Below are positions 1 through 64,000 of a stretch of DNA of 64,000 bases, one piece after another. A program made the translations under genes and the position numbers. How positions within the stretch are numbered: position 1 is the stretch's first letter; each line of letters opens with the position of its first letter. The notes under the pieces were generated by a model that did not search any database, was not told the origin of the DNA, and saw nothing but the letters and a program-made list of their open reading frames with translations. The stretch comes from Brevundimonas denitrificans (GTDB lineage: Bacteria > Pseudomonadota > Alphaproteobacteria > Caulobacterales > Caulobacteraceae). Location of the stretch: positions 1-64,000 of the forward strand of contig NZ_BSOY01000001.1 of NCBI RefSeq assembly GCF_030160755.1. The letters run 5' to 3'.

Positions 1-1014
1 CACGACGATCACGGGCATGCTGCGCCCGACGCCCACGGTCACGACGACCACGGCCACGCTGCGCCTGCCGCGCACGGCCACGACGCCGGCCATGGGCATG
101 ACGATCACGGAAACGCCGCGCCGGTCGCAGCCGCCGCGGTCGCCGGCGCCGCCGCAGCCGCCGCAGCGAAGCCGCCCGTCTGGAGCGACTCCGGCGATGC
201 GCCTTTCGAGGACGTCGACGCGACCCCCGTCTATGCCCGCGGTTCCGGCAAGAAGCGCAAGTCAAAGGGCTCCAGCAGCGAGGGCATGGAGATCTTCAAG
301 ACGATCTTCTTCGCCCTGCTGATCGCCCTGGTGCTGCGCGTGGTGCTGTTCCAGCCGTTCACCATTCCGTCCGCCTCGATGGAGCCGAACCTCTACGAGG
401 GCGACTACATCGTCGTGTCGAAGTGGAGCTACGGCTATTCGAAACACTCGATCCCGTTCAGCCCGCCGGTCTTCAACGGCCGGATCATGCTGCCGGGCGT
501 CAGCCAGGAGCCCCGGCGCGGCGACATCGTCGTGTTCAAACTGCCGCGCGACAATGAGACGGACTACATCAAACGCCTGATCGGCCTGCCGGGCGACCGC
601 ATCCAGATGATCGACAATGTGCTGTTCATCAACGGCACGGCGGTGCGCGACGTCGAAATGAGCCGCCAGGATGTCCAGAACCTGTACGGGACCCAGCTGA
701 CCATCCAGCTGCGCGAGACCCTGCCGGAAGGCCGTCAGATCAACATCCAGGACTGGGGTCCCGGCAATATCTCGGACAACACTCCGGTGTTCGAGGTGCC
801 GGCCGGCCACTACTTCATGATCGGCGACAACCGCGACAACTCGCAGGACAGCCGCTACGACCAGTCGGCCGGCGTGGGCTATGTCCCGGCCGAGAACCTG
901 ATCGGCAAGGCCGAGATCATCCTGTTCTCCTGGTCGCCCGGCGCCTCGCTGTGGAACCCGGTCAGCTGGTTCTCGAAGATCCGTCCGAGCCGGTTCTTCA
1001 CCGTCCTCGACTGA
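1..1014 (+). CDS. lepB: Signal peptidase I with a His/Asp-rich N-terminal extension (5' end outside window)
   Basis: Cleaves signal peptides from exported proteins at the periplasmic face of the inner membrane. After an ATG at 286 comes one membrane segment, then the catalytic Ser in SASMEP (visible codon 126), the catalytic Lys in DYIKRLIGLPGD (codon 191) and box E GDNRDNSQDSR. The frame stays open from base 1 to 285, so 286 is probably internal. The upstream part encodes three copies of HDDHG(H/N)AAP (visible residues 1-9, 14-22, 33-41), then an Ala-rich linker and a basic stretch GKKRKSK just before the membrane segment. The extension would be cytoplasmic and is not part of usual LepB. The stop overlaps the rnc start (TGATG), which suggests coupled translation. 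Confidence 0.93.
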   Translation, partial: HDDHGHAAPDAHGHDDHGHAAPAAHGHDAGHGHDDHGNAAPVAAAAVAGAAAAAAAKPPVWSDSGDAPFEDVDATPVYARGSGKKRKSKGSSSEGMEIFKTIFFALLIALVLRVVLFQPFTIPSASMEPNLYEGDYIVVSKWSYGYSKHSIPFSPPVFNGRIMLPGVSQEPRRGDIVVFKLPRDNETDYIKRLIGLPGDRIQMIDNVLFINGTAVRDVEMSRQDVQNLYGTQLTIQLRETLPEGRQINIQDWGPGNISDNTPVFEVPAGHYFMIGDNRDNSQDSRYDQSAGVGYVPAENLIGKAEIILFSWSPGASLWNPVSWFSKIRPSRFFTVLD

Positions 1015-1730
1015 TGGCGGACCGACGGGCCGAGGCTGTTCAGGCGCTGCGGCGCCGCCTCGGCCACGACTTCCGGGATCCGGCGCTGCTGGATCTGGCG
1101 CTGACGCACGCCAGCGTCGGGGAGGGGGCCGAGCGCGACGCCCGCGGCCGGCCGTTCGCCGACAACCAGCGTCTGGAGTTCCTGGGCGACCGGGTTCTGG
1201 GCCTGCTGGTCGCCGACCGGCTGGTGCGCGACTTTCCCGACTCCAACGAGGGCGAGATGTCCTCGCGACTGCACGCCCTGGTCGACAAGGCCGCCTGCGC
1301 CCGTGTGGCCGAAGCCATGGGGGTGGGCGACGCCATGCGCCTGTCGCCGGGAGAGACCAAACAGGGCGGGCGCCGGCGCGAAGGCGTGCTGGGCGACGCC
1401 ATGGAAGCCTTGCTGGCGGCGGTCTGGCTGGACGGCGGCTTCGACGCGGTCCGGGCGGTGTTCGACCGGGCATGGGAGAACGAGCTGTCCGCCCCGCCGC
1501 AAAAATCGTTGGCCAACCCCAAATCGGCGCTGCAGGAATGGGCGCTGGGGCTCGGAAAACCCCTGCCGGCCTACCGGATCGTGGAACGGAAGGGGTCGGA
1601 CCACGCCCCCACTTTCACAGTGGAAGCCAGCGTGGCCGGATATCCGCCCTTGACCGCGCAAGGTCGTTCGCGTCAGGACGCGGAGAAAGCGGCCGCGATC
1701 GGCCTGCTGCAGCGTGAAGGCGTGATTTGA
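1014..1730 (+). CDS. rnc: Ribonuclease III
   Basis: Double-strand-specific endoribonuclease for rRNA precursors and structured mRNAs; 238 residues, normal for the family. The N-terminal nuclease domain has the signature NQRLEFLGDRVL and the metal-binding GDAMEALLAAVWLDGG. A C-terminal double-stranded RNA-binding domain runs from about residue 165 (NPKSALQEW) to the end (RSRQDAEKAAAIGLL). The ATG at 1014 overlaps the lepB stop and gives the standard length; the in-frame extension back to 951 lies inside lepB. The stop overlaps the era start by three bases, so lepB-rnc-era reads as one operon, the common alphaproteobacterial order. Confidence 0.97.
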   Translation: MADRRAEAVQALRRRLGHDFRDPALLDLALTHASVGEGAERDARGRPFADNQRLEFLGDRVLGLLVADRLVRDFPDSNEGEMSSRLHALVDKAACARVAEAMGVGDAMRLSPGETKQGGRRREGVLGDAMEALLAAVWLDGGFDAVRAVFDRAWENELSAPPQKSLANPKSALQEWALGLGKPLPAYRIVERKGSDHAPTFTVEASVAGYPPLTAQGRSRQDAEKAAAIGLLQREGVI

Positions 1731-2674
1731 CCGATACAGAAAACCAGCGGGCCGGCTTCGCCGCCATCATCGGCGCGCCCAATGCGGGCAAGTCCACGCT
1801 GGTCAACCGGCTGACCGGTACCAAGGTCTCGATCGTCACACAGAAGGTCCAGACCACGCGCTTCCCCGTGCGCGGCATCGCCATTGAGGGCAACGCCCAG
1901 ATCGTGCTGGTCGATACGCCCGGCATCTTCACGCCGCGGCGCCGGCTGGACCGCGCCATGGTCGCCTCGGCCTGGGGCGGGGCCTCGGACGCCGATGTGG
2001 TCGTGCATCTGATCGACGCCGCCTCGCACATCGCCGCCGAGGGCAAGGAAGGCCAGGCCGCAGACCGCCGCTCGGCCGAGGACACCGAGACCATCATCGC
2101 CAATCTGAAGGCCTCGGGGACCAAGGTCATCCTGGCCTTGAACAAGATCGACGGCATGCGCCGCGACACCCTGCTGGCCCTGTCCCAGAGGCTGTTCGAG
2201 ACCGGCGTCTATTCCGAGGTCTATATGATCTCGGCGCTCAGCGGCGACGGGGTCGACGACCTCAAGCAGCGATTGGCCCGGTCGATGCCCGAGGGCCACT
2301 GGCTCTATCCCGAGGATCAATCCGCCGACGTGCCGATGCGGGTGCTGGCGGCCGAGATCACGCGCGAGAAGGTCTATCTGCGCGTCCATGAGGAACTGCC
2401 CTATTCGGCGGCGGTGGAGACCACGGCCTTCGAGGACAAGGCCGACGGCTCGGCCCGGATCGAACAGATCATCTATGTCGAACGCGAGAGCCAGCGGCCG
2501 ATCGTGCTGGGCAAGGGCGGCCAGACCCTGAAATGGATCGGCCAGAAGTCGCGCGAGGAACTGACCGAACTGCTCGACCGCCCCGTGCATCTGTTCATCA
2601 CGGTCAAGGTCGACCCGAAATGGCAGGACTCCAGAGCCCTTTACGCCCAGTTCGGGCTGGATTTCGACGTCTAG
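1727..2674 (+). CDS. era: GTPase Era
   Basis: Ribosome-assembly GTPase that binds the 3' end of 16S rRNA. The N-terminal GTPase domain shows G1 GAPNAGKST, switch residues QTTR, G3 DTPGIF and G4 NKID. The C-terminal KH domain contains VLGKGGQTLKWIGQKSREEL. Length is 315 residues, within the family range. The start is a TTG overlapping the rnc stop; no ATG lies between it and the P-loop, and the P-loop begins about 15 residues in, as expected. In many relatives recO follows directly, but here it lies 7.3 kb further on. Confidence 0.97.
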   Translation: MTDTENQRAGFAAIIGAPNAGKSTLVNRLTGTKVSIVTQKVQTTRFPVRGIAIEGNAQIVLVDTPGIFTPRRRLDRAMVASAWGGASDADVVVHLIDAASHIAAEGKEGQAADRRSAEDTETIIANLKASGTKVILALNKIDGMRRDTLLALSQRLFETGVYSEVYMISALSGDGVDDLKQRLARSMPEGHWLYPEDQSADVPMRVLAAEITREKVYLRVHEELPYSAAVETTAFEDKADGSARIEQIIYVERESQRPIVLGKGGQTLKWIGQKSREELTELLDRPVHLFITVKVDPKWQDSRALYAQFGLDFDV

Positions 2675-2678
2675 ACCC

Positions 2679-3908
2679 TTGTTCCACGTTCCCAGACAAT
2701 CCGGGGGGCATCCCCGGCTGGCGATGGCGATCATCGCCGTGTTGCTCGTCCTGGTCGCCGGGCTGGTCGCTTGGGCGACTGTTCGACCCGCCCCCACAGC
2801 GCCAGGGCCTGAGCCCCTGCCGCCGCGGCCTCCGGTCGTCGTGGTCGAGGCCCTGCCGCAACTGACGGAACAGCTGACCCGCTGGGGCGGCTCGGGCCAG
2901 TTCACCGGCGGCGTGCTGGTCGCGCGGGGCGACGAGGTGCTGTTCCGGCAGGTCCACGGCTTCGCGAACCGGAGCTTGGGGACTCCGCTGCAACTGAATT
3001 CCCGCTTCCGCCTGGCATCTGTCAGCAAACAGTTCACCGCCGCCGCCATTCTGAGGCTGCAGGACGAGGGCGTGCTGTCCGTCGATGATCCGCTGTGCAA
3101 ATGGATCGAGCCGTGCCCGCCGGCCTGGGCGCCGATCCGGCTGCATCACCTGCTCGGCCACAGCTCCGGAATTCCGGATCTGATGGCGCGACCCGCCTGG
3201 GGCATCCGTCGCGTGACGCCAGCATCCATGGAAGAACTAACTGCAGAATCCACGCAGTATGGCCTTCAGTTCCCACCCGGATCGAAGGTGCGCTACAACA
3301 ACGCCGCCTATAATCTGCTGGGCGCCGTGGTCGAGAAGGCCAGCGGGGCGCCCCTGCATGACTATCTGAAAACCGCCTTCTTCGCGCCGCTCGGCATGGC
3401 CGACACCGGGTATGACGACGGCGCGTCGGAGGTGGTCATGGGCTACGCCAACCTCGGCGGAGGCGGCCCCTCCGAGCAGCCCGACGCCAACGTCAGCATC
3501 ATCGTCGGGGCAGGGGCGCTGTACTCGACGCTCGACGACCTGCTGGTCTGGCAGCGCGCCCTGCATGGCGGTCGCCTCCTGAGCCCGCGCAGCTACGCAA
3601 TGATGATCGCCGACCATGCGCCGGCGGACACGCCCGACGAACGCGGCCGCCCACGTCGCGGCTGGGGCTTCGGCGTCTTCGCCAACAGCATCGGCCAGCG
3701 CGTCTCGCCGGCCTTCCTTGATCGCCAGATCTTCCACACCGGGAGCTGGTCGGGGTTCCGCAACCTGATGAGCTATCAGCCGGACGGGGACGTCACCGTG
3801 ATCGTCCTGTCCAATAATTTTCACCAGCGCGACGCGGTTTTCCTGCTGTCCCAGCAGGGCATGGCCGAGGCGCTGGGCCGGCCGTTTCCGACGACGATGA
3901 CGCGCTGA
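2679..3908 (+). CDS. Serine hydrolase of the beta-lactamase / D-alanyl-D-alanine carboxypeptidase family
   Basis: A class C beta-lactamase-fold serine hydrolase, probably an esterase or peptidase in the periplasm; the substrate cannot be told. It has an N-terminal hydrophobic segment (AIIAVLLVLVAGLVAWA), a Pro-rich linker, the nucleophile motif SVSK (Ser about residue 114), a tyrosine motif RYNNAAYN and a C-terminal HTG motif in HTGSWSGF. The TTG at 2679 is four bases after era; an ATG at 2724 would shorten the protein by 15 residues and keep the membrane segment. Length is 409 residues from the TTG. It is probably not a true beta-lactamase, because such serine hydrolases are widespread with other roles. 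Confidence 0.85.
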   Translation: MFHVPRQSGGHPRLAMAIIAVLLVLVAGLVAWATVRPAPTAPGPEPLPPRPPVVVVEALPQLTEQLTRWGGSGQFTGGVLVARGDEVLFRQVHGFANRSLGTPLQLNSRFRLASVSKQFTAAAILRLQDEGVLSVDDPLCKWIEPCPPAWAPIRLHHLLGHSSGIPDLMARPAWGIRRVTPASMEELTAESTQYGLQFPPGSKVRYNNAAYNLLGAVVEKASGAPLHDYLKTAFFAPLGMADTGYDDGASEVVMGYANLGGGGPSEQPDANVSIIVGAGALYSTLDDLLVWQRALHGGRLLSPRSYAMMIADHAPADTPDERGRPRRGWGFGVFANSIGQRVSPAFLDRQIFHTGSWSGFRNLMSYQPDGDVTVIVLSNNFHQRDAVFLLSQQGMAEALGRPFPTTMTR

Positions 3909-3912
3909 CGGG

Positions 3913-5436
<1,524 letters not shown>

Positions 5437-5492
5437 CTAGGCGCCCGGGCCCGCCACGGCCAGCCCGGAAGACTGCGTAGCCCGGCGCGGCC

Positions 5493-6155
5493 TCAGGCCT
5501 CGCGGGCCCATCGCGCGCGGCGCGCCCGTTCGGCCTCGCCGGGTTCGACCTCGCCGAAGGATCCTGTCGGCGGCGGGAGGGCAGTCCTCCGCCAGGTGTG
5601 GGCCGCCACCCCCGATGCGGACTGCCGCGTCCGCGTCAGCGACCAGGCGCCGGGGTGGGCGCCGTCGTCGAACAGCCGTTTGCCCGCGCCGAGGATCACC
5701 GGGAAGGTCAGCAGGGTCAGCTGGTCGATCAGATCGTGGGCCAGCAGGGTGTGGATGACCTCGCTCGATCCCTGGATCAGCAGGTCGCGGCCCTCGGTCG
5801 CCTTCAATGCGCGCACCGCTTCCGCGAGGTCGCCTTCCAGCCGATGGCTGTGGGCCCAGGTCATCGGCGTGTCCGGCCCGGCCGCGACGTATTTGTTGAT
5901 GGTGTTGAACGTCCGACCGAGACCCTCGTCCATGTGCGGCCAGTAGGCGGCGAAGATCTCGTAGGTCCGGCGGCCCAGCAGCAGATCGTAATCCTCACCC
6001 ATGGCCTCGCCCATCAGCCCGCCTGAGGCCTCGTCGAAATGGGGCCAGACCCAGCCTCCAAATCTGAAGCCGCCGGTCGTGTCCTCATCGGGCCCGCCGG
6101 GCGCCTGCATGACGCCGTCGAGGCTGACGAAGCTCGCGGTTCTGATCGTGCGCAT
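5493..6155 (-). CDS. Dihydrofolate reductase-like protein (RibD C-terminal domain family)
   Basis: Belongs to the RibD_C / YyaP-YwjB reductase-like group and not to true FolA, which sits separately at 26968. Visible family features are the start TASFVSLDGVMQAPGG, DLLLGRRTYEIFAAYWP, LLIQGSSEVIHTLL and FPVILGAGKRLF. The last 35 residues are charged and probably disordered. Length is 220 residues. It is the last gene of a minus-strand cluster running from the ArsR gene at 8907, five bases after the SRPBCC gene. Cytoplasmic NADPH-dependent reductase is the usual inference; the substrate is unknown. Confidence 0.85.
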   Translation of the reverse strand: MRTIRTASFVSLDGVMQAPGGPDEDTTGGFRFGGWVWPHFDEASGGLMGEAMGEDYDLLLGRRTYEIFAAYWPHMDEGLGRTFNTINKYVAAGPDTPMTWAHSHRLEGDLAEAVRALKATEGRDLLIQGSSEVIHTLLAHDLIDQLTLLTFPVILGAGKRLFDDGAHPGAWSLTRTRQSASGVAAHTWRRTALPPPTGSFGEVEPGEAERARRARWAREA

Positions 6156-6160
6156 GGTTC

Positions 6161-6652
6161 CTACTCCTGGCCTCCGGTCACGGCGCGGACGTGGGCCTCG
6201 AGCTTGTCGAGGCTGCCGTTCCAGCCGGCTTCCATGCCGCTGAACGGGCCGAGAGCGTCGGCGCCGGCGGTGATCGCCCTGACCTCAAGCCGCAAGATCG
6301 TCCGGCCATCTACCTCGTCAAGGAAAACGGTCTGTTCGACCTCGAACCAGGTCGAGCCGTCGGCGCAGTTGACCCAGGTCCGCATCACCAGCCGCTCGGG
6401 CTCGTCGAGGGCGATGAATCGGCCGTCGAAGGGGTGATCGCTTCCGTCCGGCGCCCGCATCACCACGTGGATGGAACCGCCCGGCCGCACCTCCATCTCG
6501 GCGACCGGGGTCGTAAAATGCTCGGGAGCCCACCAGACCGCGACATGGGCGGGATCGGTCCACATCTTCCATACCAGCGCCCGCGGCGCCTCGAACTCGC
6601 GTCGGATCGACAGGCGGGTGAGATGGTCGGGGATGGCGACGTCGATGGTCAT
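6161..6652 (-). CDS. SRPBCC (AHSA1-like) domain protein, copy 1
   Basis: START/Bet v1-fold ligand-binding protein of the activator-of-Hsp90 (AHSA1) group, 163 residues. It starts with the domain motif IRREFEAPRALVWKMWTDP, followed by VAVWWAPEHFTTP and ends in GWNGSLDKLEAHV. Its ATG overlaps the stop of the DoxX-like gene by four bases (ATGA), which fixes the start; the longer open frame upstream runs inside that gene. Two further SRPBCC genes stand in the same cluster. Such proteins bind hydrophobic ligands, but none is identifiable here. Confidence 0.88.
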   Translation of the reverse strand: MTIDVAIPDHLTRLSIRREFEAPRALVWKMWTDPAHVAVWWAPEHFTTPVAEMEVRPGGSIHVVMRAPDGSDHPFDGRFIALDEPERLVMRTWVNCADGSTWFEVEQTVFLDEVDGRTILRLEVRAITAGADALGPFSGMEAGWNGSLDKLEAHVRAVTGGQE

Positions 6653-7047
6653 GCGGCGGCCCTCCGGAACGGGAAGATCGCGCGCAGCGAGGCGTCCCTC
6701 AGCCACAGCCCGCCCCACATGAACAGACCGAGGTAGACGCCGAACAGGGTGTGGCTGAACAGCGGGTTCTCGACCCGCAGATTCGCGGCGATGGCCCCGC
6801 CCAGCAGGCCGGTCATCAGCACCGCGCCGAGCAGGCTGGTGCGGGGGATGCCGTAGAGGATCACACAGGCCAGCTCGATCAACCCGATCAGCATCAGGTA
6901 TTTCGCCGGCCAGCCGAGCGGGGTCATATTCTGCTCGGCGACCATGTCCGCCATGAGGAATTTCGGGGCGATCGAGGCGGCGAGCATGAACAGGACGAAC
7001 AGCCCGCTCAGCACCCGCCCCGTCCAGACGGAGGGCGAGGCCTTCAC
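6649..7047 (-). CDS. DoxX-like small integral membrane protein
   Basis: A 132-residue protein with four predicted membrane segments (about residues 10-28, 48-66, 72-90 and 99-117), resembling the DoxX/DoxX-like family of inner membrane proteins. The loop MTPLGWPAKYLMLIGLIEL is typical of the DoxX_2-type subgroup often found with SRPBCC and VOC genes. It overlaps both neighbours by four bases, so it belongs to one transcription unit with them. The function of the family is poorly defined. Confidence 0.8.
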   Translation of the reverse strand: MKASPSVWTGRVLSGLFVLFMLAASIAPKFLMADMVAEQNMTPLGWPAKYLMLIGLIELACVILYGIPRTSLLGAVLMTGLLGGAIAANLRVENPLFSHTLFGVYLGLFMWGGLWLRDASLRAIFPFRRAAA

Positions 7048-7484
7048 TGGCCCGTCTCACAGGGAGCGGCGGGCATGGTGTTGACCATCCACGGCACGCC
7101 GAATTTGTCGATCAGCCCGCCAAACCCGGGCGACCAGAAGGTCTCCGAGAAGGGCATGGTCGGCTGCCCGCCCTCGACCAGGGCGTCGTACCAGCGCCGG
7201 GCCTGGGCCGCATCGTCAGTGTGCAGGGTGACGTCGAACCCGTTCTTGAGCTGGTCCAGGGGCGGGGCGTACTCGGGCGGAGAGTCGGAGCCCATCAGCG
7301 CCTGGTCGCCGACCTGCAGCCAGCAATGCATCAGCCAGTCCTTGTACTCAGGACCGATGGGCATTTCGGGCGGGGCGTCGCCATAGGGCATGGCTGCGGT
7401 GATCCTGCCGCCCAGAACCCGGGCGTAGAACTCAAAGGCTTCCCGGCATTCACCCCGGAAGCTGAGGCTGGTCACGATCTTCAT
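7044..7484 (-). CDS. VOC family protein (PhnB-like)
   Basis: Vicinal-oxygen-chelate fold protein of the PhnB/3-demethylubiquinone-methyltransferase-like group, 146 residues. The signature start is LSFRGECREAFEFYARVLGG, followed by the PYGDAPPEMP block and the C-terminal GGLIDKFGVPWMVN. PhnB-like proteins are usually annotated glyoxalase/bleomycin-resistance-like without a proven substrate. It lies between an SRPBCC gene (78 bases upstream) and the DoxX-like gene (4-base overlap) in the ArsR-led cluster. Confidence 0.88.
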   Translation of the reverse strand: MKIVTSLSFRGECREAFEFYARVLGGRITAAMPYGDAPPEMPIGPEYKDWLMHCWLQVGDQALMGSDSPPEYAPPLDQLKNGFDVTLHTDDAAQARRWYDALVEGGQPTMPFSETFWSPGFGGLIDKFGVPWMVNTMPAAPCETGQ

Positions 7485-7562
7485 GGACTTCGCTCCTATG
7501 AGCCGGTTGATCCCAACGCGTGACGCCGCGGCGTCTCTACTGATGCATCCGACGGGCGGTCC

Positions 7563-8042
7563 TCAGGATGCGCCGCCCGCCGCCAGAAAGGCCTCCAGCC
7601 GGTCGAAGGTGCTGGTCCAGCCGTGTTTGTGTCCGGTCAGGCTCTGTTCCGACTTCAGCCCCTCGTGGGTGAAGTCCATCAGGGTGCCGCCGCCCGGCGC
7701 GTCGCTGAGCTGGACGGTCACCAGGGTGTCCACCGGCGGCCCGTCCTCATGCGACTCGTCCCATTTGAAGGTGAAGACCAGCCGCTCCTCGGGGACGATC
7801 TGGCGATAGACCCCGCCCTGCCAGAGGTCCTGTCCGGTGTCGGGGGAGCGCAGACAGGCGCGCCACGCGCCGCCGACCCGCAGATCCTGGGTGGCGCTGA
7901 CCGCCGGCCATTCGACCGGCCCCAGCCACAGCACCATGACCTCGGGGTTGGTCCACGCCCTCCACACCAGCGGCCGCGGCGCATCGAAATGACGCTGCAT
8001 CTGCAGGGTGGGGCGGGTGGCGATACGGTCGACGACGGTCAT
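7563..8042 (-). CDS. SRPBCC (AHSA1-like) domain protein, copy 2
   Basis: A 159-residue START-fold protein. The domain opens with MQRHFDAPRPLVWRAWTNP and VMVLWLGPVEWP, and ends with GHKHGWTSTFDRLEAFLA, the helix that closes the ligand cavity. It lies 30 bases downstream of copy 3 and is aligned with it along its length but is clearly diverged, so the copies are old. The ligand is unknown. Confidence 0.88.
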   Translation of the reverse strand: MTVVDRIATRPTLQMQRHFDAPRPLVWRAWTNPEVMVLWLGPVEWPAVSATQDLRVGGAWRACLRSPDTGQDLWQGGVYRQIVPEERLVFTFKWDESHEDGPPVDTLVTVQLSDAPGGGTLMDFTHEGLKSEQSLTGHKHGWTSTFDRLEAFLAAGGAS

Positions 8043-8072
8043 CGGGCGGGCTCTTCAGCGGGGCCGGGGGGG

Positions 8073-8576
8073 TCAGAGGGTCTTCAGCAGTTCGGCCAGC
8101 TGATCGGCGCAGGTCCCCCAGCCTTCGTGGAAGCCCATCGCCTCGTGCTGCTTCATCGTCTCGGCGTTCCAGTGCCGCGCCGTGGCGACATATTCGGTCT
8201 TGCCGTCCGCCATGGGGGTCAGCTCCACGGCGGCGACCATGAAGGGCTGGCCCGCCGGCTCCCAGGCCGGGGTAAGGGCGTCCGTCGTGATCCAGCGACG
8301 GTTCGGAACGGCTTCGAGGAAGACGCCGCTGTTGGGAAAGCGTTCGCCGTCGGGGCCGTGCATGACGAAGTTGAACACGCCGCCGGGGCGCGGATCGACC
8401 TGCACGTCCGAGATCGTCCACGGCCTGGGGGCGAACCACTGCTGCAGCAGTTCCGGCGTCATCCACGCCTTCCAGATCTGCTCCGGCGGGGCGTCCAGCA
8501 CGCGGCGCAGGACCAGGGCGTGCTGATGGGCGACGCCATCGGTGTTGCAGGGGTTGGTTTCAATGTCCTGGGCCAC
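8073..8576 (-). CDS. SRPBCC (AHSA1-like) domain protein, copy 3
   Basis: A 167-residue START-fold protein with the motif LRRVLDAPPEQIWKAWMTP, LLQQWFAPRPW and the closing helix GFHEGWGTCADQLAELLKTL. The first codons overlap the end of the ArsR gene by 17 bases, so the two are translationally linked. An ArsR gene followed by an AHSA1-type gene is a widespread pair in alphaproteobacteria, where the regulator is thought to control its SRPBCC partner. Confidence 0.9.
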   Translation of the reverse strand: MAQDIETNPCNTDGVAHQHALVLRRVLDAPPEQIWKAWMTPELLQQWFAPRPWTISDVQVDPRPGGVFNFVMHGPDGERFPNSGVFLEAVPNRRWITTDALTPAWEPAGQPFMVAAVELTPMADGKTEYVATARHWNAETMKQHEAMGFHEGWGTCADQLAELLKTL

Positions 8577-8907
8577 GGGGGTCTCCCTTCTGGATCTTCT
8601 TCAAATAGGCGTCGAGCCGGTCGAAGCTGGCGTCCCAGTAGCGGCGGTAGTGTTCCAGCCACTCGGCGATGCCCTTCATGCCCATCGGTTCGAGTCGGGC
8701 AGGGCGCCATTGCGCCTCGCGGCCGCGGCTGATCAGTCCGGCCTTCTCCAGCACCTTCAGATGTTTCGACACGGCGGGCAGGCTCATGTCGAACGGGGCG
8801 GCCAGATCGTTGACGCTGGCCTCGCCCTCGCACAGCCGCGCCAGGATGGCCCGACGGGTCGGGTCGGCCAGGGCGGCGAATTTGGCGGAGAGGGGGTCGG
8901 TCTGCAT
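8560..8907 (-). CDS. ArsR-family winged-helix transcriptional regulator
   Basis: A small DNA-binding repressor of 115 residues with the typical start FAALADPTRRAILARLCEGE, a recognition helix in DMSLPAVSKHLKVLEKAGLI and a wing region. The metal-binding ELCVC motif of ArsR/SmtB metal sensors is absent: only one Cys (RLCEGE) is near that site, so metal sensing is unlikely. The ATG at 8907 is preferred over 8949 because homologues begin about eight residues before ALADPTRR. First gene of the cluster down to 5493, and divergent from the tandem NTF2 gene, so it probably controls the shared 116-base intergenic region. Confidence 0.92.
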   Translation of the reverse strand: MQTDPLSAKFAALADPTRRAILARLCEGEASVNDLAAPFDMSLPAVSKHLKVLEKAGLISRGREAQWRPARLEPMGMKGIAEWLEHYRRYWDASFDRLDAYLKKIQKGDPRGPGH

Positions 8908-8924
8908 GGGATGAGCTTTGTGTG

Positions 8925-8975
8925 TAACTGACAGGTTAAATGCATCCACCTGTCGCTGCTGTCAACCGTTCGGTT
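8925..8975. promoter_or_regulatory. Candidate ArsR operator pair in the divergent intergenic region
   Basis: Two similar dyads of the form AAC-N6-GTT lie between the ArsR gene and the NTF2-like gene. One is TAACTGACAGGTTA at 8925-8938. The other, AACCGTTCGGTT at 8964-8975, has five-base arms AACCG/CGGTT. Both are followed by AA and their starts are 38 bases apart, close to four helical turns. This spacing in a divergent promoter next to a winged-helix gene suggests autoregulation. It is an inference from symmetry only. Confidence 0.4.
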
Positions 8976-9023
8976 AAATATTGGGCGGACAGGTAAGCAG
9001 GGAGGACTGTTCCGGAGCACGCC

Positions 9024-9959
9024 ATGCTGTCTCTCGCCGCCGCCGCCGTCCTGGTCCTGACCGCACCCGACCCATATCCGCCCGAAGTGGCCGCCTCGGT
9101 CGCCCTGACCGAAATGCATGCCGCCGCCGCCCGCGCGGACGCCGACGCCTGGGCCGCACGCCTCGCTCCCGACCTGGTCTGGGTCGGCAATGAAACCTCG
9201 GAGCGCTGGGACCGCGACGCCTTCCTGGCCTTTGCCGCTCCCGTCTTCGCGCGTGGGGAGGGCTGGACCTATTCGGCCCGTCAGTACGGCCGCTATGTCA
9301 GTCTCGCGCCCGACCCCTGCAACTGCGTGGCCTGGTTCAACGAGGTCCTGGACAGCGCCACCTACGGCACGGCGCGGGGCGAGGGCCTGATGGTGCGCCA
9401 TGGCGAGACCTGGCAGGTGCTGCGCTACGCCCTCAGCTATCCGATCCCCAATGATCTCGCGAATGGCATGACGGCCGAGATCAAGGCCTTCGAAGCCGCC
9501 ACCCCGATCATCGACGCCCCCGGCGAGGCCGCCGACACGCCGGAGGAGGAGGCCGCCGCCGCTGTGCTGGACGCCCTGCACGAAGCGGCGTCGAAGGCGG
9601 ACGGGGCGGTCTATTTCGACCTGTTCACGCCCGACGCGACCTATATCGGCACCGACGTGACCGAGCACTGGTCGATCGCCGAGTTCCGGGCCTATGCCGA
9701 GCCGTACTTCAACCAGGGCCGCGGCTGGACCTATACGCCGCGCTCGCGGTCCCTGACCCTGGCGCCGCTGGACTGCCGCTGCGTGGTCTGGTTCGACGAG
9801 GCGCTGGACAGCGCAAGCTACGGCACGAGCCGGGGCACGGGGGTGTTGGTGCGCGGCGAGGACGGCCGGTGGCGAATCGCCCTCTACGCCCTGACCTTCC
9901 CCATCCCCAACGCCCTGGCGCGGGACATGACGGCGCGAATCCGGGCCGCGGCCGAATAG
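9024..9959 (+). CDS. Secreted protein with two tandem NTF2/SnoaL-like domains
   Basis: A 311-residue protein with a short signal peptide (LSLAAAAVLVLTAPD) and two internally repeated alpha+beta domains, about residues 22-150 and 172-308. Matching pieces are ADADAWAARLAPDLVWVGNE with KADGAVYFDLFTPDATYIGT, GEGWTYSARQ with GRGWTYTPRS, NCVAWFNEVLDSATYGTARG with RCVVWFDEALDSASYGTSRG, and ALSYPIPNDLANGMTAEI with ALTFPIPNALARDMTARI. The fold resembles SnoaL_3/DUF4440 of the NTF2 superfamily. Function unknown; a periplasmic ligand-binding or enzyme role is possible. Divergent from the ArsR cluster. Confidence 0.85.
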   Translation: MLSLAAAAVLVLTAPDPYPPEVAASVALTEMHAAAARADADAWAARLAPDLVWVGNETSERWDRDAFLAFAAPVFARGEGWTYSARQYGRYVSLAPDPCNCVAWFNEVLDSATYGTARGEGLMVRHGETWQVLRYALSYPIPNDLANGMTAEIKAFEAATPIIDAPGEAADTPEEEAAAAVLDALHEAASKADGAVYFDLFTPDATYIGTDVTEHWSIAEFRAYAEPYFNQGRGWTYTPRSRSLTLAPLDCRCVVWFDEALDSASYGTSRGTGVLVRGEDGRWRIALYALTFPIPNALARDMTARIRAAAE

Positions 9960-10011
9960 CCGAAAAACGGAACGTATGGCCAACTCCGGCCCGGACCTCT
10001 AACACCCCTCC

Positions 10012-10743
10012 ATGGATTTCACCGACGACGCCTTCGTCCTCTCCGCCCGCGCCCATGGCGACACCGGCGTGGTGGTCGAACTGTTGACGGAGACGCATGG
10101 ACGGCGGGCGGCCTATGTCGCCGGCGGGGCGTCGCGGCGGATGAAGCCCTTCCTGCAGGCCGGGGCGCGGGTGACCGCAGAGTACAAGGCGCGCACCTCG
10201 GATCATCTCGGCTCGGCCCGGCTGGAGCCGGTGGGGGAGGGGCCCAGCGCCCTGTTCGACGATCCCCTGGCCCTGACGGGCCTCGCCGCCGCCGCCGCGG
10301 TGGCGCAAGGGAGCCTGCCCGAGCGCGAGCCGCATCCCGGCGCCTTCCTCGCCTTCGAGGCGCTGATGTCGGCCTTCGCCCTGCCGGACGTCTGGCCGGC
10401 CATCTTCGTGCGCTTCGAGGCGGGTCTGCTGGAGGATCTGGGCTTCGGCCTCGACCTGTCTCGCTGCGCCGTCACCGGGACGATGGACGACCTGGTCTGG
10501 GTCAGCCCCCGCACCGGCCGCGCCGTCAGCGCCGACGCCGGCGCGCCCTATGCCGACAAGTTGTTGAAACTGCCGCCCTTCATGTTGGGGGCCCAGGCCG
10601 GGCTGGGAGACGGCGACGTCGGGGCGGGCCTCGACCTGACCGCCCATTTCCTCGAACAGTTCGTTTTTCACCCGCAGAACCGGCCTATTCCGCCCGCACG
10701 GGTGTGGATGATCGACAAGCTGCGCGAGGCGGGACGGCTTTGA
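10012..10743 (+). CDS. recO: DNA repair protein RecO
   Basis: Recombination mediator that, with RecF and RecR, loads RecA on SSB-coated gaps. The N-terminal OB fold shows DDAFVLSARAHGDTGVVVEL and GGASRRMKPFLQAGARV; the rest is the helical RecO C-terminal domain ending RPIPPARVWMIDKL. Length is 243 residues, normal. Only one Cys (LSRCAVTG) is present, so the four-Cys zinc site of some RecO proteins is missing, as in many proteobacteria. The start ATG has no alternative upstream. recO often follows era directly; here about 7.3 kb separate them. Confidence 0.93.
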   Translation: MDFTDDAFVLSARAHGDTGVVVELLTETHGRRAAYVAGGASRRMKPFLQAGARVTAEYKARTSDHLGSARLEPVGEGPSALFDDPLALTGLAAAAAVAQGSLPEREPHPGAFLAFEALMSAFALPDVWPAIFVRFEAGLLEDLGFGLDLSRCAVTGTMDDLVWVSPRTGRAVSADAGAPYADKLLKLPPFMLGAQAGLGDGDVGAGLDLTAHFLEQFVFHPQNRPIPPARVWMIDKLREAGRL

Positions 10744-10793
10744 CGGCTGCGCCGGGAAAGTCATAGTGGCTGCATCGGCGCGGGGAGGCGACA

Positions 10794-11120
10794 CTGATCT
10801 ACTTTCTAGTCCTGCCTCTATGGCTTCTCGGCCTGATCGGGTGCGGGGTTCTGGCACTTATCAAGCCCCTGCGCGTACTCTCGGTCTACCTGGCGTTGGC
10901 GGGGACGCTGGGGGTCTGGATGTCCTTCGCACTGTCCACGGCCGCCATCTTCGTTCCGTCCCTGATTGGTATGGAAGAAGGCTCCCAGGCCGCCGCCGCA
11001 TTCCTCGTCGGCGGCTACCTGGGCGGCATGGCCGGCGGCGGGCTGCTAGGCACGATCCTCGGCCTTCTGTTAGCCCACAGGCTGACTGCCGGCCGAGCGA
11101 TCATTCCCGGCCGGAATTGA
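10794..11120 (+). CDS. Small integral membrane protein, probable non-ATG start
   Basis: The open frame encodes three hydrophobic segments: IYFLVLPLWLLGLIGCGVLA, VYLALAGTLGVWMSFALS and a Gly-rich one around GGYLGGMAGGGLLGTILGLL. The first needs translation from a CTG at 10794, with a strong ribosome-binding site GGGGAGG six bases upstream (10782-10788). The first ordinary start is a TTG at 10896 inside the second segment, which has no good ribosome-binding site. An in-frame TAG at 10764 bars a longer protein. No recognised family; membrane location is the only inference. Confidence 0.55.
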   Translation: MIYFLVLPLWLLGLIGCGVLALIKPLRVLSVYLALAGTLGVWMSFALSTAAIFVPSLIGMEEGSQAAAAFLVGGYLGGMAGGGLLGTILGLLLAHRLTAGRAIIPGRN

Positions 11121-11166
11121 TCGTGGCGGTCTAGACTCCAAGCCTCAGACCGCCGATTCGGACCCC

Positions 11167-13368
11167 ATGACCGTTCACACCCCGCCGCCGGAAGGCGGAC
11201 GCATTGTCGATGAGCCGATGAGCGAGGCGCTGTCGCGCCGCTATCTGGCCTATGCGCTGTCGACCATCACCAACCGCGCCCTGCCGGACGTACGCGACGG
11301 TTTCAAGCCGGTGCACCGGCGGATCATGTACGCCATGCACCAGATGCGGCTGAACCCGCAGGCGGCGGCGCGCAAATGCGCCAAGGTCGTCGGCGAGGTC
11401 ATGGGCGGCTATCACCCGCACGGCGACGCCTCGATCTATGATGCCCTGGTGCGCTTGGCGCAGGATTTCTCGCAGCGCTATCCGCTGGTCGACGGCCAGG
11501 GCAATTTCGGCAACATCGACGGCGATAACGCCGCGGCCATGCGTTACACCGAGTGCAAGCTGACCGCCGCCGCCGTCCTGCTGATGGAGGGCATCGACCA
11601 GGACTCGGTGGACTTCAAGGCCACCTATGACGATCAGGACGAAGAGCCGATCGTCCTGCCGGCCGGCTTCCCCAATCTGCTGGCCAACGGTTCGTCGGGC
11701 ATCGCCGTCGGCATGGCCACCTCGATCCCGCCGCACAATGTCGGCGAACTGATCGACGCCTGCCACCTGCTGCTCGAACGTCCTGACGCCACCACGGAAG
11801 AACTGGCCGGCATCGTCCCGGGACCGGACTTCCCGACCGGCGGCGTCGCCGTGGAAGGCCACGCCTCCATCCTCGAGGCCTATGAGACGGGGCGGGGCGG
11901 GGTGCGACTGCGGGCCCGCTGGGAGACCGAGGACCTCGGCCGCGGCGTCTGGCGCATCATCGTCACCGAGATGCCCTACCAGGTGCAGAAGTCGAAACTG
12001 ATCGCCGACCTCGCCGACCTGATCGAGCACAAGAAGGCGCCCCTGTTGGGCGACGTGCGCGACGAGTCGGCCGAGGACATCCGGCTGGTCATCGAACCCA
12101 AGAGCCGCACGGTCGAGCCCGAGGTGCTGATGGAGAGCCTGTTCAAGCTCTCCGACCTCGAAATTCGCTTCCCGATCAACATGAACGTGCTGGACGCGAC
12201 CGGCACGCCGCGCGTCATGGGGCTGAAGGCCTGTCTGCAGGCCTTCCTCGATCACCGCCGCGAGGTGCTGGTCCGTCGCGCCGGCTGGCGCATCGACCGG
12301 GTCGAGAAGCGGTTGCACCTGCTGGAAGGCCTGAGGATCGTCTTCCTCAATATCGACGAGGTCATCCGGATCGTCCGTGAGGAGGAACAGCCCAAGGCCG
12401 TCCTGATCGCGCGGTTCGGCCTCAGCGAGCTCCAGGCCGACTTCATCCTCGACACCCGTCTGCGCCAGCTGGCGCGGATCGAGGAGATGACGATCGAGAA
12501 CGAATACAAGGCGCTGTCAGACGAACTTGCAGCCTTGCAGTCGCTGTCGTCCTCGCCCGCGAAGCAGTGGAAACAGGTCGGCAAGGATCTGGAGACCGTG
12601 CGCAAGGCCCTCGTCTCGCCGCGCCGGACGACCATCGCCGAGGCCGTGGACTCGTCCGCCTTCGTCTCGGTCGAGGCCTTCATCCCGCGCGAGGCGATCA
12701 CCGTCATCCTGTCCGAACGCGGCTGGATCCGCGCCGCCAAGGGCAAGGTCGAGGACCCGTCGGAGCTGAAGTTCAAGGAGGGCGACAGCCTCGCCTTCCT
12801 CGTGCCCGGCTATACGACCGACAAGATCCTGGTGGCGGCGTCCGACGGCCGCATCTTCACCGTCGGCGCCGACAAACTGGCCTCCGGTCGGGGCCACGGC
12901 GAACCGCTGCGGCTGATGATCGACCTCGACGAAAAGGCCGACATCATCAATATCCTGACGCACCAGCCGGGCGGCAAGCTGCTGGTCGCCTCAAAGGCCG
13001 GCTACGGCTTCATCGCCCCCGAGGACGAACTGCTGGCCCAGAAGCGGGGCGGGAAACAGGTGCTGAACGGCGAGATGCTGGCCGCCATCCGTGTGAACGG
13101 CGACCACGTCGCGGCCATCGGCGACAACATCAAGGCCCTGATCTTCCCCCTCGCCGAACTGCCCGAGATGGGCCGGGGCAAGGGGGTCAAGCTGCAGTCC
13201 TACAAACAGGGCGGCCTGGCGGACGTGGCGGTGTTCGACGGCGCCCACGGCCCCGAATGGGTCGACGGCGGCGGCCGGCGCCGCAACTGGCCCGACTGGA
13301 AGGACTGGCTGGGCAAACGGGCCGGAGCCGGGCGTCAGGGGCCGCGCGGGCTGAGGAAATTCCGCTGA
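11167..13368 (+). CDS. parC: DNA topoisomerase IV subunit A
   Basis: DNA-cleaving subunit of topoisomerase IV, which unlinks daughter chromosomes; its partner ParE is at 47242. The catalytic Tyr is Y127 in [10 protein letters not shown]. The 733-residue length and the short C-terminal region ending in a basic tail fit ParC rather than GyrA. The helix-4 region reads [18 protein letters not shown], so the position of E. coli ParC Ser80 is Ala (A88) and that of Glu84 is Asp. Both sites affect quinolone binding. The ATG at 11167 gives the usual lead-in before [22 protein letters not shown]. Confidence 0.96.
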
Positions 13369-13378
13369 CGGGTCTGGC

Positions 13379-13798
13379 TCAGGACGTTCCGTTGGCCTCG
13401 GCCACCCAACTGCGGGCCAGGGCTATACAGGCGTCATGGTCCGCGTTGAGCCCGGCCACAGCCGCATCCGCTGCAGCCTGATCCGGGGTGCGGGTGATCG
13501 CGCCGAGCGCCCGACCTGTGCTGGCGGCAAAGGCCTCGGACAACTGCTGCTCGGTCAGGCCCAGCGGCTGGGCGTAGCCGGTCGCCGCCGTGATGAAGCC
13601 CCGGCCGTTCCGGTCCGAGCGGGTCTTGGCCTCGGTGTCGCCGGTGAAGGCGTGCAGGGAGGACATCGCCGCCATCACGCCGGCGCAGCGCATGGCCTGT
13701 TCGTAGCGCTCCGCCGTGGGCGGAACGGGCGCGGACGGAGGCGGCGCGTCCTGGGTCGGGGCGAGAACGAGGGCGAAAGCCAGAAGCGGTGCAAACAT
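13379..13798 (-). CDS. Secreted protein of unknown function
   Basis: A 139-residue protein with a signal peptide (FAPLLAFALVLAPTQD), a Pro-rich linker and a helical remainder with two Cys (RCAGVMAAM and DACIALARSW) that could form a disulfide. I chose the ATG at 13798 because it places the hydrophobic segment at the very N terminus; an upstream in-frame ATG at 13849 adds a polar stretch without homology. Convergent with parC, 10 bases apart. No family recognised. Confidence 0.65.
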   Translation of the reverse strand: MFAPLLAFALVLAPTQDAPPPSAPVPPTAERYEQAMRCAGVMAAMSSLHAFTGDTEAKTRSDRNGRGFITAATGYAQPLGLTEQQLSEAFAASTGRALGAITRTPDQAAADAAVAGLNADHDACIALARSWVAEANGTS

Positions 13799-13947
13799 GA
13801 TGGTCCCTTGGGTCCGCGCCAATCTATCCGCGGCGGGGAGGCGCATCAAACAGTTCCGCAGGCCCGGCGATTCCGGGATTGCGCCGATTTCACTATCCGA
13901 GCCGGAGGACGCGCGCGATACTTGCTCCCCAGGCCGGAGAAACCGAA

Positions 13948-14526
13948 ATGATCGTCACCCTGATCGTCATCGCCGTCATCGTCGCGCTGGTGTTGTTCAT
14001 CGTCGTCGGCGCCTACAACAAGCTGGTCGCCCTCGACCAGCGCGCGGACCAGTCGTTCGCCGACATCGACGTGCAGCTGAAGCAGCGCCAGGACCTGATC
14101 CCCAACCTCGTTGAGACGGTGAAGGGCTACGCCTCGCATGAACGTGGCACCCTGGACGCCGTGACCCAGGCCCGCGCCGCCGCGGCCGGCGCGACCTCGG
14201 TCAATGAGAAGGTCCAGGCCGAGAACATGCTGACCGGCGCGCTGGGCCGTCTGTTCGCGGTCGCCGAGGCCTATCCGGACCTCAAGGCCAACACCAACTA
14301 TCTGGAACTGCAGCGCGAGCTGTCGGACATCGAGAACAAGCTCGCCGCCGCGCGCCGCTTCTTCAACAATGCGGTTTCCGAGTTCAACGCCGTCCGCCGT
14401 CAATTCCCGACGGTCCTGTTCGCCGGAATGGTCGGATTCGGCGGCGACAAGCCCTTCTTCGACGTCGGCGAGGGTGATCGCGCCGCCATGACCGCCGCCC
14501 CGCCCAAGGTCAGCTTCACGGCGTAG
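13948..14526 (+). CDS. LemA family membrane protein
   Basis: LemA-type protein of 192 residues with an N-terminal membrane segment (VTLIVIAVIVALVLFIVVGA), the family signature YNKLVALDQRADQSFADIDV, LKQRQDLIPNLVETVKGYA and the C-terminal helix RRFFNNAVSEFNAVRRQFPT. LemA genes are very often beside M48 (HtpX-like) proteases, as here, and the pair is linked to membrane stress in several bacteria. The ATG at 13948 is chosen because it starts directly at the membrane segment. The M48 gene begins 12 bases after the stop. Confidence 0.92.
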   Translation: MIVTLIVIAVIVALVLFIVVGAYNKLVALDQRADQSFADIDVQLKQRQDLIPNLVETVKGYASHERGTLDAVTQARAAAAGATSVNEKVQAENMLTGALGRLFAVAEAYPDLKANTNYLELQRELSDIENKLAAARRFFNNAVSEFNAVRRQFPTVLFAGMVGFGGDKPFFDVGEGDRAAMTAAPPKVSFTA

Positions 14527-14538
14527 GGGATCGCATTG

Positions 14539-15570
14539 ATGGGCGCCGTCGGGCTCCAGACCCACATCTGGGCGAACAACACCCGCTCGATCCTGCTGCT
14601 GGCCGGCTTCCCCGTGCTGATGATCTTCATCATCTACGGGCTGCAGCTCGTGCTCATGGGCTTCGGCTTCCTGCCGGGAACAGGGCGGGGGCTGGGCGAT
14701 GACATGGCCCTGGCGGCTTCCTGGCTGGGCGCCACCATACCCTTGGCCTTCGTCGTCGCCGGCATCTGGTTCGCCATCTCCTACTTCGGCAGCCAGACCA
14801 TGATCGACATGATGACCGGAGCCCGGAAGGTTGAGAGAAAATCTGAGCCTGACCTCTACAACCTGCTGGAAAACCTCGCCATATCTCGCGGCCTTCGCAC
14901 GCCGGCCCTGCGGGTGATCGACAATGAAAGCCTGAACGCCTTCGCCACCGGACTGCACGAGGGCCAGTACAGCATCACCGTCACCCGCGGGCTCGTGAAC
15001 ACCCTGACCCGCGACGAGCTGGAGGCGGTGCTGGCCCATGAGTTGACCCACGTGATCAACAAGGACGTGCGGACGATGGTGATCGCCTCGATTTTCGCGG
15101 GGATCATCAGCGTCATCGCCGAACTGGTGTTCCGCGGCCTGATGTACTCGCGCGGCGGCGGGCGGAAGGACAACAAGAACGCCCTGCCGCTGATCCTGAT
15201 CGGCCTCGCCTTCGCCGCCATCGGCTTCGCCCTGGCGATCGTCATCCGGATGATGCTGTCGCGGACGCGCGAGTTCGTCGCCGACGCCGGGGCGGTCGAA
15301 CTGACCAAGAACCCGGACGCGATGATCTCGGCCCTGCGCAAGGTCGAGGGCCGGTCCCGCCTGAAGGGGCCGGACGAGGTGCAGCAGTTGTTCCTCGACA
15401 ATCAGCCCGACGGCGTGGGTCTGGAAGGCCTGTTCGCCACCCATCCGCCGATCCAGAAGCGGATCGAAGCCCTTGTCAGGTTCGGCGGCGGCGTTGATCC
15501 GGGCGTCTGGTCCGGTGAGGCGACCGGGCCGTTCGAGGCCTATGCGACGTCGACGCCCGTCGCCGGCTGA
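14539..15570 (+). CDS. M48 family zinc metalloprotease (HtpX-like)
   Basis: Membrane-bound zinc endopeptidase of 343 residues, probably in inner-membrane quality control. Two N-terminal membrane segments (about residues 15-40 and 60-85) precede the zinc motif HELTH (H167) in LAHELTHVINKD. Two more hydrophobic stretches follow (MVIASIFAGIISVIAELVF and LILIGLAFAAIGFALAIVI), then the third ligand region RTREFVADAGAVELT and the family ending FATHPPIQKRIEAL. The ATG at 14539 directly follows a TTG that is also possible. The last 31 bases overlap the convergent bpt gene. Confidence 0.92.
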   Translation: MGAVGLQTHIWANNTRSILLLAGFPVLMIFIIYGLQLVLMGFGFLPGTGRGLGDDMALAASWLGATIPLAFVVAGIWFAISYFGSQTMIDMMTGARKVERKSEPDLYNLLENLAISRGLRTPALRVIDNESLNAFATGLHEGQYSITVTRGLVNTLTRDELEAVLAHELTHVINKDVRTMVIASIFAGIISVIAELVFRGLMYSRGGGRKDNKNALPLILIGLAFAAIGFALAIVIRMMLSRTREFVADAGAVELTKNPDAMISALRKVEGRSRLKGPDEVQQLFLDNQPDGVGLEGLFATHPPIQKRIEALVRFGGGVDPGVWSGEATGPFEAYATSTPVAG

Positions 15571-16298
15571 GCCATCCGCTCCCAACCCAGTCTGGTCAGC
15601 TGTTCCATCGGCCGGAACCCGGCCTTGTAGTCCATCTTCTTCGAGCCCCGGACCCAGTAGCCGAGATAGACGTAGGGCAGGCCGACGGCCTGCGCCTGGC
15701 GCACATGGTCGAGGATGGCGAACCGCCCGAGGCTGCGGGCCTCCAGCGCCGGATCAAAGAAGCTGTAGACCATGGACAGGCCGTCCCCGAGCAGGTCGGT
15801 CAGGCAGACGCCGACCAGATCGCCGGGACCGCCGTCGGGAGAGGGCAGCCGGTACTCGATCAGGTGGGTCCGGACAGCCGTGTCCTCGACCATGGCGACA
15901 TAGTCGAGCCAGCCCATGCTGCTCATGCCACCGCCCGGATGGCGGCCGTGAAGGTAGCGGCGCAGCAGGTCGAACTGTTCCGTCGTGGCCTCGGCCTCGA
16001 CAAGATCCCGTGACAGGTCGGCGTTTCGTTTCAGCACCTTGCGCTGGGATCTTGAGAAACTGAACCCGGACACAGGCAGGCGCACCGAGACACAGGCGTC
16101 GCAGGATTCACAGGCCGGGCGGTAGGCGATGTTCTGGCTGCGGCGGAAGCCGGCCTGGGTCAGTTCGTCATTGACGTGAACGCCCTCGCTGAACGGCAGA
16201 TTGGCGAACACCTTCCGCTCGGTCTGGCCGGGCAGATAGGGGCAGGGGGCCACGGTCGTCATGTAGAAGCGTAGCTGGCGCTGGGGAACGAAGGTCAC
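15540..16298 (-). CDS. bpt: Aspartate/glutamate leucyltransferase (bacterial protein transferase)
   Basis: Transfers Leu from Leu-tRNA to N-terminal Asp or Glu, creating an N-degron for ClpS-ClpAP. Family features are CPYLPGQTERKVFANL near the N terminus, the Cys cluster RPACESCDACVSVR, RRSQNIAYRP, RYLHGRHPGGGM and the C-terminal YLGYWVRGSKKMDYKAGFRP. Length 252 is normal. It overlaps the M48 gene tail to tail by 31 bases. Confidence 0.95.
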   Translation of the reverse strand: MTFVPQRQLRFYMTTVAPCPYLPGQTERKVFANLPFSEGVHVNDELTQAGFRRSQNIAYRPACESCDACVSVRLPVSGFSFSRSQRKVLKRNADLSRDLVEAEATTEQFDLLRRYLHGRHPGGGMSSMGWLDYVAMVEDTAVRTHLIEYRLPSPDGGPGDLVGVCLTDLLGDGLSMVYSFFDPALEARSLGRFAILDHVRQAQAVGLPYVYLGYWVRGSKKMDYKAGFRPMEQLTRLGWERMAQPATGVDVA

Positions 16299-16390
16299 GG
16301 CCTCAGGTCCGCATCCAATTTCGCCGACAGTGGGGCGCTGGCCGTTTCATGCCCCGATTTGCACCCGCGCCGAGGGGCGGGGCAAGGCCA

Positions 16391-16418
16391 TTCGCCCCAC
16401 ACAAGCATGCGGGGCGAA
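16391..16418 (-). terminator. Hairpin just downstream of motB
   Basis: Perfect eight-base inverted repeat TTCGCCCC (16391-16398) and GGGGCGAA (16411-16418) around a 12-base loop, starting four bases after the motB stop on the minus strand. No run of T follows, so it may act as a weak terminator or an mRNA 3' stabiliser. A second GCCCC/GGGGC pair lies next to it at about 16355-16381. Confidence 0.5.
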
Positions 16419-16421
16419 CGG

Positions 16422-17324
16422 TCACAGGCTGGTGTCCGTCGGCAGGACCGGCGCCTCGCGCAACAGGACGATGGCGATGCGGCGGTTGCCGGCCAGGGTG
16501 GGATCATCGGGATACAGCGGGTCGGAGCCGGCCTTGCCTGACACCTGGTAGACCCGGTCCGCATCGACGCCGGCGCTCTGGAGGATCAGGCGCGAGGCGT
16601 TCGCGCGGGCTGAGGACAGGGCCCAGTCGGTCGGCAGGGTCGCGCGGTTCGATCCCGGCGCGGCCGAGGTGTGGCCGGTGATCGAGATGCGATTGGGCAG
16701 CTGGTTGATGACCCGGGATATGGTCCGCAGCAGCAGCTGGGCGCGGGCGTTCGGGCGGGCGGAGGTCGCGTCGAACATCGACCGGCCCTCCTGATCAACG
16801 AGCTGGATACGCAGGCCTTCCGGCGTCTGGTCGATGATCAGCTGTTTCGACAGTTCGGCCAGTTCGGGCATCGACTGCATCGCCTGACGCAGCGATTCGG
16901 CGGCCGAGGCGAATTCGGCGGCCTCACGGCGGGCGATCTCCTCGCGCAGGGCTTCCTCGCTGGCGGCGGCGAGGTTGGCGTTCTGACCGACTTCCTGGGG
17001 CGCATTCGCCGGAGCCTCGGGAGCCAGTTCGCTGATGACGGATTGCGAGCCCGAGCTCTTGGCGCCGTCATCCCCGAGGGAGGTGCCGCCCAGGATGCCG
17101 CCGGAGCCCGAGGTCGTCGGGGAAACGCTGGCGGGGGCGAAATATTCGGCGATGCCGCGCTTCTGTTCCGGATCGGTCGTGTTGATCAGCCACATCAGCA
17201 GGAAGAAGGCCATCATGGCCGTCACGAAGTCGGCATAGGCGACCTTCCAGGCGCCGCCATGGTGACCATGGCCGGAGACCTTCTTGATCTTCTTGATGAG
17301 GATCGGGCGATCGCTCAGGGACAT
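16422..17324 (-). CDS. motB: Flagellar motor stator protein MotB
   Basis: Stator subunit that couples proton flow to flagellar rotation and anchors the stator to peptidoglycan. The N terminus has the basic stretch PILIKKIKKV and one membrane helix with the essential Asp (D32) in YADFVTAMMAFFLLMWLINT. A 100-residue linker with a helical AAASEEALREEIARREA segment follows. The OmpA-like domain (about residues 165-295) shows RISITGHTSAAPG, DWALSSARANA and GNRRIAIVL. Length 300. motA is not adjacent, the usual situation in Caulobacterales. The His-rich GHGHHGG before the helix is a common MotB feature. Confidence 0.95.
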   Translation of the reverse strand: MSLSDRPILIKKIKKVSGHGHHGGAWKVAYADFVTAMMAFFLLMWLINTTDPEQKRGIAEYFAPASVSPTTSGSGGILGGTSLGDDGAKSSGSQSVISELAPEAPANAPQEVGQNANLAAASEEALREEIARREAAEFASAAESLRQAMQSMPELAELSKQLIIDQTPEGLRIQLVDQEGRSMFDATSARPNARAQLLLRTISRVINQLPNRISITGHTSAAPGSNRATLPTDWALSSARANASRLILQSAGVDADRVYQVSGKAGSDPLYPDDPTLAGNRRIAIVLLREAPVLPTDTSL

Positions 17325-17438
17325 GGAGACGCGGACCTTTGGCGGAGAACTCGCGGGCAGGGTGGGGGCGTCAAGGTTAAGACCGCGTTTCCCATGTCGC
17401 GCCTTGCCCGGACGCAGTCGGTCGCATAGTCGTCAGAC

Positions 17439-17936
17439 GTGAACAGTCCCGATCCCGCCGCCTTTGACCTTGCCGCCTATCGCCGGGCGCTGGGCGGATT
17501 CGCGACCGGGGTCTGCGTCGTGACGGCCCATACGCCCGACGGGCCGTACGGCATCACGATCAACTCCTTCACCTCCGTGTCCCTGAAGCCGCCGCTGGTG
17601 CTGTGGTGTCTGGACCGGTCATCCGACCGGCACGACGGCTTTGCGGCCGCCGACCGGTTCGCGGTGCATATGCTGCCGGTCGAGGACCGCGAAATGTCGG
17701 ACCGCTTCGCCTGGGGGATCTGCCGCCTGTCGTCGGACGAATTCGACAGCACCAGCGCGGAGCCGCCGATCCTGAAGAACGCCCTGACACGACTGGACTG
17801 CGTGGCCACGGACAGAATCGTCATGGGCGACCATCTGACCATCGTCGGGGCGGTGAAGGGTTTCGAAACCCGCCCCGGGGCCGGGCTGACCTATTTCCGT
17901 GGACGCTACGGCGTCGCCGAGGAGCCGGACACATGA
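17439..17936 (+). CDS. Flavin reductase family protein
   Basis: FMN-binding split-barrel flavin reductase of 165 residues. The conserved core is YRRALGGFATGVCVVTA, YGITINSFTSVSLKPPLVLWCLD and FAVHMLPVEDREMSDRF, ending with TYFRGRYG. These enzymes supply reduced flavin to two-component monooxygenases; no monooxygenase is nearby. The GTG start is the only start before the conserved AYRRALGGFATGV block. It overlaps the following dehydrogenase gene by four bases. Confidence 0.9.
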   Translation: MNSPDPAAFDLAAYRRALGGFATGVCVVTAHTPDGPYGITINSFTSVSLKPPLVLWCLDRSSDRHDGFAAADRFAVHMLPVEDREMSDRFAWGICRLSSDEFDSTSAEPPILKNALTRLDCVATDRIVMGDHLTIVGAVKGFETRPGAGLTYFRGRYGVAEEPDT

Positions 17937-18802
17937 AGATCGGTTTCGCGGGCCTGGGCGTCATGGGCGGGCCGATGGCCCGGCATGTGATTCAGGCGGG
18001 ACATGAGGTCGTCGGCTACAACCGGTCGCTGGAAAAGGCCAAAGCCTGGGCCCTGGCGACGGGCGGCGGATTCTGTGCCGACGCCGCCGCGGCGGCCGAT
18101 GATGCAGAGGTGTTCATCCTGTGCGTCGGCAACGACGACGATGTCCGCCAGGTTGTGTCAGTGGCTCTTCCGTTTCTCCCGGCAGGGGCGGTCATCGTTG
18201 ACCACACGACGACGTCCGCCAGGGTCGCCCGCGAAATGGCTGCGTTGGCGACTGAACGTGGCTGCTTCTTTATCGACGCGCCGGTCTCCGGGGGGCAGGC
18301 AGGGGCCGAGAACGGACAGCTCAGCGTCATGGCGGGGGGCGACGCGGCGGCGCTGGCACGGGTCGAGCCGACCCTGATGGCCTATTCGAAGGCGGTCAAA
18401 CACATGGGGCCGTCGGGGTCCGGCCAGTTGACCAAGATGGTCAACCAGATCGCCATCGCCGGGGTCGTCCAGGGCCTGGCCGAGGCCGTGCATTTCGCCG
18501 AGGTCGCGGGCCTCGACACGGACGCGGCCTATGACGCCATCTCCAAGGGCGCGGCCCAGTCGTGGCAGATGGACAATCGCTGGAAGACCATGGCCGAGGG
18601 CCGGTTCGACTTCGGTTTCGCCGTCGACTGGATGCGCAAGGACCTGGGGCTGGTGCTGGACGAGGCGCGGACCAATGGCGCGCACCTGTCGCTGACCGCG
18701 CTGGTGGATCAGTTCTATTCCGAAGTGCAGTCCATGGGCGGCGCACGCTGGGACACATCAAGCCTTGCGGCGCGGCTGCAGGACCGGGCGCCGAAGCGCT
18801 GA
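17933..18802 (+). CDS. NAD(P)-dependent beta-hydroxyacid dehydrogenase (3-hydroxyisobutyrate dehydrogenase family)
   Basis: A 289-residue dehydrogenase. The Rossmann motif is GFAGLGVMGGPMARHV, followed by the substrate motif IDAPVSGGQAGAENGQL and the catalytic Lys in GSGQLTKMVNQ. The C-terminal helical domain has FAVDWMRKDLGLVLDEA. The substrate could be 3-hydroxyisobutyrate, tartronate semialdehyde or a related acid. The ATG overlaps the stop of the flavin reductase gene, so they form an operon. Confidence 0.9.
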   Translation: MKIGFAGLGVMGGPMARHVIQAGHEVVGYNRSLEKAKAWALATGGGFCADAAAAADDAEVFILCVGNDDDVRQVVSVALPFLPAGAVIVDHTTTSARVAREMAALATERGCFFIDAPVSGGQAGAENGQLSVMAGGDAAALARVEPTLMAYSKAVKHMGPSGSGQLTKMVNQIAIAGVVQGLAEAVHFAEVAGLDTDAAYDAISKGAAQSWQMDNRWKTMAEGRFDFGFAVDWMRKDLGLVLDEARTNGAHLSLTALVDQFYSEVQSMGGARWDTSSLAARLQDRAPKR

Positions 18803-18825
18803 AGCCTCAGCGACTGATCTGATTT

Positions 18826-18845
18826 CGCATAATATATCTTATGCG
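18826..18845. repeat. AT-rich inverted repeat between convergent genes
   Basis: Perfect seven-base arms CGCATAA (18826-18832) and TTATGCG (18839-18845) around TATATC. It is one of the few AT-rich spots in this GC-rich window and lies between the stops of two convergent genes. It may be a terminator hairpin or a protein-binding site; no run of T follows the arms closely. Confidence 0.45.
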
Positions 18846-18874
18846 CATTACAGACATTCGCAGACAGAACCGGC

Positions 18875-19732
18875 CTACGGCCCCTGTCCCACCGTCGGCG
18901 CGGCGTCCAGCAAGGCGATCGCCTCGCGGACATAGACGGCGTGAGCCACCACCCCGATGCCGAGCGGCTCGTCCGACGGGCGCACCTCTGACGTCAGCAC
19001 TCCGGCGATGAACGGGTGATCGGGCTGGACCGTCCCCGGCAATTTGCGCGCCGCGGGAGTCCAGAAGACCGGTCCGCCGGAGTTTCCCGGAAAGACCGGA
19101 AAATCAAGCAGGAAGACCGGAAAGTTCTGGGCCGGCGTCAACGGCCAGGAGGCGATCCGTCCGGTGCGCAGGATCGGAAACCCCGCCGTGTTCGAGGAAT
19201 AGCCGCGCGGAAAGCCCAGGGTCAGCAGTTCGTCGCCCGGCCCGACCTGCCAGCTGTCGAGATCCTCCCCGCTGGCGAGCCAGCCCAGCGGGATGGCGGC
19301 GCGGGCGAAGGCCGGCGGAGCGGAAACCTCCATCACAGCGATGTCGCGGTCCGGATGTTTGGTCCAGACCGGGTCGCCGGAGGCGTTGCGGATGCGCAAG
19401 GGATCGGGCGCGAACCGCCAGCCCCCGCCCGGCATTTCGCTGCGCCAGCCCACCCGGGCGTCGCGGCCGCCCATGCCGTCGAGCACATGATGGGCGGTCA
19501 CCAGCACGGTTCGGGGCGCGCCGTCGGGGCGCGGCGCCTCGATCAGGAAGGCCGTGCCGACGCGGCGGGTGCCGTCGCCATTGTTCTGGTCGATCTGCAC
19601 GGTGGCGCTGATCAGGCCGAGGGTCAGGTCCCAGGCGGGAGCCGCGAGCTCCGCGATCGGCGGCTCCTGGATCTGGACCGGGACCTGCACCTGGTCCCAG
19701 GCGGGTTGGGGCGGCGTCTGAAAATCCAACAT
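18875..19732 (-). CDS. Trypsin-like serine protease
   Basis: A chymotrypsin-fold protein of 285 residues with a full catalytic triad: His in VLVTAHHVLDG, Asp in HPDRDIAVMEV and Ser in FPGNSGGPVF. The N terminus (MLDFQTPPQPAWDQ) has no clear signal peptide, so location is uncertain. The ATG at 19732 is preferred over a GTG at 19750. No PDZ domain follows the protease domain, unlike DegP. Convergent with the dehydrogenase gene and head to head with the S9 peptidase gene (86 bases between starts). Confidence 0.85.
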   Translation of the reverse strand: MLDFQTPPQPAWDQVQVPVQIQEPPIAELAAPAWDLTLGLISATVQIDQNNGDGTRRVGTAFLIEAPRPDGAPRTVLVTAHHVLDGMGGRDARVGWRSEMPGGGWRFAPDPLRIRNASGDPVWTKHPDRDIAVMEVSAPPAFARAAIPLGWLASGEDLDSWQVGPGDELLTLGFPRGYSSNTAGFPILRTGRIASWPLTPAQNFPVFLLDFPVFPGNSGGPVFWTPAARKLPGTVQPDHPFIAGVLTSEVRPSDEPLGIGVVAHAVYVREAIALLDAAPTVGQGP

Positions 19733-19818
19733 CGTCCCTGCCCCGGTCACTGGAGTTTGTCATTTGACGGCGGGTGGCCCGCGCGCACAAGGTCCAGCGT
19801 CATTTCAGGGGCTTCGAC

Positions 19819-21999
19819 ATGAATCGCCGCGACCTTCTCGCCACATCCGCCGCCGTGCTCGCGGCGACCGCCCTTCCCGCCCAAGCCCGCCCATCCGGAG
19901 CCTCGATGTCCCAAGGAACGCCCGTCCCGCCCGTCGCGAAGAAGATTCCGGTCCGTATCGAGCAGCTGGGGCGCGTCCGCACCGACGACTATCAGTGGAT
20001 GAAGGACGACAACTGGCAGGCCGTGCTGCGGGACCCGACGCTGATCAAGGCCGACGTCAAGGAACACCTCGAGGCCGAGAACGCCTATCGCGAGGCGATG
20101 ATGGCTTCGACCCTGCCCCTGCAGGCCGCGATGTTCGAGGAGATGAAGGGGCGGATCAAGGAGGCGGACAGCTCGGTCCCCTCGCCTGACGGTCCCTGGG
20201 AATATTACGTCGAATACCGGACCGGGGATCAGCACCCCCGGTACATGCGCAAGCCGCGCGGCGGCGCCGGCGAGCCCCAGCTCCTTCTCGACGCCAACGC
20301 CCTGGCCGAGGGCAAGGCCTATTCCGAGGTGTCTTCCACGGACCACAGCCCGGACCACGCCCTGTTCGCCTTTTCGGAGGACGCACAAGGCTCCGAGGTG
20401 CACCAGATCTTCGTCAGGGACCTGGCGACCGGCGAGGTTCTGCCCGATCCGATCGGCTCGGCCATCGGCGACTTCACCTTCTCCCCGGACAGCGAGTGGA
20501 TCTTCTGGACCAACCGCGACGACAACGGCCGGCCGGACAAGATCTTCCGCCGCCCCGCGCGCGGCGGCGAGACCACCCTGGTCTATCAGGAGGACGACGA
20601 TGGCATGTTCATCAGCGTCGGCCGCACCGCCGACGACGCCTTCATCCTGATCACCGCCGGCAACCAGGAGACCTCGGAGGCCCGGGTCATTCCGGCCGCC
20701 ACGCCCACCGCGACCCCGGTCGTGCTGGAGCCTCGCGTGGTCGGGCGACTGTACGACGCCGACCACTGGGGCGACCGCTGGGTGATCCGCACCAACGCCG
20801 ACGACTCGATCGACTTCAAGATCGTCGAGGCGCCGACCGCGACGCCGGGCAAGGCGCACTGGGCCGATCTCGTTCCCCACACTCCCGGTCGCTACATCGA
20901 GGGCGTGGCACTGGTGAAGGACTATATCGGCCGCCAGGAGCGGGCCGACGCCAATACGAAGATCGTCATCCGCGACCGCGCCGGCGCCGAGCACGAGATC
21001 GCGGTCGACGAGCCCGCCTATTCCCTGTCGCTGGGCGGGGCGTCGGAGTTCGACACGACGACCATGCGTTACGGCTACAACTCGCCGTCCACGCCGACCT
21101 CGACCTATGACTACGATCTGGCCACCCGCGAACGGACCCTGCGCAAGGTGCAGGAGGTGCCGTCGGGGCACGTCATCTCCGACTATGTGGTCGAGCGGCT
21201 GAACGCCCCTGCCCCCGATGGCGAACTGGTGCCGGTGACGGTGCTGCGGCGCCGGGACACGCCGGTAGACGGCTCGGCGCCGGTGCTGCTGTACGGCTAC
21301 GGCTCCTACGGCAGTCCGATCCCCGCCAGCTTCTCGACCAACCGGCTGTCCCTGGTGGATCGGGGCTGGATCTACGCCATCGCCCACGTCCGGGGCGGCT
21401 CGGACAAGGGCTGGAACTGGTTCCTGACGGCGCGGCGGATGACCAAGAAGAACACCTTCACCGATTTCGTCGCCTCGGCCGAACATCTGATCGCCCGGGG
21501 CTACGCCAGTTCCGGTCGTATCGTCGCCGAGGGCCGGTCGGCCGGCGGGATGCTGATGGGCGCGATCAACAACATGCGGCCCGATCTGTGGGCCGGGGTG
21601 ATCGGGGGCGTTCCGTTCGTCGACGTCATCAACACCATGAGCGACACCAGCCTGCCGCTGACGCCGCCGGAATGGCCCGAGTGGGGCAATCCGATCGAGG
21701 ACCCCGAGGCCTACGACTATATGATGAGCTACAGCCCCTACGACCAGGTCGGACCGATGGCCTATCCGGCGGTGCTGGCCACCGGCGGCCTGTCCGATCC
21801 GCGGGTGACCTACTGGGAGCCGGAGAAGTGGGTGGCGAAGCTGCGGCCGGCCACGACCTCGGGCAAGCCGATCCTGCTGAAGATCAATATGGAGGCCGGC
21901 CACGCCGGGTCATCGGGGCGGTTCGACTATCTGAAGGAGGTCGCCCACGACTACGCCTTTGCGGTCTGGGCCATCGACAAGGGCTGGGAGCGGGTCTGA
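19819..21999 (+). CDS. S9 family peptidase (prolyl oligopeptidase / oligopeptidase B type)
   Basis: Exported serine peptidase of 726 residues that cleaves peptides. The N terminus MNRRDLLATSAAVLAA is a Tat-like signal, so it is probably folded before export. A beta-propeller (about residues 80-440) precedes the alpha/beta hydrolase domain. The triad is visible as Ser574 in EGRSAGGML, Asp660 in GGLSDPRVTYWEP and His695 in MEAGHAGSSGR. The block YGYGSYGSPIPASF is typical of oligopeptidase B. The ATG at 19819 starts the Tat signal; an upstream in-frame start adds 15 residues without support. Confidence 0.93.
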   Translation: MNRRDLLATSAAVLAATALPAQARPSGASMSQGTPVPPVAKKIPVRIEQLGRVRTDDYQWMKDDNWQAVLRDPTLIKADVKEHLEAENAYREAMMASTLPLQAAMFEEMKGRIKEADSSVPSPDGPWEYYVEYRTGDQHPRYMRKPRGGAGEPQLLLDANALAEGKAYSEVSSTDHSPDHALFAFSEDAQGSEVHQIFVRDLATGEVLPDPIGSAIGDFTFSPDSEWIFWTNRDDNGRPDKIFRRPARGGETTLVYQEDDDGMFISVGRTADDAFILITAGNQETSEARVIPAATPTATPVVLEPRVVGRLYDADHWGDRWVIRTNADDSIDFKIVEAPTATPGKAHWADLVPHTPGRYIEGVALVKDYIGRQERADANTKIVIRDRAGAEHEIAVDEPAYSLSLGGASEFDTTTMRYGYNSPSTPTSTYDYDLATRERTLRKVQEVPSGHVISDYVVERLNAPAPDGELVPVTVLRRRDTPVDGSAPVLLYGYGSYGSPIPASFSTNRLSLVDRGWIYAIAHVRGGSDKGWNWFLTARRMTKKNTFTDFVASAEHLIARGYASSGRIVAEGRSAGGMLMGAINNMRPDLWAGVIGGVPFVDVINTMSDTSLPLTPPEWPEWGNPIEDPEAYDYMMSYSPYDQVGPMAYPAVLATGGLSDPRVTYWEPEKWVAKLRPATTSGKPILLKINMEAGHAGSSGRFDYLKEVAHDYAFAVWAIDKGWERV

Positions 22000-22018
22000 C
22001 CCGCCCCCGGCTCCGCCC

Positions 22019-22486
22019 CTACGGCTGAAGCGTCCAGGTGTAGGGACCGACGTCCTCGGCGTGCATGACCACGAAATTGCGGGTCTCGTAGCCGGCCGGG
22101 CAGGTGTCGCCGCCGTCGGACCAGAAGGTGTAGGGGCCCGGATACTGGACGCACAGGGCGTGGTTGCCTTCCCACCGCCGACCCGAGCCGTCCAGGGTGT
22201 CGCCGTACATGTAGAAATTGGCGTTGTCGGTGGAGACCAGTTCGGTGCAGGAGCCGTTGTTCACCACATACCAGCCGCGATTAATAAAGCGGCCCGTGCC
22301 GACCTCGACATAGGAGATCGCCACCGTCCCGTTGCGTCCGCTTTCATTGCAGACCCGGATATCGACGGTGGCCGGCCGCACGGGCGCCGGCGGGGCCATG
22401 CCCGGCTTGGATTGCGCAGCGGCCGCGCCCGGCGAGCCGGCGGCCAGCGAAGCGGCTATCGCCGCGGCGACAAGATGTGTTCTCAT
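22019..22486 (-). CDS. DUF1036 domain secreted protein
   Basis: A 155-residue protein with a signal peptide (RTHLVAAAIAASLAAGSPG, cleaved near AAAAQ) and a DUF1036 domain: DIRVCNESGRNGTVAISYVE, WYVVNNGSCTELV, and Cys-containing ALCVQYPGPYTF and GDTCPAGYETRNF. Four Cys may form disulfides in the periplasm. Function of the family is unknown. The ATG at 22486 starts the signal peptide and an upstream ATG is less likely. Convergent with the S9 peptidase gene. Confidence 0.85.
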   Translation of the reverse strand: MRTHLVAAAIAASLAAGSPGAAAAQSKPGMAPPAPVRPATVDIRVCNESGRNGTVAISYVEVGTGRFINRGWYVVNNGSCTELVSTDNANFYMYGDTLDGSGRRWEGNHALCVQYPGPYTFWSDGGDTCPAGYETRNFVVMHAEDVGPYTWTLQP

Positions 22487-22581
22487 GATCCCCTCTCTCC
22501 GGATGACAGCCCAGAATATCAAGGTTCTGCGATGACGCTACTGACGGTTGCTGACGGTCTCTCCAGCCCCTGCCTGACCCG

Positions 22582-23139
22582 ATGAGACTCGAACTGAGAG
22601 ACGCGACCGAGGGCGACCTGCCGGCGATCACCGCCCTGTACGCCCGCGAGGTCGCGGGCGGCACCGCGACCTTCGAGACCATGCCGCCCAGCCTTGAGGA
22701 GATGACGCAGCGGTTCATGGCCGTGCGGCGTCACGCCCTGCCCTGGCTGGCGGCGGACATCGACGGCGTCTTCGCCGGCTATGCCTATCTCTCGCCGTTC
22801 CGGCCCCGCCCGGCCTATCGCTATGGCGTGGAGGTTTCGATCTACATCGAGGCGCAGGCGCGGCGGCGCGGCGTGGGCAGGGCCCTTCTGGAAGCCCTGA
22901 TCGCGCGGACCCGCGACAGGGGCCTGCGGCACCTGATCGGCGCCATCAGCGACAGCGACACCAGCGCCGCCTCCATCGCCCTGCACCGCGCGCTGGGGTT
23001 CCGGGAGGCGGGTGCCTATCGCCAGGTCGGCTGGAAATTCGGACGGTGGCTGGACGTCACCCTGATGCAGCTGGATCTGGACCCGGAGGGCGCCCCGCCG
23101 GCGTCTCCCGGACTTGATCTCGGGGGCGGCCTGGCCTGA
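22582..23139 (+). CDS. GNAT N-acetyltransferase (phosphinothricin acetyltransferase-like)
   Basis: A 185-residue acetyl-CoA-dependent N-acetyltransferase. The start LRDATEGDLPAITALYAREV, the FETMPPSLEEM block, the acetyl-CoA loop QARRRGVGRALLEALI and the LHRALGFREAG block match the PAT/MddA subgroup, which acetylates phosphinothricin or methionine sulfoximine. The last 15 residues are Gly/Pro-rich and not conserved. Substrate is inferred from family only. Confidence 0.9.
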   Translation: MRLELRDATEGDLPAITALYAREVAGGTATFETMPPSLEEMTQRFMAVRRHALPWLAADIDGVFAGYAYLSPFRPRPAYRYGVEVSIYIEAQARRRGVGRALLEALIARTRDRGLRHLIGAISDSDTSAASIALHRALGFREAGAYRQVGWKFGRWLDVTLMQLDLDPEGAPPASPGLDLGGGLA

Positions 23140-23165
23140 GCCAGGAAGCCTGGACCGCGTTTGCT

Positions 23166-23621
23166 CTAGCGCGGCGCGATTCCGGTCGGCGGGGCCGTCA
23201 GCCACGGCGCCGGGCTGAAGCGGCGGGGCGGCTCGCCCATGGCGCCGTGCCGGATGAACTGGCGGGCGAAGGCCACGACCCCCCGGATGGTCGACTCGTC
23301 GAACGGCTTGGACACCGCCCCCAGCGCACCCGCGAAGCCGTCGGGGATCAGTTCCGGATTGGCGGTCAGGAAGACCACGGCCGAGCCGTAATCCTTGACC
23401 AGGCGCCGGGCGATGTCGGGACCGGTCATGCCGTCCAGCAGGTTGATATCCACCAGGGAGAGGTCAGGCCGGAAGCGGTCGGCGATCGCAAGGGCGCCGG
23501 CCTGGTCCATGGCGCAGCCCACGACATCGCAGCCGAACTCGGACAGGACCAGCTCCAGCTCCATGGCGAGCAGAGCCTGGTCTTCGACAATCATGACCCG
23601 AAGGTCAGGTACTTCAGACAC
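23166..23621 (-). CDS. Stand-alone response regulator receiver protein
   Basis: A CheY-like receiver domain with acidic residues in VMIVEDQALLAMELE, the phospho-acceptor Asp in LSLVDINLLDGMTGP, Thr in VVFLTANPE and Lys in GAVSKPFDE. No output domain follows; the last 30 residues are a short tail. The GTG at 23621 has GGGGGA seven bases upstream, while the ATGs at 23651 and 23657 have no ribosome-binding site, so I prefer GTG (151 residues). An inverted repeat GCTAACC/GGTTAGC spans 23637-23674 just upstream and could be an operator. No cognate kinase is adjacent. Confidence 0.85.
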   Translation of the reverse strand: MSEVPDLRVMIVEDQALLAMELELVLSEFGCDVVGCAMDQAGALAIADRFRPDLSLVDINLLDGMTGPDIARRLVKDYGSAVVFLTANPELIPDGFAGALGAVSKPFDESTIRGVVAFARQFIRHGAMGEPPRRFSPAPWLTAPPTGIAPR

Positions 23622-23813
23622 GGCAATCCCCCGGGCGCTAACCAGACGCATTAACACTGTTTGTGTCGGTTAGCGGACACCCAACGCGCAGATAGTTGTT
23701 CGGTTCACGCCCGGCGAACCAATTCGACGCCGTTCATGCGGAAAGGCGCCCTGCCGTCGGGCGGGGGCGCGCTGGAAGTCTGTCGGAAGGGCTGACGCCG
23801 TCAGCGGGGCGGA

Positions 23814-23887
23814 TGGCTGGGGAACTAGGACTCGAACCTAGAATGACGGTACCAAAAACCGGAGTGTTACCATTACACCATTCCCCA
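23814..23887 (-). tRNA. tRNA-Gln (TTG anticodon)
   Basis: Read on the minus strand, the acceptor arm TGGGGAA (23887-23881) pairs with TTCCCCA (23824-23818), followed by discriminator G and an encoded CCA ending at 23814. The anticodon loop contains TTTTGG with anticodon TTG, and the T-loop TTCGAGT is normal. 74 bases with CCA. It lies in a gene-poor stretch between the receiver gene and ilvC; the remaining bases of that stretch (23622-24171) show no other gene. Confidence 0.97.
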
Positions 23888-24043
23888 GCAGGTCCGGCGC
23901 ATCCGGGGCCGAAGCGCCGGAAGGCGGTCGAGATACGCGAAGGCCGCGAGCGATGCAAGAACCGGTTTCGAGACTATTTTCACCGACCGCGAAACGGCGC
24001 TTGCGGGCGTGAAAGCCCGTGGCTATAAGCCCCCTCCTCAAGT

Positions 24044-24120
24044 CGGAGTGTGGCTCAGCCTGGTAGAGCACTGCGTTCGGGACGCAGGGGTCGGAGGTTC
24101 GAATCCTCTCACTCCGACCA
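24044..24120 (+). tRNA. tRNA-Pro (CGG anticodon)
   Basis: Acceptor arm CGGAGTG (24044-24050) pairs with CACTCCG (24110-24116), then A and an encoded CCA at 24118-24120. The anticodon stem GCGTT/GACGC brackets anticodon CGG, and the T-loop is TTCGAAT. 77 bases. It is on the opposite strand to the tRNA-Gln gene, about 160 bases away, so the two are not co-transcribed. Confidence 0.97.
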
Positions 24121-24171
24121 TCTTTCCCCGGAAAGAAGAGACAGCCCTTCGGGGCCCCGAGGTTCCCCGCC

Positions 24172-25188
24172 TCAATCCCCCGCCCTCGCCGCCACCGTGT
24201 TCAGATGCGCGCCCACGGCCTCGATCGTGCGGCCCGCCAGCGCCTTGCGCCGGGCCAGCAGATCGGGCGAGCCCGCGTCATAGTCGGCCATCAGCCGGCG
24301 CACGAAGTCGCCGGAGCGAACCTCCTCCAGCACGGTGTCCATGGCCGCCCGCGACGGCTCGCCGATGATGCGCGGGCCGGTGAGATAGGCGCCGTACTCC
24401 GCGGTGTTGGAGATGCGGGTGAAGGCCCCGGCGACGCCGCGTTCGAACATCAGGTCGGTGACCAGCTTGACCTCATAGAAGCATTCGAACCAGGCCACCT
24501 CGGGCGGATAGCCGGCCTCGACCAGTTTCATGAAGGCGGCGTCGACCAGTTCGGCGACCCCGCCGCACAACACGACCTGTTCGCCGAACAGGTCGCTCTC
24601 GCATTCGGCGGCGAAGGTGGTCTCGAGGATGCCCTTGCGGCCACAGCCCAGGGCCGCCGCATAGGACAGGCCGAGCGCATGGGCCCCGCCCGAGGCGTCC
24701 TGATGCACGCCGAACAGGGCGAAAACCCCCTGCCCTTCGACATAGAGGTCGCGGATGCGCGGGCCGATGCCCTTGGGCGAGGCGAGAATGACGTCGAGAT
24801 CGGGACGCGGCTCGACCAGGCCGAAGCGGACCGACAGGCCGTGGGCGAAGACCAGAGCGGCGCCGGGCTTCATGGCCGGGGCCAGTTCATCGCGCCACAG
24901 GTCGCGATGAGCCTCGTCCGAGACCATGACGGCGACGACCTCGGCGGAGGCGGCGGCCTCGCCGGCGGTGAGGACGGGAAAGCCGTCGGCCTCCGCCTTT
25001 GCGCGCGTGGCTGAGCCCGCTTTCAGGCCGACGACGACGTCGGTCACGCCGGAGTCGCGCAGGTTCAGGGCGTGAGTGCGGCCCTGGCTGCCGTACCCGA
25101 TGACGGCCACGCGCTTGCCGCGCACGATGGAGAGATCGCAGTCGCGGTCATGGAAGACGGGGAGCGGCGTGCTTAGGTGTTCAGACAT
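24172..25188 (-). CDS. ilvC: Ketol-acid reductoisomerase (divergent class I)
   Basis: Second step of branched-chain amino-acid synthesis: isomerises and reduces acetohydroxy acids with NADPH. The NADPH site is VAVIGYGSQGRTHALNLRDS. Metal and substrate residues are kept in ECESDLFGEQ, ECFYEVKLVTDL and ISNTAEYGAYLTGP. Length 338 is normal for class I. One loop differs: the usual APKGPGH is ASPKGIGPRIRDLY, and the N terminus is longer than usual ([16 protein letters not shown]). The start codon shares CATG with the divergent DUF924 gene. Activity as IlvC is likely but a paralogue with altered substrate is possible. Confidence 0.87.
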   Translation of the reverse strand: MSEHLSTPLPVFHDRDCDLSIVRGKRVAVIGYGSQGRTHALNLRDSGVTDVVVGLKAGSATRAKAEADGFPVLTAGEAAASAEVVAVMVSDEAHRDLWRDELAPAMKPGAALVFAHGLSVRFGLVEPRPDLDVILASPKGIGPRIRDLYVEGQGVFALFGVHQDASGGAHALGLSYAAALGCGRKGILETTFAAECESDLFGEQVVLCGGVAELVDAAFMKLVEAGYPPEVAWFECFYEVKLVTDLMFERGVAGAFTRISNTAEYGAYLTGPRIIGEPSRAAMDTVLEEVRSGDFVRRLMADYDAGSPDLLARRKALAGRTIEAVGAHLNTVAARAGD

Positions 25189-25738
25189 GAGCACACCCAT
25201 AACGCCTTCCGACGTCGTCGCCTTCTGGAAAGACGCCGGTCCCTCGAAGTGGTTCGCCAAGGACGACGCCTTCGACGCCGAATTCCGGCGGCGGTTCGAA
25301 GCGGCGCATTTCATGGCCGCCCGGCGCGAACTGGATCACTGGGCGGAGACGCCGGAGGGGTCGCTGGCCCTGCTGATCCTGCTGGACCAGTTTCCGCGCA
25401 ACGCCTTCCGGGGCACGGGCCATGCCTTCGCGACGGATCCACTGGCGCGGCATTTTGCCGAACGTGCTCTCGCGGCCGGGCACGACCTGCGGATCGAGGG
25501 AGATATCCGCCGGTTCTTCTACCTGCCCTTCCAGCATTCGGAAGATCGCGCCGACCAGGACCGCCAGCGCGAACTGTTCCAGACCCGGATGGACCGCAAG
25601 CCGGACGACCGCTGGGCCGAGCATCATCATGACGTGATCGCCCGGTTTGGCCGCTTCCCCCACCGCAACCGGGCGCTGGGGCGCGAGACGACGCCGGAGG
25701 AGCAGACGTTTCTGGATGAGGACGGATTCAGGGGATAG
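25187..25738 (+). CDS. DUF924 family protein
   Basis: A 183-residue helical protein of the DUF924 (YpsB/TPR-like) family. Conserved blocks are [50 protein letters not shown] and [15 protein letters not shown], ending with [19 protein letters not shown]. The function of the family is unknown. The start ATG overlaps the ilvC start codon on the other strand by two bases; no later in-frame start keeps the conserved N terminus. Confidence 0.9.
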
Positions 25739-25808
25739 CCCGTCCGGCCTGTGGACTGAGCGCTCGCTGACCAGTGATTCGGCATCCGAATCGGGGCCAA
25801 CTCCACCC

Positions 25809-26666
25809 ATGAACGCCGTCGCCGCCCTGTCCGATCTCCATGCCCGCACGGGCGCCGTCGCGGCCGATCATCCGGAGTGGCAGTACCTCAATCTGCTGCG
25901 CGACATCCTCGACAACGGCAGCCGGCGCGACGACCGGACGGGCACGGGAACGCTGGGCGTGTTCGGGCGGCAGATGCGGTTTGATCTGGCCAAGGGCTTT
26001 CCGGTCCTGACGACCAAGAAGCTGCACCTGCGGTCGATCATCGTCGAACTGCTGTGGTTCCTGCGCGGCGAGACCAATATCGGCTGGCTGAAGGACAACG
26101 GCGTCAGCATCTGGAACGAATGGGCCGACGCCGAGGGCGAGCTGGGCCCAGTCTATGGCAAGCAGTGGCGGTCATGGGCGGCGCCCGACGGACGGATGAT
26201 CGACCAGATCACCAAACTGGTCGAGGGGCTGAAGGTCAATCCGAACAGCCGCCGGCACATCGTCTCGGCCTGGAACCCGGCCGACGTCGACGACATGGCC
26301 CTGCCGCCCTGCCACTGCCTGTTCCAGTTCTTCGTCGCCGACGGCAGGCTGAGCTGCCAGCTGTACCAGCGGTCGGCGGATGTGTTCCTGGGCGTGCCGT
26401 TCAACATCGCGTCCTATGCGCTTCTGACCATGATGGTGGCCCAGGTCTGCGGCCTGAAGCCGGGCGAGTTCGTGCACACGTTCGGCGACGCCCACCTGTA
26501 TCTGAACCACATCGAACAGGCCGAGACCCAGCTGGCCCGCGCGCCCCTGCCCGCCCCGACCATTACGATCACGCCGCGGGACGACCTGTTCGCCTATACG
26601 CTCGAGGACTTCGTGCTCGAGGGGTACGAGCCGTGGCCGCATATCAAGGCGCCGGTCGCGGTCTGA
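25809..26666 (+). CDS. thyA: Thymidylate synthase
   Basis: Makes dTMP from dUMP with methylene-tetrahydrofolate, yielding dihydrofolate for the FolA encoded two genes later. The catalytic Cys lies in [13 protein letters not shown], the dUMP-binding block is [23 protein letters not shown], and the N-terminal folate loop is [13 protein letters not shown]. Length 285 includes about 20 extra N-terminal residues compared with E. coli. The stop overlaps the start of the mazG-like gene (TGATG). Confidence 0.96.
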
Positions 26667-26971
26667 TGACCCTCGACCTGAAGGCCCTGCAGGCCGACGT
26701 CCTGCGCATCTCCGACATCTACGCGACCGAGCACGGCATCGACCGCTCCGGCGACTGGGCCCTGCTCAAGGTTCAGGAAGAGCTGGGCGAGCTGACGGCC
26801 GAGCATCTGCGCATGAGCGGCAGGGCGCGGGGCGAGGCGGACGCCGGCAAGCTGGGCGACGAGGCGGCGGACGTGCTGGGGATGCTGCTGATCTATTGCG
26901 ACCGGGCGGGGATCGACCTTGAACAGGCCATGCAGCGGAAATGGCTGCACTGGCTGGAGCCGCGCCCATGA
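26666..26971 (+). CDS. MazG-like nucleotide pyrophosphohydrolase
   Basis: A 101-residue all-alpha NTP pyrophosphatase, about the size of a single MazG domain. The metal-binding motif is KVQEELGELTAEHLRM and DEAADVLGMLLIYCDRAG. It stands between thyA and folA with four-base overlaps at both ends, so it probably hydrolyses a nucleotide in thymidine-nucleotide control, such as dUTP or dCTP; this is inferred from position. Confidence 0.85.
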   Translation: MTLDLKALQADVLRISDIYATEHGIDRSGDWALLKVQEELGELTAEHLRMSGRARGEADAGKLGDEAADVLGMLLIYCDRAGIDLEQAMQRKWLHWLEPRP

Positions 26972-27483
26972 CCCTCCCCGCCCTCGTTCTCGTCGTCGCC
27001 CGCGCCCGCAACGGGGTGATCGGACGGGACGGCGACCTGCCGTGGCGGCTGCGCAGCGATCTGCAGCGGTTCAAGGCCATCACCCTCGGCAAACCGTGCA
27101 TCATGGGGCGCAGGACCTGGGAGAGCCTGCCGCTGAAGCCCCTGCCCGGCCGGCTGAACCTGATCCTGTCGCGCGATGAATCGTTCTCGGCGCGGGGGGC
27201 CGTGGTCTGCACGACGCTGGACGAGGCGATCGAGATCGCGCGCGAGACGGCCGAGGAGGACGGGGTCGGGGAGATCTGCGTCATCGGCGGCGTGGCCCTG
27301 TTCGAAAAGGCGCTGCCGCGGGCGAAGCGGCTGTATCTGACCGAGGTCGAGGCCGAGCCGGAGGGCGACGTGCTGTTCCCCGCGTTCGACGAGGGTGCGT
27401 GGAAAGAGGTATCCTCCGAGGCCCATCCGGCGGGCGAGAAGGACGACCACGGGTTCGTCTTCCGCGTACTTGAGAGGAAATGA
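26968..27483 (+). CDS. folA: Dihydrofolate reductase
   Basis: Reduces dihydrofolate to tetrahydrofolate, regenerating the cofactor used by ThyA; the trimethoprim target. Family motifs are VARARNGVIGRDGDLPWRL, CIMGRRTWESLP, NLILSRDESF and ICVIGGVALFEKAL. Length 171 is typical. The ATG at 26968 overlaps the mazG-like stop, and the longer frame back to 26941 lies inside that gene. The stop overlaps the ybjQ start (ATGA). Confidence 0.95.
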   Translation: MTLPALVLVVARARNGVIGRDGDLPWRLRSDLQRFKAITLGKPCIMGRRTWESLPLKPLPGRLNLILSRDESFSARGAVVCTTLDEAIEIARETAEEDGVGEICVIGGVALFEKALPRAKRLYLTEVEAEPEGDVLFPAFDEGAWKEVSSEAHPAGEKDDHGFVFRVLERK

Positions 27484-27806
27484 CCATGCTGATCGTGACC
27501 ACCAACGATGCGCCCGGCTATCGGGTGGTGAAGACCCTGGGCCTCGCGCGGGGCATCACGGTGCGGTCCCGCAACCTGGTGTCCGACGCCATCGGCGGGC
27601 TGCAGTCGATGCTGGGCGGCCGGGTCGGGGCCTATGTGAAACTGGCGGAGGCGTCCCGGGCCGAGGCGCTGGAGCACCTGATCGAACAGGCCTCCGGCAT
27701 GGGCGCCAACGCCGTGATCGGCATGCGCTATGAGGCCAATGAGATCATGGAGGGCGTCACCGAGGTGCTGGCCTATGGGACCGCCGTGGTGGTGGAGGAA
27801 GCGTAG
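27480..27806 (+). CDS. YbjQ family (DUF74) protein
   Basis: A 108-residue protein of the YbjQ/UPF0145 heavy-metal-binding-like family. The conserved core is YRVVKTLGLARGITVRS, the RAEALEHLIEQASGMGANAV helix and GTEVLAYGTAV-type ending (TEVLAYGTAVVVEE). It forms a small oligomeric fold in structures of the family; its role is unknown. The ATG overlaps the folA stop, so it is the last gene of the thyA operon. The stop lies in a long inverted repeat (27805-27885). Confidence 0.87.
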   Translation: MTMLIVTTNDAPGYRVVKTLGLARGITVRSRNLVSDAIGGLQSMLGGRVGAYVKLAEASRAEALEHLIEQASGMGANAVIGMRYEANEIMEGVTEVLAYGTAVVVEEA

Positions 27807-27885
27807 GTTCCAGGGGCCAGGGGTCAGGGATGCACTCCATCCTGGAGCATGCCCCCTCGTACCTGACCCCCAGAAGCTGGAACCT
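27805..27885. repeat. 81-bp inverted repeat between convergent stops (bidirectional terminator or REP-like element)
   Basis: The left arm AGGTTCCAG (27805-27813) and right arm CTGGAACCT (27877-27885) are perfect, and a second pair GGGGTCAGG/CCTGACCCC lies further in, with about six mismatched bases between the pairs. A small inner hairpin CTCC-ATC-CTGGAG sits near the centre. Both arms run into the stop codons of ybjQ and the old yellow enzyme gene, so one long palindrome ends two convergent genes. It could be a terminator, an mRNA stabiliser or one copy of a dispersed REP family. Confidence 0.7.
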
Positions 27886-28981
27886 AGCTCAGCGTCATCA
27901 TCGCGCTGCGTTCGAAATCCTTCAGTTCGTCCATCCGGCCGTCGCGGATCTTCTCGACCCAGTGGGGATCGGCCAGCAGGGCGCGTCCGACGGCGACGAG
28001 GTCGAACTCGTCCTTTTCGAGCCGCGCGATCAGGCCGTCCAGCGAGGCCGGCTTCGAGCCCGCGCCGCCGAAGGCCGCGATGAATTCGCCGTCGAGCCCG
28101 ACCGAGCCGACGGTGATGGTCGGCAGGCCGGTGACCTTCTTCGTCCAGCCGGCGAAATTGAGGTCCGAGCCCTCGAACTCCGGCTCCCAGAAGCGGCGCT
28201 GCGAGCAGTGGAAGACGTCGACGCCGGCCTCGGCCAGCGGGGCCAGCCACTGTTCCAGCTCGGCGGGGTCGTGGGCGTTCTTCGCCGCGAAATCGTGCGA
28301 CTTCCACTGCGACAGGCGCAGGATCAGGGCCATGTCCGGGCCGACGCCTTCGCGCACCGCCTTGACCACCTCGGCGCCGAAGCGGGCGCGGTCGGCGATG
28401 GTCCCGCCGCCCCATTTGTCGGCGCGGTCGTTGAGGCCGGACCAGAAGAACTGGTCGATCAGATAGCCGTGGGCGCCGTGGATCTCGACGGCGTCGAAGC
28501 CGAGCTCGCGGGTGGCCCGGGCAGAGCGGCCGAAGGCGGCGATGGTGTCGGCGATGTCCTCGTCGCTCATGGGCTCGAGCCCGCGCTTGCCGGGGCTGGT
28601 CATGCCCGAGGGGCTGTCGACCTTGCCGAGCGGAGCCCAGTCCGCCCCCTGCCCGCGCGCCGAGCCGACGTGCCAGAGCTGGGGCGCGATCAGGCCGCCG
28701 GCGGCGTGAACCTCTTCCACCACCTTCTTCCATTCCGGCAGGGCCTCGCCGTGGAAGACCGGCACCCTGGCGTCGTTGCGGGCGGCGGGGCGTTCGACGA
28801 CCGTGCCCTCGGTGACGATCAGTCCGACCCCGCCCTCGGCCCGGCGGCGATAGTAGCCGGCCACGTCGCTGGTCGGGATTCCGCCCGGCGAGAAGGACCG
28901 CGTCATCGGCGCCATGACGATGCGGTTGGGCATCTTCAGGGACTTGACCTGGAAGGGACGGAACAGGGCGTCGACGGACAT
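27884..28981 (-). CDS. NADH:flavin oxidoreductase (old yellow enzyme family)
   Basis: FMN-dependent ene-reductase of 365 residues with a TIM-barrel fold. Features are the N-terminal MPNRIVMAPMTRSFS, the substrate pair in VEIHGAHGYLIDQFFW, DRADKWGGGTIADRARF and the FMN-phosphate region VGRALLADPHWV. Reduces activated C=C bonds of varied substrates, with roles such as oxidative stress or xenobiotic handling. It follows mrp in the same direction with 59 bases between. Confidence 0.92.
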   Translation of the reverse strand: MSVDALFRPFQVKSLKMPNRIVMAPMTRSFSPGGIPTSDVAGYYRRRAEGGVGLIVTEGTVVERPAARNDARVPVFHGEALPEWKKVVEEVHAAGGLIAPQLWHVGSARGQGADWAPLGKVDSPSGMTSPGKRGLEPMSDEDIADTIAAFGRSARATRELGFDAVEIHGAHGYLIDQFFWSGLNDRADKWGGGTIADRARFGAEVVKAVREGVGPDMALILRLSQWKSHDFAAKNAHDPAELEQWLAPLAEAGVDVFHCSQRRFWEPEFEGSDLNFAGWTKKVTGLPTITVGSVGLDGEFIAAFGGAGSKPASLDGLIARLEKDEFDLVAVGRALLADPHWVEKIRDGRMDELKDFERSAMMTLS

Positions 28982-29019
28982 GGGCGGTTCTCAGGTGACT
29001 GGAACCGACAAGGTGGCGA

Positions 29020-29044
29020 TTAGGGTTGCGTTTGAAAACCCTAA
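29020..29044 (-). terminator. Inverted repeat at the end of mrp
   Basis: Eight-base arms TTAGGGTT (29020-29027) and AACCCTAA (29037-29044) around nine bases, overlapping the mrp stop codon on the minus strand. No T-run follows. It could end or attenuate mrp transcription before the old yellow enzyme gene. Confidence 0.45.
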
Positions 29045-30114
29045 AGGTCGAGTTTTTTCGCCAGGGCCTCGGCGAATTCCGCGAAGCGGGCGGCGATGTC
29101 GCCGTCGGGATCGCTGACCACGACCGGCACGCCGGCGTCGCCGCCTTCGCGCAGGGCGGCGTCGAGCGGCAGGTCGCCGAGGTAGGGGATGTCCAGACGC
29201 CCGGCCTCGGCCTCCGCCCCGCCGCGGCCGAAGACCGGACCGGTCATGTTCTCGATCAGGCCGAGGGTCGGGGTCTGGACCTTCTGGAACAGGGTGTGGG
29301 CGCGGCGGGCGTCGGCGAGGGCGACCTCCTGGGGCGTGGAGACGATGACGGCGCCGTCCAGCGGGGTCTTCTGAACGAGGGTCAGCTGGACGTCGCCTGT
29401 GCCGGGCGGCAGGTCGACGACGAGGATGTCGAGCGGCGCGTCCTCCGTCCCCCAGCGGGTCTGGGTCAGCATCTGGGTCAGGGCCTGGGAGGCCATCGGG
29501 CCGCGCCAGATCATGGCGTCGGTGGCCCTGGTCAGGAGGCCGACCGACATGGTCTTCAGACCGTGGGCGACGTGGGGGGTGATCTGGTTGTCGATGTAGT
29601 CCGGCGCGCCCGAGACGCCCAGCATGGTCGGGATCGAGGGGCCGTAGACGTCGGCGTCGAGCACGCCGACCGACAACCCCCGGGCGGCGAAGGCGGCGGC
29701 GAGATTGACCGCGACAGTGGACTTGCCGACCCCGCCCTTGCCGCTGGCCACGGCGAGGACGCGGCGGACGTGGGCGGGCCGGGCGGTGGCGACCGGGGCC
29801 TTGGGCCGGCCCTGGTCGACGGCCTGCGGCGAGAGGGAGGCGCGGCGCGGGGCTGATACCTTCAAGGTCTCCGCGGTCAGAACCACGGCGACACGGGCCA
29901 TGCCCGGCAGGGCCTTGAGCGCGGCCTCGGCGGCGTCGCGGACCGGGGCGTAGAGGGCGGCGTCGGATGCGGCGACCTCGAGCGCGAAGCCGGCGCGGTC
30001 GTCGGCGACGACCAGCCCCTGGATCAGACCGGCGGCGACCAGCCCCTGCCCTGTCCTGGGATCGAGGACGGCGTCGAGGGCGGCGAGAACGGTTTCGCGG
30101 TCGGGCACGGGCAT
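29041..30114 (-). CDS. mrp: Mrp/ApbC iron-sulfur cluster carrier ATPase
   Basis: P-loop NTPase that binds and transfers Fe-S clusters. A MIP18-like (DUF59) domain fills residues 1-85; the ATPase domain begins with the deviant Walker [16 protein letters not shown] and continues with [16 protein letters not shown] and [16 protein letters not shown]. The C-terminal Cys pair common in the family is not obvious ([15 protein letters not shown] replaces the usual CxxC region), so cluster binding may differ. Length 357. The start ATG is 70 bases from the divergent miaA start. Confidence 0.9.
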
Positions 30115-30184
30115 GATCCTGACGGGTTGCCGGGTCGAGTTGCGCGTTCTATCGCCGAAAGCCCCCTGCCCGCGAGCGCCGAAT

Positions 30185-31054
30185 TTGTCCGACCCCCTCA
30201 TCACCCTGCTCGCCGGCCCGACCGCCTCGGGCAAGTCGCGGCGCGCGCTGGAGATGGCGGCGCGGACCGGGGCCGTGATCATCAACGCCGACAGCCAGCA
30301 ACTGTACGCCGACCTGCGCGTGCTGAGCGCCCGTCCGTCGGTCGAGGAAGAGGCGATGGCCGAACACCGGCTGTACGGCGTGGCCGATGCGGCGGACGCC
30401 TGGTCCGTCGGACGCTGGAGCCGGGCGGTCATGCCGGTGCTGGCCGAATTGGCGGCTGAAGGCCGCCCTGCGGTGCTGACGGGTGGGACCGGACTGTATT
30501 TCACGGCCCTGACCACGGGGCTGGCGGACGTCCCCGAGGTGCCGGTCGAGGTGCGCGACGCCGCCGGGGCGGCCTTCGACTCCAATGGCGAGGCGGCGTT
30601 TCGGCGCGCCCTGGCCGGGGTCGATCCGGCGGCGGCGGCGCGGATCGAGGCCGGAGACCGTCAGCGGCTCACCCGGGCCTGGGCCGTGGCGCAGCACACC
30701 GGCCGGGCGCTCAGCGACTGGACCGCCGACACGACGCCCTTGCTGGCCCCGGGCTCCTGGGCCGGTCTCGTGATCGAGCCGGACCGCGAGACGCTGTACG
30801 CCCGCTGCGACCTGCGGGTGGCGCAAATGGTCGAGGCCGGGGCGCTGGACGAGGTGCGGGCGCTGGTCGCGCGCGGACTGGACCCCGCCCTGCCGGCGAT
30901 GAAGGCGGTCGGGGTGCGCGAGTTCGCGGCGCATCTGTCGGGAGAGACGACCTTGGCGGCCGCGGTGGAGGCGACGCGGCAGGCCACGCGCAACTACGCC
31001 AAGCGGCAGCTGACCTGGTTCAGGAACCAGACGCCCGGCTGGGCGCGGGTCTGA
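30185..31054 (+). CDS. miaA: tRNA dimethylallyltransferase
   Basis: Adds a dimethylallyl group to A37 of tRNAs that read UNN codons. The P-loop is [15 protein letters not shown], then [20 protein letters not shown], the [15 protein letters not shown] block and [20 protein letters not shown] near the C terminus. Length 289 is slightly short but normal. The TTG start is chosen because it places the P-loop about eleven residues in, and no ATG or GTG lies closer. Confidence 0.94.
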
Positions 31055-31058
31055 CGCC

Positions 31059-31592
31059 ATGCTCGTGATCCAGAACCTGTGGACCCACTGGACCAAGGCG
31101 TCGCGCGACGCCGCGGCGGCGCGGCCGAGGCTGCTGGAGGCCCTGCCCTTGCCGACGCCGGTCGGGCCGCCGCCGCCCGGACAGGCCTGGATCCACGACG
31201 TGCGCCGACGGGAAGACGAAGGGTTCGAACTGCGCGCCTGGTCCGGCTGGGCGTCGCAGGACGACTGGTCGCGGATGCGGTTCACCAACACCCTGGCCTG
31301 GGCCCTCCGGTCGGGCGGAGTCGTCGAAGTGACCCTGCGCCCCCCGTCGCCGGGGATGCGGCAGACGCGATGGCCGGACGGACTGCCCTCGCCGCTCTAC
31401 GTCCTGGAGCCGGGCGACACCGCGCGGATCGTATGGAACGGCCGGTTCCGCAACAGCATGGGCGGCAGCAATCGGGGCTCCTTCTATGAGGAGCACCAGA
31501 TCTTCCTCGCCGCGGCCGCGGATCCCGGGCCGGACCTGTTCACCGCCGGGCCGCCCGATCATACGATCGATCTGACGACCCGGATCTACTGA
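31059..31592 (+). CDS. Hypothetical protein of unknown fold
   Basis: A 177-residue protein with no signal peptide or membrane segment and no family I recognise. It is rich in Trp and Arg, with blocks such as QNLWTHWTKASRDAAAA, RRREDEGFELRAWSGWAS, LEPGDTARIVWNGRFR and NRGSFYEEHQIFLAA. The GDTARIVWNGRF part looks like beta strands. It begins four bases after miaA and is probably co-transcribed with it. Convergent with the lipoprotein gene. Confidence 0.7.
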   Translation: MLVIQNLWTHWTKASRDAAAARPRLLEALPLPTPVGPPPPGQAWIHDVRRREDEGFELRAWSGWASQDDWSRMRFTNTLAWALRSGGVVEVTLRPPSPGMRQTRWPDGLPSPLYVLEPGDTARIVWNGRFRNSMGGSNRGSFYEEHQIFLAAAADPGPDLFTAGPPDHTIDLTTRIY

Positions 31593-31601
31593 TCGCCGGG
31601 C

Positions 31602-32036
31602 TCAGGCCCCGGCGCAGCCGGTCAGGGTTTCGCCGGGGCGAATGACCGTCGCATTCAGCGGATAGACGGTGTCGCTCATGCCGTCGGAACAGGGACCCAC
31701 GGTCAGCACCACGACAAGCGGATGGTTCAGGCTGGTCGTGACCGTAAAGGTCGCCACAGACGGCGTGACCTGCGGGCCGGGATTGGCGGCGGTCTCCTGC
31801 GGCCGGTCGACTCCACTGTAGTCGAGCGTCGCCGAGGTCACCGCGATGGCCCAGAAGGGTTCATTGCCCCGGACGGTGAAGGGCTGGCTGAGGTCGAGGC
31901 CGCCGAAGACCGTGGTCGTGGCGGGCGGGGGCGGGGCGGGATCCGGCGCGGGCGCCGGGGCCGGCGTGAGCTGGTCGCAGGCCGCGAGCAACAGCAGCGG
32001 CGCGGCCGCCACGGCGGCGAAGGTCAAAAGGCGCAT
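31602..32036 (-). CDS. Lipoprotein of unknown function
   Basis: A 144-residue lipoprotein: signal segment LLTFAAVAAAPLLLLAAC with the lipobox LLLAAC, then a Pro/Ala-rich tether. The globular part has FTVRGNEPFWAIAVTSATLD, which resembles the COG3650 (membrane-bound lysozyme inhibitor-associated) family, and two Cys (VGPCSDGMSD, LTGCAGA) likely to form a disulfide. The ATG at 32036 starts the signal peptide; the frame upstream to 32090 is not supported. Confidence 0.82.
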   Translation of the reverse strand: MRLLTFAAVAAAPLLLLAACDQLTPAPAPAPDPAPPPPATTTVFGGLDLSQPFTVRGNEPFWAIAVTSATLDYSGVDRPQETAANPGPQVTPSVATFTVTTSLNHPLVVVLTVGPCSDGMSDTVYPLNATVIRPGETLTGCAGA

Positions 32037-32134
32037 GAGGTTTCTCCCCTGTAGCTGATCACAGAACACAGTTCCCGGAGTCCGGGTCAAGGGTGCTGCC
32101 CCTGATGCGCGAGTGCGCCACCGCGGCGAAGCCC

Positions 32135-32163
32135 TTGGAACGTGAGGCCAAAGCCCCTATATT
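32135..32163 (+). promoter_or_regulatory. Candidate sigma-70 promoter of the tmRNA gene
   Basis: A -35-like TTGGAA (32135-32140) and -10-like TATATT (32158-32163) are separated by 17 bases. Transcription would begin about 32170, exactly where the first hairpin of the tmRNA precursor starts. The sequence match and the position agree, but no start has been mapped. Confidence 0.6.
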
Positions 32164-32169
32164 CCGTCT

Positions 32170-32455
32170 GTCCGGGTTCGCCCGGACTATGGCGATAAAC
32201 GCGCTTGTAATAAGCGGACCGGACCCGGGTGCGATTCCCGGCGGCTCCACCATTTCTTCCCCGCGTTATCGGCGGAGCGAGCATGGGGCCGACTAGCATC
32301 GACGGACGTGTAAAGAAGACTGCTTTCGCCCGTCCTGGCCCACCGTATCGGGCCATTTTCTAACTGCGAACGATAACTTCGCTGGAGAAGTCGCTCTCGC
32401 CGCATAAGCGGTTCGGGTGATTTCGAACACTTAAGTCCTCAGGGATCAGTTCCTG
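32170..32455 (+). ncRNA. ssrA: Circularly permuted two-piece tmRNA
   Basis: Ribosome-rescue RNA with tRNA-like and mRNA-like parts. In this permuted form the acceptor piece comes first: a UUCG-capped hairpin GTCCGGG-TTCG-CCCGGAC (32170-32187), a small hairpin CGCTT/AAGCG, the T-arm (CCGGG, loop TGCGATT, CCCGG), then CGGCTCC-A-CCA (32242-32252). A 32-base spacer follows. The coding piece starts GGGGCCG at 32285, which pairs with CGGCTCC, allowing one G-U. The tag reading frame starts GCG at 32366 and ends TAA at 32407, encoding ANDNFAGEVALAA, which ends in ALAA as ClpXP degrons do. The 3' end near 32455 is an estimate; hairpins at 32438-32455 and 32467-32492 are candidates. Confidence 0.93.
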
Positions 32456-32541
32456 GGGCGGGGCCGCCGGGAGCCTGCCAACAGAATCCCGGCACTTTCA
32501 CCATGTCGCCACCTTTCGCCGGCCTCGCCGTGCCGCTATCA

Positions 32542-32553
32542 GTTCGCGCGAAC
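32542..32553. promoter_or_regulatory. Perfect 12-bp palindrome just before sspB
   Basis: GTTCGCGCGAAC reads the same on both strands and lies 14 bases upstream of the sspB ATG. It could be a protein-binding site near the sspB promoter or an RNA hairpin over the leader. No regulator is assigned. Confidence 0.3.
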
Positions 32554-32567
32554 AGCCGAGGCGACCC

Positions 32568-33059
32568 ATGGCCGAAGAGACGCCCCCCGTCGACGAGATG
32601 CACTATGAGCAGCTGGCGCAGGATGCGCTGCGCGGCGTCATCCGCTCGGCGCTGGAGCGGGCCGCCCTGCCGGACGGCATTCCGGGCGCGCACCATTTCT
32701 ATGTGACGTTCAAGACGCGGGCTCCCGGCGTCAGCGTGCCGCCCGACATCCTGGCCAAATATCCGGACGAGATGACCGTCGTCCTGCAGCATCAGTATTG
32801 GGACCTGAAGGTCGAGCCGACGAAATTCTCGGTCATGCTGAAATTCGGCGGCATTCCCAAGGTGCTGGCCATGCCCTATACCGCCGTGACCCGCTTCTAT
32901 GATCCGTCGGTGCAGTTCCTGCTGCAATTCGAGGCGCCGGCCACGGTCGAGGAGATCGCCGCCGAGGTCGCCGCCGCCGAGCCCGAACGGACCCCGCCGC
33001 AGAACGGCGATGACGACGGCCCCAAGGTCGTGTCGCTGGACCAGTTCCGGAAGAAGTAG
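32568..33059 (+). CDS. sspB: SspB-family ClpXP adaptor (alphaproteobacterial type)
   Basis: Adaptor that binds ssrA-tagged proteins and delivers them to ClpXP. The 163 residues match the alpha form: substrate-binding core with GAHHFYVTFKTRAPGVSVPP, ILAKYPDEMTVVLQHQYWDL and FSVMLKFGGIPKVLAMPYTA, then an acidic linker (EPERTPPQNGDDDGP) and a conserved tail KVVSLDQFRKK that docks on ClpX. The tmRNA gene encoding the tag lies just upstream on the same strand. The ATG at 32568 is the first start with the conserved N terminus. Confidence 0.93.
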   Translation: MAEETPPVDEMHYEQLAQDALRGVIRSALERAALPDGIPGAHHFYVTFKTRAPGVSVPPDILAKYPDEMTVVLQHQYWDLKVEPTKFSVMLKFGGIPKVLAMPYTAVTRFYDPSVQFLLQFEAPATVEEIAAEVAAAEPERTPPQNGDDDGPKVVSLDQFRKK

Positions 33060-33119
33060 CCTCTTTTCCTCGCCGCCTCATTCGGTAATCTCGGCCTCGA
33101 CTTGAGACCGGGAGAGCGC

Positions 33120-33881
33120 ATGGGGCGGGGTCTGATCATTGTTCTGGCGATCGTGTTCGGGTTCGATGCATCCGCCCATGCCCAGACGGCCGCTCCGCCG
33201 AGCCGGTTCGTCAACTGGACCTCGGCGATCGTCGCGGCGGACTGGCGGGATGGAGCCAACCGGCCGATCCAGGCCTTCGACAACGCCCGCCGCGATCTGG
33301 TGAAGGGCTTCCTCGCCGCCGGCTTTCCTCGCGCCAACATGGTTGACTACAGCCTGAGGCCGGATGCGCCGCAACCGGTCGCGGCCTCGGCCGTGGTGGA
33401 AGGAATCAATGCGGCGGCGACGCGGGGGACGTCGGGATGTCTGCTGTATTTCACCTCGCACGGCGTTCCGACCGCCATGGTGTTCGGCGAGGCGCCGCGG
33501 ATGACGCCTGACATGATGGCCAATATCGTCCGCTCGGCCTGCGGGACCCGCCCGACCGTGGTGATCGTCTCGGCCTGCTATTCCGGCATCTTCGTCAACG
33601 CCCTGGCGGCGCCCAACCGGATGGTCCTGACCGCCGCCAGCCGCGAGCGGACCTCGTTCGGCTGCGGGGCGGACGAGACCTATCCATGGTTCGACGGCTG
33701 CGTCATCGAGACCCTGCCGACCGCGACCGACTTCCTGGCCCTCGCGGCGGGGACGCGGGCCTGTGTGACACGCAAGGAGACCGAGCGCGGGGTGAGCCCG
33801 GCGTCGGAGCCGCAACTGTTTGTGGGCGCAGAGATGCAGCTAAGGCTGCCGACACTGCGCTTCAGCCGCCCTTCGGGCTGA
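33120..33881 (+). CDS. C13-family (legumain-like) cysteine peptidase, secreted
   Basis: A caspase-fold peptidase of 253 residues with a signal peptide (GLIIVLAIVFGFDASAHAQ). The catalytic pair is His114 in LYFTSHGVPTAMVF and Cys153 in VVIVSACYSGIF; the following VLTAASRERTSFGCGADE is typical of bacterial C13 members. The ATG at 33120 starts the signal peptide; a TTG 18 bases upstream is less likely. Bacterial C13 peptidases are mostly uncharacterised; location is probably periplasmic. Confidence 0.85.
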   Translation: MGRGLIIVLAIVFGFDASAHAQTAAPPSRFVNWTSAIVAADWRDGANRPIQAFDNARRDLVKGFLAAGFPRANMVDYSLRPDAPQPVAASAVVEGINAAATRGTSGCLLYFTSHGVPTAMVFGEAPRMTPDMMANIVRSACGTRPTVVIVSACYSGIFVNALAAPNRMVLTAASRERTSFGCGADETYPWFDGCVIETLPTATDFLALAAGTRACVTRKETERGVSPASEPQLFVGAEMQLRLPTLRFSRPSG

Positions 33882-33945
33882 TCAGGGCTGGCGTTTCATG
33901 AGGGGAACATATAAGGAACATTCAGCCCTGACAGGAGGAATGCCG

Positions 33946-34350
33946 ATGTTGTCCGGTGGATGCCATTGCGGCGCGGTCCGCTATGAGATGCCGCGCGAGG
34001 TCGCCCACCACGCCCTGTGCCACTGCACCGATTGCCGCAAGGCCAGCGGCGCGCCGGCGGTGGCCTGGGCCCTGGCGCCGACGGACCGGATCGCCATCAC
34101 CGGCGAGACCAGCGTCTATGAGTCCTCCGAGCACGGTCGGCGGTATTTCTGCGGACGCTGCGGGACCGGCCTGTTCTACACCAGCGAGACTGTCTTTCCG
34201 GGCATGACCGATGTTCAGAGCGCCACGCTCGACGATCCGGACGCCCTTCCGTTGCAGGCCCAGATCCAGACCGCCGAACGGATCGGCTGGATGGAGACGG
34301 CGCACCGTCTGCCGACGTTCGAGCGCTATCCGGGCGCGCCCGGAGACTGA
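33946..34350 (+). CDS. GFA family protein (zinc-binding, glutathione-dependent formaldehyde-activating-like)
   Basis: A 134-residue Mss4-fold protein. Zinc-binding Cys occur in GGCHCGAVRYEM, ALCHCTDCRKASG and YFCGRCGTGLFY. GFA enzymes help bind formaldehyde to glutathione, but most members have unknown roles. The ATG at 33946 is preferred: AGGAGG lies seven bases upstream, while the ATG at 33940 is too close to it. A second GFA gene is at 49377. The end overlaps the convergent rusA-like gene by 25 bases. Confidence 0.88.
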   Translation: MLSGGCHCGAVRYEMPREVAHHALCHCTDCRKASGAPAVAWALAPTDRIAITGETSVYESSEHGRRYFCGRCGTGLFYTSETVFPGMTDVQSATLDDPDALPLQAQIQTAERIGWMETAHRLPTFERYPGAPGD

Positions 34351-34697
34351 CGCGGAAAGACCCGGATCGTGATCCGCTCGCGCTCGCCCTCGCGGCGTTC
34401 GACCAGCAGGCGGGCGACCTGGGCGTCGTCGTGGAACAGATAGCCCTTGATGGCGTCCAGCAGGGCCTTGGCGAGGTTGTCGAGGTCCAGCCACGGCGGA
34501 TCGCCGACATGCTCCATCAGGATCTCGACCGTGTAGTCGCCCCAGGAGGGGCGCGAGGTCCACTCCTTGCGCATGAACTCATAGACCAGCGGCTTGTAGT
34601 ATTTGGCCTGGGTGGTCAGGCCGTCGATGGTGATCTCGACCGCCTCGCCGGTCTCGCGGGCGCGGACCTTTCCGGCGCCGATCCAGCCTGGGGTCAT
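34326..34697 (-). CDS. RusA-family Holliday junction endonuclease
   Basis: Small crossover-junction nuclease of 123 residues. The catalytic Asp cluster is visible in PPWLDLDNLAKALLDAIKG and LFHDDAQVARLLVER, as in RusA. RusA homologues are often carried by phages, but no other phage gene is present here, and this one overlaps the upstream cyclophilin gene by four bases (ATGA). It probably serves chromosomal recombination or is a domesticated phage gene. Confidence 0.87.
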   Translation of the reverse strand: MTPGWIGAGKVRARETGEAVEITIDGLTTQAKYYKPLVYEFMRKEWTSRPSWGDYTVEILMEHVGDPPWLDLDNLAKALLDAIKGYLFHDDAQVARLLVERREGERERITIRVFPRQSPGAPG

Positions 34698-35287
34698 AGG
34701 TCGGGCCGCGCGTGGGCGCAGGCGGCCGGAACCGGGTCCAGCATGACGACCGACAGCATGGTCACCGGCGGCTGAATCCGCTCCGCGACGGCCGGAAAAC
34801 CCTGGAAATGGTGCAGCAGCCCGAGTCCGTCCACAACGCGGCCGAAGACGCCGAAGCCCTGACCGTCGGGATTGCGCCCGCCGCCGAAGTCGAGGCTCGG
34901 GCTGTCGTGGGTGACGATGAAGAAGCTGCTGGTCGCCGTGTCCGGTCCATCGCGGGCCATGGAGACGGCGCCCGCCACATGGGCGAGGCCAGTGTCGCGC
35001 GTCCGTTCGAGCGGAATGGGGCCCAGACCCGGATCGTCGTCGCCATTGGGGGTCGCGGCCTGGACGACGTTGATGGGACCGAGCACCGAACGGAAGAAGC
35101 GGCCGCCGGTGTACTGACCGGCCGAGACGTAGCGCATGAAATTGCACGCGGTGACCGGCGCCCGGACATGATCCAGCTCGAGGGTGATGGGACCGTATTC
35201 GGTGCTGATCAAAGCCCGGGGCAGCGGCTCGGGCGGCGGCGCGGCCTGGGCCGTCAGTACAGCCGCAATCAGGGCGGAAACGATGAT
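34694..35287 (-). CDS. Periplasmic cyclophilin-type peptidyl-prolyl isomerase, no canonical start codon
   Basis: Cyclophilin fold that speeds proline isomerisation. Conserved parts are [55 protein letters not shown] and [15 protein letters not shown]. The first ordinary start (TTG at 35212) would remove the signal peptide. In frame upstream there is [20 protein letters not shown], a signal-like segment, preceded by a strong AGGAGG followed by five bases and then ATC ATC at 35287-35282. An in-frame TAG lies above this at about 35324. Either AUC is the start, or the sequence lost a start codon. 197 residues from the first ATC. Confidence 0.78.
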
Positions 35288-35370
35288 GTCGGCCTCCTGT
35301 CCTTGTCCCCTCGCCTGCCCGTGCTACACCGCCGCGCAGTCCTCCGCCACGTCCGATGAGCCCGCCCACC

Positions 35371-36762
<1,392 letters not shown>

Positions 36763-36818
36763 TGGGGGCCTACTTCCGGTTGGTAGCGGCTATTGGGGTT
36801 CAGGTGTAGGCTGCCTTG

Positions 36819-37076
36819 ATGGGCAAGTCCGAGCTTAAGATCGAGATCGATCCCGCCATGGTCGCCGAGGCTGAGCGGCTGGGTGTTGACCTGACGACGG
36901 CAGGGCTGGCTGGTGTCCAGCAGGCGCTGGCCCGGCGGCGGAACGCCCTGAAGTCGGACGCGGAACGCGCCGCAGACGCTCGTGCTTGGGCTGCGGAAAA
37001 CGCCGAGTCGCTCAAGGCCTACAACGAGCGGATCGCGCGCGACGGCATCTTCGGCGAGGACTTCCGGACCTGGTGA
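36819..37076 (+). CDS. ccdA: CcdA-type antitoxin
   Basis: Antitoxin of a type II toxin-antitoxin pair, 85 residues. The N-terminal half is a ribbon-helix-helix DNA-binding domain (ELKIEIDPAMVAEAERLGVD) and the C-terminal half is the disordered toxin-binding tail with WAAENAESLKAYNERIARDG and FGEDFRTW, typical of CcdA. Its stop overlaps the ccdB start. TTGGTA and GTGTAG upstream at about 36780-36810 are weak promoter-like boxes. Autoregulation by the CcdAB complex is usual. Confidence 0.88.
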   Translation: MGKSELKIEIDPAMVAEAERLGVDLTTAGLAGVQQALARRRNALKSDAERAADARAWAAENAESLKAYNERIARDGIFGEDFRTW

Positions 37077-37387
37077 TGCGTCAGTTCGACGTGTTCCCGA
37101 ATCCGTCGCCTCGCTCCCAGGCCGCCGCACCCTTCATCGTCCTGATGCAATCCCATTTTGTGGATGAGATGCCGTCTGCCCTGATCGCGCCGTTGATCCG
37201 TGAGCGTCGAAGCGGCGACTTCACGCGCGTCTCTGTCTCCGTAGATCTGAACGACGAGGCCCTGCACCTCTCGCTGGCGGAAATGGCCCCCATCGCGAGG
37301 ACCGGCCTGAAGCGATCCGTCGGCGATCTCAAGCCCTATGAAGACGACATCCGCCGCGCCCTCGACCGCCTGTTCACCGGCTTCTGA
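37076..37387 (+). CDS. ccdB: CcdB-type toxin
   Basis: Gyrase-poisoning toxin of 103 residues: RQFDVFPNPSPRSQAAAPF, IVLMQSHFVDEMPSALIAPL and the C-terminal DLKPYEDDIRRALDRLFTGF match CcdB, although the family C terminus (WGI) that contacts gyrase is not conserved here, so activity is uncertain. The pair is chromosomal. A GTG at 37073 is also possible. Only two bases separate it from the downstream ATPase gene. Confidence 0.85.
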   Translation: MRQFDVFPNPSPRSQAAAPFIVLMQSHFVDEMPSALIAPLIRERRSGDFTRVSVSVDLNDEALHLSLAEMAPIARTGLKRSVGDLKPYEDDIRRALDRLFTGF

Positions 37388-37389
37388 GC

Positions 37390-38121
37390 ATGACCGCCCT
37401 CACCCGTCCCTACTGGATCGAGGCGCAGTTCGAGCGGCGCGAGGAGTGGGATGACGCGGTCTATCCGTTCAACCTGCCGGCGGTGCGGACGCTGCACAGT
37501 CTGGCGTTCCATCCCAATGTGACCTTCCTGGTCGGGGAGAATGGGTCGGGCAAATCGACCCTGATCGAGGCGCTGGCGGTGGCCTGGGGTTTCAACGCCG
37601 AGGGCGGCGGGCGTGAGCACCGGTTCGGCACGCGGGAGAGCCATTCGCCGCTGCACAGGTTCGTACGGCCAGTGAAATCGCCCCAGCGGCTGCAGGACGG
37701 CTTCTTCCTGAGGGCCGAGAGCTTTTTTACGACGGCCAGCTATCTGGAGACGGCGGGAGCCACGCGGTACGGCGCCAAATCCCTGCATGAACAGTCCCAC
37801 GGCGAGAGCTTCTTCGCCCTGTTCGAGAACCGGTTCATCGGCGACGGCCTGTACATCCTCGACGAGCCGGAAGCGGCCCTGTCGCCGTCACGACAGCTGT
37901 CGTTCCTGGCCAAGATGCACGAACTGGTGCTGGCGCGGTCGCAGCTGATCATCGCCACCCATTCGCCGATCATCCTCGGCTATCCGAACGCCTGGATCTA
38001 TCAGGTGTCCGAGCACGGCGTGGACCGGATCGACTATGAGGACACCGACCATTTTCAGGTCACGCGCAATTTCCTGACCCGGCGCGAGATGATGCTGGAG
38101 ATCCTGCTGGCGGACGACTGA
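37390..38121 (+). CDS. AAA-family ATPase (ABC-type, COG3910-like)
   Basis: Small ABC-type ATPase of 243 residues without membrane partner: Walker A VGENGSGKSTLIEAL near residue 50, the signature-like QSHGESFFALF, Walker B LYILDEPEAALSPSRQ and the His switch IATHSPIILGYP. These proteins resemble the ATPase domains of RecF/SMC-like and OLD proteins. It starts two bases after ccdB and is probably translationally coupled with it, although it is also known as a stand-alone gene. Its stop abuts the convergent YccF gene. Confidence 0.88.
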   Translation: MTALTRPYWIEAQFERREEWDDAVYPFNLPAVRTLHSLAFHPNVTFLVGENGSGKSTLIEALAVAWGFNAEGGGREHRFGTRESHSPLHRFVRPVKSPQRLQDGFFLRAESFFTTASYLETAGATRYGAKSLHEQSHGESFFALFENRFIGDGLYILDEPEAALSPSRQLSFLAKMHELVLARSQLIIATHSPIILGYPNAWIYQVSEHGVDRIDYEDTDHFQVTRNFLTRREMMLEILLADD

Positions 38122-38520
38122 TCAGGGCTTGTCGCGGATGGTCCGGCCGATCGGGGCCAGGGCCAGTTTGGCCAGCTCCAGGTCCTTGAGCGCGAACGGG
38201 ATGCCGATGATGGTGATGAACTCGGCCACGGCGATCAGCAGGTGCGACAGGGCGATGTACCAGCCGGCGAAGATGAACCAGATGACGTTCAGGACGAGGC
38301 CCAGCGGCCCCGTACCGACGTCGTGGGCGCCGAGTTCGTCGCGCCAGACCACTTCGCGGCCGAAGGGCCAGAAGGAGTAGCTGGCGATCCGCCAGGCGGC
38401 GAAGGTCCAGGGCAGGCCGACGACGGTGAGGGCCAGGACCGCGCCGCCGAACAGCCAGAGCAGGCCGGACAGCCAGCCTCCGAAGACGAACCACAGCAGG
38501 TTGAGGATCAAGCGGATCAC
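38122..38520 (-). CDS. YccF family inner membrane protein
   Basis: A 132-residue membrane protein with the YccF domain repeated twice: LLWFVFGGWLSGLLWLFGGA then VLNVIWFIFAGWYIALSHLL, each followed by a GLP/GIP-containing loop (VGLPWTFAAWRIASYSFWPF, IIGIPFALKDLELAKLALAP). Four hydrophobic segments. Function unknown. Its stop codon directly abuts the stop of the AAA ATPase gene (TGATCA at the junction). Confidence 0.88.
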   Translation of the reverse strand: MIRLILNLLWFVFGGWLSGLLWLFGGAVLALTVVGLPWTFAAWRIASYSFWPFGREVVWRDELGAHDVGTGPLGLVLNVIWFIFAGWYIALSHLLIAVAEFITIIGIPFALKDLELAKLALAPIGRTIRDKP

Positions 38521-38627
38521 AGGCGTCGTTCCGGTCGCGCCGCACGCCGGCGCCTTCCCCAGATATGCTGAAGGCCCCGCCGGCGACAGCGGGGGCTTCG
38601 TGAATTCGCGGTAAGCTCGCCGGGGGT

Positions 38628-38864
38628 CTAGTGGGGCTTCTCGGTCCAGCGCGCCCTGGCCTCGTCCTTGGTGACGTTGAGATGGACATGCTCATCGACA
38701 TGATTGACCCAGCTGACCGGGATCATGTGGTGTTTGAAGCCGCCGGCGAGGTCGAGTTTGGCCAGTTCGATCTGGTCCCCGACGACGTGGTCGACGCGGC
38801 CGACATGCTCACCGTCCGAGCCGACGACTTCGAGGTGTTCGCGGATTTGAGTCGGGTCTACCAT
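38628..38864 (-). CDS. DUF2171 domain protein
   Basis: A 78-residue protein of the DUF2171 family, which has a PRC-barrel-like fold. The core is IREHLEVVGSDGEHVGRVDH, DQIELAKLDLAGG and HHMIPVSWVNHVDEHVHLN. Related proteins are often stress-induced in alphaproteobacteria. The ATG at 38864 is where homologues start; the longer frame up to 39035 is a shadow of the next gene. Confidence 0.85.
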   Translation of the reverse strand: MVDPTQIREHLEVVGSDGEHVGRVDHVVGDQIELAKLDLAGGFKHHMIPVSWVNHVDEHVHLNVTKDEARARWTEKPH

Positions 38865-38939
38865 GGGCGCTCCTGCCGGCTGCAACTGGCGGGGAAAACC
38901 GCCCGGCCGCGCGTCGGGTTGCATACTGCGGAGGCCGGC

Positions 38940-39116
38940 ATGGGCGAGGTCGTCAATCTGAACCGGGCGCGCAAGGACCGGGCGAAGGCCGAGGCCAGGG
39001 CGACCGCGACCGTCAACCGGGCGGCGCACGGACAATCGAAAGCGGAGCGGACCCGGGTCGCGGCGGAACGCGAGCGCGCCGCCCGCCTTCTCGACGGATC
39101 GAAGCTGGAGGACTGA
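38940..39116 (+). CDS. DUF4169 family small protein
   Basis: A 58-residue basic helical protein: VVNLNRARKDRAKAEARATA and AHGQSKAERTRVAAERERAA match DUF4169, a family of unknown function common in alphaproteobacteria. It ends LLDGSKLED as in homologues. Two bases separate it from the next small gene, which is probably co-translated. Confidence 0.87.
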   Translation: MGEVVNLNRARKDRAKAEARATATVNRAAHGQSKAERTRVAAERERAARLLDGSKLED

Positions 39117-39118
39117 AC

Positions 39119-39280
39119 ATGGCCGACCCTCGCCAGGATCCCCGCATCAGACACGGCCTCATCCCCCTGCTCGTCGCCATGCGGGTCAAGGCGGAACGTG
39201 AGCGACTGGCCGCGGAAGCGGCGAAGAAGGCCGGAGCCGCGCCGGAGAAACCGAAGAAGAAGCGCGGCTGGTTCGGCTAG
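39119..39280 (+). CDS. 53-residue basic protein of unknown function
   Basis: A short frame directly after the DUF4169 gene (2 bases apart), starting with ATG and encoding DPRIRHGLIPLLVAMRVKAE, a helical AERERLAAEAAKKAG and the basic tail EKPKKKRGWFG. Support comes from the tight coupling and from the codon composition (Lys/Glu-rich helix like its neighbour). Its stop codon overlaps the stop of the EamA gene on the other strand (CTAG at 39277-39280). No family recognised. Confidence 0.6.
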   Translation: MADPRQDPRIRHGLIPLLVAMRVKAERERLAAEAAKKAGAAPEKPKKKRGWFG

Positions 39281-40215
39281 GACGAGACCTTCGGGGCGCG
39301 GATCATCAGGGCCTGACCCGACAACACGAGCAGCAGCCCGGCCAGGGCGGACCAGCCGAAATGCGCGCCCTCGAACAGGACCGAAACCAGCATCGCGACG
39401 GGCGGGGTCAGGGCCGAGACATAGCTGGCCATGGCGTAGCCGATCATCCGGGCGATGGTGAAATACAGGCCGAAGGCGATGACCGAGCCGAACACCGACA
39501 GATAGAGCAGCGATCCGACATAGGTGAAGCTCGGGTCGATGGTGAACTCCACCCCGGTGGCCAGGCCGTAGAGCGCCAGCAGGCCCGTGCCGTAGGCCAT
39601 GGCCCAGGCGGTCGAGGGAATGGCGGCCGAGCCGTGATTCTGGCCCTTCCAGGCGAAGAAATTGCCGAAAGCCGAGGCCGTGACGGCGATCAGGGCCAGG
39701 CCGACGCCGAGCGCCGCCTCCCGATCAAATCCCGCGCTGAGCACCTCGCCGCCCGACAGGACCACAACGCCCACCACGCCGAGGATGGCCCCGCCCCATG
39801 AGGCGGCCGCCGCCTTCTGACCAGCGGCCAGCCGGAACAGCACCAGATTGATGAAGGTCAGGGAGGCGAAGGTGACGGCGACGATGGCCGAGGCGACGTG
39901 GGCCTCCGAGGCGTAGGTGAAGCTGTAGCTGATCGAAAAGGCGAAGGCCCCCTGTCCGAGGGCGGCGAGATGCTGGGCCCGGGTCAGCCGCAGCTTCTGG
40001 CGGGCGATCAGGCAGCCGAGAAACAGGAGGGCCGAGGCGAGGCCGAACCGCCAGACGATTGAGGCCAGCGGCGGCACCGTCCCCAGTTGAAGGGTGATGG
40101 CGTACCAGGTCGTGCCCCAGATCGCGGCGCAGATCAGCACCCCGCCGATGCCCAGCAGGGTGGTCCTCGACAGGGGCGGACGGGCGACGGGAGGAACGGA
40201 TACGGGGGAGGTCAC
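39277..40215 (-). CDS. EamA-family (drug/metabolite) transporter
   Basis: A 312-residue inner membrane transporter with ten predicted helices in two repeated EamA halves, starting ICAAIWGTTWYAITLQLGTV and second half AWAMAYGTGLLALYGLATGV followed by LTPPVAMLVSVLFEGAHFGW. The substrate is unknown; members export amino acids, nucleobases or toxic metabolites. It shares overlapping stop codons with the small gene before it. Confidence 0.9.
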   Translation of the reverse strand: MTSPVSVPPVARPPLSRTTLLGIGGVLICAAIWGTTWYAITLQLGTVPPLASIVWRFGLASALLFLGCLIARQKLRLTRAQHLAALGQGAFAFSISYSFTYASEAHVASAIVAVTFASLTFINLVLFRLAAGQKAAAASWGGAILGVVGVVVLSGGEVLSAGFDREAALGVGLALIAVTASAFGNFFAWKGQNHGSAAIPSTAWAMAYGTGLLALYGLATGVEFTIDPSFTYVGSLLYLSVFGSVIAFGLYFTIARMIGYAMASYVSALTPPVAMLVSVLFEGAHFGWSALAGLLLVLSGQALMIRAPKVSS

Positions 40216-40305
40216 CCACGCCCAGTGGCGGATGCCGTCAGACGGGGCAAGCGGGGTTTTCGCCAGAGTGACACAAGCCGGGCTTATGCCGTCCGAAAGC
40301 CGTCG

Positions 40306-41061
40306 TCAGCCTCGTAATTTGAGCCCGGCGCGGACCTCGGGCGGCACGGCCTGGTAGACGTCCGCCGGACGAATGTTGAGGCGCGCGCGGACCGCCTCCA
40401 GCGGCTGTTCGAACAGGGCTTCATAGTCCAGCGCGGGCAGCCAGCGTGCGGCCTTGCCGTTCCGGTACGCCTGCCAGACCGCGCGGCGGGCGGGAATGGA
40501 GCGCACCTCGCGCTGGATCTCGCGCGCCGCGCCCCAGCCGATGAAGGCGAAGCCGAGATTGCGGGTCTGGGCGTAGGAGAAGGAGACCACGCAGGCCTCG
40601 CCCAGCGCGTCGGTGCCGTAGCCGGTCAGGACATGCCAGATGTCGTGGATGTCGCGGATGCGACGCGAATACCAGATCACCGGGTGCTGGGCGTCGACCA
40701 GCGGCGCGACCTTGCGGGCCTCGTCGGCCAATCCCTTCGCGGTGAAGCCGCGGGCCTCGCGGAAGTCGCGATAGGCGGCGCCCACCGTCCCCGGCCCGAA
40801 CCGGGCCAGCCAGACCGGATCGTCGAGCTTGTGCGCCAGTTCCTCGCGCAGGAAGGCCTGCCGGCCGCCTTCCATGGTCTTCAGCATCCGATTGTAGCCA
40901 CGACCGATGGAACGCCCGGACAGCGCCCGCATGATCTCGAACACCTGGGCCGTGTCTTCCTTGTCCCGGACCAGCCGGCGGAAGGCGCGGAACGCCTTGA
41001 GCGGTTCAAGGCGCTGCGGTCGCAGACGGTCGAACTTGTCGAAATCGGCGGTGGCGGTCAT
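40306..41061 (-). CDS. coq4: Coq4-family protein (ubiquinone biosynthesis)
   Basis: A 251-residue protein with the zinc motif RIRDIHDIWHVLTGYG and the later Glu in DALGEACVVSFSYAQ, the HDxxH-x11-E pattern of Coq4. In eukaryotes and alphaproteobacteria Coq4 takes part in ubiquinone synthesis, as the oxidative decarboxylase of the ring C1 step. The ATG at 41061 is used because the N-terminal half (RPQRLEPLKAFRAFRRLV) is conserved in members. Confidence 0.85.
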   Translation of the reverse strand: MTATADFDKFDRLRPQRLEPLKAFRAFRRLVRDKEDTAQVFEIMRALSGRSIGRGYNRMLKTMEGGRQAFLREELAHKLDDPVWLARFGPGTVGAAYRDFREARGFTAKGLADEARKVAPLVDAQHPVIWYSRRIRDIHDIWHVLTGYGTDALGEACVVSFSYAQTRNLGFAFIGWGAAREIQREVRSIPARRAVWQAYRNGKAARWLPALDYEALFEQPLEAVRARLNIRPADVYQAVPPEVRAGLKLRG

Positions 41062-41160
41062 GGACGGGCCCTGTGCGGTTATCGACAGAATAGCCCGGAA
41101 GCCCGCGCAAGTGAACGGTGTTCACGTCGCACCCATGGCGATCGGACGGATGCCGGGGCT

Positions 41161-41409
41161 ATGGTCCGGACCATGTTGAAGAAGCGCTCCGTCTCCCTGT
41201 CCGGCCACGCCACCTCCGTGGCGCTGGAGGCGGAGTTCTGGGCTGTTCTTGACGCCGTCGCGGCGGCCGGCGGCCTGTCGCAGGCCGGGCTGATGAAGCG
41301 GATCGACGAGCGTCGCGGGCGCACGCCCCTGGCCTCGGCCTGTCGCCTTCTGGCGCTGGCCTGGACGGGCGGCGACCGATCTTTCATCGAACAGGATTCG
41401 ACCGATTGA
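41161..41409 (+). CDS. Ribbon-helix-helix domain protein
   Basis: A small regulator-like protein of 82 residues (78 from a second ATG at 41173). The RHH_4 pattern LKKRSVSLSGHATSVALEAE, FWAVLDAVAAAGGLSQAGLM and PLASACRLLALAW is complete. Such proteins are widespread in alphaproteobacteria and are thought to bind DNA as dimers. Divergent from coq4 and 48 bases upstream of the SIMPL gene. Confidence 0.85.
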   Translation: MVRTMLKKRSVSLSGHATSVALEAEFWAVLDAVAAAGGLSQAGLMKRIDERRGRTPLASACRLLALAWTGGDRSFIEQDSTD

Positions 41410-41457
41410 CACCCGTCAGGGTTGGCGCATGGTCTGTTTTCCAGAAGGAAGACCGCC

Positions 41458-42180
41458 GTGTTAGACAAGATCGACAAGACCCTGATTCCGCCGGCCCTCT
41501 TCGGGGGGCTGATCGCGATCGGACTGATCGGCGCGGGGGCCTTCATCGGCTCCGGCGTGGTCAACGCCCAGGTCGGCAACCGGCAGGTGACGGTGCGCGG
41601 GCTGGCGGAGCGCAATGTGGTCGCGGACCTCGCGGTCCTGAACCTCAGCTTCAAGGCGGCGAATGACGATCTGCCGACGGCCCAGGCGAAGATCGACAAC
41701 GATCTGGCGCTGGTGCGGGCCTTTCTGGCGCGGCAGGATTATCCGGCCGAGGCGGTCACCATCGGCCGGCTGCAGGTCACGGACACGCGGGCGCGGGAGT
41801 ACGGTTCGACCGACAATGTCGTCCGCTACATCCTGTCCCAGAGCGTCACGGTGCGCACCACCGACGTCCAGCGCGTCGCCCAGACGGAGCGGGCGCTGAA
41901 CGATCTGGTGCGCGAGGGCGTGCAGCTCGATTTCGCCGCCCCGACCTATGTCTTCACCAAGCTGAACGAGGTGCGGCCGGCGATGATCGCCGAGGCGACC
42001 GCCTCCGCCCGGTCGGGCGCCGAACAGTTCGCCAAGGATTCCGGCACGCCGCTGGGCCCCATCCGCCAGGCGACCCAGGGCTCGTTTGAAATCCTCGCCC
42101 GCGAGGACATCGACAGCGAATCCACCTCGCTCGACAAGCGGGTGCGGGTGGTCGCGACGGTCAGCTACCAGCTGCGCTGA
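41458..42180 (+). CDS. SIMPL domain membrane-anchored protein
   Basis: A 240-residue protein with one N-terminal membrane segment (LFGGLIAIGLIGAGAFIGSG) and a periplasmic SIMPL/DUF541 domain: VTVRGLAERNVVADLAVLNL, DNDLALVRAFLARQDYPAEA and the C-terminal TPLGPIRQATQGSFEI with VRVVATVSYQL. Role unknown. The GTG at 41458 has AAGGAAG upstream with six to seven bases of spacing and is preferred over the ATG-like start at 41422. Confidence 0.87.
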   Translation: MLDKIDKTLIPPALFGGLIAIGLIGAGAFIGSGVVNAQVGNRQVTVRGLAERNVVADLAVLNLSFKAANDDLPTAQAKIDNDLALVRAFLARQDYPAEAVTIGRLQVTDTRAREYGSTDNVVRYILSQSVTVRTTDVQRVAQTERALNDLVREGVQLDFAAPTYVFTKLNEVRPAMIAEATASARSGAEQFAKDSGTPLGPIRQATQGSFEILAREDIDSESTSLDKRVRVVATVSYQLR

Positions 42181-42184
42181 GGCC

Positions 42185-42499
42185 TCAGGTCGTCGGGGCC
42201 GGCTCGGGCGGCATGACCGGCGGATCGACCGGCTGAACGTCCGGCAGGTCGGGCAGCTTCGGCGCATCGGGCAGTTCCGGGCGCGGCAGGTCGATATCGA
42301 CCGAGACATCCGTGCCGTCGGGCGCTTCGATCCCGCCGCGGTTCGAGAAGACCACCACGGCGATGATGATGACGACCACCACCAGTCCGCCCAGGAGCAG
42401 GGCGATCCAGCTGCCGCCGCCGCTGCGGGGCGGGTTGTTGATGGTGGTGTGATGGACGACGTCCGGCCGCTCGGGCGGGGGGGCGTTGGGATCGGTCAT
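42185..42499 (-). CDS. Small single-pass membrane protein, paralogue A
   Basis: A 104-residue protein: a hydrophilic N terminus with HHTTINNPPRSGGGS, one membrane segment (WIALLLGGLVVVVIIIAVVV) and a Pro/Asp-rich tail containing DVSVDIDLPRPELPDAPKLP. It follows paralogue B (42503-42700) on the same strand, three bases apart. Both share the layout N..N..SGGG, helix, then a V-D-V/I-(D/N)-L-P motif. Function unknown. Confidence 0.7.
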   Translation of the reverse strand: MTDPNAPPPERPDVVHHTTINNPPRSGGGSWIALLLGGLVVVVIIIAVVVFSNRGGIEAPDGTDVSVDIDLPRPELPDAPKLPDLPDVQPVDPPVMPPEPAPTT

Positions 42500-42502
42500 G
42501 GG

Positions 42503-42700
42503 TCAGTTCACCGTCGGGACGGCGGGCGCCGAGACTTCCGGCAGATTGACGTCGACATTGACCTCCTTGGCCTCCGGAGCCACGCCGCCGCGGGCGAAGA
42601 CGAAATAGGCCACAATGGCCAGCACCACGACAATCCCGCCGATGATGAAGGCGAGGCCCGTATTGCCGCCGCCGCTGGTGTTGTTGATGTTGTCGGCCAT
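42503..42700 (-). CDS. Small single-pass membrane protein, paralogue B
   Basis: A 65-residue protein: DNINNTSGGGNTG, then a membrane segment FIIGGIVVVLAIVAYFVFA and the tail EVNVDVNLPEVSAPAVPTV. The NxSGGG start and V-D-V-N-L-P motif are like paralogue A, which is the next gene. The ATG at 42700 is the only one that starts before the GGG region. Divergent from uvrD. Confidence 0.72.
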   Translation of the reverse strand: MADNINNTSGGGNTGLAFIIGGIVVVLAIVAYFVFARGGVAPEAKEVNVDVNLPEVSAPAVPTVN

Positions 42701-42715
42701 GAAGTCTCTCCCGTT

Positions 42716-42758
42716 GAACCTGTCGGCAAGCGGAACGACGTTCCGGCTTGACGGTTCC
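42716..42758. promoter_or_regulatory. Nested GAAC/GTTC dyads upstream of uvrD
   Basis: In the region between uvrD and paralogue B the half-sites GAACC (42716), GGAAC (42732), GTTCC (42740) and GGTTCC (42753) form two nested inverted repeats with nearly the same centre. GAAC/GTTC are the half-sites of LexA in alphaproteobacteria, but the direct-repeat spacing (seven bases) is not met. A DNA-damage link to uvrD is possible but unproven. Confidence 0.3.
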
Positions 42759-42816
42759 GTGAGGGGATGCGCACGCCGCCGCTGACATCCGGGCTCGTGC
42801 CCCTTATGTTCCGCCG

Positions 42817-45153
42817 ATGAGTCTCCCCGACGCCCCTGCCCCGCGCATCTCCGATCTCGCCCGCTCGCGCGGCCCCGGCGGGGTCGAAGCGCCCGCCGCC
42901 GACTATCTGGCGGGCCTGAACCCCGAACAGCGCGAAGCGGTGGAGACGGTGGACGGACCCGTGCTGGTGCTGGCGGGCGCCGGGACCGGCAAGACCCGGG
43001 TGCTGACAACGCGGCTGGCGCACATCCTGGCGACCGGACGGGCGCGGCCGTGGGAGCTGCTTGTCGTCACCTTCACCAACAAGGCGGCGCGCGAGATGCG
43101 CGAGCGGATCACCCACCTGATCGGGCCCTCGGCCGAAGGCCTGCGCTGGCTGGGCACCTTCCACTCGGTGGCGGCGCAGATCCTGAGACGGCATGCCGAG
43201 CTGGTCGGGCTGAGGTCGACCTTCACCATCCTCGACACCGACGACCAGGAGCGGGTCTGCAAACAGGTGCTGGAGGCCGAGGGACTGGACACCAAGCGCT
43301 GGACGCCCAAGTCGCTGAACGGCCTGATCGACCACTGGAAGAACCGCGGCTGGACGCCGGAAAAGCTCCCGCCGTCGGAGGATTTCGCCAACGGCAAGGG
43401 CCATGCGCTCTACGCCGCCTATCAGGCGCGGCTGGTCAGTCTGAACGCCTGCGACTTCGGCGACCTGTTGCTGCACAATCTGACGATTCTATCGAAACAT
43501 GCGGATATTGCAGACGAATACCGGCGACGGTTCCGCTACATCCTGGTCGACGAATATCAGGACACCAATGTCGCCCAGTACCTTTGGCTGCGGCTGCTGA
43601 CGTCCTCGACCGGCAATGTCTGCTGCGTCGGGGACGACGACCAGTCGATCTATGGCTGGCGCGGGGCCGAGGTCGACAACATCCTCCGCTTCGAGCGCGA
43701 CTTTCCCGGAGCCAAGGTCGTACGACTGGAGCGTAACTACCGGTCAACGCAGCATATTCTGGGTGCGGCCTCGGGTCTGATCGCGGCCAACCGGGACCGG
43801 CTGGGCAAGACGCTTTGGACCGAGGACCTGAGCGGCGACAAGGTTCGCGTGCGCGGGGTCTGGGACGGCGAGGCCGAGGCCCGGCTGGTGGCCGACGAGA
43901 TCGAGACGGCGCGCCGCGCCGGCACGCCCTACAGGGACATGGCGGTGCTGGTGCGCGCCTCGTTCCAGATGCGGGCCTTCGAGGAGCGGTTCGTGCTGCT
44001 GGCAGTGCCCTATGTGGTCATCGGCGGGCCGCGCTTCTTCGAACGGGCCGAAATCCGCGACGCCCACGCCTATCTGCGGCTGATCCTGTCCGAGGACGAC
44101 GACCTGGCCTTCGAGCGGATCGTCAATGTCCCCAAGCGCGGCATCGGCGACACCAGCGTGCAGAAGGTGCTGCAGATCGCCCGGCTGTCCGGCGTCTCGG
44201 CCATGAGCGCGGTGCGCGACCTGATCGTCTCGGACGAACTGCAGGCGCGGACGCGGACGGCCCTGGCCAATTTCGTCCGCGACATCGACCGCTGGCGGAC
44301 CTTCGCCCAGACGACGACCCACTGGGAGCTGACCGAGACCGTGCTCGAGGAGAGCGGCTACACCGACATGCAGAAGGCCGACCGGGCGACGGGCCAGACG
44401 CGGCTCGACAACCTCAAGGAGCTGACGCAGTCGATGCAGTCGTTCGAGACCCTGCCCGCCTATCTGGAGCATGTCTCGCTGGTGATGGACCTGGACCGCG
44501 GCGGCTCGGACGATGCGGTGCAGATCATGACCCTGCACGGGGCCAAGGGGCTGGAGTTCCCGCTGGTCTTCCTGCCGGGCTGGGAGGAAGGCGTCTTCCC
44601 CAGCCAGCGCAGCATCGACGAAAAGGGCGAAAAGGGCCTCGAGGAGGAACGCCGCCTGGCCTATGTCGGCGTGACCCGGGCCAAGTCGGACGCGCGCATC
44701 AGCTTCGCCGCCAACCGGCTGGTCTACGGCCGCTGGACCTCGCAACTGCCCAGCCGCTTCGTCGACGAACTGCCCATCGCCCACGTCGAGGCCGAGAGCG
44801 ACACGGGCTACTATGGCGTCACCCCCGGCATGAAGGACGCCAAGTCCCGCTGGGACGAGATGCCGACCTTCGGCGCCGGCTACGCCTCCCCCGGCTGGAA
44901 ACGGGCGCAGTCGTTCACGGCCGGGCGGGCGCCGGCGGCGAGGCCGGCGCGGCATACGCTGATCGAGGGGGACGGACGGCTGCTGGCGACGGCGGACCCG
45001 AAGTCGGGCGGCGACTGGTCGCTGGGCCAGCGCGTGTTCCACCAGAAATTCGGCTACGGCGCGGTCAAGGCGATCGAGGGCAACAAGCTGCTGATCGACT
45101 TCGAGAAGGCCGGCGAGAAGAAGGTGATCGATACGTTTGTGGAAAAGGCCTAG
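42817..45153 (+). CDS. uvrD: DNA helicase II (UvrD/PcrA family)
   Basis: 3'-5' helicase of 778 residues for nucleotide-excision and mismatch repair. Conserved motifs are I LAGAGTGKTRVLTTRLA, II VDEYQDTNVAQY, III CVGDDDQSIYGWRGAE, IV RLERNYRST, V MTLHGAKGLEFPLVFLPGWE and VI EERRLAYVGVTRAK. The C-terminal region ends in the Tudor-like tail QRVFHQKFGYGAVKAIEGNK, as in UvrD/PcrA. The last bases overlap the convergent DUF2059 gene by four. Confidence 0.96.
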   Translation: MSLPDAPAPRISDLARSRGPGGVEAPAADYLAGLNPEQREAVETVDGPVLVLAGAGTGKTRVLTTRLAHILATGRARPWELLVVTFTNKAAREMRERITHLIGPSAEGLRWLGTFHSVAAQILRRHAELVGLRSTFTILDTDDQERVCKQVLEAEGLDTKRWTPKSLNGLIDHWKNRGWTPEKLPPSEDFANGKGHALYAAYQARLVSLNACDFGDLLLHNLTILSKHADIADEYRRRFRYILVDEYQDTNVAQYLWLRLLTSSTGNVCCVGDDDQSIYGWRGAEVDNILRFERDFPGAKVVRLERNYRSTQHILGAASGLIAANRDRLGKTLWTEDLSGDKVRVRGVWDGEAEARLVADEIETARRAGTPYRDMAVLVRASFQMRAFEERFVLLAVPYVVIGGPRFFERAEIRDAHAYLRLILSEDDDLAFERIVNVPKRGIGDTSVQKVLQIARLSGVSAMSAVRDLIVSDELQARTRTALANFVRDIDRWRTFAQTTTHWELTETVLEESGYTDMQKADRATGQTRLDNLKELTQSMQSFETLPAYLEHVSLVMDLDRGGSDDAVQIMTLHGAKGLEFPLVFLPGWEEGVFPSQRSIDEKGEKGLEEERRLAYVGVTRAKSDARISFAANRLVYGRWTSQLPSRFVDELPIAHVEAESDTGYYGVTPGMKDAKSRWDEMPTFGAGYASPGWKRAQSFTAGRAPAARPARHTLIEGDGRLLATADPKSGGDWSLGQRVFHQKFGYGAVKAIEGNKLLIDFEKAGEKKVIDTFVEKA

Positions 45154-45674
45154 CGTTTTGAGGTCGGAACGACGTCCGGTTCGCAACCAATCCGGTCGCA
45201 GAGACGTCGCTGCATGTCAGCCTCAAAGGCAGGCTGGAAGTAGTTCATCAACTCGCCTGTTCTTCGAGTGAGAATCACCGATCGCGCCGTCAGGGAGCGC
45301 CCGACCGGACTCTCGTAAAACTCCACAACGCCTTCGAGTTCTTCACGGGTGAATTCTTCCGCATAGACGGCCACGACGCGATCCATGTAGCCGGGCATGA
45401 CAGCCGCAAAGGATTCGAGCGCGACGTCCTCGATCACTTCGCGCTTTTCGGCCGGAATGCGGGGATCGGCCAGAATGTTCTGAAGCATGCTTTCGATCAT
45501 GCCGTTCATCAGCTTGTCGAACTGGATGGCGGCAAAGTACCGCCGGACCAGCGCGGCCTTGGCGTCGACCTCGGCGGACTGGGCGGACGGAGCGGTGGCC
45601 TGGCCCGCGGCTGGCAAGGCCTGACCGAACGTCAGCGCCAGAGCAACAGCGCCTGCTGATAGAATTCTCGTCAT
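45150..45674 (-). CDS. DUF2059 secreted protein
   Basis: A 174-residue protein with a signal peptide (ILSAGAVALALTFGQALPAA) and a DUF2059 helical domain: VRRYFAAIQFDKLMNGMIES, MDRVVAVYAEEFTREELEGV and VVEFYESPVGRSLTARS. Periplasmic; function unknown. Overlaps the end of uvrD by four bases. Confidence 0.85.
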   Translation of the reverse strand: MTRILSAGAVALALTFGQALPAAGQATAPSAQSAEVDAKAALVRRYFAAIQFDKLMNGMIESMLQNILADPRIPAEKREVIEDVALESFAAVMPGYMDRVVAVYAEEFTREELEGVVEFYESPVGRSLTARSVILTRRTGELMNYFQPAFEADMQRRLCDRIGCEPDVVPTSKR

Positions 45675-45842
45675 GACTGCGTCCCTCTCCTGTCCGCATT
45701 CAGTGCCGCAACCGACGCGATTGCGCCAGCGTGAATCCTATCCCCTCATGGTTGAAAGAGAAAGGCGGTGCAGTTCCAGAGTCTCCCTCGCCCCGCCCCG
45801 ACCAGCACCGCCGTCGCCGGCGCCGCGAACCGGCGAGCCGGG

Positions 45843-47276
45843 ATGACAACGGCGCATCATGCTCCTCTGTCGCATGACGCGGATTCCAACCCTTCGTTAA
45901 GCCCGGCGCCCGACCCTGCGCCTGTGCGCGAATCCCGTCCAGACGAGGTCCTGACCGAGCCTGCCCCCAGCCTGGGAGAGCGGGTCGTCTGCGGCGTGAT
46001 CATCGCCATGCTGACCGGGGCCCTGATCGGGCCGGTGTTCGCGCCGCTGCAGGAGGAGACGCCGGTGCTTCGGCTGGTCTGGCTGCCGGCCTATGCGGCG
46101 ATCATCGGGCTCTTGTTGTTCCGGATCGACCGGCTGTGGCGGGCGTGGCCGGCGATGATCGCCATTGCGGCGCTGGTCGGCCTGGCCTTCGCCTCGCGCT
46201 ACTGGTCGATCGATTTCGCCACCACCATGCGCCGGGTGATCGCCCTGGCGATCAGCTGCGGTTTCGCCCTCTATCTGGGCGCCGTCTTCCGGGGGCCGCA
46301 TCTGCCGCGGCTGCTGATGCATACGGCGCTGTTCATGGCGGTCGGCAGTCTGGTCATGGTCTTCGCCTTTCCCGGCATCGGCGTGCACCAGTTCGACAAC
46401 GCCGGCCTGTGGCGCGGCCTCTGGTACGAGAAGAACCAGATGGGGGCGGTGATGGTGATCGGCGCGACCGCCGCCGCCGCCTGCCTGGCCTCGCCCGATC
46501 CGCGCCGGCTGCTGCCGGCCGTGGCGCTCGTCCTGTCCAGCGGTCTGGTGCTGGCGACACAGTCCAAGACCTCCCTGCTCTGTCTGGTGGTGGGGCTCGG
46601 CCTGATCGGCGGATTCTGGTCCTTGAGGCGCGGCGGCGCGGCCTTTTCGGTGATCGCCATTTGGTGCGCCGTCGTGCTGGCGGGCCTGGGCGTCTGGGTC
46701 TGGGAAACCCATTCGGTGGCGGTGCTGGAGGCGCTGGGCAAGGACCCCTCGCTGACCGGCCGCACCGAGATCTGGGACAGCCTGATGCGCAAGGTCGCCG
46801 ACCGGCCATGGACCGGCTACGGCTACGGCGCCTTCTGGGGCCGGATCGGGGAGTCGCCGCCCGCCGACTGGGTGCGCAAGGAGACCGGCTGGATCGTGCC
46901 GTCGGCGCACAACGGCTGGATTGATCTGCTGGTCCAGCTGGGCTGGCCGGGCGCGGTTCTGGTCGGCGCGCTGATGGCTGGAACCGCCCTGATCGCCGTG
47001 CTGCGCTGCATGGGGTCGGGCGTGCGCGAGGGCTGGTGGGCGTTGGGCTTCCTGGCCGCCTTCTTCGTGTTGAGCCTGTCCGAGAGCATACTGATGGCCC
47101 ATCAGGGCCTGCCCTGGGTCCTGTTCATGGCGGTGATGACGCGGGCCATGCTGCCGTCGCCCTCGCCAGCCCGCGCGCCGCTTGTGGAGAAGCGCCGGCG
47201 GGCCTACCAGACCGGTCCCCGAATCGTTTCACAGTATCCGTATGGGTCCCAACGCCGCGCCTTCCCTGTTCGATGA
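45843..47276 (+). CDS. O-antigen ligase / polysaccharide polymerase-like membrane protein
   Basis: A membrane protein of 477 residues with about ten helices and a long periplasmic loop with the family signature LTGRTEIWDSLMRKVADRPW and GYGYGAFWG, found in Wzy/WaaL/ExoQ-type proteins. The Pro/Arg-rich N-terminal 50 residues look disordered. An upstream GTG at 45768 has the spacer too short to its AAAGG, so the ATG at 45843 is used. The end overlaps parE by 35 bases. No polysaccharide gene cluster lies nearby. Confidence 0.83.
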   Translation: MTTAHHAPLSHDADSNPSLSPAPDPAPVRESRPDEVLTEPAPSLGERVVCGVIIAMLTGALIGPVFAPLQEETPVLRLVWLPAYAAIIGLLLFRIDRLWRAWPAMIAIAALVGLAFASRYWSIDFATTMRRVIALAISCGFALYLGAVFRGPHLPRLLMHTALFMAVGSLVMVFAFPGIGVHQFDNAGLWRGLWYEKNQMGAVMVIGATAAAACLASPDPRRLLPAVALVLSSGLVLATQSKTSLLCLVVGLGLIGGFWSLRRGGAAFSVIAIWCAVVLAGLGVWVWETHSVAVLEALGKDPSLTGRTEIWDSLMRKVADRPWTGYGYGAFWGRIGESPPADWVRKETGWIVPSAHNGWIDLLVQLGWPGAVLVGALMAGTALIAVLRCMGSGVREGWWALGFLAAFFVLSLSESILMAHQGLPWVLFMAVMTRAMLPSPSPARAPLVEKRRRAYQTGPRIVSQYPYGSQRRAFPVR

Positions 47277-49350
47277 CCTGCCCGAGCCGCAAGGCCCGGC
47301 GCCGGCGGCTGCGCCGTCCGCCCCTGATCCGGCCCTGACGCCGCAGGCGGCCGCCCCGAAGCCGGAGCCCGAGGCCGCGCGCCCGGCCGCGCCCGCCACC
47401 CCCTCGGCCCCGCCCCTCGCCGGAAGTTATTCCGCCTCCTCGATCGAGGTGCTGGAGGGGCTGGAGCCGGTGCGCAAACGGCCCGGCATGTACATCGGCG
47501 GCACCGACGAGCGGGCCCTGCACCATCTGTTCGCCGAGGTTCTCGACAACGCCATGGACGAGGCCGTGGCACGTCATGCGAAGCTGATCACCGTCGATCT
47601 CGACGCCGAGGGCTGGCTGTCGGTCAAGGACGACGGCCGCGGCATTCCGGTCGACCCGCACCCGAAGCACCCGGGCAAGTCGGCCCTGGAAGTGGTCATG
47701 ACCGTCCTCCACTCGGGCGGGAAATTTTCCGGAAAAGCCTATGAAACGTCTGGCGGTTTGCACGGCGTCGGCGTCTCGGTCGTCAACGCCCTGAGCGAGC
47801 GTCTGGACGTCACCGTCTGGCGCGACGGCCATGAGTGGAAGCAGTCGTTCAGCCGCGGCCTGCCGCTGGGTCCGATCGCCCAGGTTCAGCCGTCGAAGAA
47901 GAAGGGCACCCTGATCCGGTTCAAGCCGGACGAGGAGATCTTCGGCGTGGGCGCCGCCTTCAAGCCGGCTCGGCTGTTCCGCATGGCGCGGTCCAAGGCC
48001 TATCTGTTCCGCGGCGTCGAGATCCGCTGGACCTGCGCCGCCGAGCGGATCACCGACCACACCCCGACCGAGGCGGTGTTCCACTTCCCCAACGGCCTGG
48101 CCGACGCCCTGTCCGAACGGATCGGCGAGCTCGAGACCGTGACGCCCGCCTTCGCGGGGCGGGTCGAGCGCAAGGGCGAGGCCGGCGCGGTCGAATGGGC
48201 CGTGACCTGGAGCCCGATCGGCTTCGGCGAGGCCGACGGCTTCGTCTCCTCCTACTGCAACACCGTCTCGACGCCGGACGGCGGCACGCATGAGGCGGGG
48301 TTCCGGGCGGCGCTGGTGAAGGGCCTCAAGGCCTATGGCGAGCTGACCAATGAGAAGCGCGCGGGACTGATCACCGCCGAGGACGTCATCGCCAACGCCG
48401 GGGCGCTGATCAGCGTGTTCGTGCGCAATCCCGAGTTCCAGGGCCAGACCAAGGACCGCCTCTCCTCCCCCGACGCCCAGCGACTGGTCGAACAGCTGAT
48501 GCGCGATCCGCTGGACCACTGGCTGACCGAGAGCCCGAAACAGGCCAACACCCTGCTGGGCTTCGTCATCGAGCGGGCCGAGGACCGGCTGAAGCGGCGC
48601 AAGGACAAGGAGGTCCAGCGGGCCCAGGCGACGCGCAAACTGCGCCTGCCCGGCAAGCTGTCGGACTGTTCGCGCCAGTCGGCCAACGGCACCGAGCTGT
48701 TCATCGTCGAGGGGGACTCGGCCGGCGGCTCTGCCAAACAGGCGCGGGACCGCACCACCCAGGCCATCCTGCCCCTGCGCGGCAAGATCCTGAACGTCGC
48801 CTCCGCCACGGCCGACAAGCTGCGCGCCAATATCGAACTGTCGGACCTGGCCCTGGCGCTGGGCGTGCAGCCCGGCAGCCGGTTCAACATCGACGACCTG
48901 CGTTACGAGCGCATCGTCATCATGACCGACGCCGACGTGGACGGCGCCCATATCGCGGCCCTGCTGATCACCTTCTTCTACCGGTCGATGCCCGAGACCA
49001 TCCGTCAGGGCCGGCTGTTCATGGCCCTGCCGCCCCTCTACCGGATCAGCGCCGGGCCCCTGAGCGAATACGCCCGCGACGACGCCCACCGCGACGAGCT
49101 GCTGGCCACGGTGTTCAAGGGCAAGAAGGTCGAGATCGGGCGGTTCAAGGGTCTGGGCGAGATGATGGCCTCCCAGCTGAAGGAGACCACCATGGACCCG
49201 AAGAAGCGCACTCTGGCGCGAGTCACGGTCCCGGCCTCCGAGGAGGAGATCGAGGATCTGGTCGAACGGCTGATGGGGAAGAAGGCCGAGGCGCGGTTCC
49301 AGTTCATTCAGGACAATGCGCAGTTCGCGGTCGCCGATCTGGACGTGTGA
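47242..49350 (+). CDS. parE: DNA topoisomerase IV subunit B
   Basis: ATPase subunit of topoisomerase IV, 702 residues. An acidic/Pro-Ala-rich N terminus (about 55 residues) is not in E. coli ParE. The ATPase domain has YIGGTDERALHHLFAEVLDN, KDDGRGIPVDPHPKHPG and SGGLHGVGVSVVNALSERLD. The TOPRIM domain has FIVEGDSAGGSAKQARDR and IVIMTDADVDGAHIAALLIT. Short C-terminal tail typical of ParE. Start ATG at 47242 inside the end of the preceding gene. Confidence 0.95.
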   Translation: MGPNAAPSLFDDLPEPQGPAPAAAPSAPDPALTPQAAAPKPEPEAARPAAPATPSAPPLAGSYSASSIEVLEGLEPVRKRPGMYIGGTDERALHHLFAEVLDNAMDEAVARHAKLITVDLDAEGWLSVKDDGRGIPVDPHPKHPGKSALEVVMTVLHSGGKFSGKAYETSGGLHGVGVSVVNALSERLDVTVWRDGHEWKQSFSRGLPLGPIAQVQPSKKKGTLIRFKPDEEIFGVGAAFKPARLFRMARSKAYLFRGVEIRWTCAAERITDHTPTEAVFHFPNGLADALSERIGELETVTPAFAGRVERKGEAGAVEWAVTWSPIGFGEADGFVSSYCNTVSTPDGGTHEAGFRAALVKGLKAYGELTNEKRAGLITAEDVIANAGALISVFVRNPEFQGQTKDRLSSPDAQRLVEQLMRDPLDHWLTESPKQANTLLGFVIERAEDRLKRRKDKEVQRAQATRKLRLPGKLSDCSRQSANGTELFIVEGDSAGGSAKQARDRTTQAILPLRGKILNVASATADKLRANIELSDLALALGVQPGSRFNIDDLRYERIVIMTDADVDGAHIAALLITFFYRSMPETIRQGRLFMALPPLYRISAGPLSEYARDDAHRDELLATVFKGKKVEIGRFKGLGEMMASQLKETTMDPKKRTLARVTVPASEEEIEDLVERLMGKKAEARFQFIQDNAQFAVADLDV

Positions 49351-49376
49351 GACCTGCCTGACGGGGGAGATCGAAG

Positions 49377-49757
49377 ATGCACAGCGGATCCTGCCTCTGC
49401 GGCGCCGTCACCTTCGAGGTATCAGGCGAACTCGCCGCACCCGACGCCTGCCACTGTCAGAAGTGCCGGAAGCATTCGGGCCATGTCTTCGCCTCGACCG
49501 ACGTACCGAAGGCGTCACTGACCGTGCAAGGCGAAGACCGTGTCGCCTGGCACCAATCCTCGGAGAAGGTGCGCCGGGGCTTCTGCGCCACGTGCGGCTC
49601 TTCCCTGTTCTGGGACCCGGTGTTCCGGGACTGGATCGGCGTCGCCATGGGCGCCTTCGACACGCCGACCCAGACGCATCTGGGCGTGCACATCTTCGTG
49701 GCGGACAAGGGCGACTACTACGACATCGCGGATGGTCTTCCGCAGAAGTCCGCCTGA
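49377..49757 (+). CDS. GFA family protein
   Basis: A 126-residue zinc-binding Mss4-fold protein. Zinc-binding Cys lie in HSGSCLCGAVTFEVSGEL, DACHCQKCRKHSG and RGFCATCGSSLFWDP. The C terminus has VHIFVADKGDYYDIADGLPQ, the typical ending. Paralogue of the gene at 33946. It starts 26 bases after parE and may be co-transcribed with it. Confidence 0.9.
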   Translation: MHSGSCLCGAVTFEVSGELAAPDACHCQKCRKHSGHVFASTDVPKASLTVQGEDRVAWHQSSEKVRRGFCATCGSSLFWDPVFRDWIGVAMGAFDTPTQTHLGVHIFVADKGDYYDIADGLPQKSA

Positions 49758-49822
49758 GACGACGCATCAGCGGCCAATGACATGCATCGCCGTGGCGCGC
49801 TCCCGAGGACGGACCGTGGCGC

Positions 49823-51196
49823 TCAGGCGCCCGCCAGCGTCCCTGCCTTCGGCGCCAGGCCCGCCAGCTTCCGCTTCAGTTGGTCCCGCAGGAACAGCAG
49901 CGCCACGACGGCCTGCAGCAGGGCCGAGGCGGCGGAGGCCCACCAAAGGTGTTCGAGCTTCGCCCAGGGCTGGGCCGAGATCCAGAAAGCGGCCGAGGTG
50001 AAGACGATCAGGCGCAACACGCCGCCGACCAGGGCCGGACGGGTGTCGCCCAGCGCCTGGAAAGCGCCCGAGGCCGTGAAGATCAGCCCCGTTCCGATGA
50101 AGTTCAGCGAGACGATGCGCAGATAGGTCGCCGCGACCTCGGCCACCGCCGGGTCGGGAGCGAACGGCGCCACAAGCAGGTCGGCCTCCCACAGGCAGAG
50201 CGCTGTCAGGCAGGCCATCAGGGCCGAGCTCATCAGGGCGGCGTCCCGAACCGTCCGGCGGACGCGGTCGGGCAGGCCCGCGCCGAAATTCTGGCCCGCG
50301 ACCGGAGCGACGGCGAAAGAGATGGCCATGGCCGGCAGGAAGACGGCCTGCATGACGCGCGACCCCACCCCGAAGCCGGCCTGGGCCTCGCTGCCGAAAT
50401 TGCGGATCACGGAATAGACCACGCCCATGGTCAGGAACATCAGCAGAAACTCGATCGCCGACGGCAGGCCGATGCCGACGATCCGCGAGAGCACGGCGGG
50501 GCTGGGCCGGTCGAGGCGCAAGGGCGCCGACATCAGGGTCTGCACCCGCCCGAACAGCCAGACGGAGCCGAGGAGCCCCGCGACCGCGGCCACCGAACTG
50601 GCCAGTCCGGCCCCGAAGGCGCCGAGCGGCGCGCCGGAACCCCAGCCGGCGATCAGCACGGGGGCGAGGACGGCGTTCAGCAGGACCGTGGCGGTCTGGA
50701 TCAACATCGTCGGCCGCACGACGCCGGCCGCCCGCAGGGCCGCGCCCATGGCGCCGGTGGGGAACATCAGGGCGAGCGCCGGCAGAAACCCGTACAGATA
50801 GGCCCGGCCCTGACCGGCCGTGCCGGGATCGGCGGCGAGCGCGTCAATCGCCAGACCGCCGAGCCCGTACCCGAGCGCCAGGGTGAGCAGGAACAGCCCG
50901 ACCGACAACAGCATCGACTGGCGGTAGACGCCGTCCACCTGACTGAAATCCTTCGCGCCGATGGCGCGGGCGATCAGCGAGAGCGACCCAACGGACACCA
51001 TCTGCGCGGCCGCCATAACCAGGAAGAAGACCACCCCGGCCAACCCGACCCCGGCGAGCGCGTCCGGCCCGACCGAACCCACGAAATACAGGTCGATCAG
51101 GAAATAGAGGGTCTGGAACAGCAGGCCGAGGCCAATGAAGGCCGCCATGCCGAGAAGCCGCTGGCTGATGGAACCCTGCGTCAGGTCATGCTGCAT
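49823..51196 (-). CDS. MATE family efflux transporter
   Basis: A multidrug or metabolite exporter with twelve predicted membrane helices in two halves, 457 residues from the ATG at 51196 (10 more from 51226). Conserved are the first helix FQTLYFLIDLYFVGSVGPDA, the VGSRVMQAVFLPAMAISFAV region of the second half and VAGQNFGAGLPDRVRR. Substrate not predictable. The ATG at 51196 gives a start right before the conserved TQGSISQRLLGMAAF. Confidence 0.92.
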   Translation of the reverse strand: MQHDLTQGSISQRLLGMAAFIGLGLLFQTLYFLIDLYFVGSVGPDALAGVGLAGVVFFLVMAAAQMVSVGSLSLIARAIGAKDFSQVDGVYRQSMLLSVGLFLLTLALGYGLGGLAIDALAADPGTAGQGRAYLYGFLPALALMFPTGAMGAALRAAGVVRPTMLIQTATVLLNAVLAPVLIAGWGSGAPLGAFGAGLASSVAAVAGLLGSVWLFGRVQTLMSAPLRLDRPSPAVLSRIVGIGLPSAIEFLLMFLTMGVVYSVIRNFGSEAQAGFGVGSRVMQAVFLPAMAISFAVAPVAGQNFGAGLPDRVRRTVRDAALMSSALMACLTALCLWEADLLVAPFAPDPAVAEVAATYLRIVSLNFIGTGLIFTASGAFQALGDTRPALVGGVLRLIVFTSAAFWISAQPWAKLEHLWWASAASALLQAVVALLFLRDQLKRKLAGLAPKAGTLAGA

Positions 51197-51290
51197 CTGG
51201 ATCGTCCTGCGGCCGCGCAGGATCATTCCATGCCCGACGGCCGCGATTTACCCGGGCAAAACCTGCTCGTCAATATTACCCGGATATATT

Positions 51291-51806
51291 CTAGCCGCAG
51301 GTCGATGGCGCGCCGTAACGGGTGACCCGGCTGTGGGCCATGCCGTTCATCAGGTGGAGCATCGTCATGCGGTCGTATTCGCAGTCCGGCATATCGGCGG
51401 CCTCGGCGTAGCCGAGCGCGCGGGCGATCAGCGGCACGGTGTTGCTGTGGCCGACAATCAGGACGACGGCGTCGTCCGGCAGCCCGCGGACGCGCTCGGC
51501 GATCGCGGCGACATGGGCGGGCGTCCCGCCGTCGAAACCGACGGGCTCGACCGGCACGGAGTGGAAGTCCGCCGTCGGCCCGGCCGTCAGCCGCGTGCGC
51601 TGCAGCGGGCTGGTGAAGATGTGATCCGGATGGACGTCAGCGAGAGCGGTCGCGAGGGCGGCGGCGCGGGCCTCCCCTGCCTCGGACAGCACCGGATCGG
51701 CGCTGGCGTCGGCCTTCTCGGCGTGGCGGACCAGATAGACGGTCTGGGCCATGGCGGACGTCGCCGTCAGCAGCGACAGGGCGGCGGCGAGCAGCAGGCG
51801 TAACAT
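51291..51806 (-). CDS. Secreted histidine phosphatase
   Basis: A 171-residue phosphoglycerate-mutase-fold phosphatase with a signal peptide (LLLAAALSLLTATSAMAQ). The catalytic RHG-type motif is YLVRHAEKADASADPVLS and the second His is in VVLIVGHSNTVPLIARAL. The final PSTCG carries one of two Cys. Related to SixA-like proteins, but the signal peptide makes it periplasmic. Substrate unknown. Confidence 0.9.
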   Translation of the reverse strand: MLRLLLAAALSLLTATSAMAQTVYLVRHAEKADASADPVLSEAGEARAAALATALADVHPDHIFTSPLQRTRLTAGPTADFHSVPVEPVGFDGGTPAHVAAIAERVRGLPDDAVVLIVGHSNTVPLIARALGYAEAADMPDCEYDRMTMLHLMNGMAHSRVTRYGAPSTCG

Positions 51807-51893
51807 GGTCTCAGATCCCCGATTTTGCTCGAGATTGACCGTGCGGAGCCCGGCTGTCGAGAGGCGGGGCGAGGCCCGCCGGGAATCTCCTCG

Positions 51894-53243
51894 TCAGTGC
51901 GCCTTCCCCTCTCCCGGCAGGGCGAAGGCGGGTTCGCCGCTGACCTCGGCGTAGACGGAGCTGAGATCCTCGAACACACGGTCCCAGGCGAAGCGTTCGA
52001 CCGTGCGGGCGCGGGCGGCGACGCCCAGGGCCTCGATGTCGCGCGCGAACAGCGCCTCGACCGCCGCCGCATAGTGGCGCGGGTCGGCGCTCTTCGCGAG
52101 TTGCCCGACGGTGTCGTCGACCGTCTCCTTCACCCCGCCGGCGTTGACGCCGACGACCGGGCGGCCGCAGGCCATGGCCTCCAGCACGATCAGGCCGAAC
52201 GGCTCCTTGTCATTGGCGTGAACGAAGGCGTCGCAGCTGGCGATGATCTTCGCCACGGCCTTGGGATTGGCCTCATACGGCAGGGAGATGACCCGCTCCT
52301 CGGCCGGCATGCCGGCGCCGGCGCCGACGAGCACCAGATGATAGGGGTCGCCGAGGGCCTGCACGGCCTGGATCAGGACGTCGATGTTCTTTTCCCGGGC
52401 CGGACGGCCGGCGAAGCAGAGCAGCCGGGCGGAGGCGGGCAGGCCCAGCTTTTTCAGCAGCCAGTCGCGGTCGCCGCGATCCGGGCGGAAGGTGTCGATC
52501 TCCACGCCCAGCGGTCGGATGATGATGTTGCCCACGCCCGCCTCTTCAAGGCGGCGGGCGATGTAGCGGCTGGGCGAGACGACGCGGTCGAACTGGCCGA
52601 ACAGCCGGGCCCAGCGCTTTTCGACCGGCTTCTTGGCCCATTCGCCGAAATGCAGGGCGGCGAGGCCGGCCGGGTCGGAGTGACAGAAGCCGACGACGGG
52701 ACAGCCGGCACGCTGGCCGGCCTCCAGGGCCCCCTGCCCCGGCGTATAGGGATCGCCGGCCTCGATGATCGACGGGTTCAGCGAGGCGACCCAGGCGCCC
52801 CAGCGGCGTACCGAGGTGGGCCAGCGGTAACCGTCGCCGAAGGGCAGCTTTGTCGCGTGGAGCTGGACGATGCCGTCCTCGCCGGCCTTGTGGTGGGCGC
52901 CGGGCACGACCAGCGAATGGGCCACGCCGGGGCGATTGGCCTCCAGCCAGGCCTTTTTGGACAGCAGGTAGCGCTTCACCCCGCCCGAGCGGGGCGCATA
53001 GAGCATGGTGGTGTCGACCAGGCGGGGGCGGCCATCTTCGCCGGCGGCCTTGGTCGCGGCGAGGGTCTCGGAGACCTCCTCGTCCCAGCCGGGAAACAGG
53101 CGCAATTCGCCTTCCTGCACCTCAAGCCCCGCCAGGGACATGAGCTCGCGCTCGGCGGCGCTGATACTGGAGGCCCCGCCGCGCCGGACCCGTCTCTGGA
53201 TGCGACGGGCCTTGCGGACCTTTGACATATGCGACTTCACCAT
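51894..53243 (-). CDS. Glycosyltransferase family 4 protein
   Basis: A GT-B-fold transferase of 449 residues. A basic N-terminal stretch (KVRKARRIQRRVRRGG) precedes the acceptor domain; the donor-binding domain has LLCFAGRPAREKNIDVLIQA and the retaining GT4 motif EPFGLIVLEAMACGRPVVG. The block DTTMLYAPRSGGVKRYLLSK is the usual nucleotide-sugar-binding Gly region. Sugar and acceptor are unknown; no polysaccharide cluster surrounds it. Confidence 0.9.
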   Translation of the reverse strand: MVKSHMSKVRKARRIQRRVRRGGASSISAAERELMSLAGLEVQEGELRLFPGWDEEVSETLAATKAAGEDGRPRLVDTTMLYAPRSGGVKRYLLSKKAWLEANRPGVAHSLVVPGAHHKAGEDGIVQLHATKLPFGDGYRWPTSVRRWGAWVASLNPSIIEAGDPYTPGQGALEAGQRAGCPVVGFCHSDPAGLAALHFGEWAKKPVEKRWARLFGQFDRVVSPSRYIARRLEEAGVGNIIIRPLGVEIDTFRPDRGDRDWLLKKLGLPASARLLCFAGRPAREKNIDVLIQAVQALGDPYHLVLVGAGAGMPAEERVISLPYEANPKAVAKIIASCDAFVHANDKEPFGLIVLEAMACGRPVVGVNAGGVKETVDDTVGQLAKSADPRHYAAAVEALFARDIEALGVAARARTVERFAWDRVFEDLSSVYAEVSGEPAFALPGEGKAH

Positions 53244-53274
53244 GGGCGGCCCGTAGCGCCGACGACGGCGAAGC

Positions 53275-53457
53275 TCAAGCGCTGTCCGTCGGCGGACCGT
53301 CTTCCGAAGGTGAAATCCCGCGCCGGGCCAGGGCTTCGCGCAGCAGGCATTCGACCTGGGCGTTGACCGAGCGCAGCTCGGCGGCGGCCAATCGCTCGAC
53401 CGCCGCCATCACCCCGGATGAGGCGCGCATCAGAAAGGGTTTTCTGGGCCGGGCCAT
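53275..53457 (-). CDS. Arc-like ribbon-helix-helix protein
   Basis: A 60-residue Arc-like regulator: ARPRKPFLMRASSGVMAAVERLAAAELRSV (shown in parts: KPFLMRASSGVMAAVERLA, then LRSVNAQVECLLREALARRG). It lies one base downstream of the SPFH gene on the same strand, so they are co-transcribed. This SPFH-plus-small-RHH pairing recurs in proteobacteria. It may regulate the SPFH gene; not shown. Confidence 0.82.
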   Translation of the reverse strand: MARPRKPFLMRASSGVMAAVERLAAAELRSVNAQVECLLREALARRGISPSEDGPPTDSA

Positions 53458-53458
53458 G

Positions 53459-54349
53459 TCAGCCGTAAAGGGTGCCCGTGTTGACGACCGGCTGGGCCTC
53501 GCGGTCGGCGCACAGCACCACCAGCAGGTTGGAGACCATGGCCGCCTTGCGATCCTCGTCGAGATCGACGACGCCGCGCTCATTGAGATCGGCCAGGGCG
53601 CTCTCGACCATGCCCACGGCGCCCTTGACGATCAGGCGGCGCGCCGAGAGCACGGCCTCGGCCTGCTGACGCTTCAGCATGGCGCCGGCGATCTCCGGGG
53701 CATAGGCGAGGTGGGCCAGGCGGGCTTCGTCAATGGCCACGCCCGCAACGCTGACCCGCCCCACCAGTTCCTCGCGCAGACGGCCGGCGACGTCCTCGGC
53801 GTCGGCGCGCAGGGTCAGTTCGGGCACATCGGTCTCGTCGCCGTGATCATAGGCGTAGTGGGAGGCGATATCGCGCAGCGCCGTGTCCACCTGGATGTTC
53901 ACGAACGCCTGGTAGTCGTCGACGTCGAACAGGGCCTGGGCCGAATCCTGCACCCGCCAGACGACGTTTGCGGCGATCTCGATCGGACTGCCGCGCTTGT
54001 CGTTCACCTTCAGCTTGTCGCTGGTCAGGTTGCGGACCCGCAGGGAGATCTTCTTGCGGCTGTACCAGGGCAGGACCCAGCGCAGTCCGGTCTTGCGATC
54101 GGTGCCGCGGTAGTCGCCAAACAGCATGATGGCCATGCCCTCGTTCGTCTGGAGCGAATAGAGACCGCACACCAGCAGCAGACCGACAACGGCGGCGCCG
54201 ATCCCCGCGACCACGCGCAGGACCGAATCGGGATCCTGGGCGACGCTTGCGGGCCCGGCGATGAGCAACAGAAGTCCGATCAGCAGCATCAGGATGCCGT
54301 TCGCGGTGCTGGCGGGGCGTTCTGTGGATCGTGAATGTTCGTGGGTCAT
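53459..54349 (-). CDS. SPFH (band 7 / prohibitin-like) membrane protein
   Basis: A 296-residue protein: two N-terminal membrane segments (GILMLLIGLLLLIAGPASV and VAGIGAAVVGLLLVCGLYSL), then the SPFH domain with LQTNEGMAIMLFGDYRGTD, SLRVRNLTSDKLKVNDKRGS and YAPEIAGAMLKRQQAEAVLS, the flotillin-like coil. These proteins scaffold membrane microdomains and proteases. The ATG at 54349 has GGAGGG upstream and is preferred over 54385. Confidence 0.88.
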   Translation of the reverse strand: MTHEHSRSTERPASTANGILMLLIGLLLLIAGPASVAQDPDSVLRVVAGIGAAVVGLLLVCGLYSLQTNEGMAIMLFGDYRGTDRKTGLRWVLPWYSRKKISLRVRNLTSDKLKVNDKRGSPIEIAANVVWRVQDSAQALFDVDDYQAFVNIQVDTALRDIASHYAYDHGDETDVPELTLRADAEDVAGRLREELVGRVSVAGVAIDEARLAHLAYAPEIAGAMLKRQQAEAVLSARRLIVKGAVGMVESALADLNERGVVDLDEDRKAAMVSNLLVVLCADREAQPVVNTGTLYG

Positions 54350-54375
54350 CGTTCCCTCCCAAAGTCGATATGAAA

Positions 54376-54405
54376 ATGATATCACTTTGATTGCGATATT
54401 GACAA
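54376..54405 (-). promoter_or_regulatory. Candidate sigma-70 promoter of the SPFH gene
   Basis: On the minus strand TTGTCA (54405-54400) and TATCAT (54381-54376) are separated by 18 bases, with the gene start 26 bases further on. The region is AT-rich against a GC-rich background. Sequence match only. Confidence 0.5.
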
Positions 54406-54454
54406 TAGCCGCGCTTGCCGAACGCGTCCCGCCTGCGCGTTCGGCCTTGCATTC

Positions 54455-54501
54455 GCCTCAAATTCGAGAAACTTGAGGCAGGCTGGCACGGTCCCTGTTA
54501 G
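54455..54501 (+). promoter_or_regulatory. Candidate promoter region of the autotransporter gene, with a dyad
   Basis: An inverted repeat GCCTCAA (54455-54461) / TTGAGGC (54473-54479) overlaps a -35-like TTGAGG (54473-54478). A weak -10-like TGTTAG (54496-54501) follows after 17 bases. A sigma-54-like CTGGCACG also occurs at 54483-54490, but its -12 element is poor. The dyad position suggests an operator. Low confidence. Confidence 0.35.
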
Positions 54502-54550
54502 AGGATCGCCGGCGTCTCTGGCGTGTGTCGTCCACAGGGGTTTCTACCGA

Positions 54551-57500
54551 ATGCGTATTCTACTCGCGACCGCGGTTGCGATCGCTCCCCTGATGGCGGC
54601 TACCGGCGCCATGGCCGAGGTCGTGCTCACGACGGTCCGGACGACGCCGATCACGACGTCGAACGCGACTGGAACCGGCACGGCGGACCATATCCGGATC
54701 TCCAGCGGCGGCGGCATTTCCCTGGTCTCGGGCACGGCCGTCACGGTGGATTCCAACCACGACTTCTCCATGGACGGCACCGGCTCGATCACCATGTCGC
54801 CGGCCGCCGACGGGGCCACGGCGGTGCTGGTCAATGCGGGGGTCACCTCCGACGTCACCATCGGCGGCACCATCTCCATCGTCGACACCATCGAGACCTA
54901 TACGGACGCTGACAATGACGGCGATATCGACGGTCCGTGGGCCACGGGTTCGGGCCGTTACGGCATCCGCTACGCCGCCGGCGCGCCGGTCACGGGGGAC
55001 CTGCTGGTCAGCTCCCTCGGCTCCATCGGCGTGGACGGCAACAATTCCTACGCCATCTCGATCGAATCCGGACTGATCGGCAACCTCCAGTCCCAGGGCA
55101 ACATCCGGGTGTTCGGCGACAACTCCGTCGCCATCCGGACCCAGGGCGCGGTGACCGGCAACGTCACCCTCCTGGGTACGGTGTCCGCGCGCGGCATGAA
55201 CACCTCCGCCGTTTCGATCGGCGGCGACGTCGGGGGGCGGCTGACGCTTCAGGGCGAAATCAACGCCACCGGCTATCGCTACACCAGCCTGGGCAACGAC
55301 GCCTTCGAGGCCAAGCTCGACGCCGAGGACAAGCTGCAGGGCGGCCCGGCCGTCATCATCGCGGGCAATGTCGCCGGCGGCGTTGTGGTGGATCGCGCCC
55401 CTGTGGACGCCAGCACGACCAATACGGATGAGGACGCCGACGGGATCGCCGACTCGACCGAGGGCACCGGTTCGATCAACAGCTTCGGGGCCGCGCCGGC
55501 GATCCTGGTCGGCTCGACCACGCAATCGGTCACCCTCGGCGTCGTCGGGACGGATGCGAACGCCTACGGCTTCATCAACCGGGGCACGATCACGGGTCGG
55601 GGCGTGTATGACGCCATCGCCGCCAACGCGGTCGTGTTCGGGGGCAATCCGGGCCAGTCGGTGACCATCAACGGCGGGGTCCGCAACGAAGGCACGGTCG
55701 CCGCCCTGGCGAGCCAGGCCAACGCCACGACCTTCCGCTTCGGAGTCGGCGCCGCCACGCCTCAGTTCTACAATGCCGGCGCCATCTCGGCGGGCGTCGC
55801 CAGCGAGATCGCCGCCAATGCGACAGCGATCCAGATCGACGCCGGCGCCTCGCTCACCAGCATCAACAACAACGGCTCCATTCTCGCCTCGGCGGGCGGC
55901 GGGGCGGCGACGGTCACCGCCATCAACGATCTCAGCGGCACGCTGACCTCGATCACCAACACCCGTTCGCTGCAGGCGACCCTCAGCGCGAACGAGGCGG
56001 GCGATCCCGTTACCGGAACCACGACCGCGATCAATGTCAGCGCGAACACCACGGGCGTCACGGTCCTGCAGACCGGCATCCTGACGGCGCCTACGACGCT
56101 GGATCCCGACACCGACGGCGACGGCGTGCCGGACAGCATCGAACCGATCCTGGTCGGCGACATCCTGCTGGGCTCCGGCGCGGACACGGTCGATATCCGC
56201 AACGGCGTTGTCTTTGGAGACATCGACTTCGGGGCCGGAGCGGACACGCTTTCGATCACGGGCGGCGGCATCGTGCGCAGCGCCCTGTCCGACGTCGGCG
56301 GCGACCTGACCATCAATGTGAGCAACGGCATCCTCGACGCCCGGCACACGGCCCCGCTCGATGTGACCACCCTCAACGTGGGCGCGGACGGCGATCTGAT
56401 CATCACGATCGACCCGGCGAACAGCGCCTCGGGCGGCTTCAATGTCGCCGGGACCGCGACCCTCGCCAACGGCGCGGGCCTCGGCGTCCGCTTCACCTCG
56501 CTGCTGGCGGCCCCCGAACGCTTCACCCTGATCGACGCCGCGACATTGAATTTCGGGGTCCTCGACCTGGATTCGATCGAGGAAAACTCCCCCTATCTCT
56601 ACATGGTCGCGGCCGGCGCCAATGTCCCGGCGGGCGAGGTCTTCGTCGATGTGCGCCGACGCACCGCTGCTGAGGCCGACATGATCGCCGTCGAGGCGGC
56701 GATGTTTGATTCCTTCTATTCGACCCTCGGCGGCGCCGGCGCGGAAGATATCCGCAACGTCTTCCTGGCCCAGACCGGGCGCGAGGATTTCATCAACCTG
56801 TATGAGCAGCTGCTGCCGGACCATGCCGGCGGCCCCCTGCTCTCGCTGTCCTCGGGCGTGGACGCGGTGACCCGCGCGCTGACGGGCCGCAACGCCTCGG
56901 CGGCCCCCGGCGAAACCAGCGCCTGGGTTCAGGAAATCAATTTCTACGCCGACAAGGACAAGACCGACACCTACGGCTTCCGTTCGGAAGGGTTCGGGGT
57001 CGCCGGCGGCATCGAGCGCGGCTCGGGCCTCGGCGCGGTGGGTCTGTCGCTGGCCTTCACCTCGTCCGACCTTGAGGATCCCGAGTCCGAGGCCGAGGAA
57101 GTGCTGTCGGCCAGCCTGCTGGAGCTGGGCCTCTACTGGCGCGCCCAGGGCCAGTACTGGACGACCTGGGCCCGGGCCGCGGCCGGCTATGCGACCTTTG
57201 AATCCGAGCGCCGCTTCGTCGGCGCCGGTCTGAACCTGTCCAATGAATCGGATTGGTCCGGCTTCTCCCTCGCGGCGGCCGGCGGCGTCTCCTACCAGCG
57301 CGATTTCGGGCGTTTCAGCATCCGGCCGGAAGCCTATGCCGAGTTCTTCTCGCTCAGCGAGGAAGGCCACGTCGAGACCGGCGGCGGCGACGGCTTCGAC
57401 CTCGAGATCGATGACCGGGACGGTCATCTGTTCTCGGCGACCGCGGCCGTCAATCTCGGCATGTCGATGGGCGAGAACAGCTGGCTGCGTCCGGAAGTCC

Positions 57501-57736
57501 GCGTGGGTTGGCGCCAGAACATCTCGGTCGATCCGGGCGAGACCATCGCCCGCTTCCGCTCGGGCGGTCCCGACTTCACGCTCGATGGCGGCTCGATCGA
57601 AGGCGGCGGACCGATCCTCGGCTTCCGGCTGAACATCGGCAACGAACTGGGCATGCTGTCCATCAACGCCGACGCCGAGATGATTGAGGACTACATCCGC
57701 TACATGCTGTTCCTGCGAGCCAGCTTCCGGTTCTAG
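54551..57736 (+). CDS. Large autotransporter with DxDxDG calcium-binding-like repeats
   Basis: An outer-membrane autotransporter of 1061 residues. A signal peptide (RILLATAVAIAPLMAATGAMA) starts the protein. The passenger (about 23-780) is rich in G/T/N/A with beta-helix repeats such as GNVTLLGTVSARGMNTSAVS. Three Asp-rich motifs of the calcium-binding DxDxDG type interrupt it: DADNDGDIDG (about 119), DEDADGIAD (about 294) and DPDTDGDGVPD (about 518). The last 270 residues form the barrel, ending YMLFLRASFRF with a terminal Phe for Bam recognition. The passenger role, such as adhesion, is not determinable. The ATG at 54551 starts the signal peptide. Confidence 0.9.
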   Translation: MRILLATAVAIAPLMAATGAMAEVVLTTVRTTPITTSNATGTGTADHIRISSGGGISLVSGTAVTVDSNHDFSMDGTGSITMSPAADGATAVLVNAGVTSDVTIGGTISIVDTIETYTDADNDGDIDGPWATGSGRYGIRYAAGAPVTGDLLVSSLGSIGVDGNNSYAISIESGLIGNLQSQGNIRVFGDNSVAIRTQGAVTGNVTLLGTVSARGMNTSAVSIGGDVGGRLTLQGEINATGYRYTSLGNDAFEAKLDAEDKLQGGPAVIIAGNVAGGVVVDRAPVDASTTNTDEDADGIADSTEGTGSINSFGAAPAILVGSTTQSVTLGVVGTDANAYGFINRGTITGRGVYDAIAANAVVFGGNPGQSVTINGGVRNEGTVAALASQANATTFRFGVGAATPQFYNAGAISAGVASEIAANATAIQIDAGASLTSINNNGSILASAGGGAATVTAINDLSGTLTSITNTRSLQATLSANEAGDPVTGTTTAINVSANTTGVTVLQTGILTAPTTLDPDTDGDGVPDSIEPILVGDILLGSGADTVDIRNGVVFGDIDFGAGADTLSITGGGIVRSALSDVGGDLTINVSNGILDARHTAPLDVTTLNVGADGDLIITIDPANSASGGFNVAGTATLANGAGLGVRFTSLLAAPERFTLIDAATLNFGVLDLDSIEENSPYLYMVAAGANVPAGEVFVDVRRRTAAEADMIAVEAAMFDSFYSTLGGAGAEDIRNVFLAQTGREDFINLYEQLLPDHAGGPLLSLSSGVDAVTRALTGRNASAAPGETSAWVQEINFYADKDKTDTYGFRSEGFGVAGGIERGSGLGAVGLSLAFTSSDLEDPESEAEEVLSASLLELGLYWRAQGQYWTTWARAAAGYATFESERRFVGAGLNLSNESDWSGFSLAAAGGVSYQRDFGRFSIRPEAYAEFFSLSEEGHVETGGGDGFDLEIDDRDGHLFSATAAVNLGMSMGENSWLRPEVRVGWRQNISVDPGETIARFRSGGPDFTLDGGSIEGGGPILGFRLNIGNELGMLSINADAEMIEDYIRYMLFLRASFRF

Positions 57737-57767
57737 ACTACGGGAAACCTGCGGGTTTCATGCGGAC

Positions 57768-57844
57768 GGGCGGCTAGCTCAGCTGGTCAGAGCACCTCGT
57801 TTACACCGAGGGGGTCGGGGGTTCGAACCCCTCGCCGCCCACCA
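57768..57844 (+). tRNA. tRNA-Val (TAC anticodon)
   Basis: Acceptor arm GGGCGGC (57768-57774) pairs with GCCGCCC (57834-57840), then A and encoded CCA to 57844. The anticodon loop TTTACAC contains TAC (valine) and the T-loop is TTCGAAC. 77 bases. It lies 31 bases after the autotransporter stop. No integrase is present beside it, so no sign of it being a used attachment site. Confidence 0.97.
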
Positions 57845-57932
57845 GCCTTCCGCAGCCCCGATCCCGCCTGGTCCGGCGGTCAGAGTGCGTTCACCATTGC
57901 CGGTTAACCCTGCCCCATCGGGAGAAGGCGTC

Positions 57933-58205
57933 ATGAACAAGACCATCAAAGCCGGCGGGAGCCTCGTCGTCGTCCTCGGCGCGAGCCTGATGCTTCAGGG
58001 CTGTCTCGTGGGCGCCGTGGTGGGCACGGCGGGCGCGATCGTCGGGGGGGCGGCGCAGGCCACCGGAGCGGTGGTGGGCGCGGGCGTCGATGCGGTCACC
58101 ACTTCCGACGAGGAGACCCGGGCCAGGCGCGAACGCGAACAGCGGGCTCACGAACGCGATCAGCGCCGCTGCGAACAGCGCCAGCGGCAGGGCCGCGACT
58201 GCTAG
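57933..58205 (+). CDS. Small lipoprotein
   Basis: A 90-residue lipoprotein. The signal segment SLVVVLGASLMLQGC ends in the lipobox LMLQGC; a Gly/Ala/Val-rich stretch (AVVGTAGAIVGGAAQATGAV) follows, and then a charged Arg/Glu/Gln helix (ETRARREREQRAHERDQRR). The Gly-rich part could insert into a membrane. The last residue is Cys. Function unknown. Confidence 0.78.
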   Translation: MNKTIKAGGSLVVVLGASLMLQGCLVGAVVGTAGAIVGGAAQATGAVVGAGVDAVTTSDEETRARREREQRAHERDQRRCEQRQRQGRDC

Positions 58206-58235
58206 ACCGAAATCGGCCTTGATGGACGCAATCCA

Positions 58236-58736
58236 TCAGGGCTCAGATGTCGGTCCAGCGTTTCCTTGGAGCCGTCGCTCCATGGCGTAGTTGTGGATCG
58301 GAACGCCTCCGATATCGAAATCCCGCCGCCGCACGACCGAATAGCCGCGCTTGAGGAAGAAGCGCCGCGCGGGCTCGCTGGCCTCGACGTGGAGCCTCGA
58401 GAGGCCGTCGTCCCGCGCGGCCTGTTCGAGCACGTCCAGCAAGGCCGTCGCCACGCCACGACCCGCCGCGGCGGGATCAGCGAACAGGAAGTCGATGTGC
58501 CCGTTGGTCTCCAGATCGACGAAGGCGGTCACGCGGCCGGCCTCATCCACGGTGACCCAGCAGCGACGGCCGTCGGCCATCTTCTCGCGAAAGCGAGCTT
58601 CGCGCGGCTCCGCGCCGATCCAGGCCTCGATCTGGGCGGGACTGTAATCCCGCCCGGCGATGGCGCGCACCGCCCGCTCGAACACAGCCGCCAGCGCCCC
58701 GGCGTCGCCGTCCCTGTACGGGCGAACGGCAGTCAC
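58236..58736 (-). CDS. GNAT N-acetyltransferase
   Basis: A 166-residue acetyltransferase with the start VRPYRDGDAGALAAVFERAV, the acetyl-CoA loop DPAAAGRGVATALLDVLEQA and the C-terminal ARRFFLKRGYSVVRRRDF. The GTG start overlaps the queD stop, so it is the last gene of the que operon. The DFDIGGVPIHNYAMERRL ending matches a common YafP-like subgroup. The substrate and any link to queuosine are unknown. Confidence 0.85.
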   Translation of the reverse strand: MTAVRPYRDGDAGALAAVFERAVRAIAGRDYSPAQIEAWIGAEPREARFREKMADGRRCWVTVDEAGRVTAFVDLETNGHIDFLFADPAAAGRGVATALLDVLEQAARDDGLSRLHVEASEPARRFFLKRGYSVVRRRDFDIGGVPIHNYAMERRLQGNAGPTSEP

Positions 58737-59101
58737 AGGGTCAGGACGCAGCGTTCGTGGATGGTCGGGCGGGACACGGTGATCCGGCTCAACCCCGGCC
58801 ATTCCGGCTTCAGCCGGTCGGCGAACCACAGACAGAGGTGCTCCAGCGAAGGCAGTTCCAGTCCCGCGTGCTCATTGAGCATGCCGTGATCCAGCGCCTC
58901 GGCCGCGGCCTTGAGAGCACGGTCGAGCGCGCCGAGATCGGCGACCCAGCCGTGGGCCGCGTCCAGAACCTCGCTGCGCACCGTGGCCTCGACCTGGAAC
59001 GAATGGCCGTGGATGCGGCGGTAGGGACTGCCCTCCGGCTCGCTGGGGAAATGATGGGCCGCATCGAAGGTGGCGGCCTTGGTGATCTCGAAAACACTCA
59101 T
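58733..59101 (-). CDS. queD: 6-carboxytetrahydropterin synthase-like protein lacking the usual catalytic Cys
   Basis: QueD-type enzyme of the preQ0/queuosine pathway (COG0720), 122 residues. Zinc ligands are kept: ATFDAAHHFPSE and YRRIHGHSFQVE. The Asp-His pair is in EALDHGMLNEHAG. In E. coli QueD the block before HGH reads HKCGRLHGH with the catalytic Cys; here it is SPYRRIHGH, with Tyr at that place. The operon context with queC and queE still fits QueD, so the missing Cys is notable. Cys near the C terminus (HERCVLTL) is not in the same position. Confidence 0.85.
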   Translation of the reverse strand: MSVFEITKAATFDAAHHFPSEPEGSPYRRIHGHSFQVEATVRSEVLDAAHGWVADLGALDRALKAAAEALDHGMLNEHAGLELPSLEHLCLWFADRLKPEWPGLSRITVSRPTIHERCVLTL

Positions 59102-59733
59102 CTTACGCCGATGTATTTGTGGGTCTGGACGCTGAGCCGCCATTTCGGGTGGGTCAGGCAATAGTCGAGGGCCGCCGCCGTATTGGCCGCCTGGTCGGGG
59201 CCGTCCATGGGCTGAAGCCAGAAGCGCTCGAACGGCAGGTGTTCGAACCGGTCCGGCATGGCCGAGGACTGGGGAAAGACCAGTTTGAGTTCCTGCCCGG
59301 AGGTCTGGAGCACCGGCGCATCGGCCTTGGGACTGATGCAGATCCAGTCGATCCCCTCGGGCGCCGCCAGCGTGCCGTTGGATTCGATGGCGATCTCGAA
59401 GCCGCGCGCGTGCAGGGCGTCGATCAGCGGCGCGTCCAGCTGCAGCAGCGGCTCGCCGCCGGTGCAGACCACCAGCTTCGGGTCCCCTGCCCGCCCCCGC
59501 CACATCGCCGCGACGTGATCCGCGAGGGCGTCGGCGGTCGTGAACTTGCCGCCGCCATCGCCGTCCACGCCGACGAAATCGGTGTCGCAGAAGCTGCAGA
59601 CCGCGGTCGCGCGATCGCGCTCCAGCCCGTTCCACAGGTTGCAGCCGGCGAAACGCAGGAAGACCGCGGGCCGTCCGGCCTGCCCCCCTTCGCCCTGCAC
59701 CGTCAGGAAGACCTCCTTGGCTGAATAGGTCAT
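59098..59733 (-). CDS. queE: 7-carboxy-7-deazaguanine synthase (radical SAM)
   Basis: Radical-SAM enzyme that makes the 7-deazaguanine core from 6-carboxytetrahydropterin. The cluster Cys are in [10 protein letters not shown] and [10 protein letters not shown], the C-x14-C-x2-C variant known in QueE. The SAM motif [11 protein letters not shown] is present; 211 residues. The N terminus [20 protein letters not shown] is typical. The ATG at 59733 overlaps the queC stop (ATGA) and is preferred over 59745. Confidence 0.95.
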
Positions 59734-60446
59734 GCGGCGACCCATTCGGCATGGCCCGCGGCGCGCAGTTCGCAGGCCGGGCAGTTGTCACAGCCATAGC
59801 CCCAGGGGTGGCGATGCGTCCGGTCGCCGCGATAGCAGGTGTGCGACGCCTCGACGATCAGATCGACCAGGGCCGGGCCGCCGATGCGGTCGGCGAGCGC
59901 CCAGGTTTCGGCCTTGGTCAGGGCCATCAGCGGGGTGTCGATGACGACCGGCTTGTCCAGCCCGAGGCTGAGCGCCGTGGCCATGGCCTCGATCGTATCC
60001 CGGCGGCAGTCGGGGTAACCGGAATAGTCGGTCTCGCACATGCCCCCGACCAGCACATCCAGGCCCCGGCGGTCGGCCAGGGCGGCGGCGCAGGTCAGGA
60101 AGACCAGATTGCGCCCGGGCACGAAGGTGGTCGGCAGACCCCGGGCGTCCATTTCGATGGCCCGGTCTGCAGTCAGGGCGCTGTCCGCGATCCTCCCGTA
60201 CCCGGTCAGATCGACGACGTAATCCGGCCCAAGGCGGCCGGCCCATTGCGGCAGCACCGCCGCCATGCCCTCGCGAACCGCCAGCCGGGCCTCCATCTCG
60301 ACGGCATGGCGCTGACCATAGTCGAAACCGACCGTCTCAACGCGAGCGTACCGCTCCAGCGCCCAGGCCAGACAGGTCGCGCTGTCCTGTCCGCCCGAGA
60401 ACAGGACGAGAGCCGATTTGGCGGGTGTGGGCAGGGAATCGCTCAT
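59730..60446 (-). CDS. queC: 7-cyano-7-deazaguanine synthase
   Basis: ATP-dependent enzyme that makes preQ0 from 7-carboxy-7-deazaguanine. The PP-loop is [19 protein letters not shown], the substrate region [12 protein letters not shown], and four zinc Cys lie in [16 protein letters not shown] and [16 protein letters not shown]. Length 238 is normal. First gene of queC-queE-queD-GNAT, all linked by four-base overlaps. No preQ1 riboswitch pattern is seen in the leader (60447-60559). The ATG at 60446 is used; the frame further upstream is not conserved. Confidence 0.96.
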
Positions 60447-60559
60447 GACAAACCTGCGGTCGGCCGGTCGGCCGCGCGCATGGACAAGGGGGATGGGCCG
60501 CTGGATGGCGGGGCGGCCTTCTACACCAGCCCCGCAGGCAGAGCAAAAGCGGCTCAAAA

Positions 60560-62278
60560 ATGGCGATTCCCGCCCTTAACCCTTCGGCAAACGGTTTCGG
60601 TCCAATGTTCATCGGTCCGAGTGGAGTAACGGCCGACATGCCGACCATCGAAGTCCTGACCGAACGCGCCGAGGCGGTGTCGCCCCAGACGCAGGGGAGC
60701 GACGTCTTCTCGCGCTTCGAGCGCGAACCCGACACTTTGGTGATCCCGGTCGTCGAGAACGGACGGCCCGTGGGTCTGGTCGAACGCAATGCCTTCCTGC
60801 TGAAAATCGCCAGCGCCTTCGGCCACGCCCAGTACGCCAACCGTCCGATCCTGCATGTCATGGATCCGGAACCGGCGGTGGTCGAGGCCGGCGTCAACAT
60901 CGACACCTTCTGCGACATCCTGCTGAAAGGCGGTCCGGCCGCCCTGATGCGGGGCTTCATCGTCACCCGCGAGGGGCTCTATCATGGCGTCGGCACGGCC
61001 GGCTCCCTGCTGCAGGCCGTCAACGAGCTCCAGCGTCAACAGAACCTCGAGCTGGCGGAACAGGCCCGCATCCTGACCGACACCCGGACCCAGGCCCTCG
61101 CCTCGGCCCGCTCGAAGAGCCAGTTCCTGACCATCATGAGTCATGAGCTGCGCACGCCGATGAACGGCGTGCTGGCGGTGGCTGAACTGCTTCGCCGCCA
61201 GCCTCTGAACGCCCAGTCCCACGCTCACATCAACACCATCGTGGAGTCGTCCGAGACCCTGCTGCGCATTCTCCAGGACGCCCTTGACCTGTCACGCGCC
61301 GAAGCCGGCGAACTGGAGCTCCATCCGACGGCCACGCCCCTGCGCGCCCTGATGGACGACGTCCAGGCGGCCTGGGCTCCCCGGGCCTCCCAGGACAATG
61401 TGACCCTGATGGTGAGCTATGAGGGCGACACCGAACTGGCCGCCGTAGTCGATGGCGCGCGGGTGACCCAGCTGTTCAACAACCTGATCGGCAACGCGCT
61501 CAACTTCGCTCGCAACGGCGTGGTCGAGGCCGGTCTGAAAGCCGTCGCCGACGGCGACCGCATCCGCCTGGAAGCCCGTGTCCGCGACGACGGCGCCGGT
61601 ATCGACGCCGATCGCATCGACGCGATCTTCGAGCCCTTCGTGCACGGCTCGGGTCAGGACGGCGCGGGTCTCGGCCTGGCCATCTGCCGCCAGATCATCG
61701 ACCGGATGGGCGGCCGCATCTGGGCCGAGAACAATCCGGGCCGCGGCGCGACCTTCGCCTTCGACCTGGACGTCGAACGGACCCAGGTCGAGGCCGCCGC
61801 GACCTCCAATGTCGAGAGCCTTGGCGGCGACGGCGATCTCGCGCGCAATCCCCATATTCTGATCGTCGACGACAACGCCACCAACCGCGTGGTGGCCCAG
61901 GCCCTGTGCGAGATGTTCGGCTGCACCTCCGAAACTGCGGAGGACGGCGTCGAAGCCCTTGAGGCCGTGCAGGAGCGCCGCTTCGACCTGATCCTGATGG
62001 ACATCAAGATGCCGCGCATGGACGGCGTCCAGGCGACCCAGGCGATCCGCGCCCTGCCCGGCCCGGCGCGCGACATCCCCATCGTCGCCCTGACCGCCAA
62101 CGCCGATCCCGATGATGCGAAGAAATATCTCACCATCGGCATGGCCGCCGTCGTCGAGAAGCCGATCAAGCCGGAACGGCTGCGCATGGCCATGAACCTC
62201 GCGCTGGAACAGGCCGCTGCGGCCGCCGACGTCGAGATCGCTCCGGAGCGCCAGCGCAAGGGTCGCTCGGCGGCCTGA
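60560..62278 (+). CDS. Soluble hybrid histidine kinase with N-terminal CBS pair and C-terminal receiver
   Basis: A 572-residue signalling protein without membrane segments. A CBS-like pair (about residues 30-150: [20 protein letters not shown] and [16 protein letters not shown]) is followed by a coiled coil, a HisKA domain with the phospho-acceptor H195 in [11 protein letters not shown], an ATPase domain with [24 protein letters not shown] and [11 protein letters not shown], and a receiver with D481 in [13 protein letters not shown]. The CBS domains may bind adenine nucleotides and thus sense energy or other ligands. Start ATG at 60560; one at 60638 (MPTIEVL) is also possible. Partner unknown. 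Confidence 0.9.
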
Positions 62279-62338
62279 AGCTCCCGTTGAGGACGGGGCG
62301 CCCTTGCGCTCCTGTCCCGACGGACCGAGAAGCGGACG

Positions 62339-62812
62339 ATGCAGTCTCCGATCCTCGACCTTCTTCCCCAGCTGGCCGCCGGCGCGGCCCATACTCATGC
62401 GCTGGGCTTCGTCTATGACAGTGTCGACGGCGATCGGGTCCGAATCCGTGCGCCATGGCGCGAGGACCTTGTCGGCGATCCGGACACCGGCGTGCTGTCG
62501 GGCGGTCTGGTCACCACCCTGCTGGATCATGTCGGGGGGCTGGCGGTGTGGATCGCCCTCGGGCGTTTCGAATCGATCGCGACGCTGGATCTGCGCGTCG
62601 ACTATATGCGGGCGGCCGAGGCGCGGCGCGATCTGGTCGCGGAGGCGCGCTGCTACCACCTGACCCGGTCGGTCGCCTTCGTTCGGGCCTGGGCCTTCGA
62701 GGACAGTCCCGACGACCCCGTCGCCGCGGCCCAGAGCGCCTATATGCTGTCCTCGAGCCGCAGCCGTGGGCTCGGCGCCAATCTCAGGATCGCCCCGGAG
62801 GCGGGTCGATGA
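62339..62812 (+). CDS. PaaI-family (hotdog) thioesterase, copy 1
   Basis: A 157-residue hotdog-fold acyl-CoA thioesterase. The catalytic region has DTGVLSGGLVTTLLDHVGGL and the ATLDLRVDYMRAAEARRDL strand. The start ATG follows the hybrid kinase by 60 bases. The second thioesterase gene overlaps its end by four bases, so the two are coupled. Substrates unknown. Confidence 0.9.
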   Translation: MQSPILDLLPQLAAGAAHTHALGFVYDSVDGDRVRIRAPWREDLVGDPDTGVLSGGLVTTLLDHVGGLAVWIALGRFESIATLDLRVDYMRAAEARRDLVAEARCYHLTRSVAFVRAWAFEDSPDDPVAAAQSAYMLSSSRSRGLGANLRIAPEAGR

Positions 62813-63207
62813 GCGACCTGCTGGACCGCCTGCCCTACGCCCGGTTTCTGGGCCTGACGACCGCGAGCGAGGGGCAGATCCTGACCGTCACCATGCCGTT
62901 CGACCAGAAGCTGATCGGCAACCCGATCCTGCCGGCCCTGCACGGCGGATCGACCGCCGCCTTGCTCGAGCTGACGGCCGTCGCCCAGGTCGCCGCGCTG
63001 TATCCCCGGTTGCGGCTGCCGAGACCGATCAATGTCACCGTGGCCTATCTACGCTCGGGTCGCCCGGTCGACGTCCATGCCCGCGCGCGGATCAGCAAGG
63101 CCGGACGCACCGTGGCCCACGTTCTGGCCGAGGCCTGGCAGGACGACGAGGCGCAGCCCATCGCCGCCCTCACCGCGCATTTCCTGATGGCCGAAGACGA
63201 CCTTTAG
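62809..63207 (+). CDS. PaaI-family (hotdog) thioesterase, copy 2
   Basis: A 132-residue hotdog-fold protein, diverged from copy 1. Core: GNPILPALHGGSTAALLELT (helix with active-site region), INVTVAYLRSGRPVDVHARA and GRTVAHVLAEAWQDDE. The ATG overlaps the stop of copy 1 (ATGA). Two coupled thioesterase genes suggest a heteromeric complex or related substrates. Confidence 0.9.
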   Translation: MSDLLDRLPYARFLGLTTASEGQILTVTMPFDQKLIGNPILPALHGGSTAALLELTAVAQVAALYPRLRLPRPINVTVAYLRSGRPVDVHARARISKAGRTVAHVLAEAWQDDEAQPIAALTAHFLMAEDDL

Positions 63208-63238
63208 TTGTTTTTGAGCGCAGCCTATGCTGGTATTT

Positions 63239-63261
63239 CTCCGTGACGCGAGGTCACGGAG
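63239..63261. repeat. Perfect 9-bp hairpin just upstream of an unknown gene
   Basis: Arms CTCCGTGAC (63239-63247) and GTCACGGAG (63253-63261) flank a loop GCGAG. The right arm abuts the likely ribosome-binding site GAGG (63261-63264) of the gene at 63271. It could end the thioesterase operon, bind a regulator, or hide the ribosome-binding site. Confidence 0.6.
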
Positions 63262-63270
63262 AGGATCAAC

Positions 63271-63660
63271 ATGACCAGACTATCCGTTGGTGAAGCTCTA
63301 GCCGCCCGCCTCTACGCCGCCGAAACCGCGATCGACCAGGCCCTGATCGAAACCGCGACCCTGGCGGCGGCCCTGCCCGCAGCGCGGGCCGACGCGTGGG
63401 TGTCCGCCGTGACGGGCCAGCGAGCATTTGCAGGAACGGCGGCCACCATTAGCGCCCTGGCGGACGCGCGGGCCCACATCGTCCAGACCCACAACACCCT
63501 GACAGCCCTCGCCCGCAAGCTGGGGCTGGAAGCCCTGGCCGTCGGGCCGATGGACAAGCCGGGCGACGGCCCGCCGATCGGCGGTGGAGGCGGCGACGGC
63601 GCCGGGATCGGGCCGGACATGGTGAACAAATCACTACCAGGCGAGGCGGCGATATGTTAA
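63271..63660 (+). CDS. Helical protein of unknown function, tandem paralogue 1
   Basis: A 129-residue protein, mostly helical and Ala-rich: LYAAETAIDQALIETATLAA, WVSAVTGQRAFAGTAATISA and LADARAHIVQTHNTLTALAR, then a Gly-rich tail (GGGGGDGAGIG). It aligns without gaps over about 90 residues to the next gene. No family recognised; no signal peptide. The ATG at 63271 has GAGG six bases upstream. Confidence 0.75.
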   Translation: MTRLSVGEALAARLYAAETAIDQALIETATLAAALPAARADAWVSAVTGQRAFAGTAATISALADARAHIVQTHNTLTALARKLGLEALAVGPMDKPGDGPPIGGGGGDGAGIGPDMVNKSLPGEAAIC

Positions 63661-63693
63661 CGGGTTGTTCACTAGTTTCAGTGGGAGCCATTC

Positions 63694-64000
63694 ATGACCA
63701 GGACGGAAATCATCGCCAGCGTCGCTGACGATCTGTACGCGTCCGAGCAAGCGCTCGACGCCGCCATCGCTCGCGCCACCACCTTGGTGCAGTCGATGAT
63801 CGCCTCGCGCGCCAGCCTGAACGTTTCGGCCGTCGCCGGCGCTGAAGCGCAGGCCAAGGCTCTCGAGGCCATCGCCAGCCTCGGCGTCGCCCGTCAGGCC
63901 ATGGTCGCCTGCCACGAACAACTGGCGAAGGATCACCGCCGTCTGGGCTTCGGTGCCTTCGCCGGTCCGTTCGAGGACAAGCCCGAGAAGCCGCCGACCA
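63694..64000 (+). CDS. Helical protein of unknown function, tandem paralogue 2 (cut by right edge)
   Basis: At least 102 residues, continuing beyond the window. SVADDLYASEQALDAAIARA, LVQSMIASRASLNVSAVAGA and LGVARQAMVACHEQLAKDHR align with paralogue 1, including the shared (V)SAV(T/A)G block. A GGGAG ribosome-binding site precedes the ATG. The two genes lie 33 bases apart, which points to a local duplication. Confidence 0.75.
   Translation, partial: MTRTEIIASVADDLYASEQALDAAIARATTLVQSMIASRASLNVSAVAGAEAQAKALEAIASLGVARQAMVACHEQLAKDHRRLGFGAFAGPFEDKPEKPPT

Follow-up and report, generated by a model that had tools for sequence, protein, structure and literature searches.

The right edge of the window encodes two old tandem paralogues

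The window, by which we mean the whole 64,000-nucleotide stretch analysed here, is the 64 kb at the start of contig 1 (124,991 bases) of a 3.01 Mb Brevundimonas denitrificans genome assembled in 243 contigs. At its right edge lie two small genes, which we denote HEL-A and HEL-B, followed just outside the window by two membrane-protein genes, denoted 5TM. The features of the locus are:

62339..62812, + strand: hotdog thioesterase 1, an upstream syntenic neighbour, given as context and not part of the module
62812..63207, + strand: hotdog thioesterase 2, an upstream syntenic neighbour, likewise context and not part of the module
63239..63261, + strand: 9-bp inverted repeat with a 5-base spacer, overlapping a Shine-Dalgarno-like stretch before HEL-A; it covaries in relatives
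63271..63660, + strand: HEL-A (ORF A), the first of the helical paralogues, 129 aa; its model shows a helical hairpin and a disordered tail rich in Gly and Pro
63694..64029 of the contig (G000:C1), + strand: HEL-B (ORF B), second helical paralogue, 111 aa
64119-64547 and 64590-65018 of the contig, past the window edge: 5TM, two paralogous membrane ORFs

HEL-A and HEL-B lie on one strand, 33 nt apart. Their first 90 residues align without a gap, with 42% identity (E 3.9e-11 in a search of the own genome) and a local BLOSUM62 score of 149, compared with a mean of 34.9 (sd 6.0) and a maximum of 67 in 1000 shuffles. The tandem paralogy proposed by the first-pass annotation is therefore real. The codon-position G+C pattern of both genes resembles that of the two genes downstream, and dN/dS between relatives is 0.11-0.21 for HEL-A (four comparisons) and 0.06-0.39 for HEL-B (three comparisons). 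HEL-A and HEL-B are thus homologous tandem paralogues, old and distantly related, and both are under purifying selection.

The same annotation had suggested reading beyond position 64000, where more copies or a partner gene might follow. HEL-B ends at 64029, 29 nt outside the window, and is followed by the two 5TM genes. The partner was thus found, and there is no third tandem HEL copy beyond the window edge. Downstream of the 5TM pair lies an S24-type repressor, and beyond it an SH3-type protein encoded on the opposite strand and then a tRNA synthetase gene, these two being named from our own reading of the sequence. In 28 of 28 named loci the thioesterase pair lies upstream of HEL-HEL-5TM, and the S24 repressor was detected downstream in 26 of them. 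No HTH ORF was found between the thioesterases and 5TM, either in these 28 named relatives or in the own locus.

HEL is an undescribed family of predicted helical hairpins

No credible match to HEL came from Pfam, NCBIfam, PHROGs, PADLOC or the PDB sequences. The best family E values were about 0.01, far below cut-off and to different families for different members, and the best PDB sequence match (E 0.05) was a designed protein. The profile searches and structure prediction that had been recommended therefore leave the earlier impression of an unrecognised helical family standing: judged by its sequence, HEL is an undescribed alphaproteobacterial protein family. A limited search of titles and the beginnings of abstracts found no paper on the HEL or 5TM families, and both appear as hypothetical proteins in three annotated plasmid records.

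The AlphaFold model of HEL-A (mean pLDDT 77) consists of helices at residues 3-41 and 50-83 and a disordered tail. The model corrects part of the initial description of the blocks shared by the two paralogues: LYAAE (HEL-A residues 14-18), taken as a helix start, is placed in the middle of helix 1, and SAVTG falls in the loop between the helices (42-49). No fold match was significant, the best Foldseek E value being 3.1. Among the Foldseek matches were the ROP/ESAT-6-like hairpins 4lws and 9cfs (E 4.6 and 4.9, not significant). HEL resembles ROP and the ESAT-6-like proteins (EsxA/EsxB) in being modelled as a two-helix hairpin, but it differs from them in its invariant Glu and His, and a sequence relation to them was not found.

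In a set of 146 HEL sequences, from which repeated loci, identical rows and matches shorter than 80 residues had been removed beforehand, Glu18 and His74 are invariant (146/146), and R39, D22 and R67 are kept in 98%, 97% and 95%, respectively. With the hairpin loop near residue 45, E18 should oppose approximately residue 73 and D22 approximately residue 69, so that the side chains of E18, D22, R67 and H74 could form one polar cluster.

A five-helix membrane protein accompanies HEL

The AlphaFold2 model of a 5TM relative has five long helices (mean pLDDT 90). No Pfam family scored above cut-off against 5TM, no PDB sequence matched at E 1, and Foldseek gave a best E value of 0.75, with only generic helical bundles among the structural matches, the VIA-align rows (Z up to 10.9) included. 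G32, E36 and W88 are kept in all 31 aligned 5TM rows (A6), and D70, R86, P89, W91 and H103 in at least 90% of them.

A 5TM gene lies beside HEL in 33/33 loci (L044-L076), in 10/10 regions (L147-L156), a few entries of these two sets repeating one place, and in 5/5 loci (L096-L100). It was detected in 27 of the 29 loci L015-L043; the two others, L027 (2,636 bases) and L040 (2,036 bases), stop within about 350 and 200 bases downstream, respectively.

Three gene layouts

A profile search of the own genome found three HEL places and five 5TM places. The HEL copy outside the window locus is:

C77:1917-2264, minus strand: third HEL copy, in an operon of a LuxR-type HTH ORF, HEL and 5TM

Across all loci we distinguish three layouts: layout I is a LuxR-type HTH ORF with a C-terminal hydrophobic stretch, followed by HEL and 5TM; layout II is HEL(-HEL)-5TM(-5TM) with no regulator, the type of the window locus; and layout III is HTH-5TM with no HEL. 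In a contig scan of 46 confirmed loci, all 28 Brevundimonas-type loci (some from records named only to order, class or 'bacterium') had the order HEL-HEL-5TM, eight of them including a whole or partial second 5TM, and all 18 sphingomonad-type loci (one from a record named only 'bacterium') had the order HTH-HEL-5TM. Two genomes of the genus (L147 and L148) carry two layout-I operons about 2 kb apart, with diverged HELs.

A layout-III locus occurs in the own genome at L095:385-2321 (G000:C83), where an HTH ORF with a nested ORF (see below) and tandem 5TM-like genes stand directly upstream of a metK-like gene, so labelled from our own reading of the sequence, and there is no HEL. We considered that the full set might be split between the window locus and this metK locus; this is not general across the genus, as 14 of the 61 genomes of the genus gave a metK-type 5TM match (E below 1e-15), and among these 14, G049 actually has layout I. 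The window operon with no regulator and layout III with no HEL show that the parts are separable.

One reading of HEL and 5TM, rather unlikely in our estimate and the main rival to the signalling function proposed below, is an envelope complex of the two that itself does physiological work, such as transport or the handling of a lipid or cofactor, the HTH protein of layout I being only a local regulator. Layout II, which has no regulator and yet is a syntenic chromosomal form in 28 of 28 cases, would fit such a complex, and the invariant or nearly invariant Glu, His, Asp and Arg of HEL could bind a ligand or metal. Layout III speaks against it by keeping HTH and 5TM with no HEL, as does the lack of an enzyme or transporter match at the level of sequence or fold.

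The layout-I partner is a LuxR-type regulator with a hydrophobic tail

The HTH partner of layouts I and III belongs to the LuxR/GerE class in the three members tested, with GerE (PF00196) scores of 56.0 (L014), 36.7 (L095) and 36.6 bits (L129) against a cut-off of 23.5. Its likeness to LuxR-type regulators (Pfam GerE) lies in the HTH domain; no autoinducer-binding or receiver domain was listed for the three partners, and the rest of the protein is a linker and a hydrophobic tail. Having no listed autoinducer-binding domain, these three members do not qualify as quorum-sensing LuxR proteins.

A hydrophobic 19-residue stretch (mean hydropathy 2.08 or more) occurs within the last 60 residues of 46 of 47 operon HTH ORFs, the exception being the interrupted HTH ORF of L060; two further ORFs of the original list of 49 do not stand at an operon start and were set aside. 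The layout-I partner would therefore combine a DNA-binding domain and a predicted membrane segment in one polypeptide, which is what defines a transmembrane transcription regulator (TTR; PMC10269533), and the regulator is probably membrane-anchored. It differs from the TTRs of that paper, as far as its main text goes, in being accompanied by HEL and 5TM, and the main text has no word beginning 'luxr'. The window locus, lacking a regulator, does not belong to this class, as its HEL operon encodes no DNA-binding domain. No shared palindrome was seen upstream of 26 HTH genes.

A second reading frame is often nested in the regulator gene

Most layout I and III loci of the Caulobacteraceae contain a conserved second ORF in the +1 frame inside the HTH ORF. 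Two examples are:

L014:2297-2926, - strand: HTH ORF, with the nested ORF at about 2374-2640, - strand
L095:385-1032: HTH ORF, with the nested ORF at 647-907

Among L044-L076, where 24 loci bear an HTH ORF, 23 contain the nested ORF. It is absent from the HTH loci L074, L155, L156, L167 and L169 and from one of the two operons in each of L147 and L148. In two Asticcacaulis plasmids (L075 and L076) the gene table, which is incomplete, lists the nested ORF alone in one and the HTH ORF alone in the other; the L075 operon lies near lasso-peptide genes.

In eight loci the variable sites fit the HTH frame over the HTH itself and the +1 frame over the middle of the gene, with a tendency back to the HTH frame at the hydrophobic tail. 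Across the nested core of 21 loci (the interrupted L060 was excluded) the HTH frame has no stop, where synonymous shuffles average between 0 and 2.0 per locus. Single loci are unremarkable, and the summed ln P of -22 over the 21 loci is not a true probability because the loci are related and were chosen for a long HTH ORF. Both frames at the regulator linker look coding. Each of 12 sphingomonad HTH ORFs inspected encodes a continuous HTH-linker-tail protein, and the nested-ORF profile matched no ORF in those twelve loci; these continuous ORFs with no nested frame indicate that HTH and tail are one protein.

HEL and 5TM are widespread in two families

With HEL-A as query, matches were found in 59 of 61 genus genomes and at least one copy in 50 of 50 good genomes; of the two genomes with no match one is 70% complete and one is 6% contaminated. 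By a hand count of matches less than 600 bp apart, a tandem HEL pair occurs in 30 of the 61 genomes. A second copy is thus found in relatives, and copy number varies between genomes, the point that the first-pass annotation had wanted checked. Seven match rows in six genomes (G012 twice, G029, G039, G040, G049 and G059) had stops inside the aligned stretch, and their ORFs were used only where open. In L022 and L119, possibly one species, the HEL-A ORF is only 82 aa long, with HEL-B and a 5TM still open, so that HEL-A seems dispensable there.

At the family level, query C found a HEL relative in at least 109 of 149 genomes and 18 of 22 genera, a lower bound since the query is a single sequence. 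HEL relatives also occur in several named sphingomonad genera. In class-wide scans, HEL profile A2 matched at least 8 of 387 genomes and 5TM profile A3 at least 6 of 289; among the candidates scored, the matches of both were confined to families f1 and f12. With at most 12 or 13 candidates scored per genome, such scans may overlook copies.

On three plasmids a 5TM relative adjoins HEL and an HTH ORF, in layout I. HEL-A and 5TM had no match in phage records, the HEL-A profile none in viral contigs, and the HEL-A query none in plasmids. On these results we rejected the idea that the window pair came from a phage or another mobile element. In PADLOC, HEL, 5TM and the nested ORF were unmatched, the only matches being two HTH ORFs, through their HTH. 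Phage records, viral contigs and PADLOC thus give no sign that these are phage or defence genes. A small soluble protein encoded beside a small membrane protein, with variable HEL copy number and layout I on three plasmids, is what one might expect of a toxin-immunity or defence-like pair in which 5TM would be harmful and HEL its soluble partner. We regard this as improbable, given the empty PADLOC, phage and viral searches and the long-lived, syntenic state of layout II.

HEL-A and HEL-B are not a recent duplication

The two genes adjoin on the same strand and are 42% identical, which could suggest a recent local tandem duplication of one gene with no special meaning. In a 60-row tree HEL-A forms one group (100/90), whose neighbour is an HTH-linked copy from a different species of the genus (98/91), and HEL-B falls among regulator-less single copies, other genera included (99/97). 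The 60-row tree leaves out, among others, 15 long-branch rows present in the tree of 146 rows. A clade of HEL-A and HEL-B alone is rejected (lnL 142 lower, p-AU 1e-48), in part because single copies nest inside HEL-B; a clade that also includes the regulator-less singles of the genus, a grouping framed after the tree was seen, has an lnL 31 lower (p-AU 0.021). At the same syntenic site, four loci of the genus (L149-L152) and two loci from two other genera (L069 and L072) have HEL-B but no HEL-A; in the short loci of the single copies L051, L052, L054, L064 and L071 none of these neighbours was seen. The trees and these HEL-B-only loci make a recent duplication very improbable.

The simplest reading of these placements would be that HEL-B-5TM is the old resident, which HEL-A joined on the upstream side in some members of the genus. 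The test remains compatible with a single origin of HEL-A and every regulator-less copy (p-AU 0.31; 0.19 when L049, L057 and L042 are left out), so that descent of HEL-A from a regulator-linked copy, beside which the free tree places it, is only one possibility, and the alignment of 112 columns makes the deep forks weak.

A covarying inverted repeat precedes HEL-A

The inverted repeat in the HEL-A leader can form an 8-pair helix, for which 81.7% of cells are kept across 29 relatives (28 distinct rows), compared with 31-47% when the helix is slid. Both sides changed in 24 cells, compared with 10.2 in shuffles, and the paired cells, the cells changed on both sides and the covariation score each beat 500 of 500 shuffles. 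The signal is lower when counted by pairs: six pairs changed on both sides against 4.1 in shuffles, which 42 of 500 shuffles matched, and the number of further pair types was matched by 14 of 500. Pairing is poor in some relatives (for example L106, L107, L117 and L118). This pattern leans towards an mRNA hairpin rather than a DNA palindrome.

Rfam has no match at the leader. Elsewhere on three loci the Rfam matches above cut-off were tRNAs and one match to the Caulobacter sRNA CC0196 (L014:194-252; 36 bits against a cut-off of 35), which lies on the same contig as the third HEL copy.

A possible membrane-linked signalling module

We propose, as a tentative reading to which we give not quite even weight, that HEL as a soluble adaptor and 5TM as the membrane part form a membrane-linked signalling module, ancestrally tied to the tail-anchored LuxR-type regulator. 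5TM would be a membrane sensor or anchor, and HEL a soluble helical-hairpin adaptor docking on it, probably via Glu18, Asp22, Arg67 and His74. In layout I the HEL-5TM pair would control the tail-anchored regulator; in the window layout, where a cis regulator is missing, HEL-A and HEL-B may either have a different target or work through a regulator whose gene lies elsewhere. The divergence of the two HELs suggests that each could be a separate adaptor, or that they pair as a heterodimer, with one or two 5TM partners in common.

The conserved HEL-5TM gene order across loci, the occurrence of both proteins in the same two families of the class, the GerE domain and hydrophobic tail of the HTH partner, the five modelled helices of 5TM, the invariant residues of the HEL hairpin and the fixed synteny of layout II all support such a module. 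It is weakened by the lack of a significant fold match for either HEL or 5TM, by the separable parts, by the 82-aa HEL-A of L022 and L119, and by the absence of a shared palindrome at the HTH genes.

A bolder form of this proposal, which we consider doubtful as a whole, has three parts working as an undescribed membrane-signalling device: a tail-anchored LuxR-type regulator, a hairpin adaptor whose Glu-His site is invariant, and a membrane sensor of five helices. A fourth conserved gene would often be added, read in another frame within the regulator linker. The Glu-His site might be a ligand or metal site completed by dimerisation, with HEL-A and HEL-B forming a heterodimer in the window. If this is true, the regulator and the fourth protein would be locked to one stretch of DNA, and the conserved gene within the regulator linker offers a testable case of long-lived same-strand overprinting. 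HEL relatives are widespread in the family and yet named in no library; if their proposed function is true, they would add a membrane-tethered control system with soluble adaptors.
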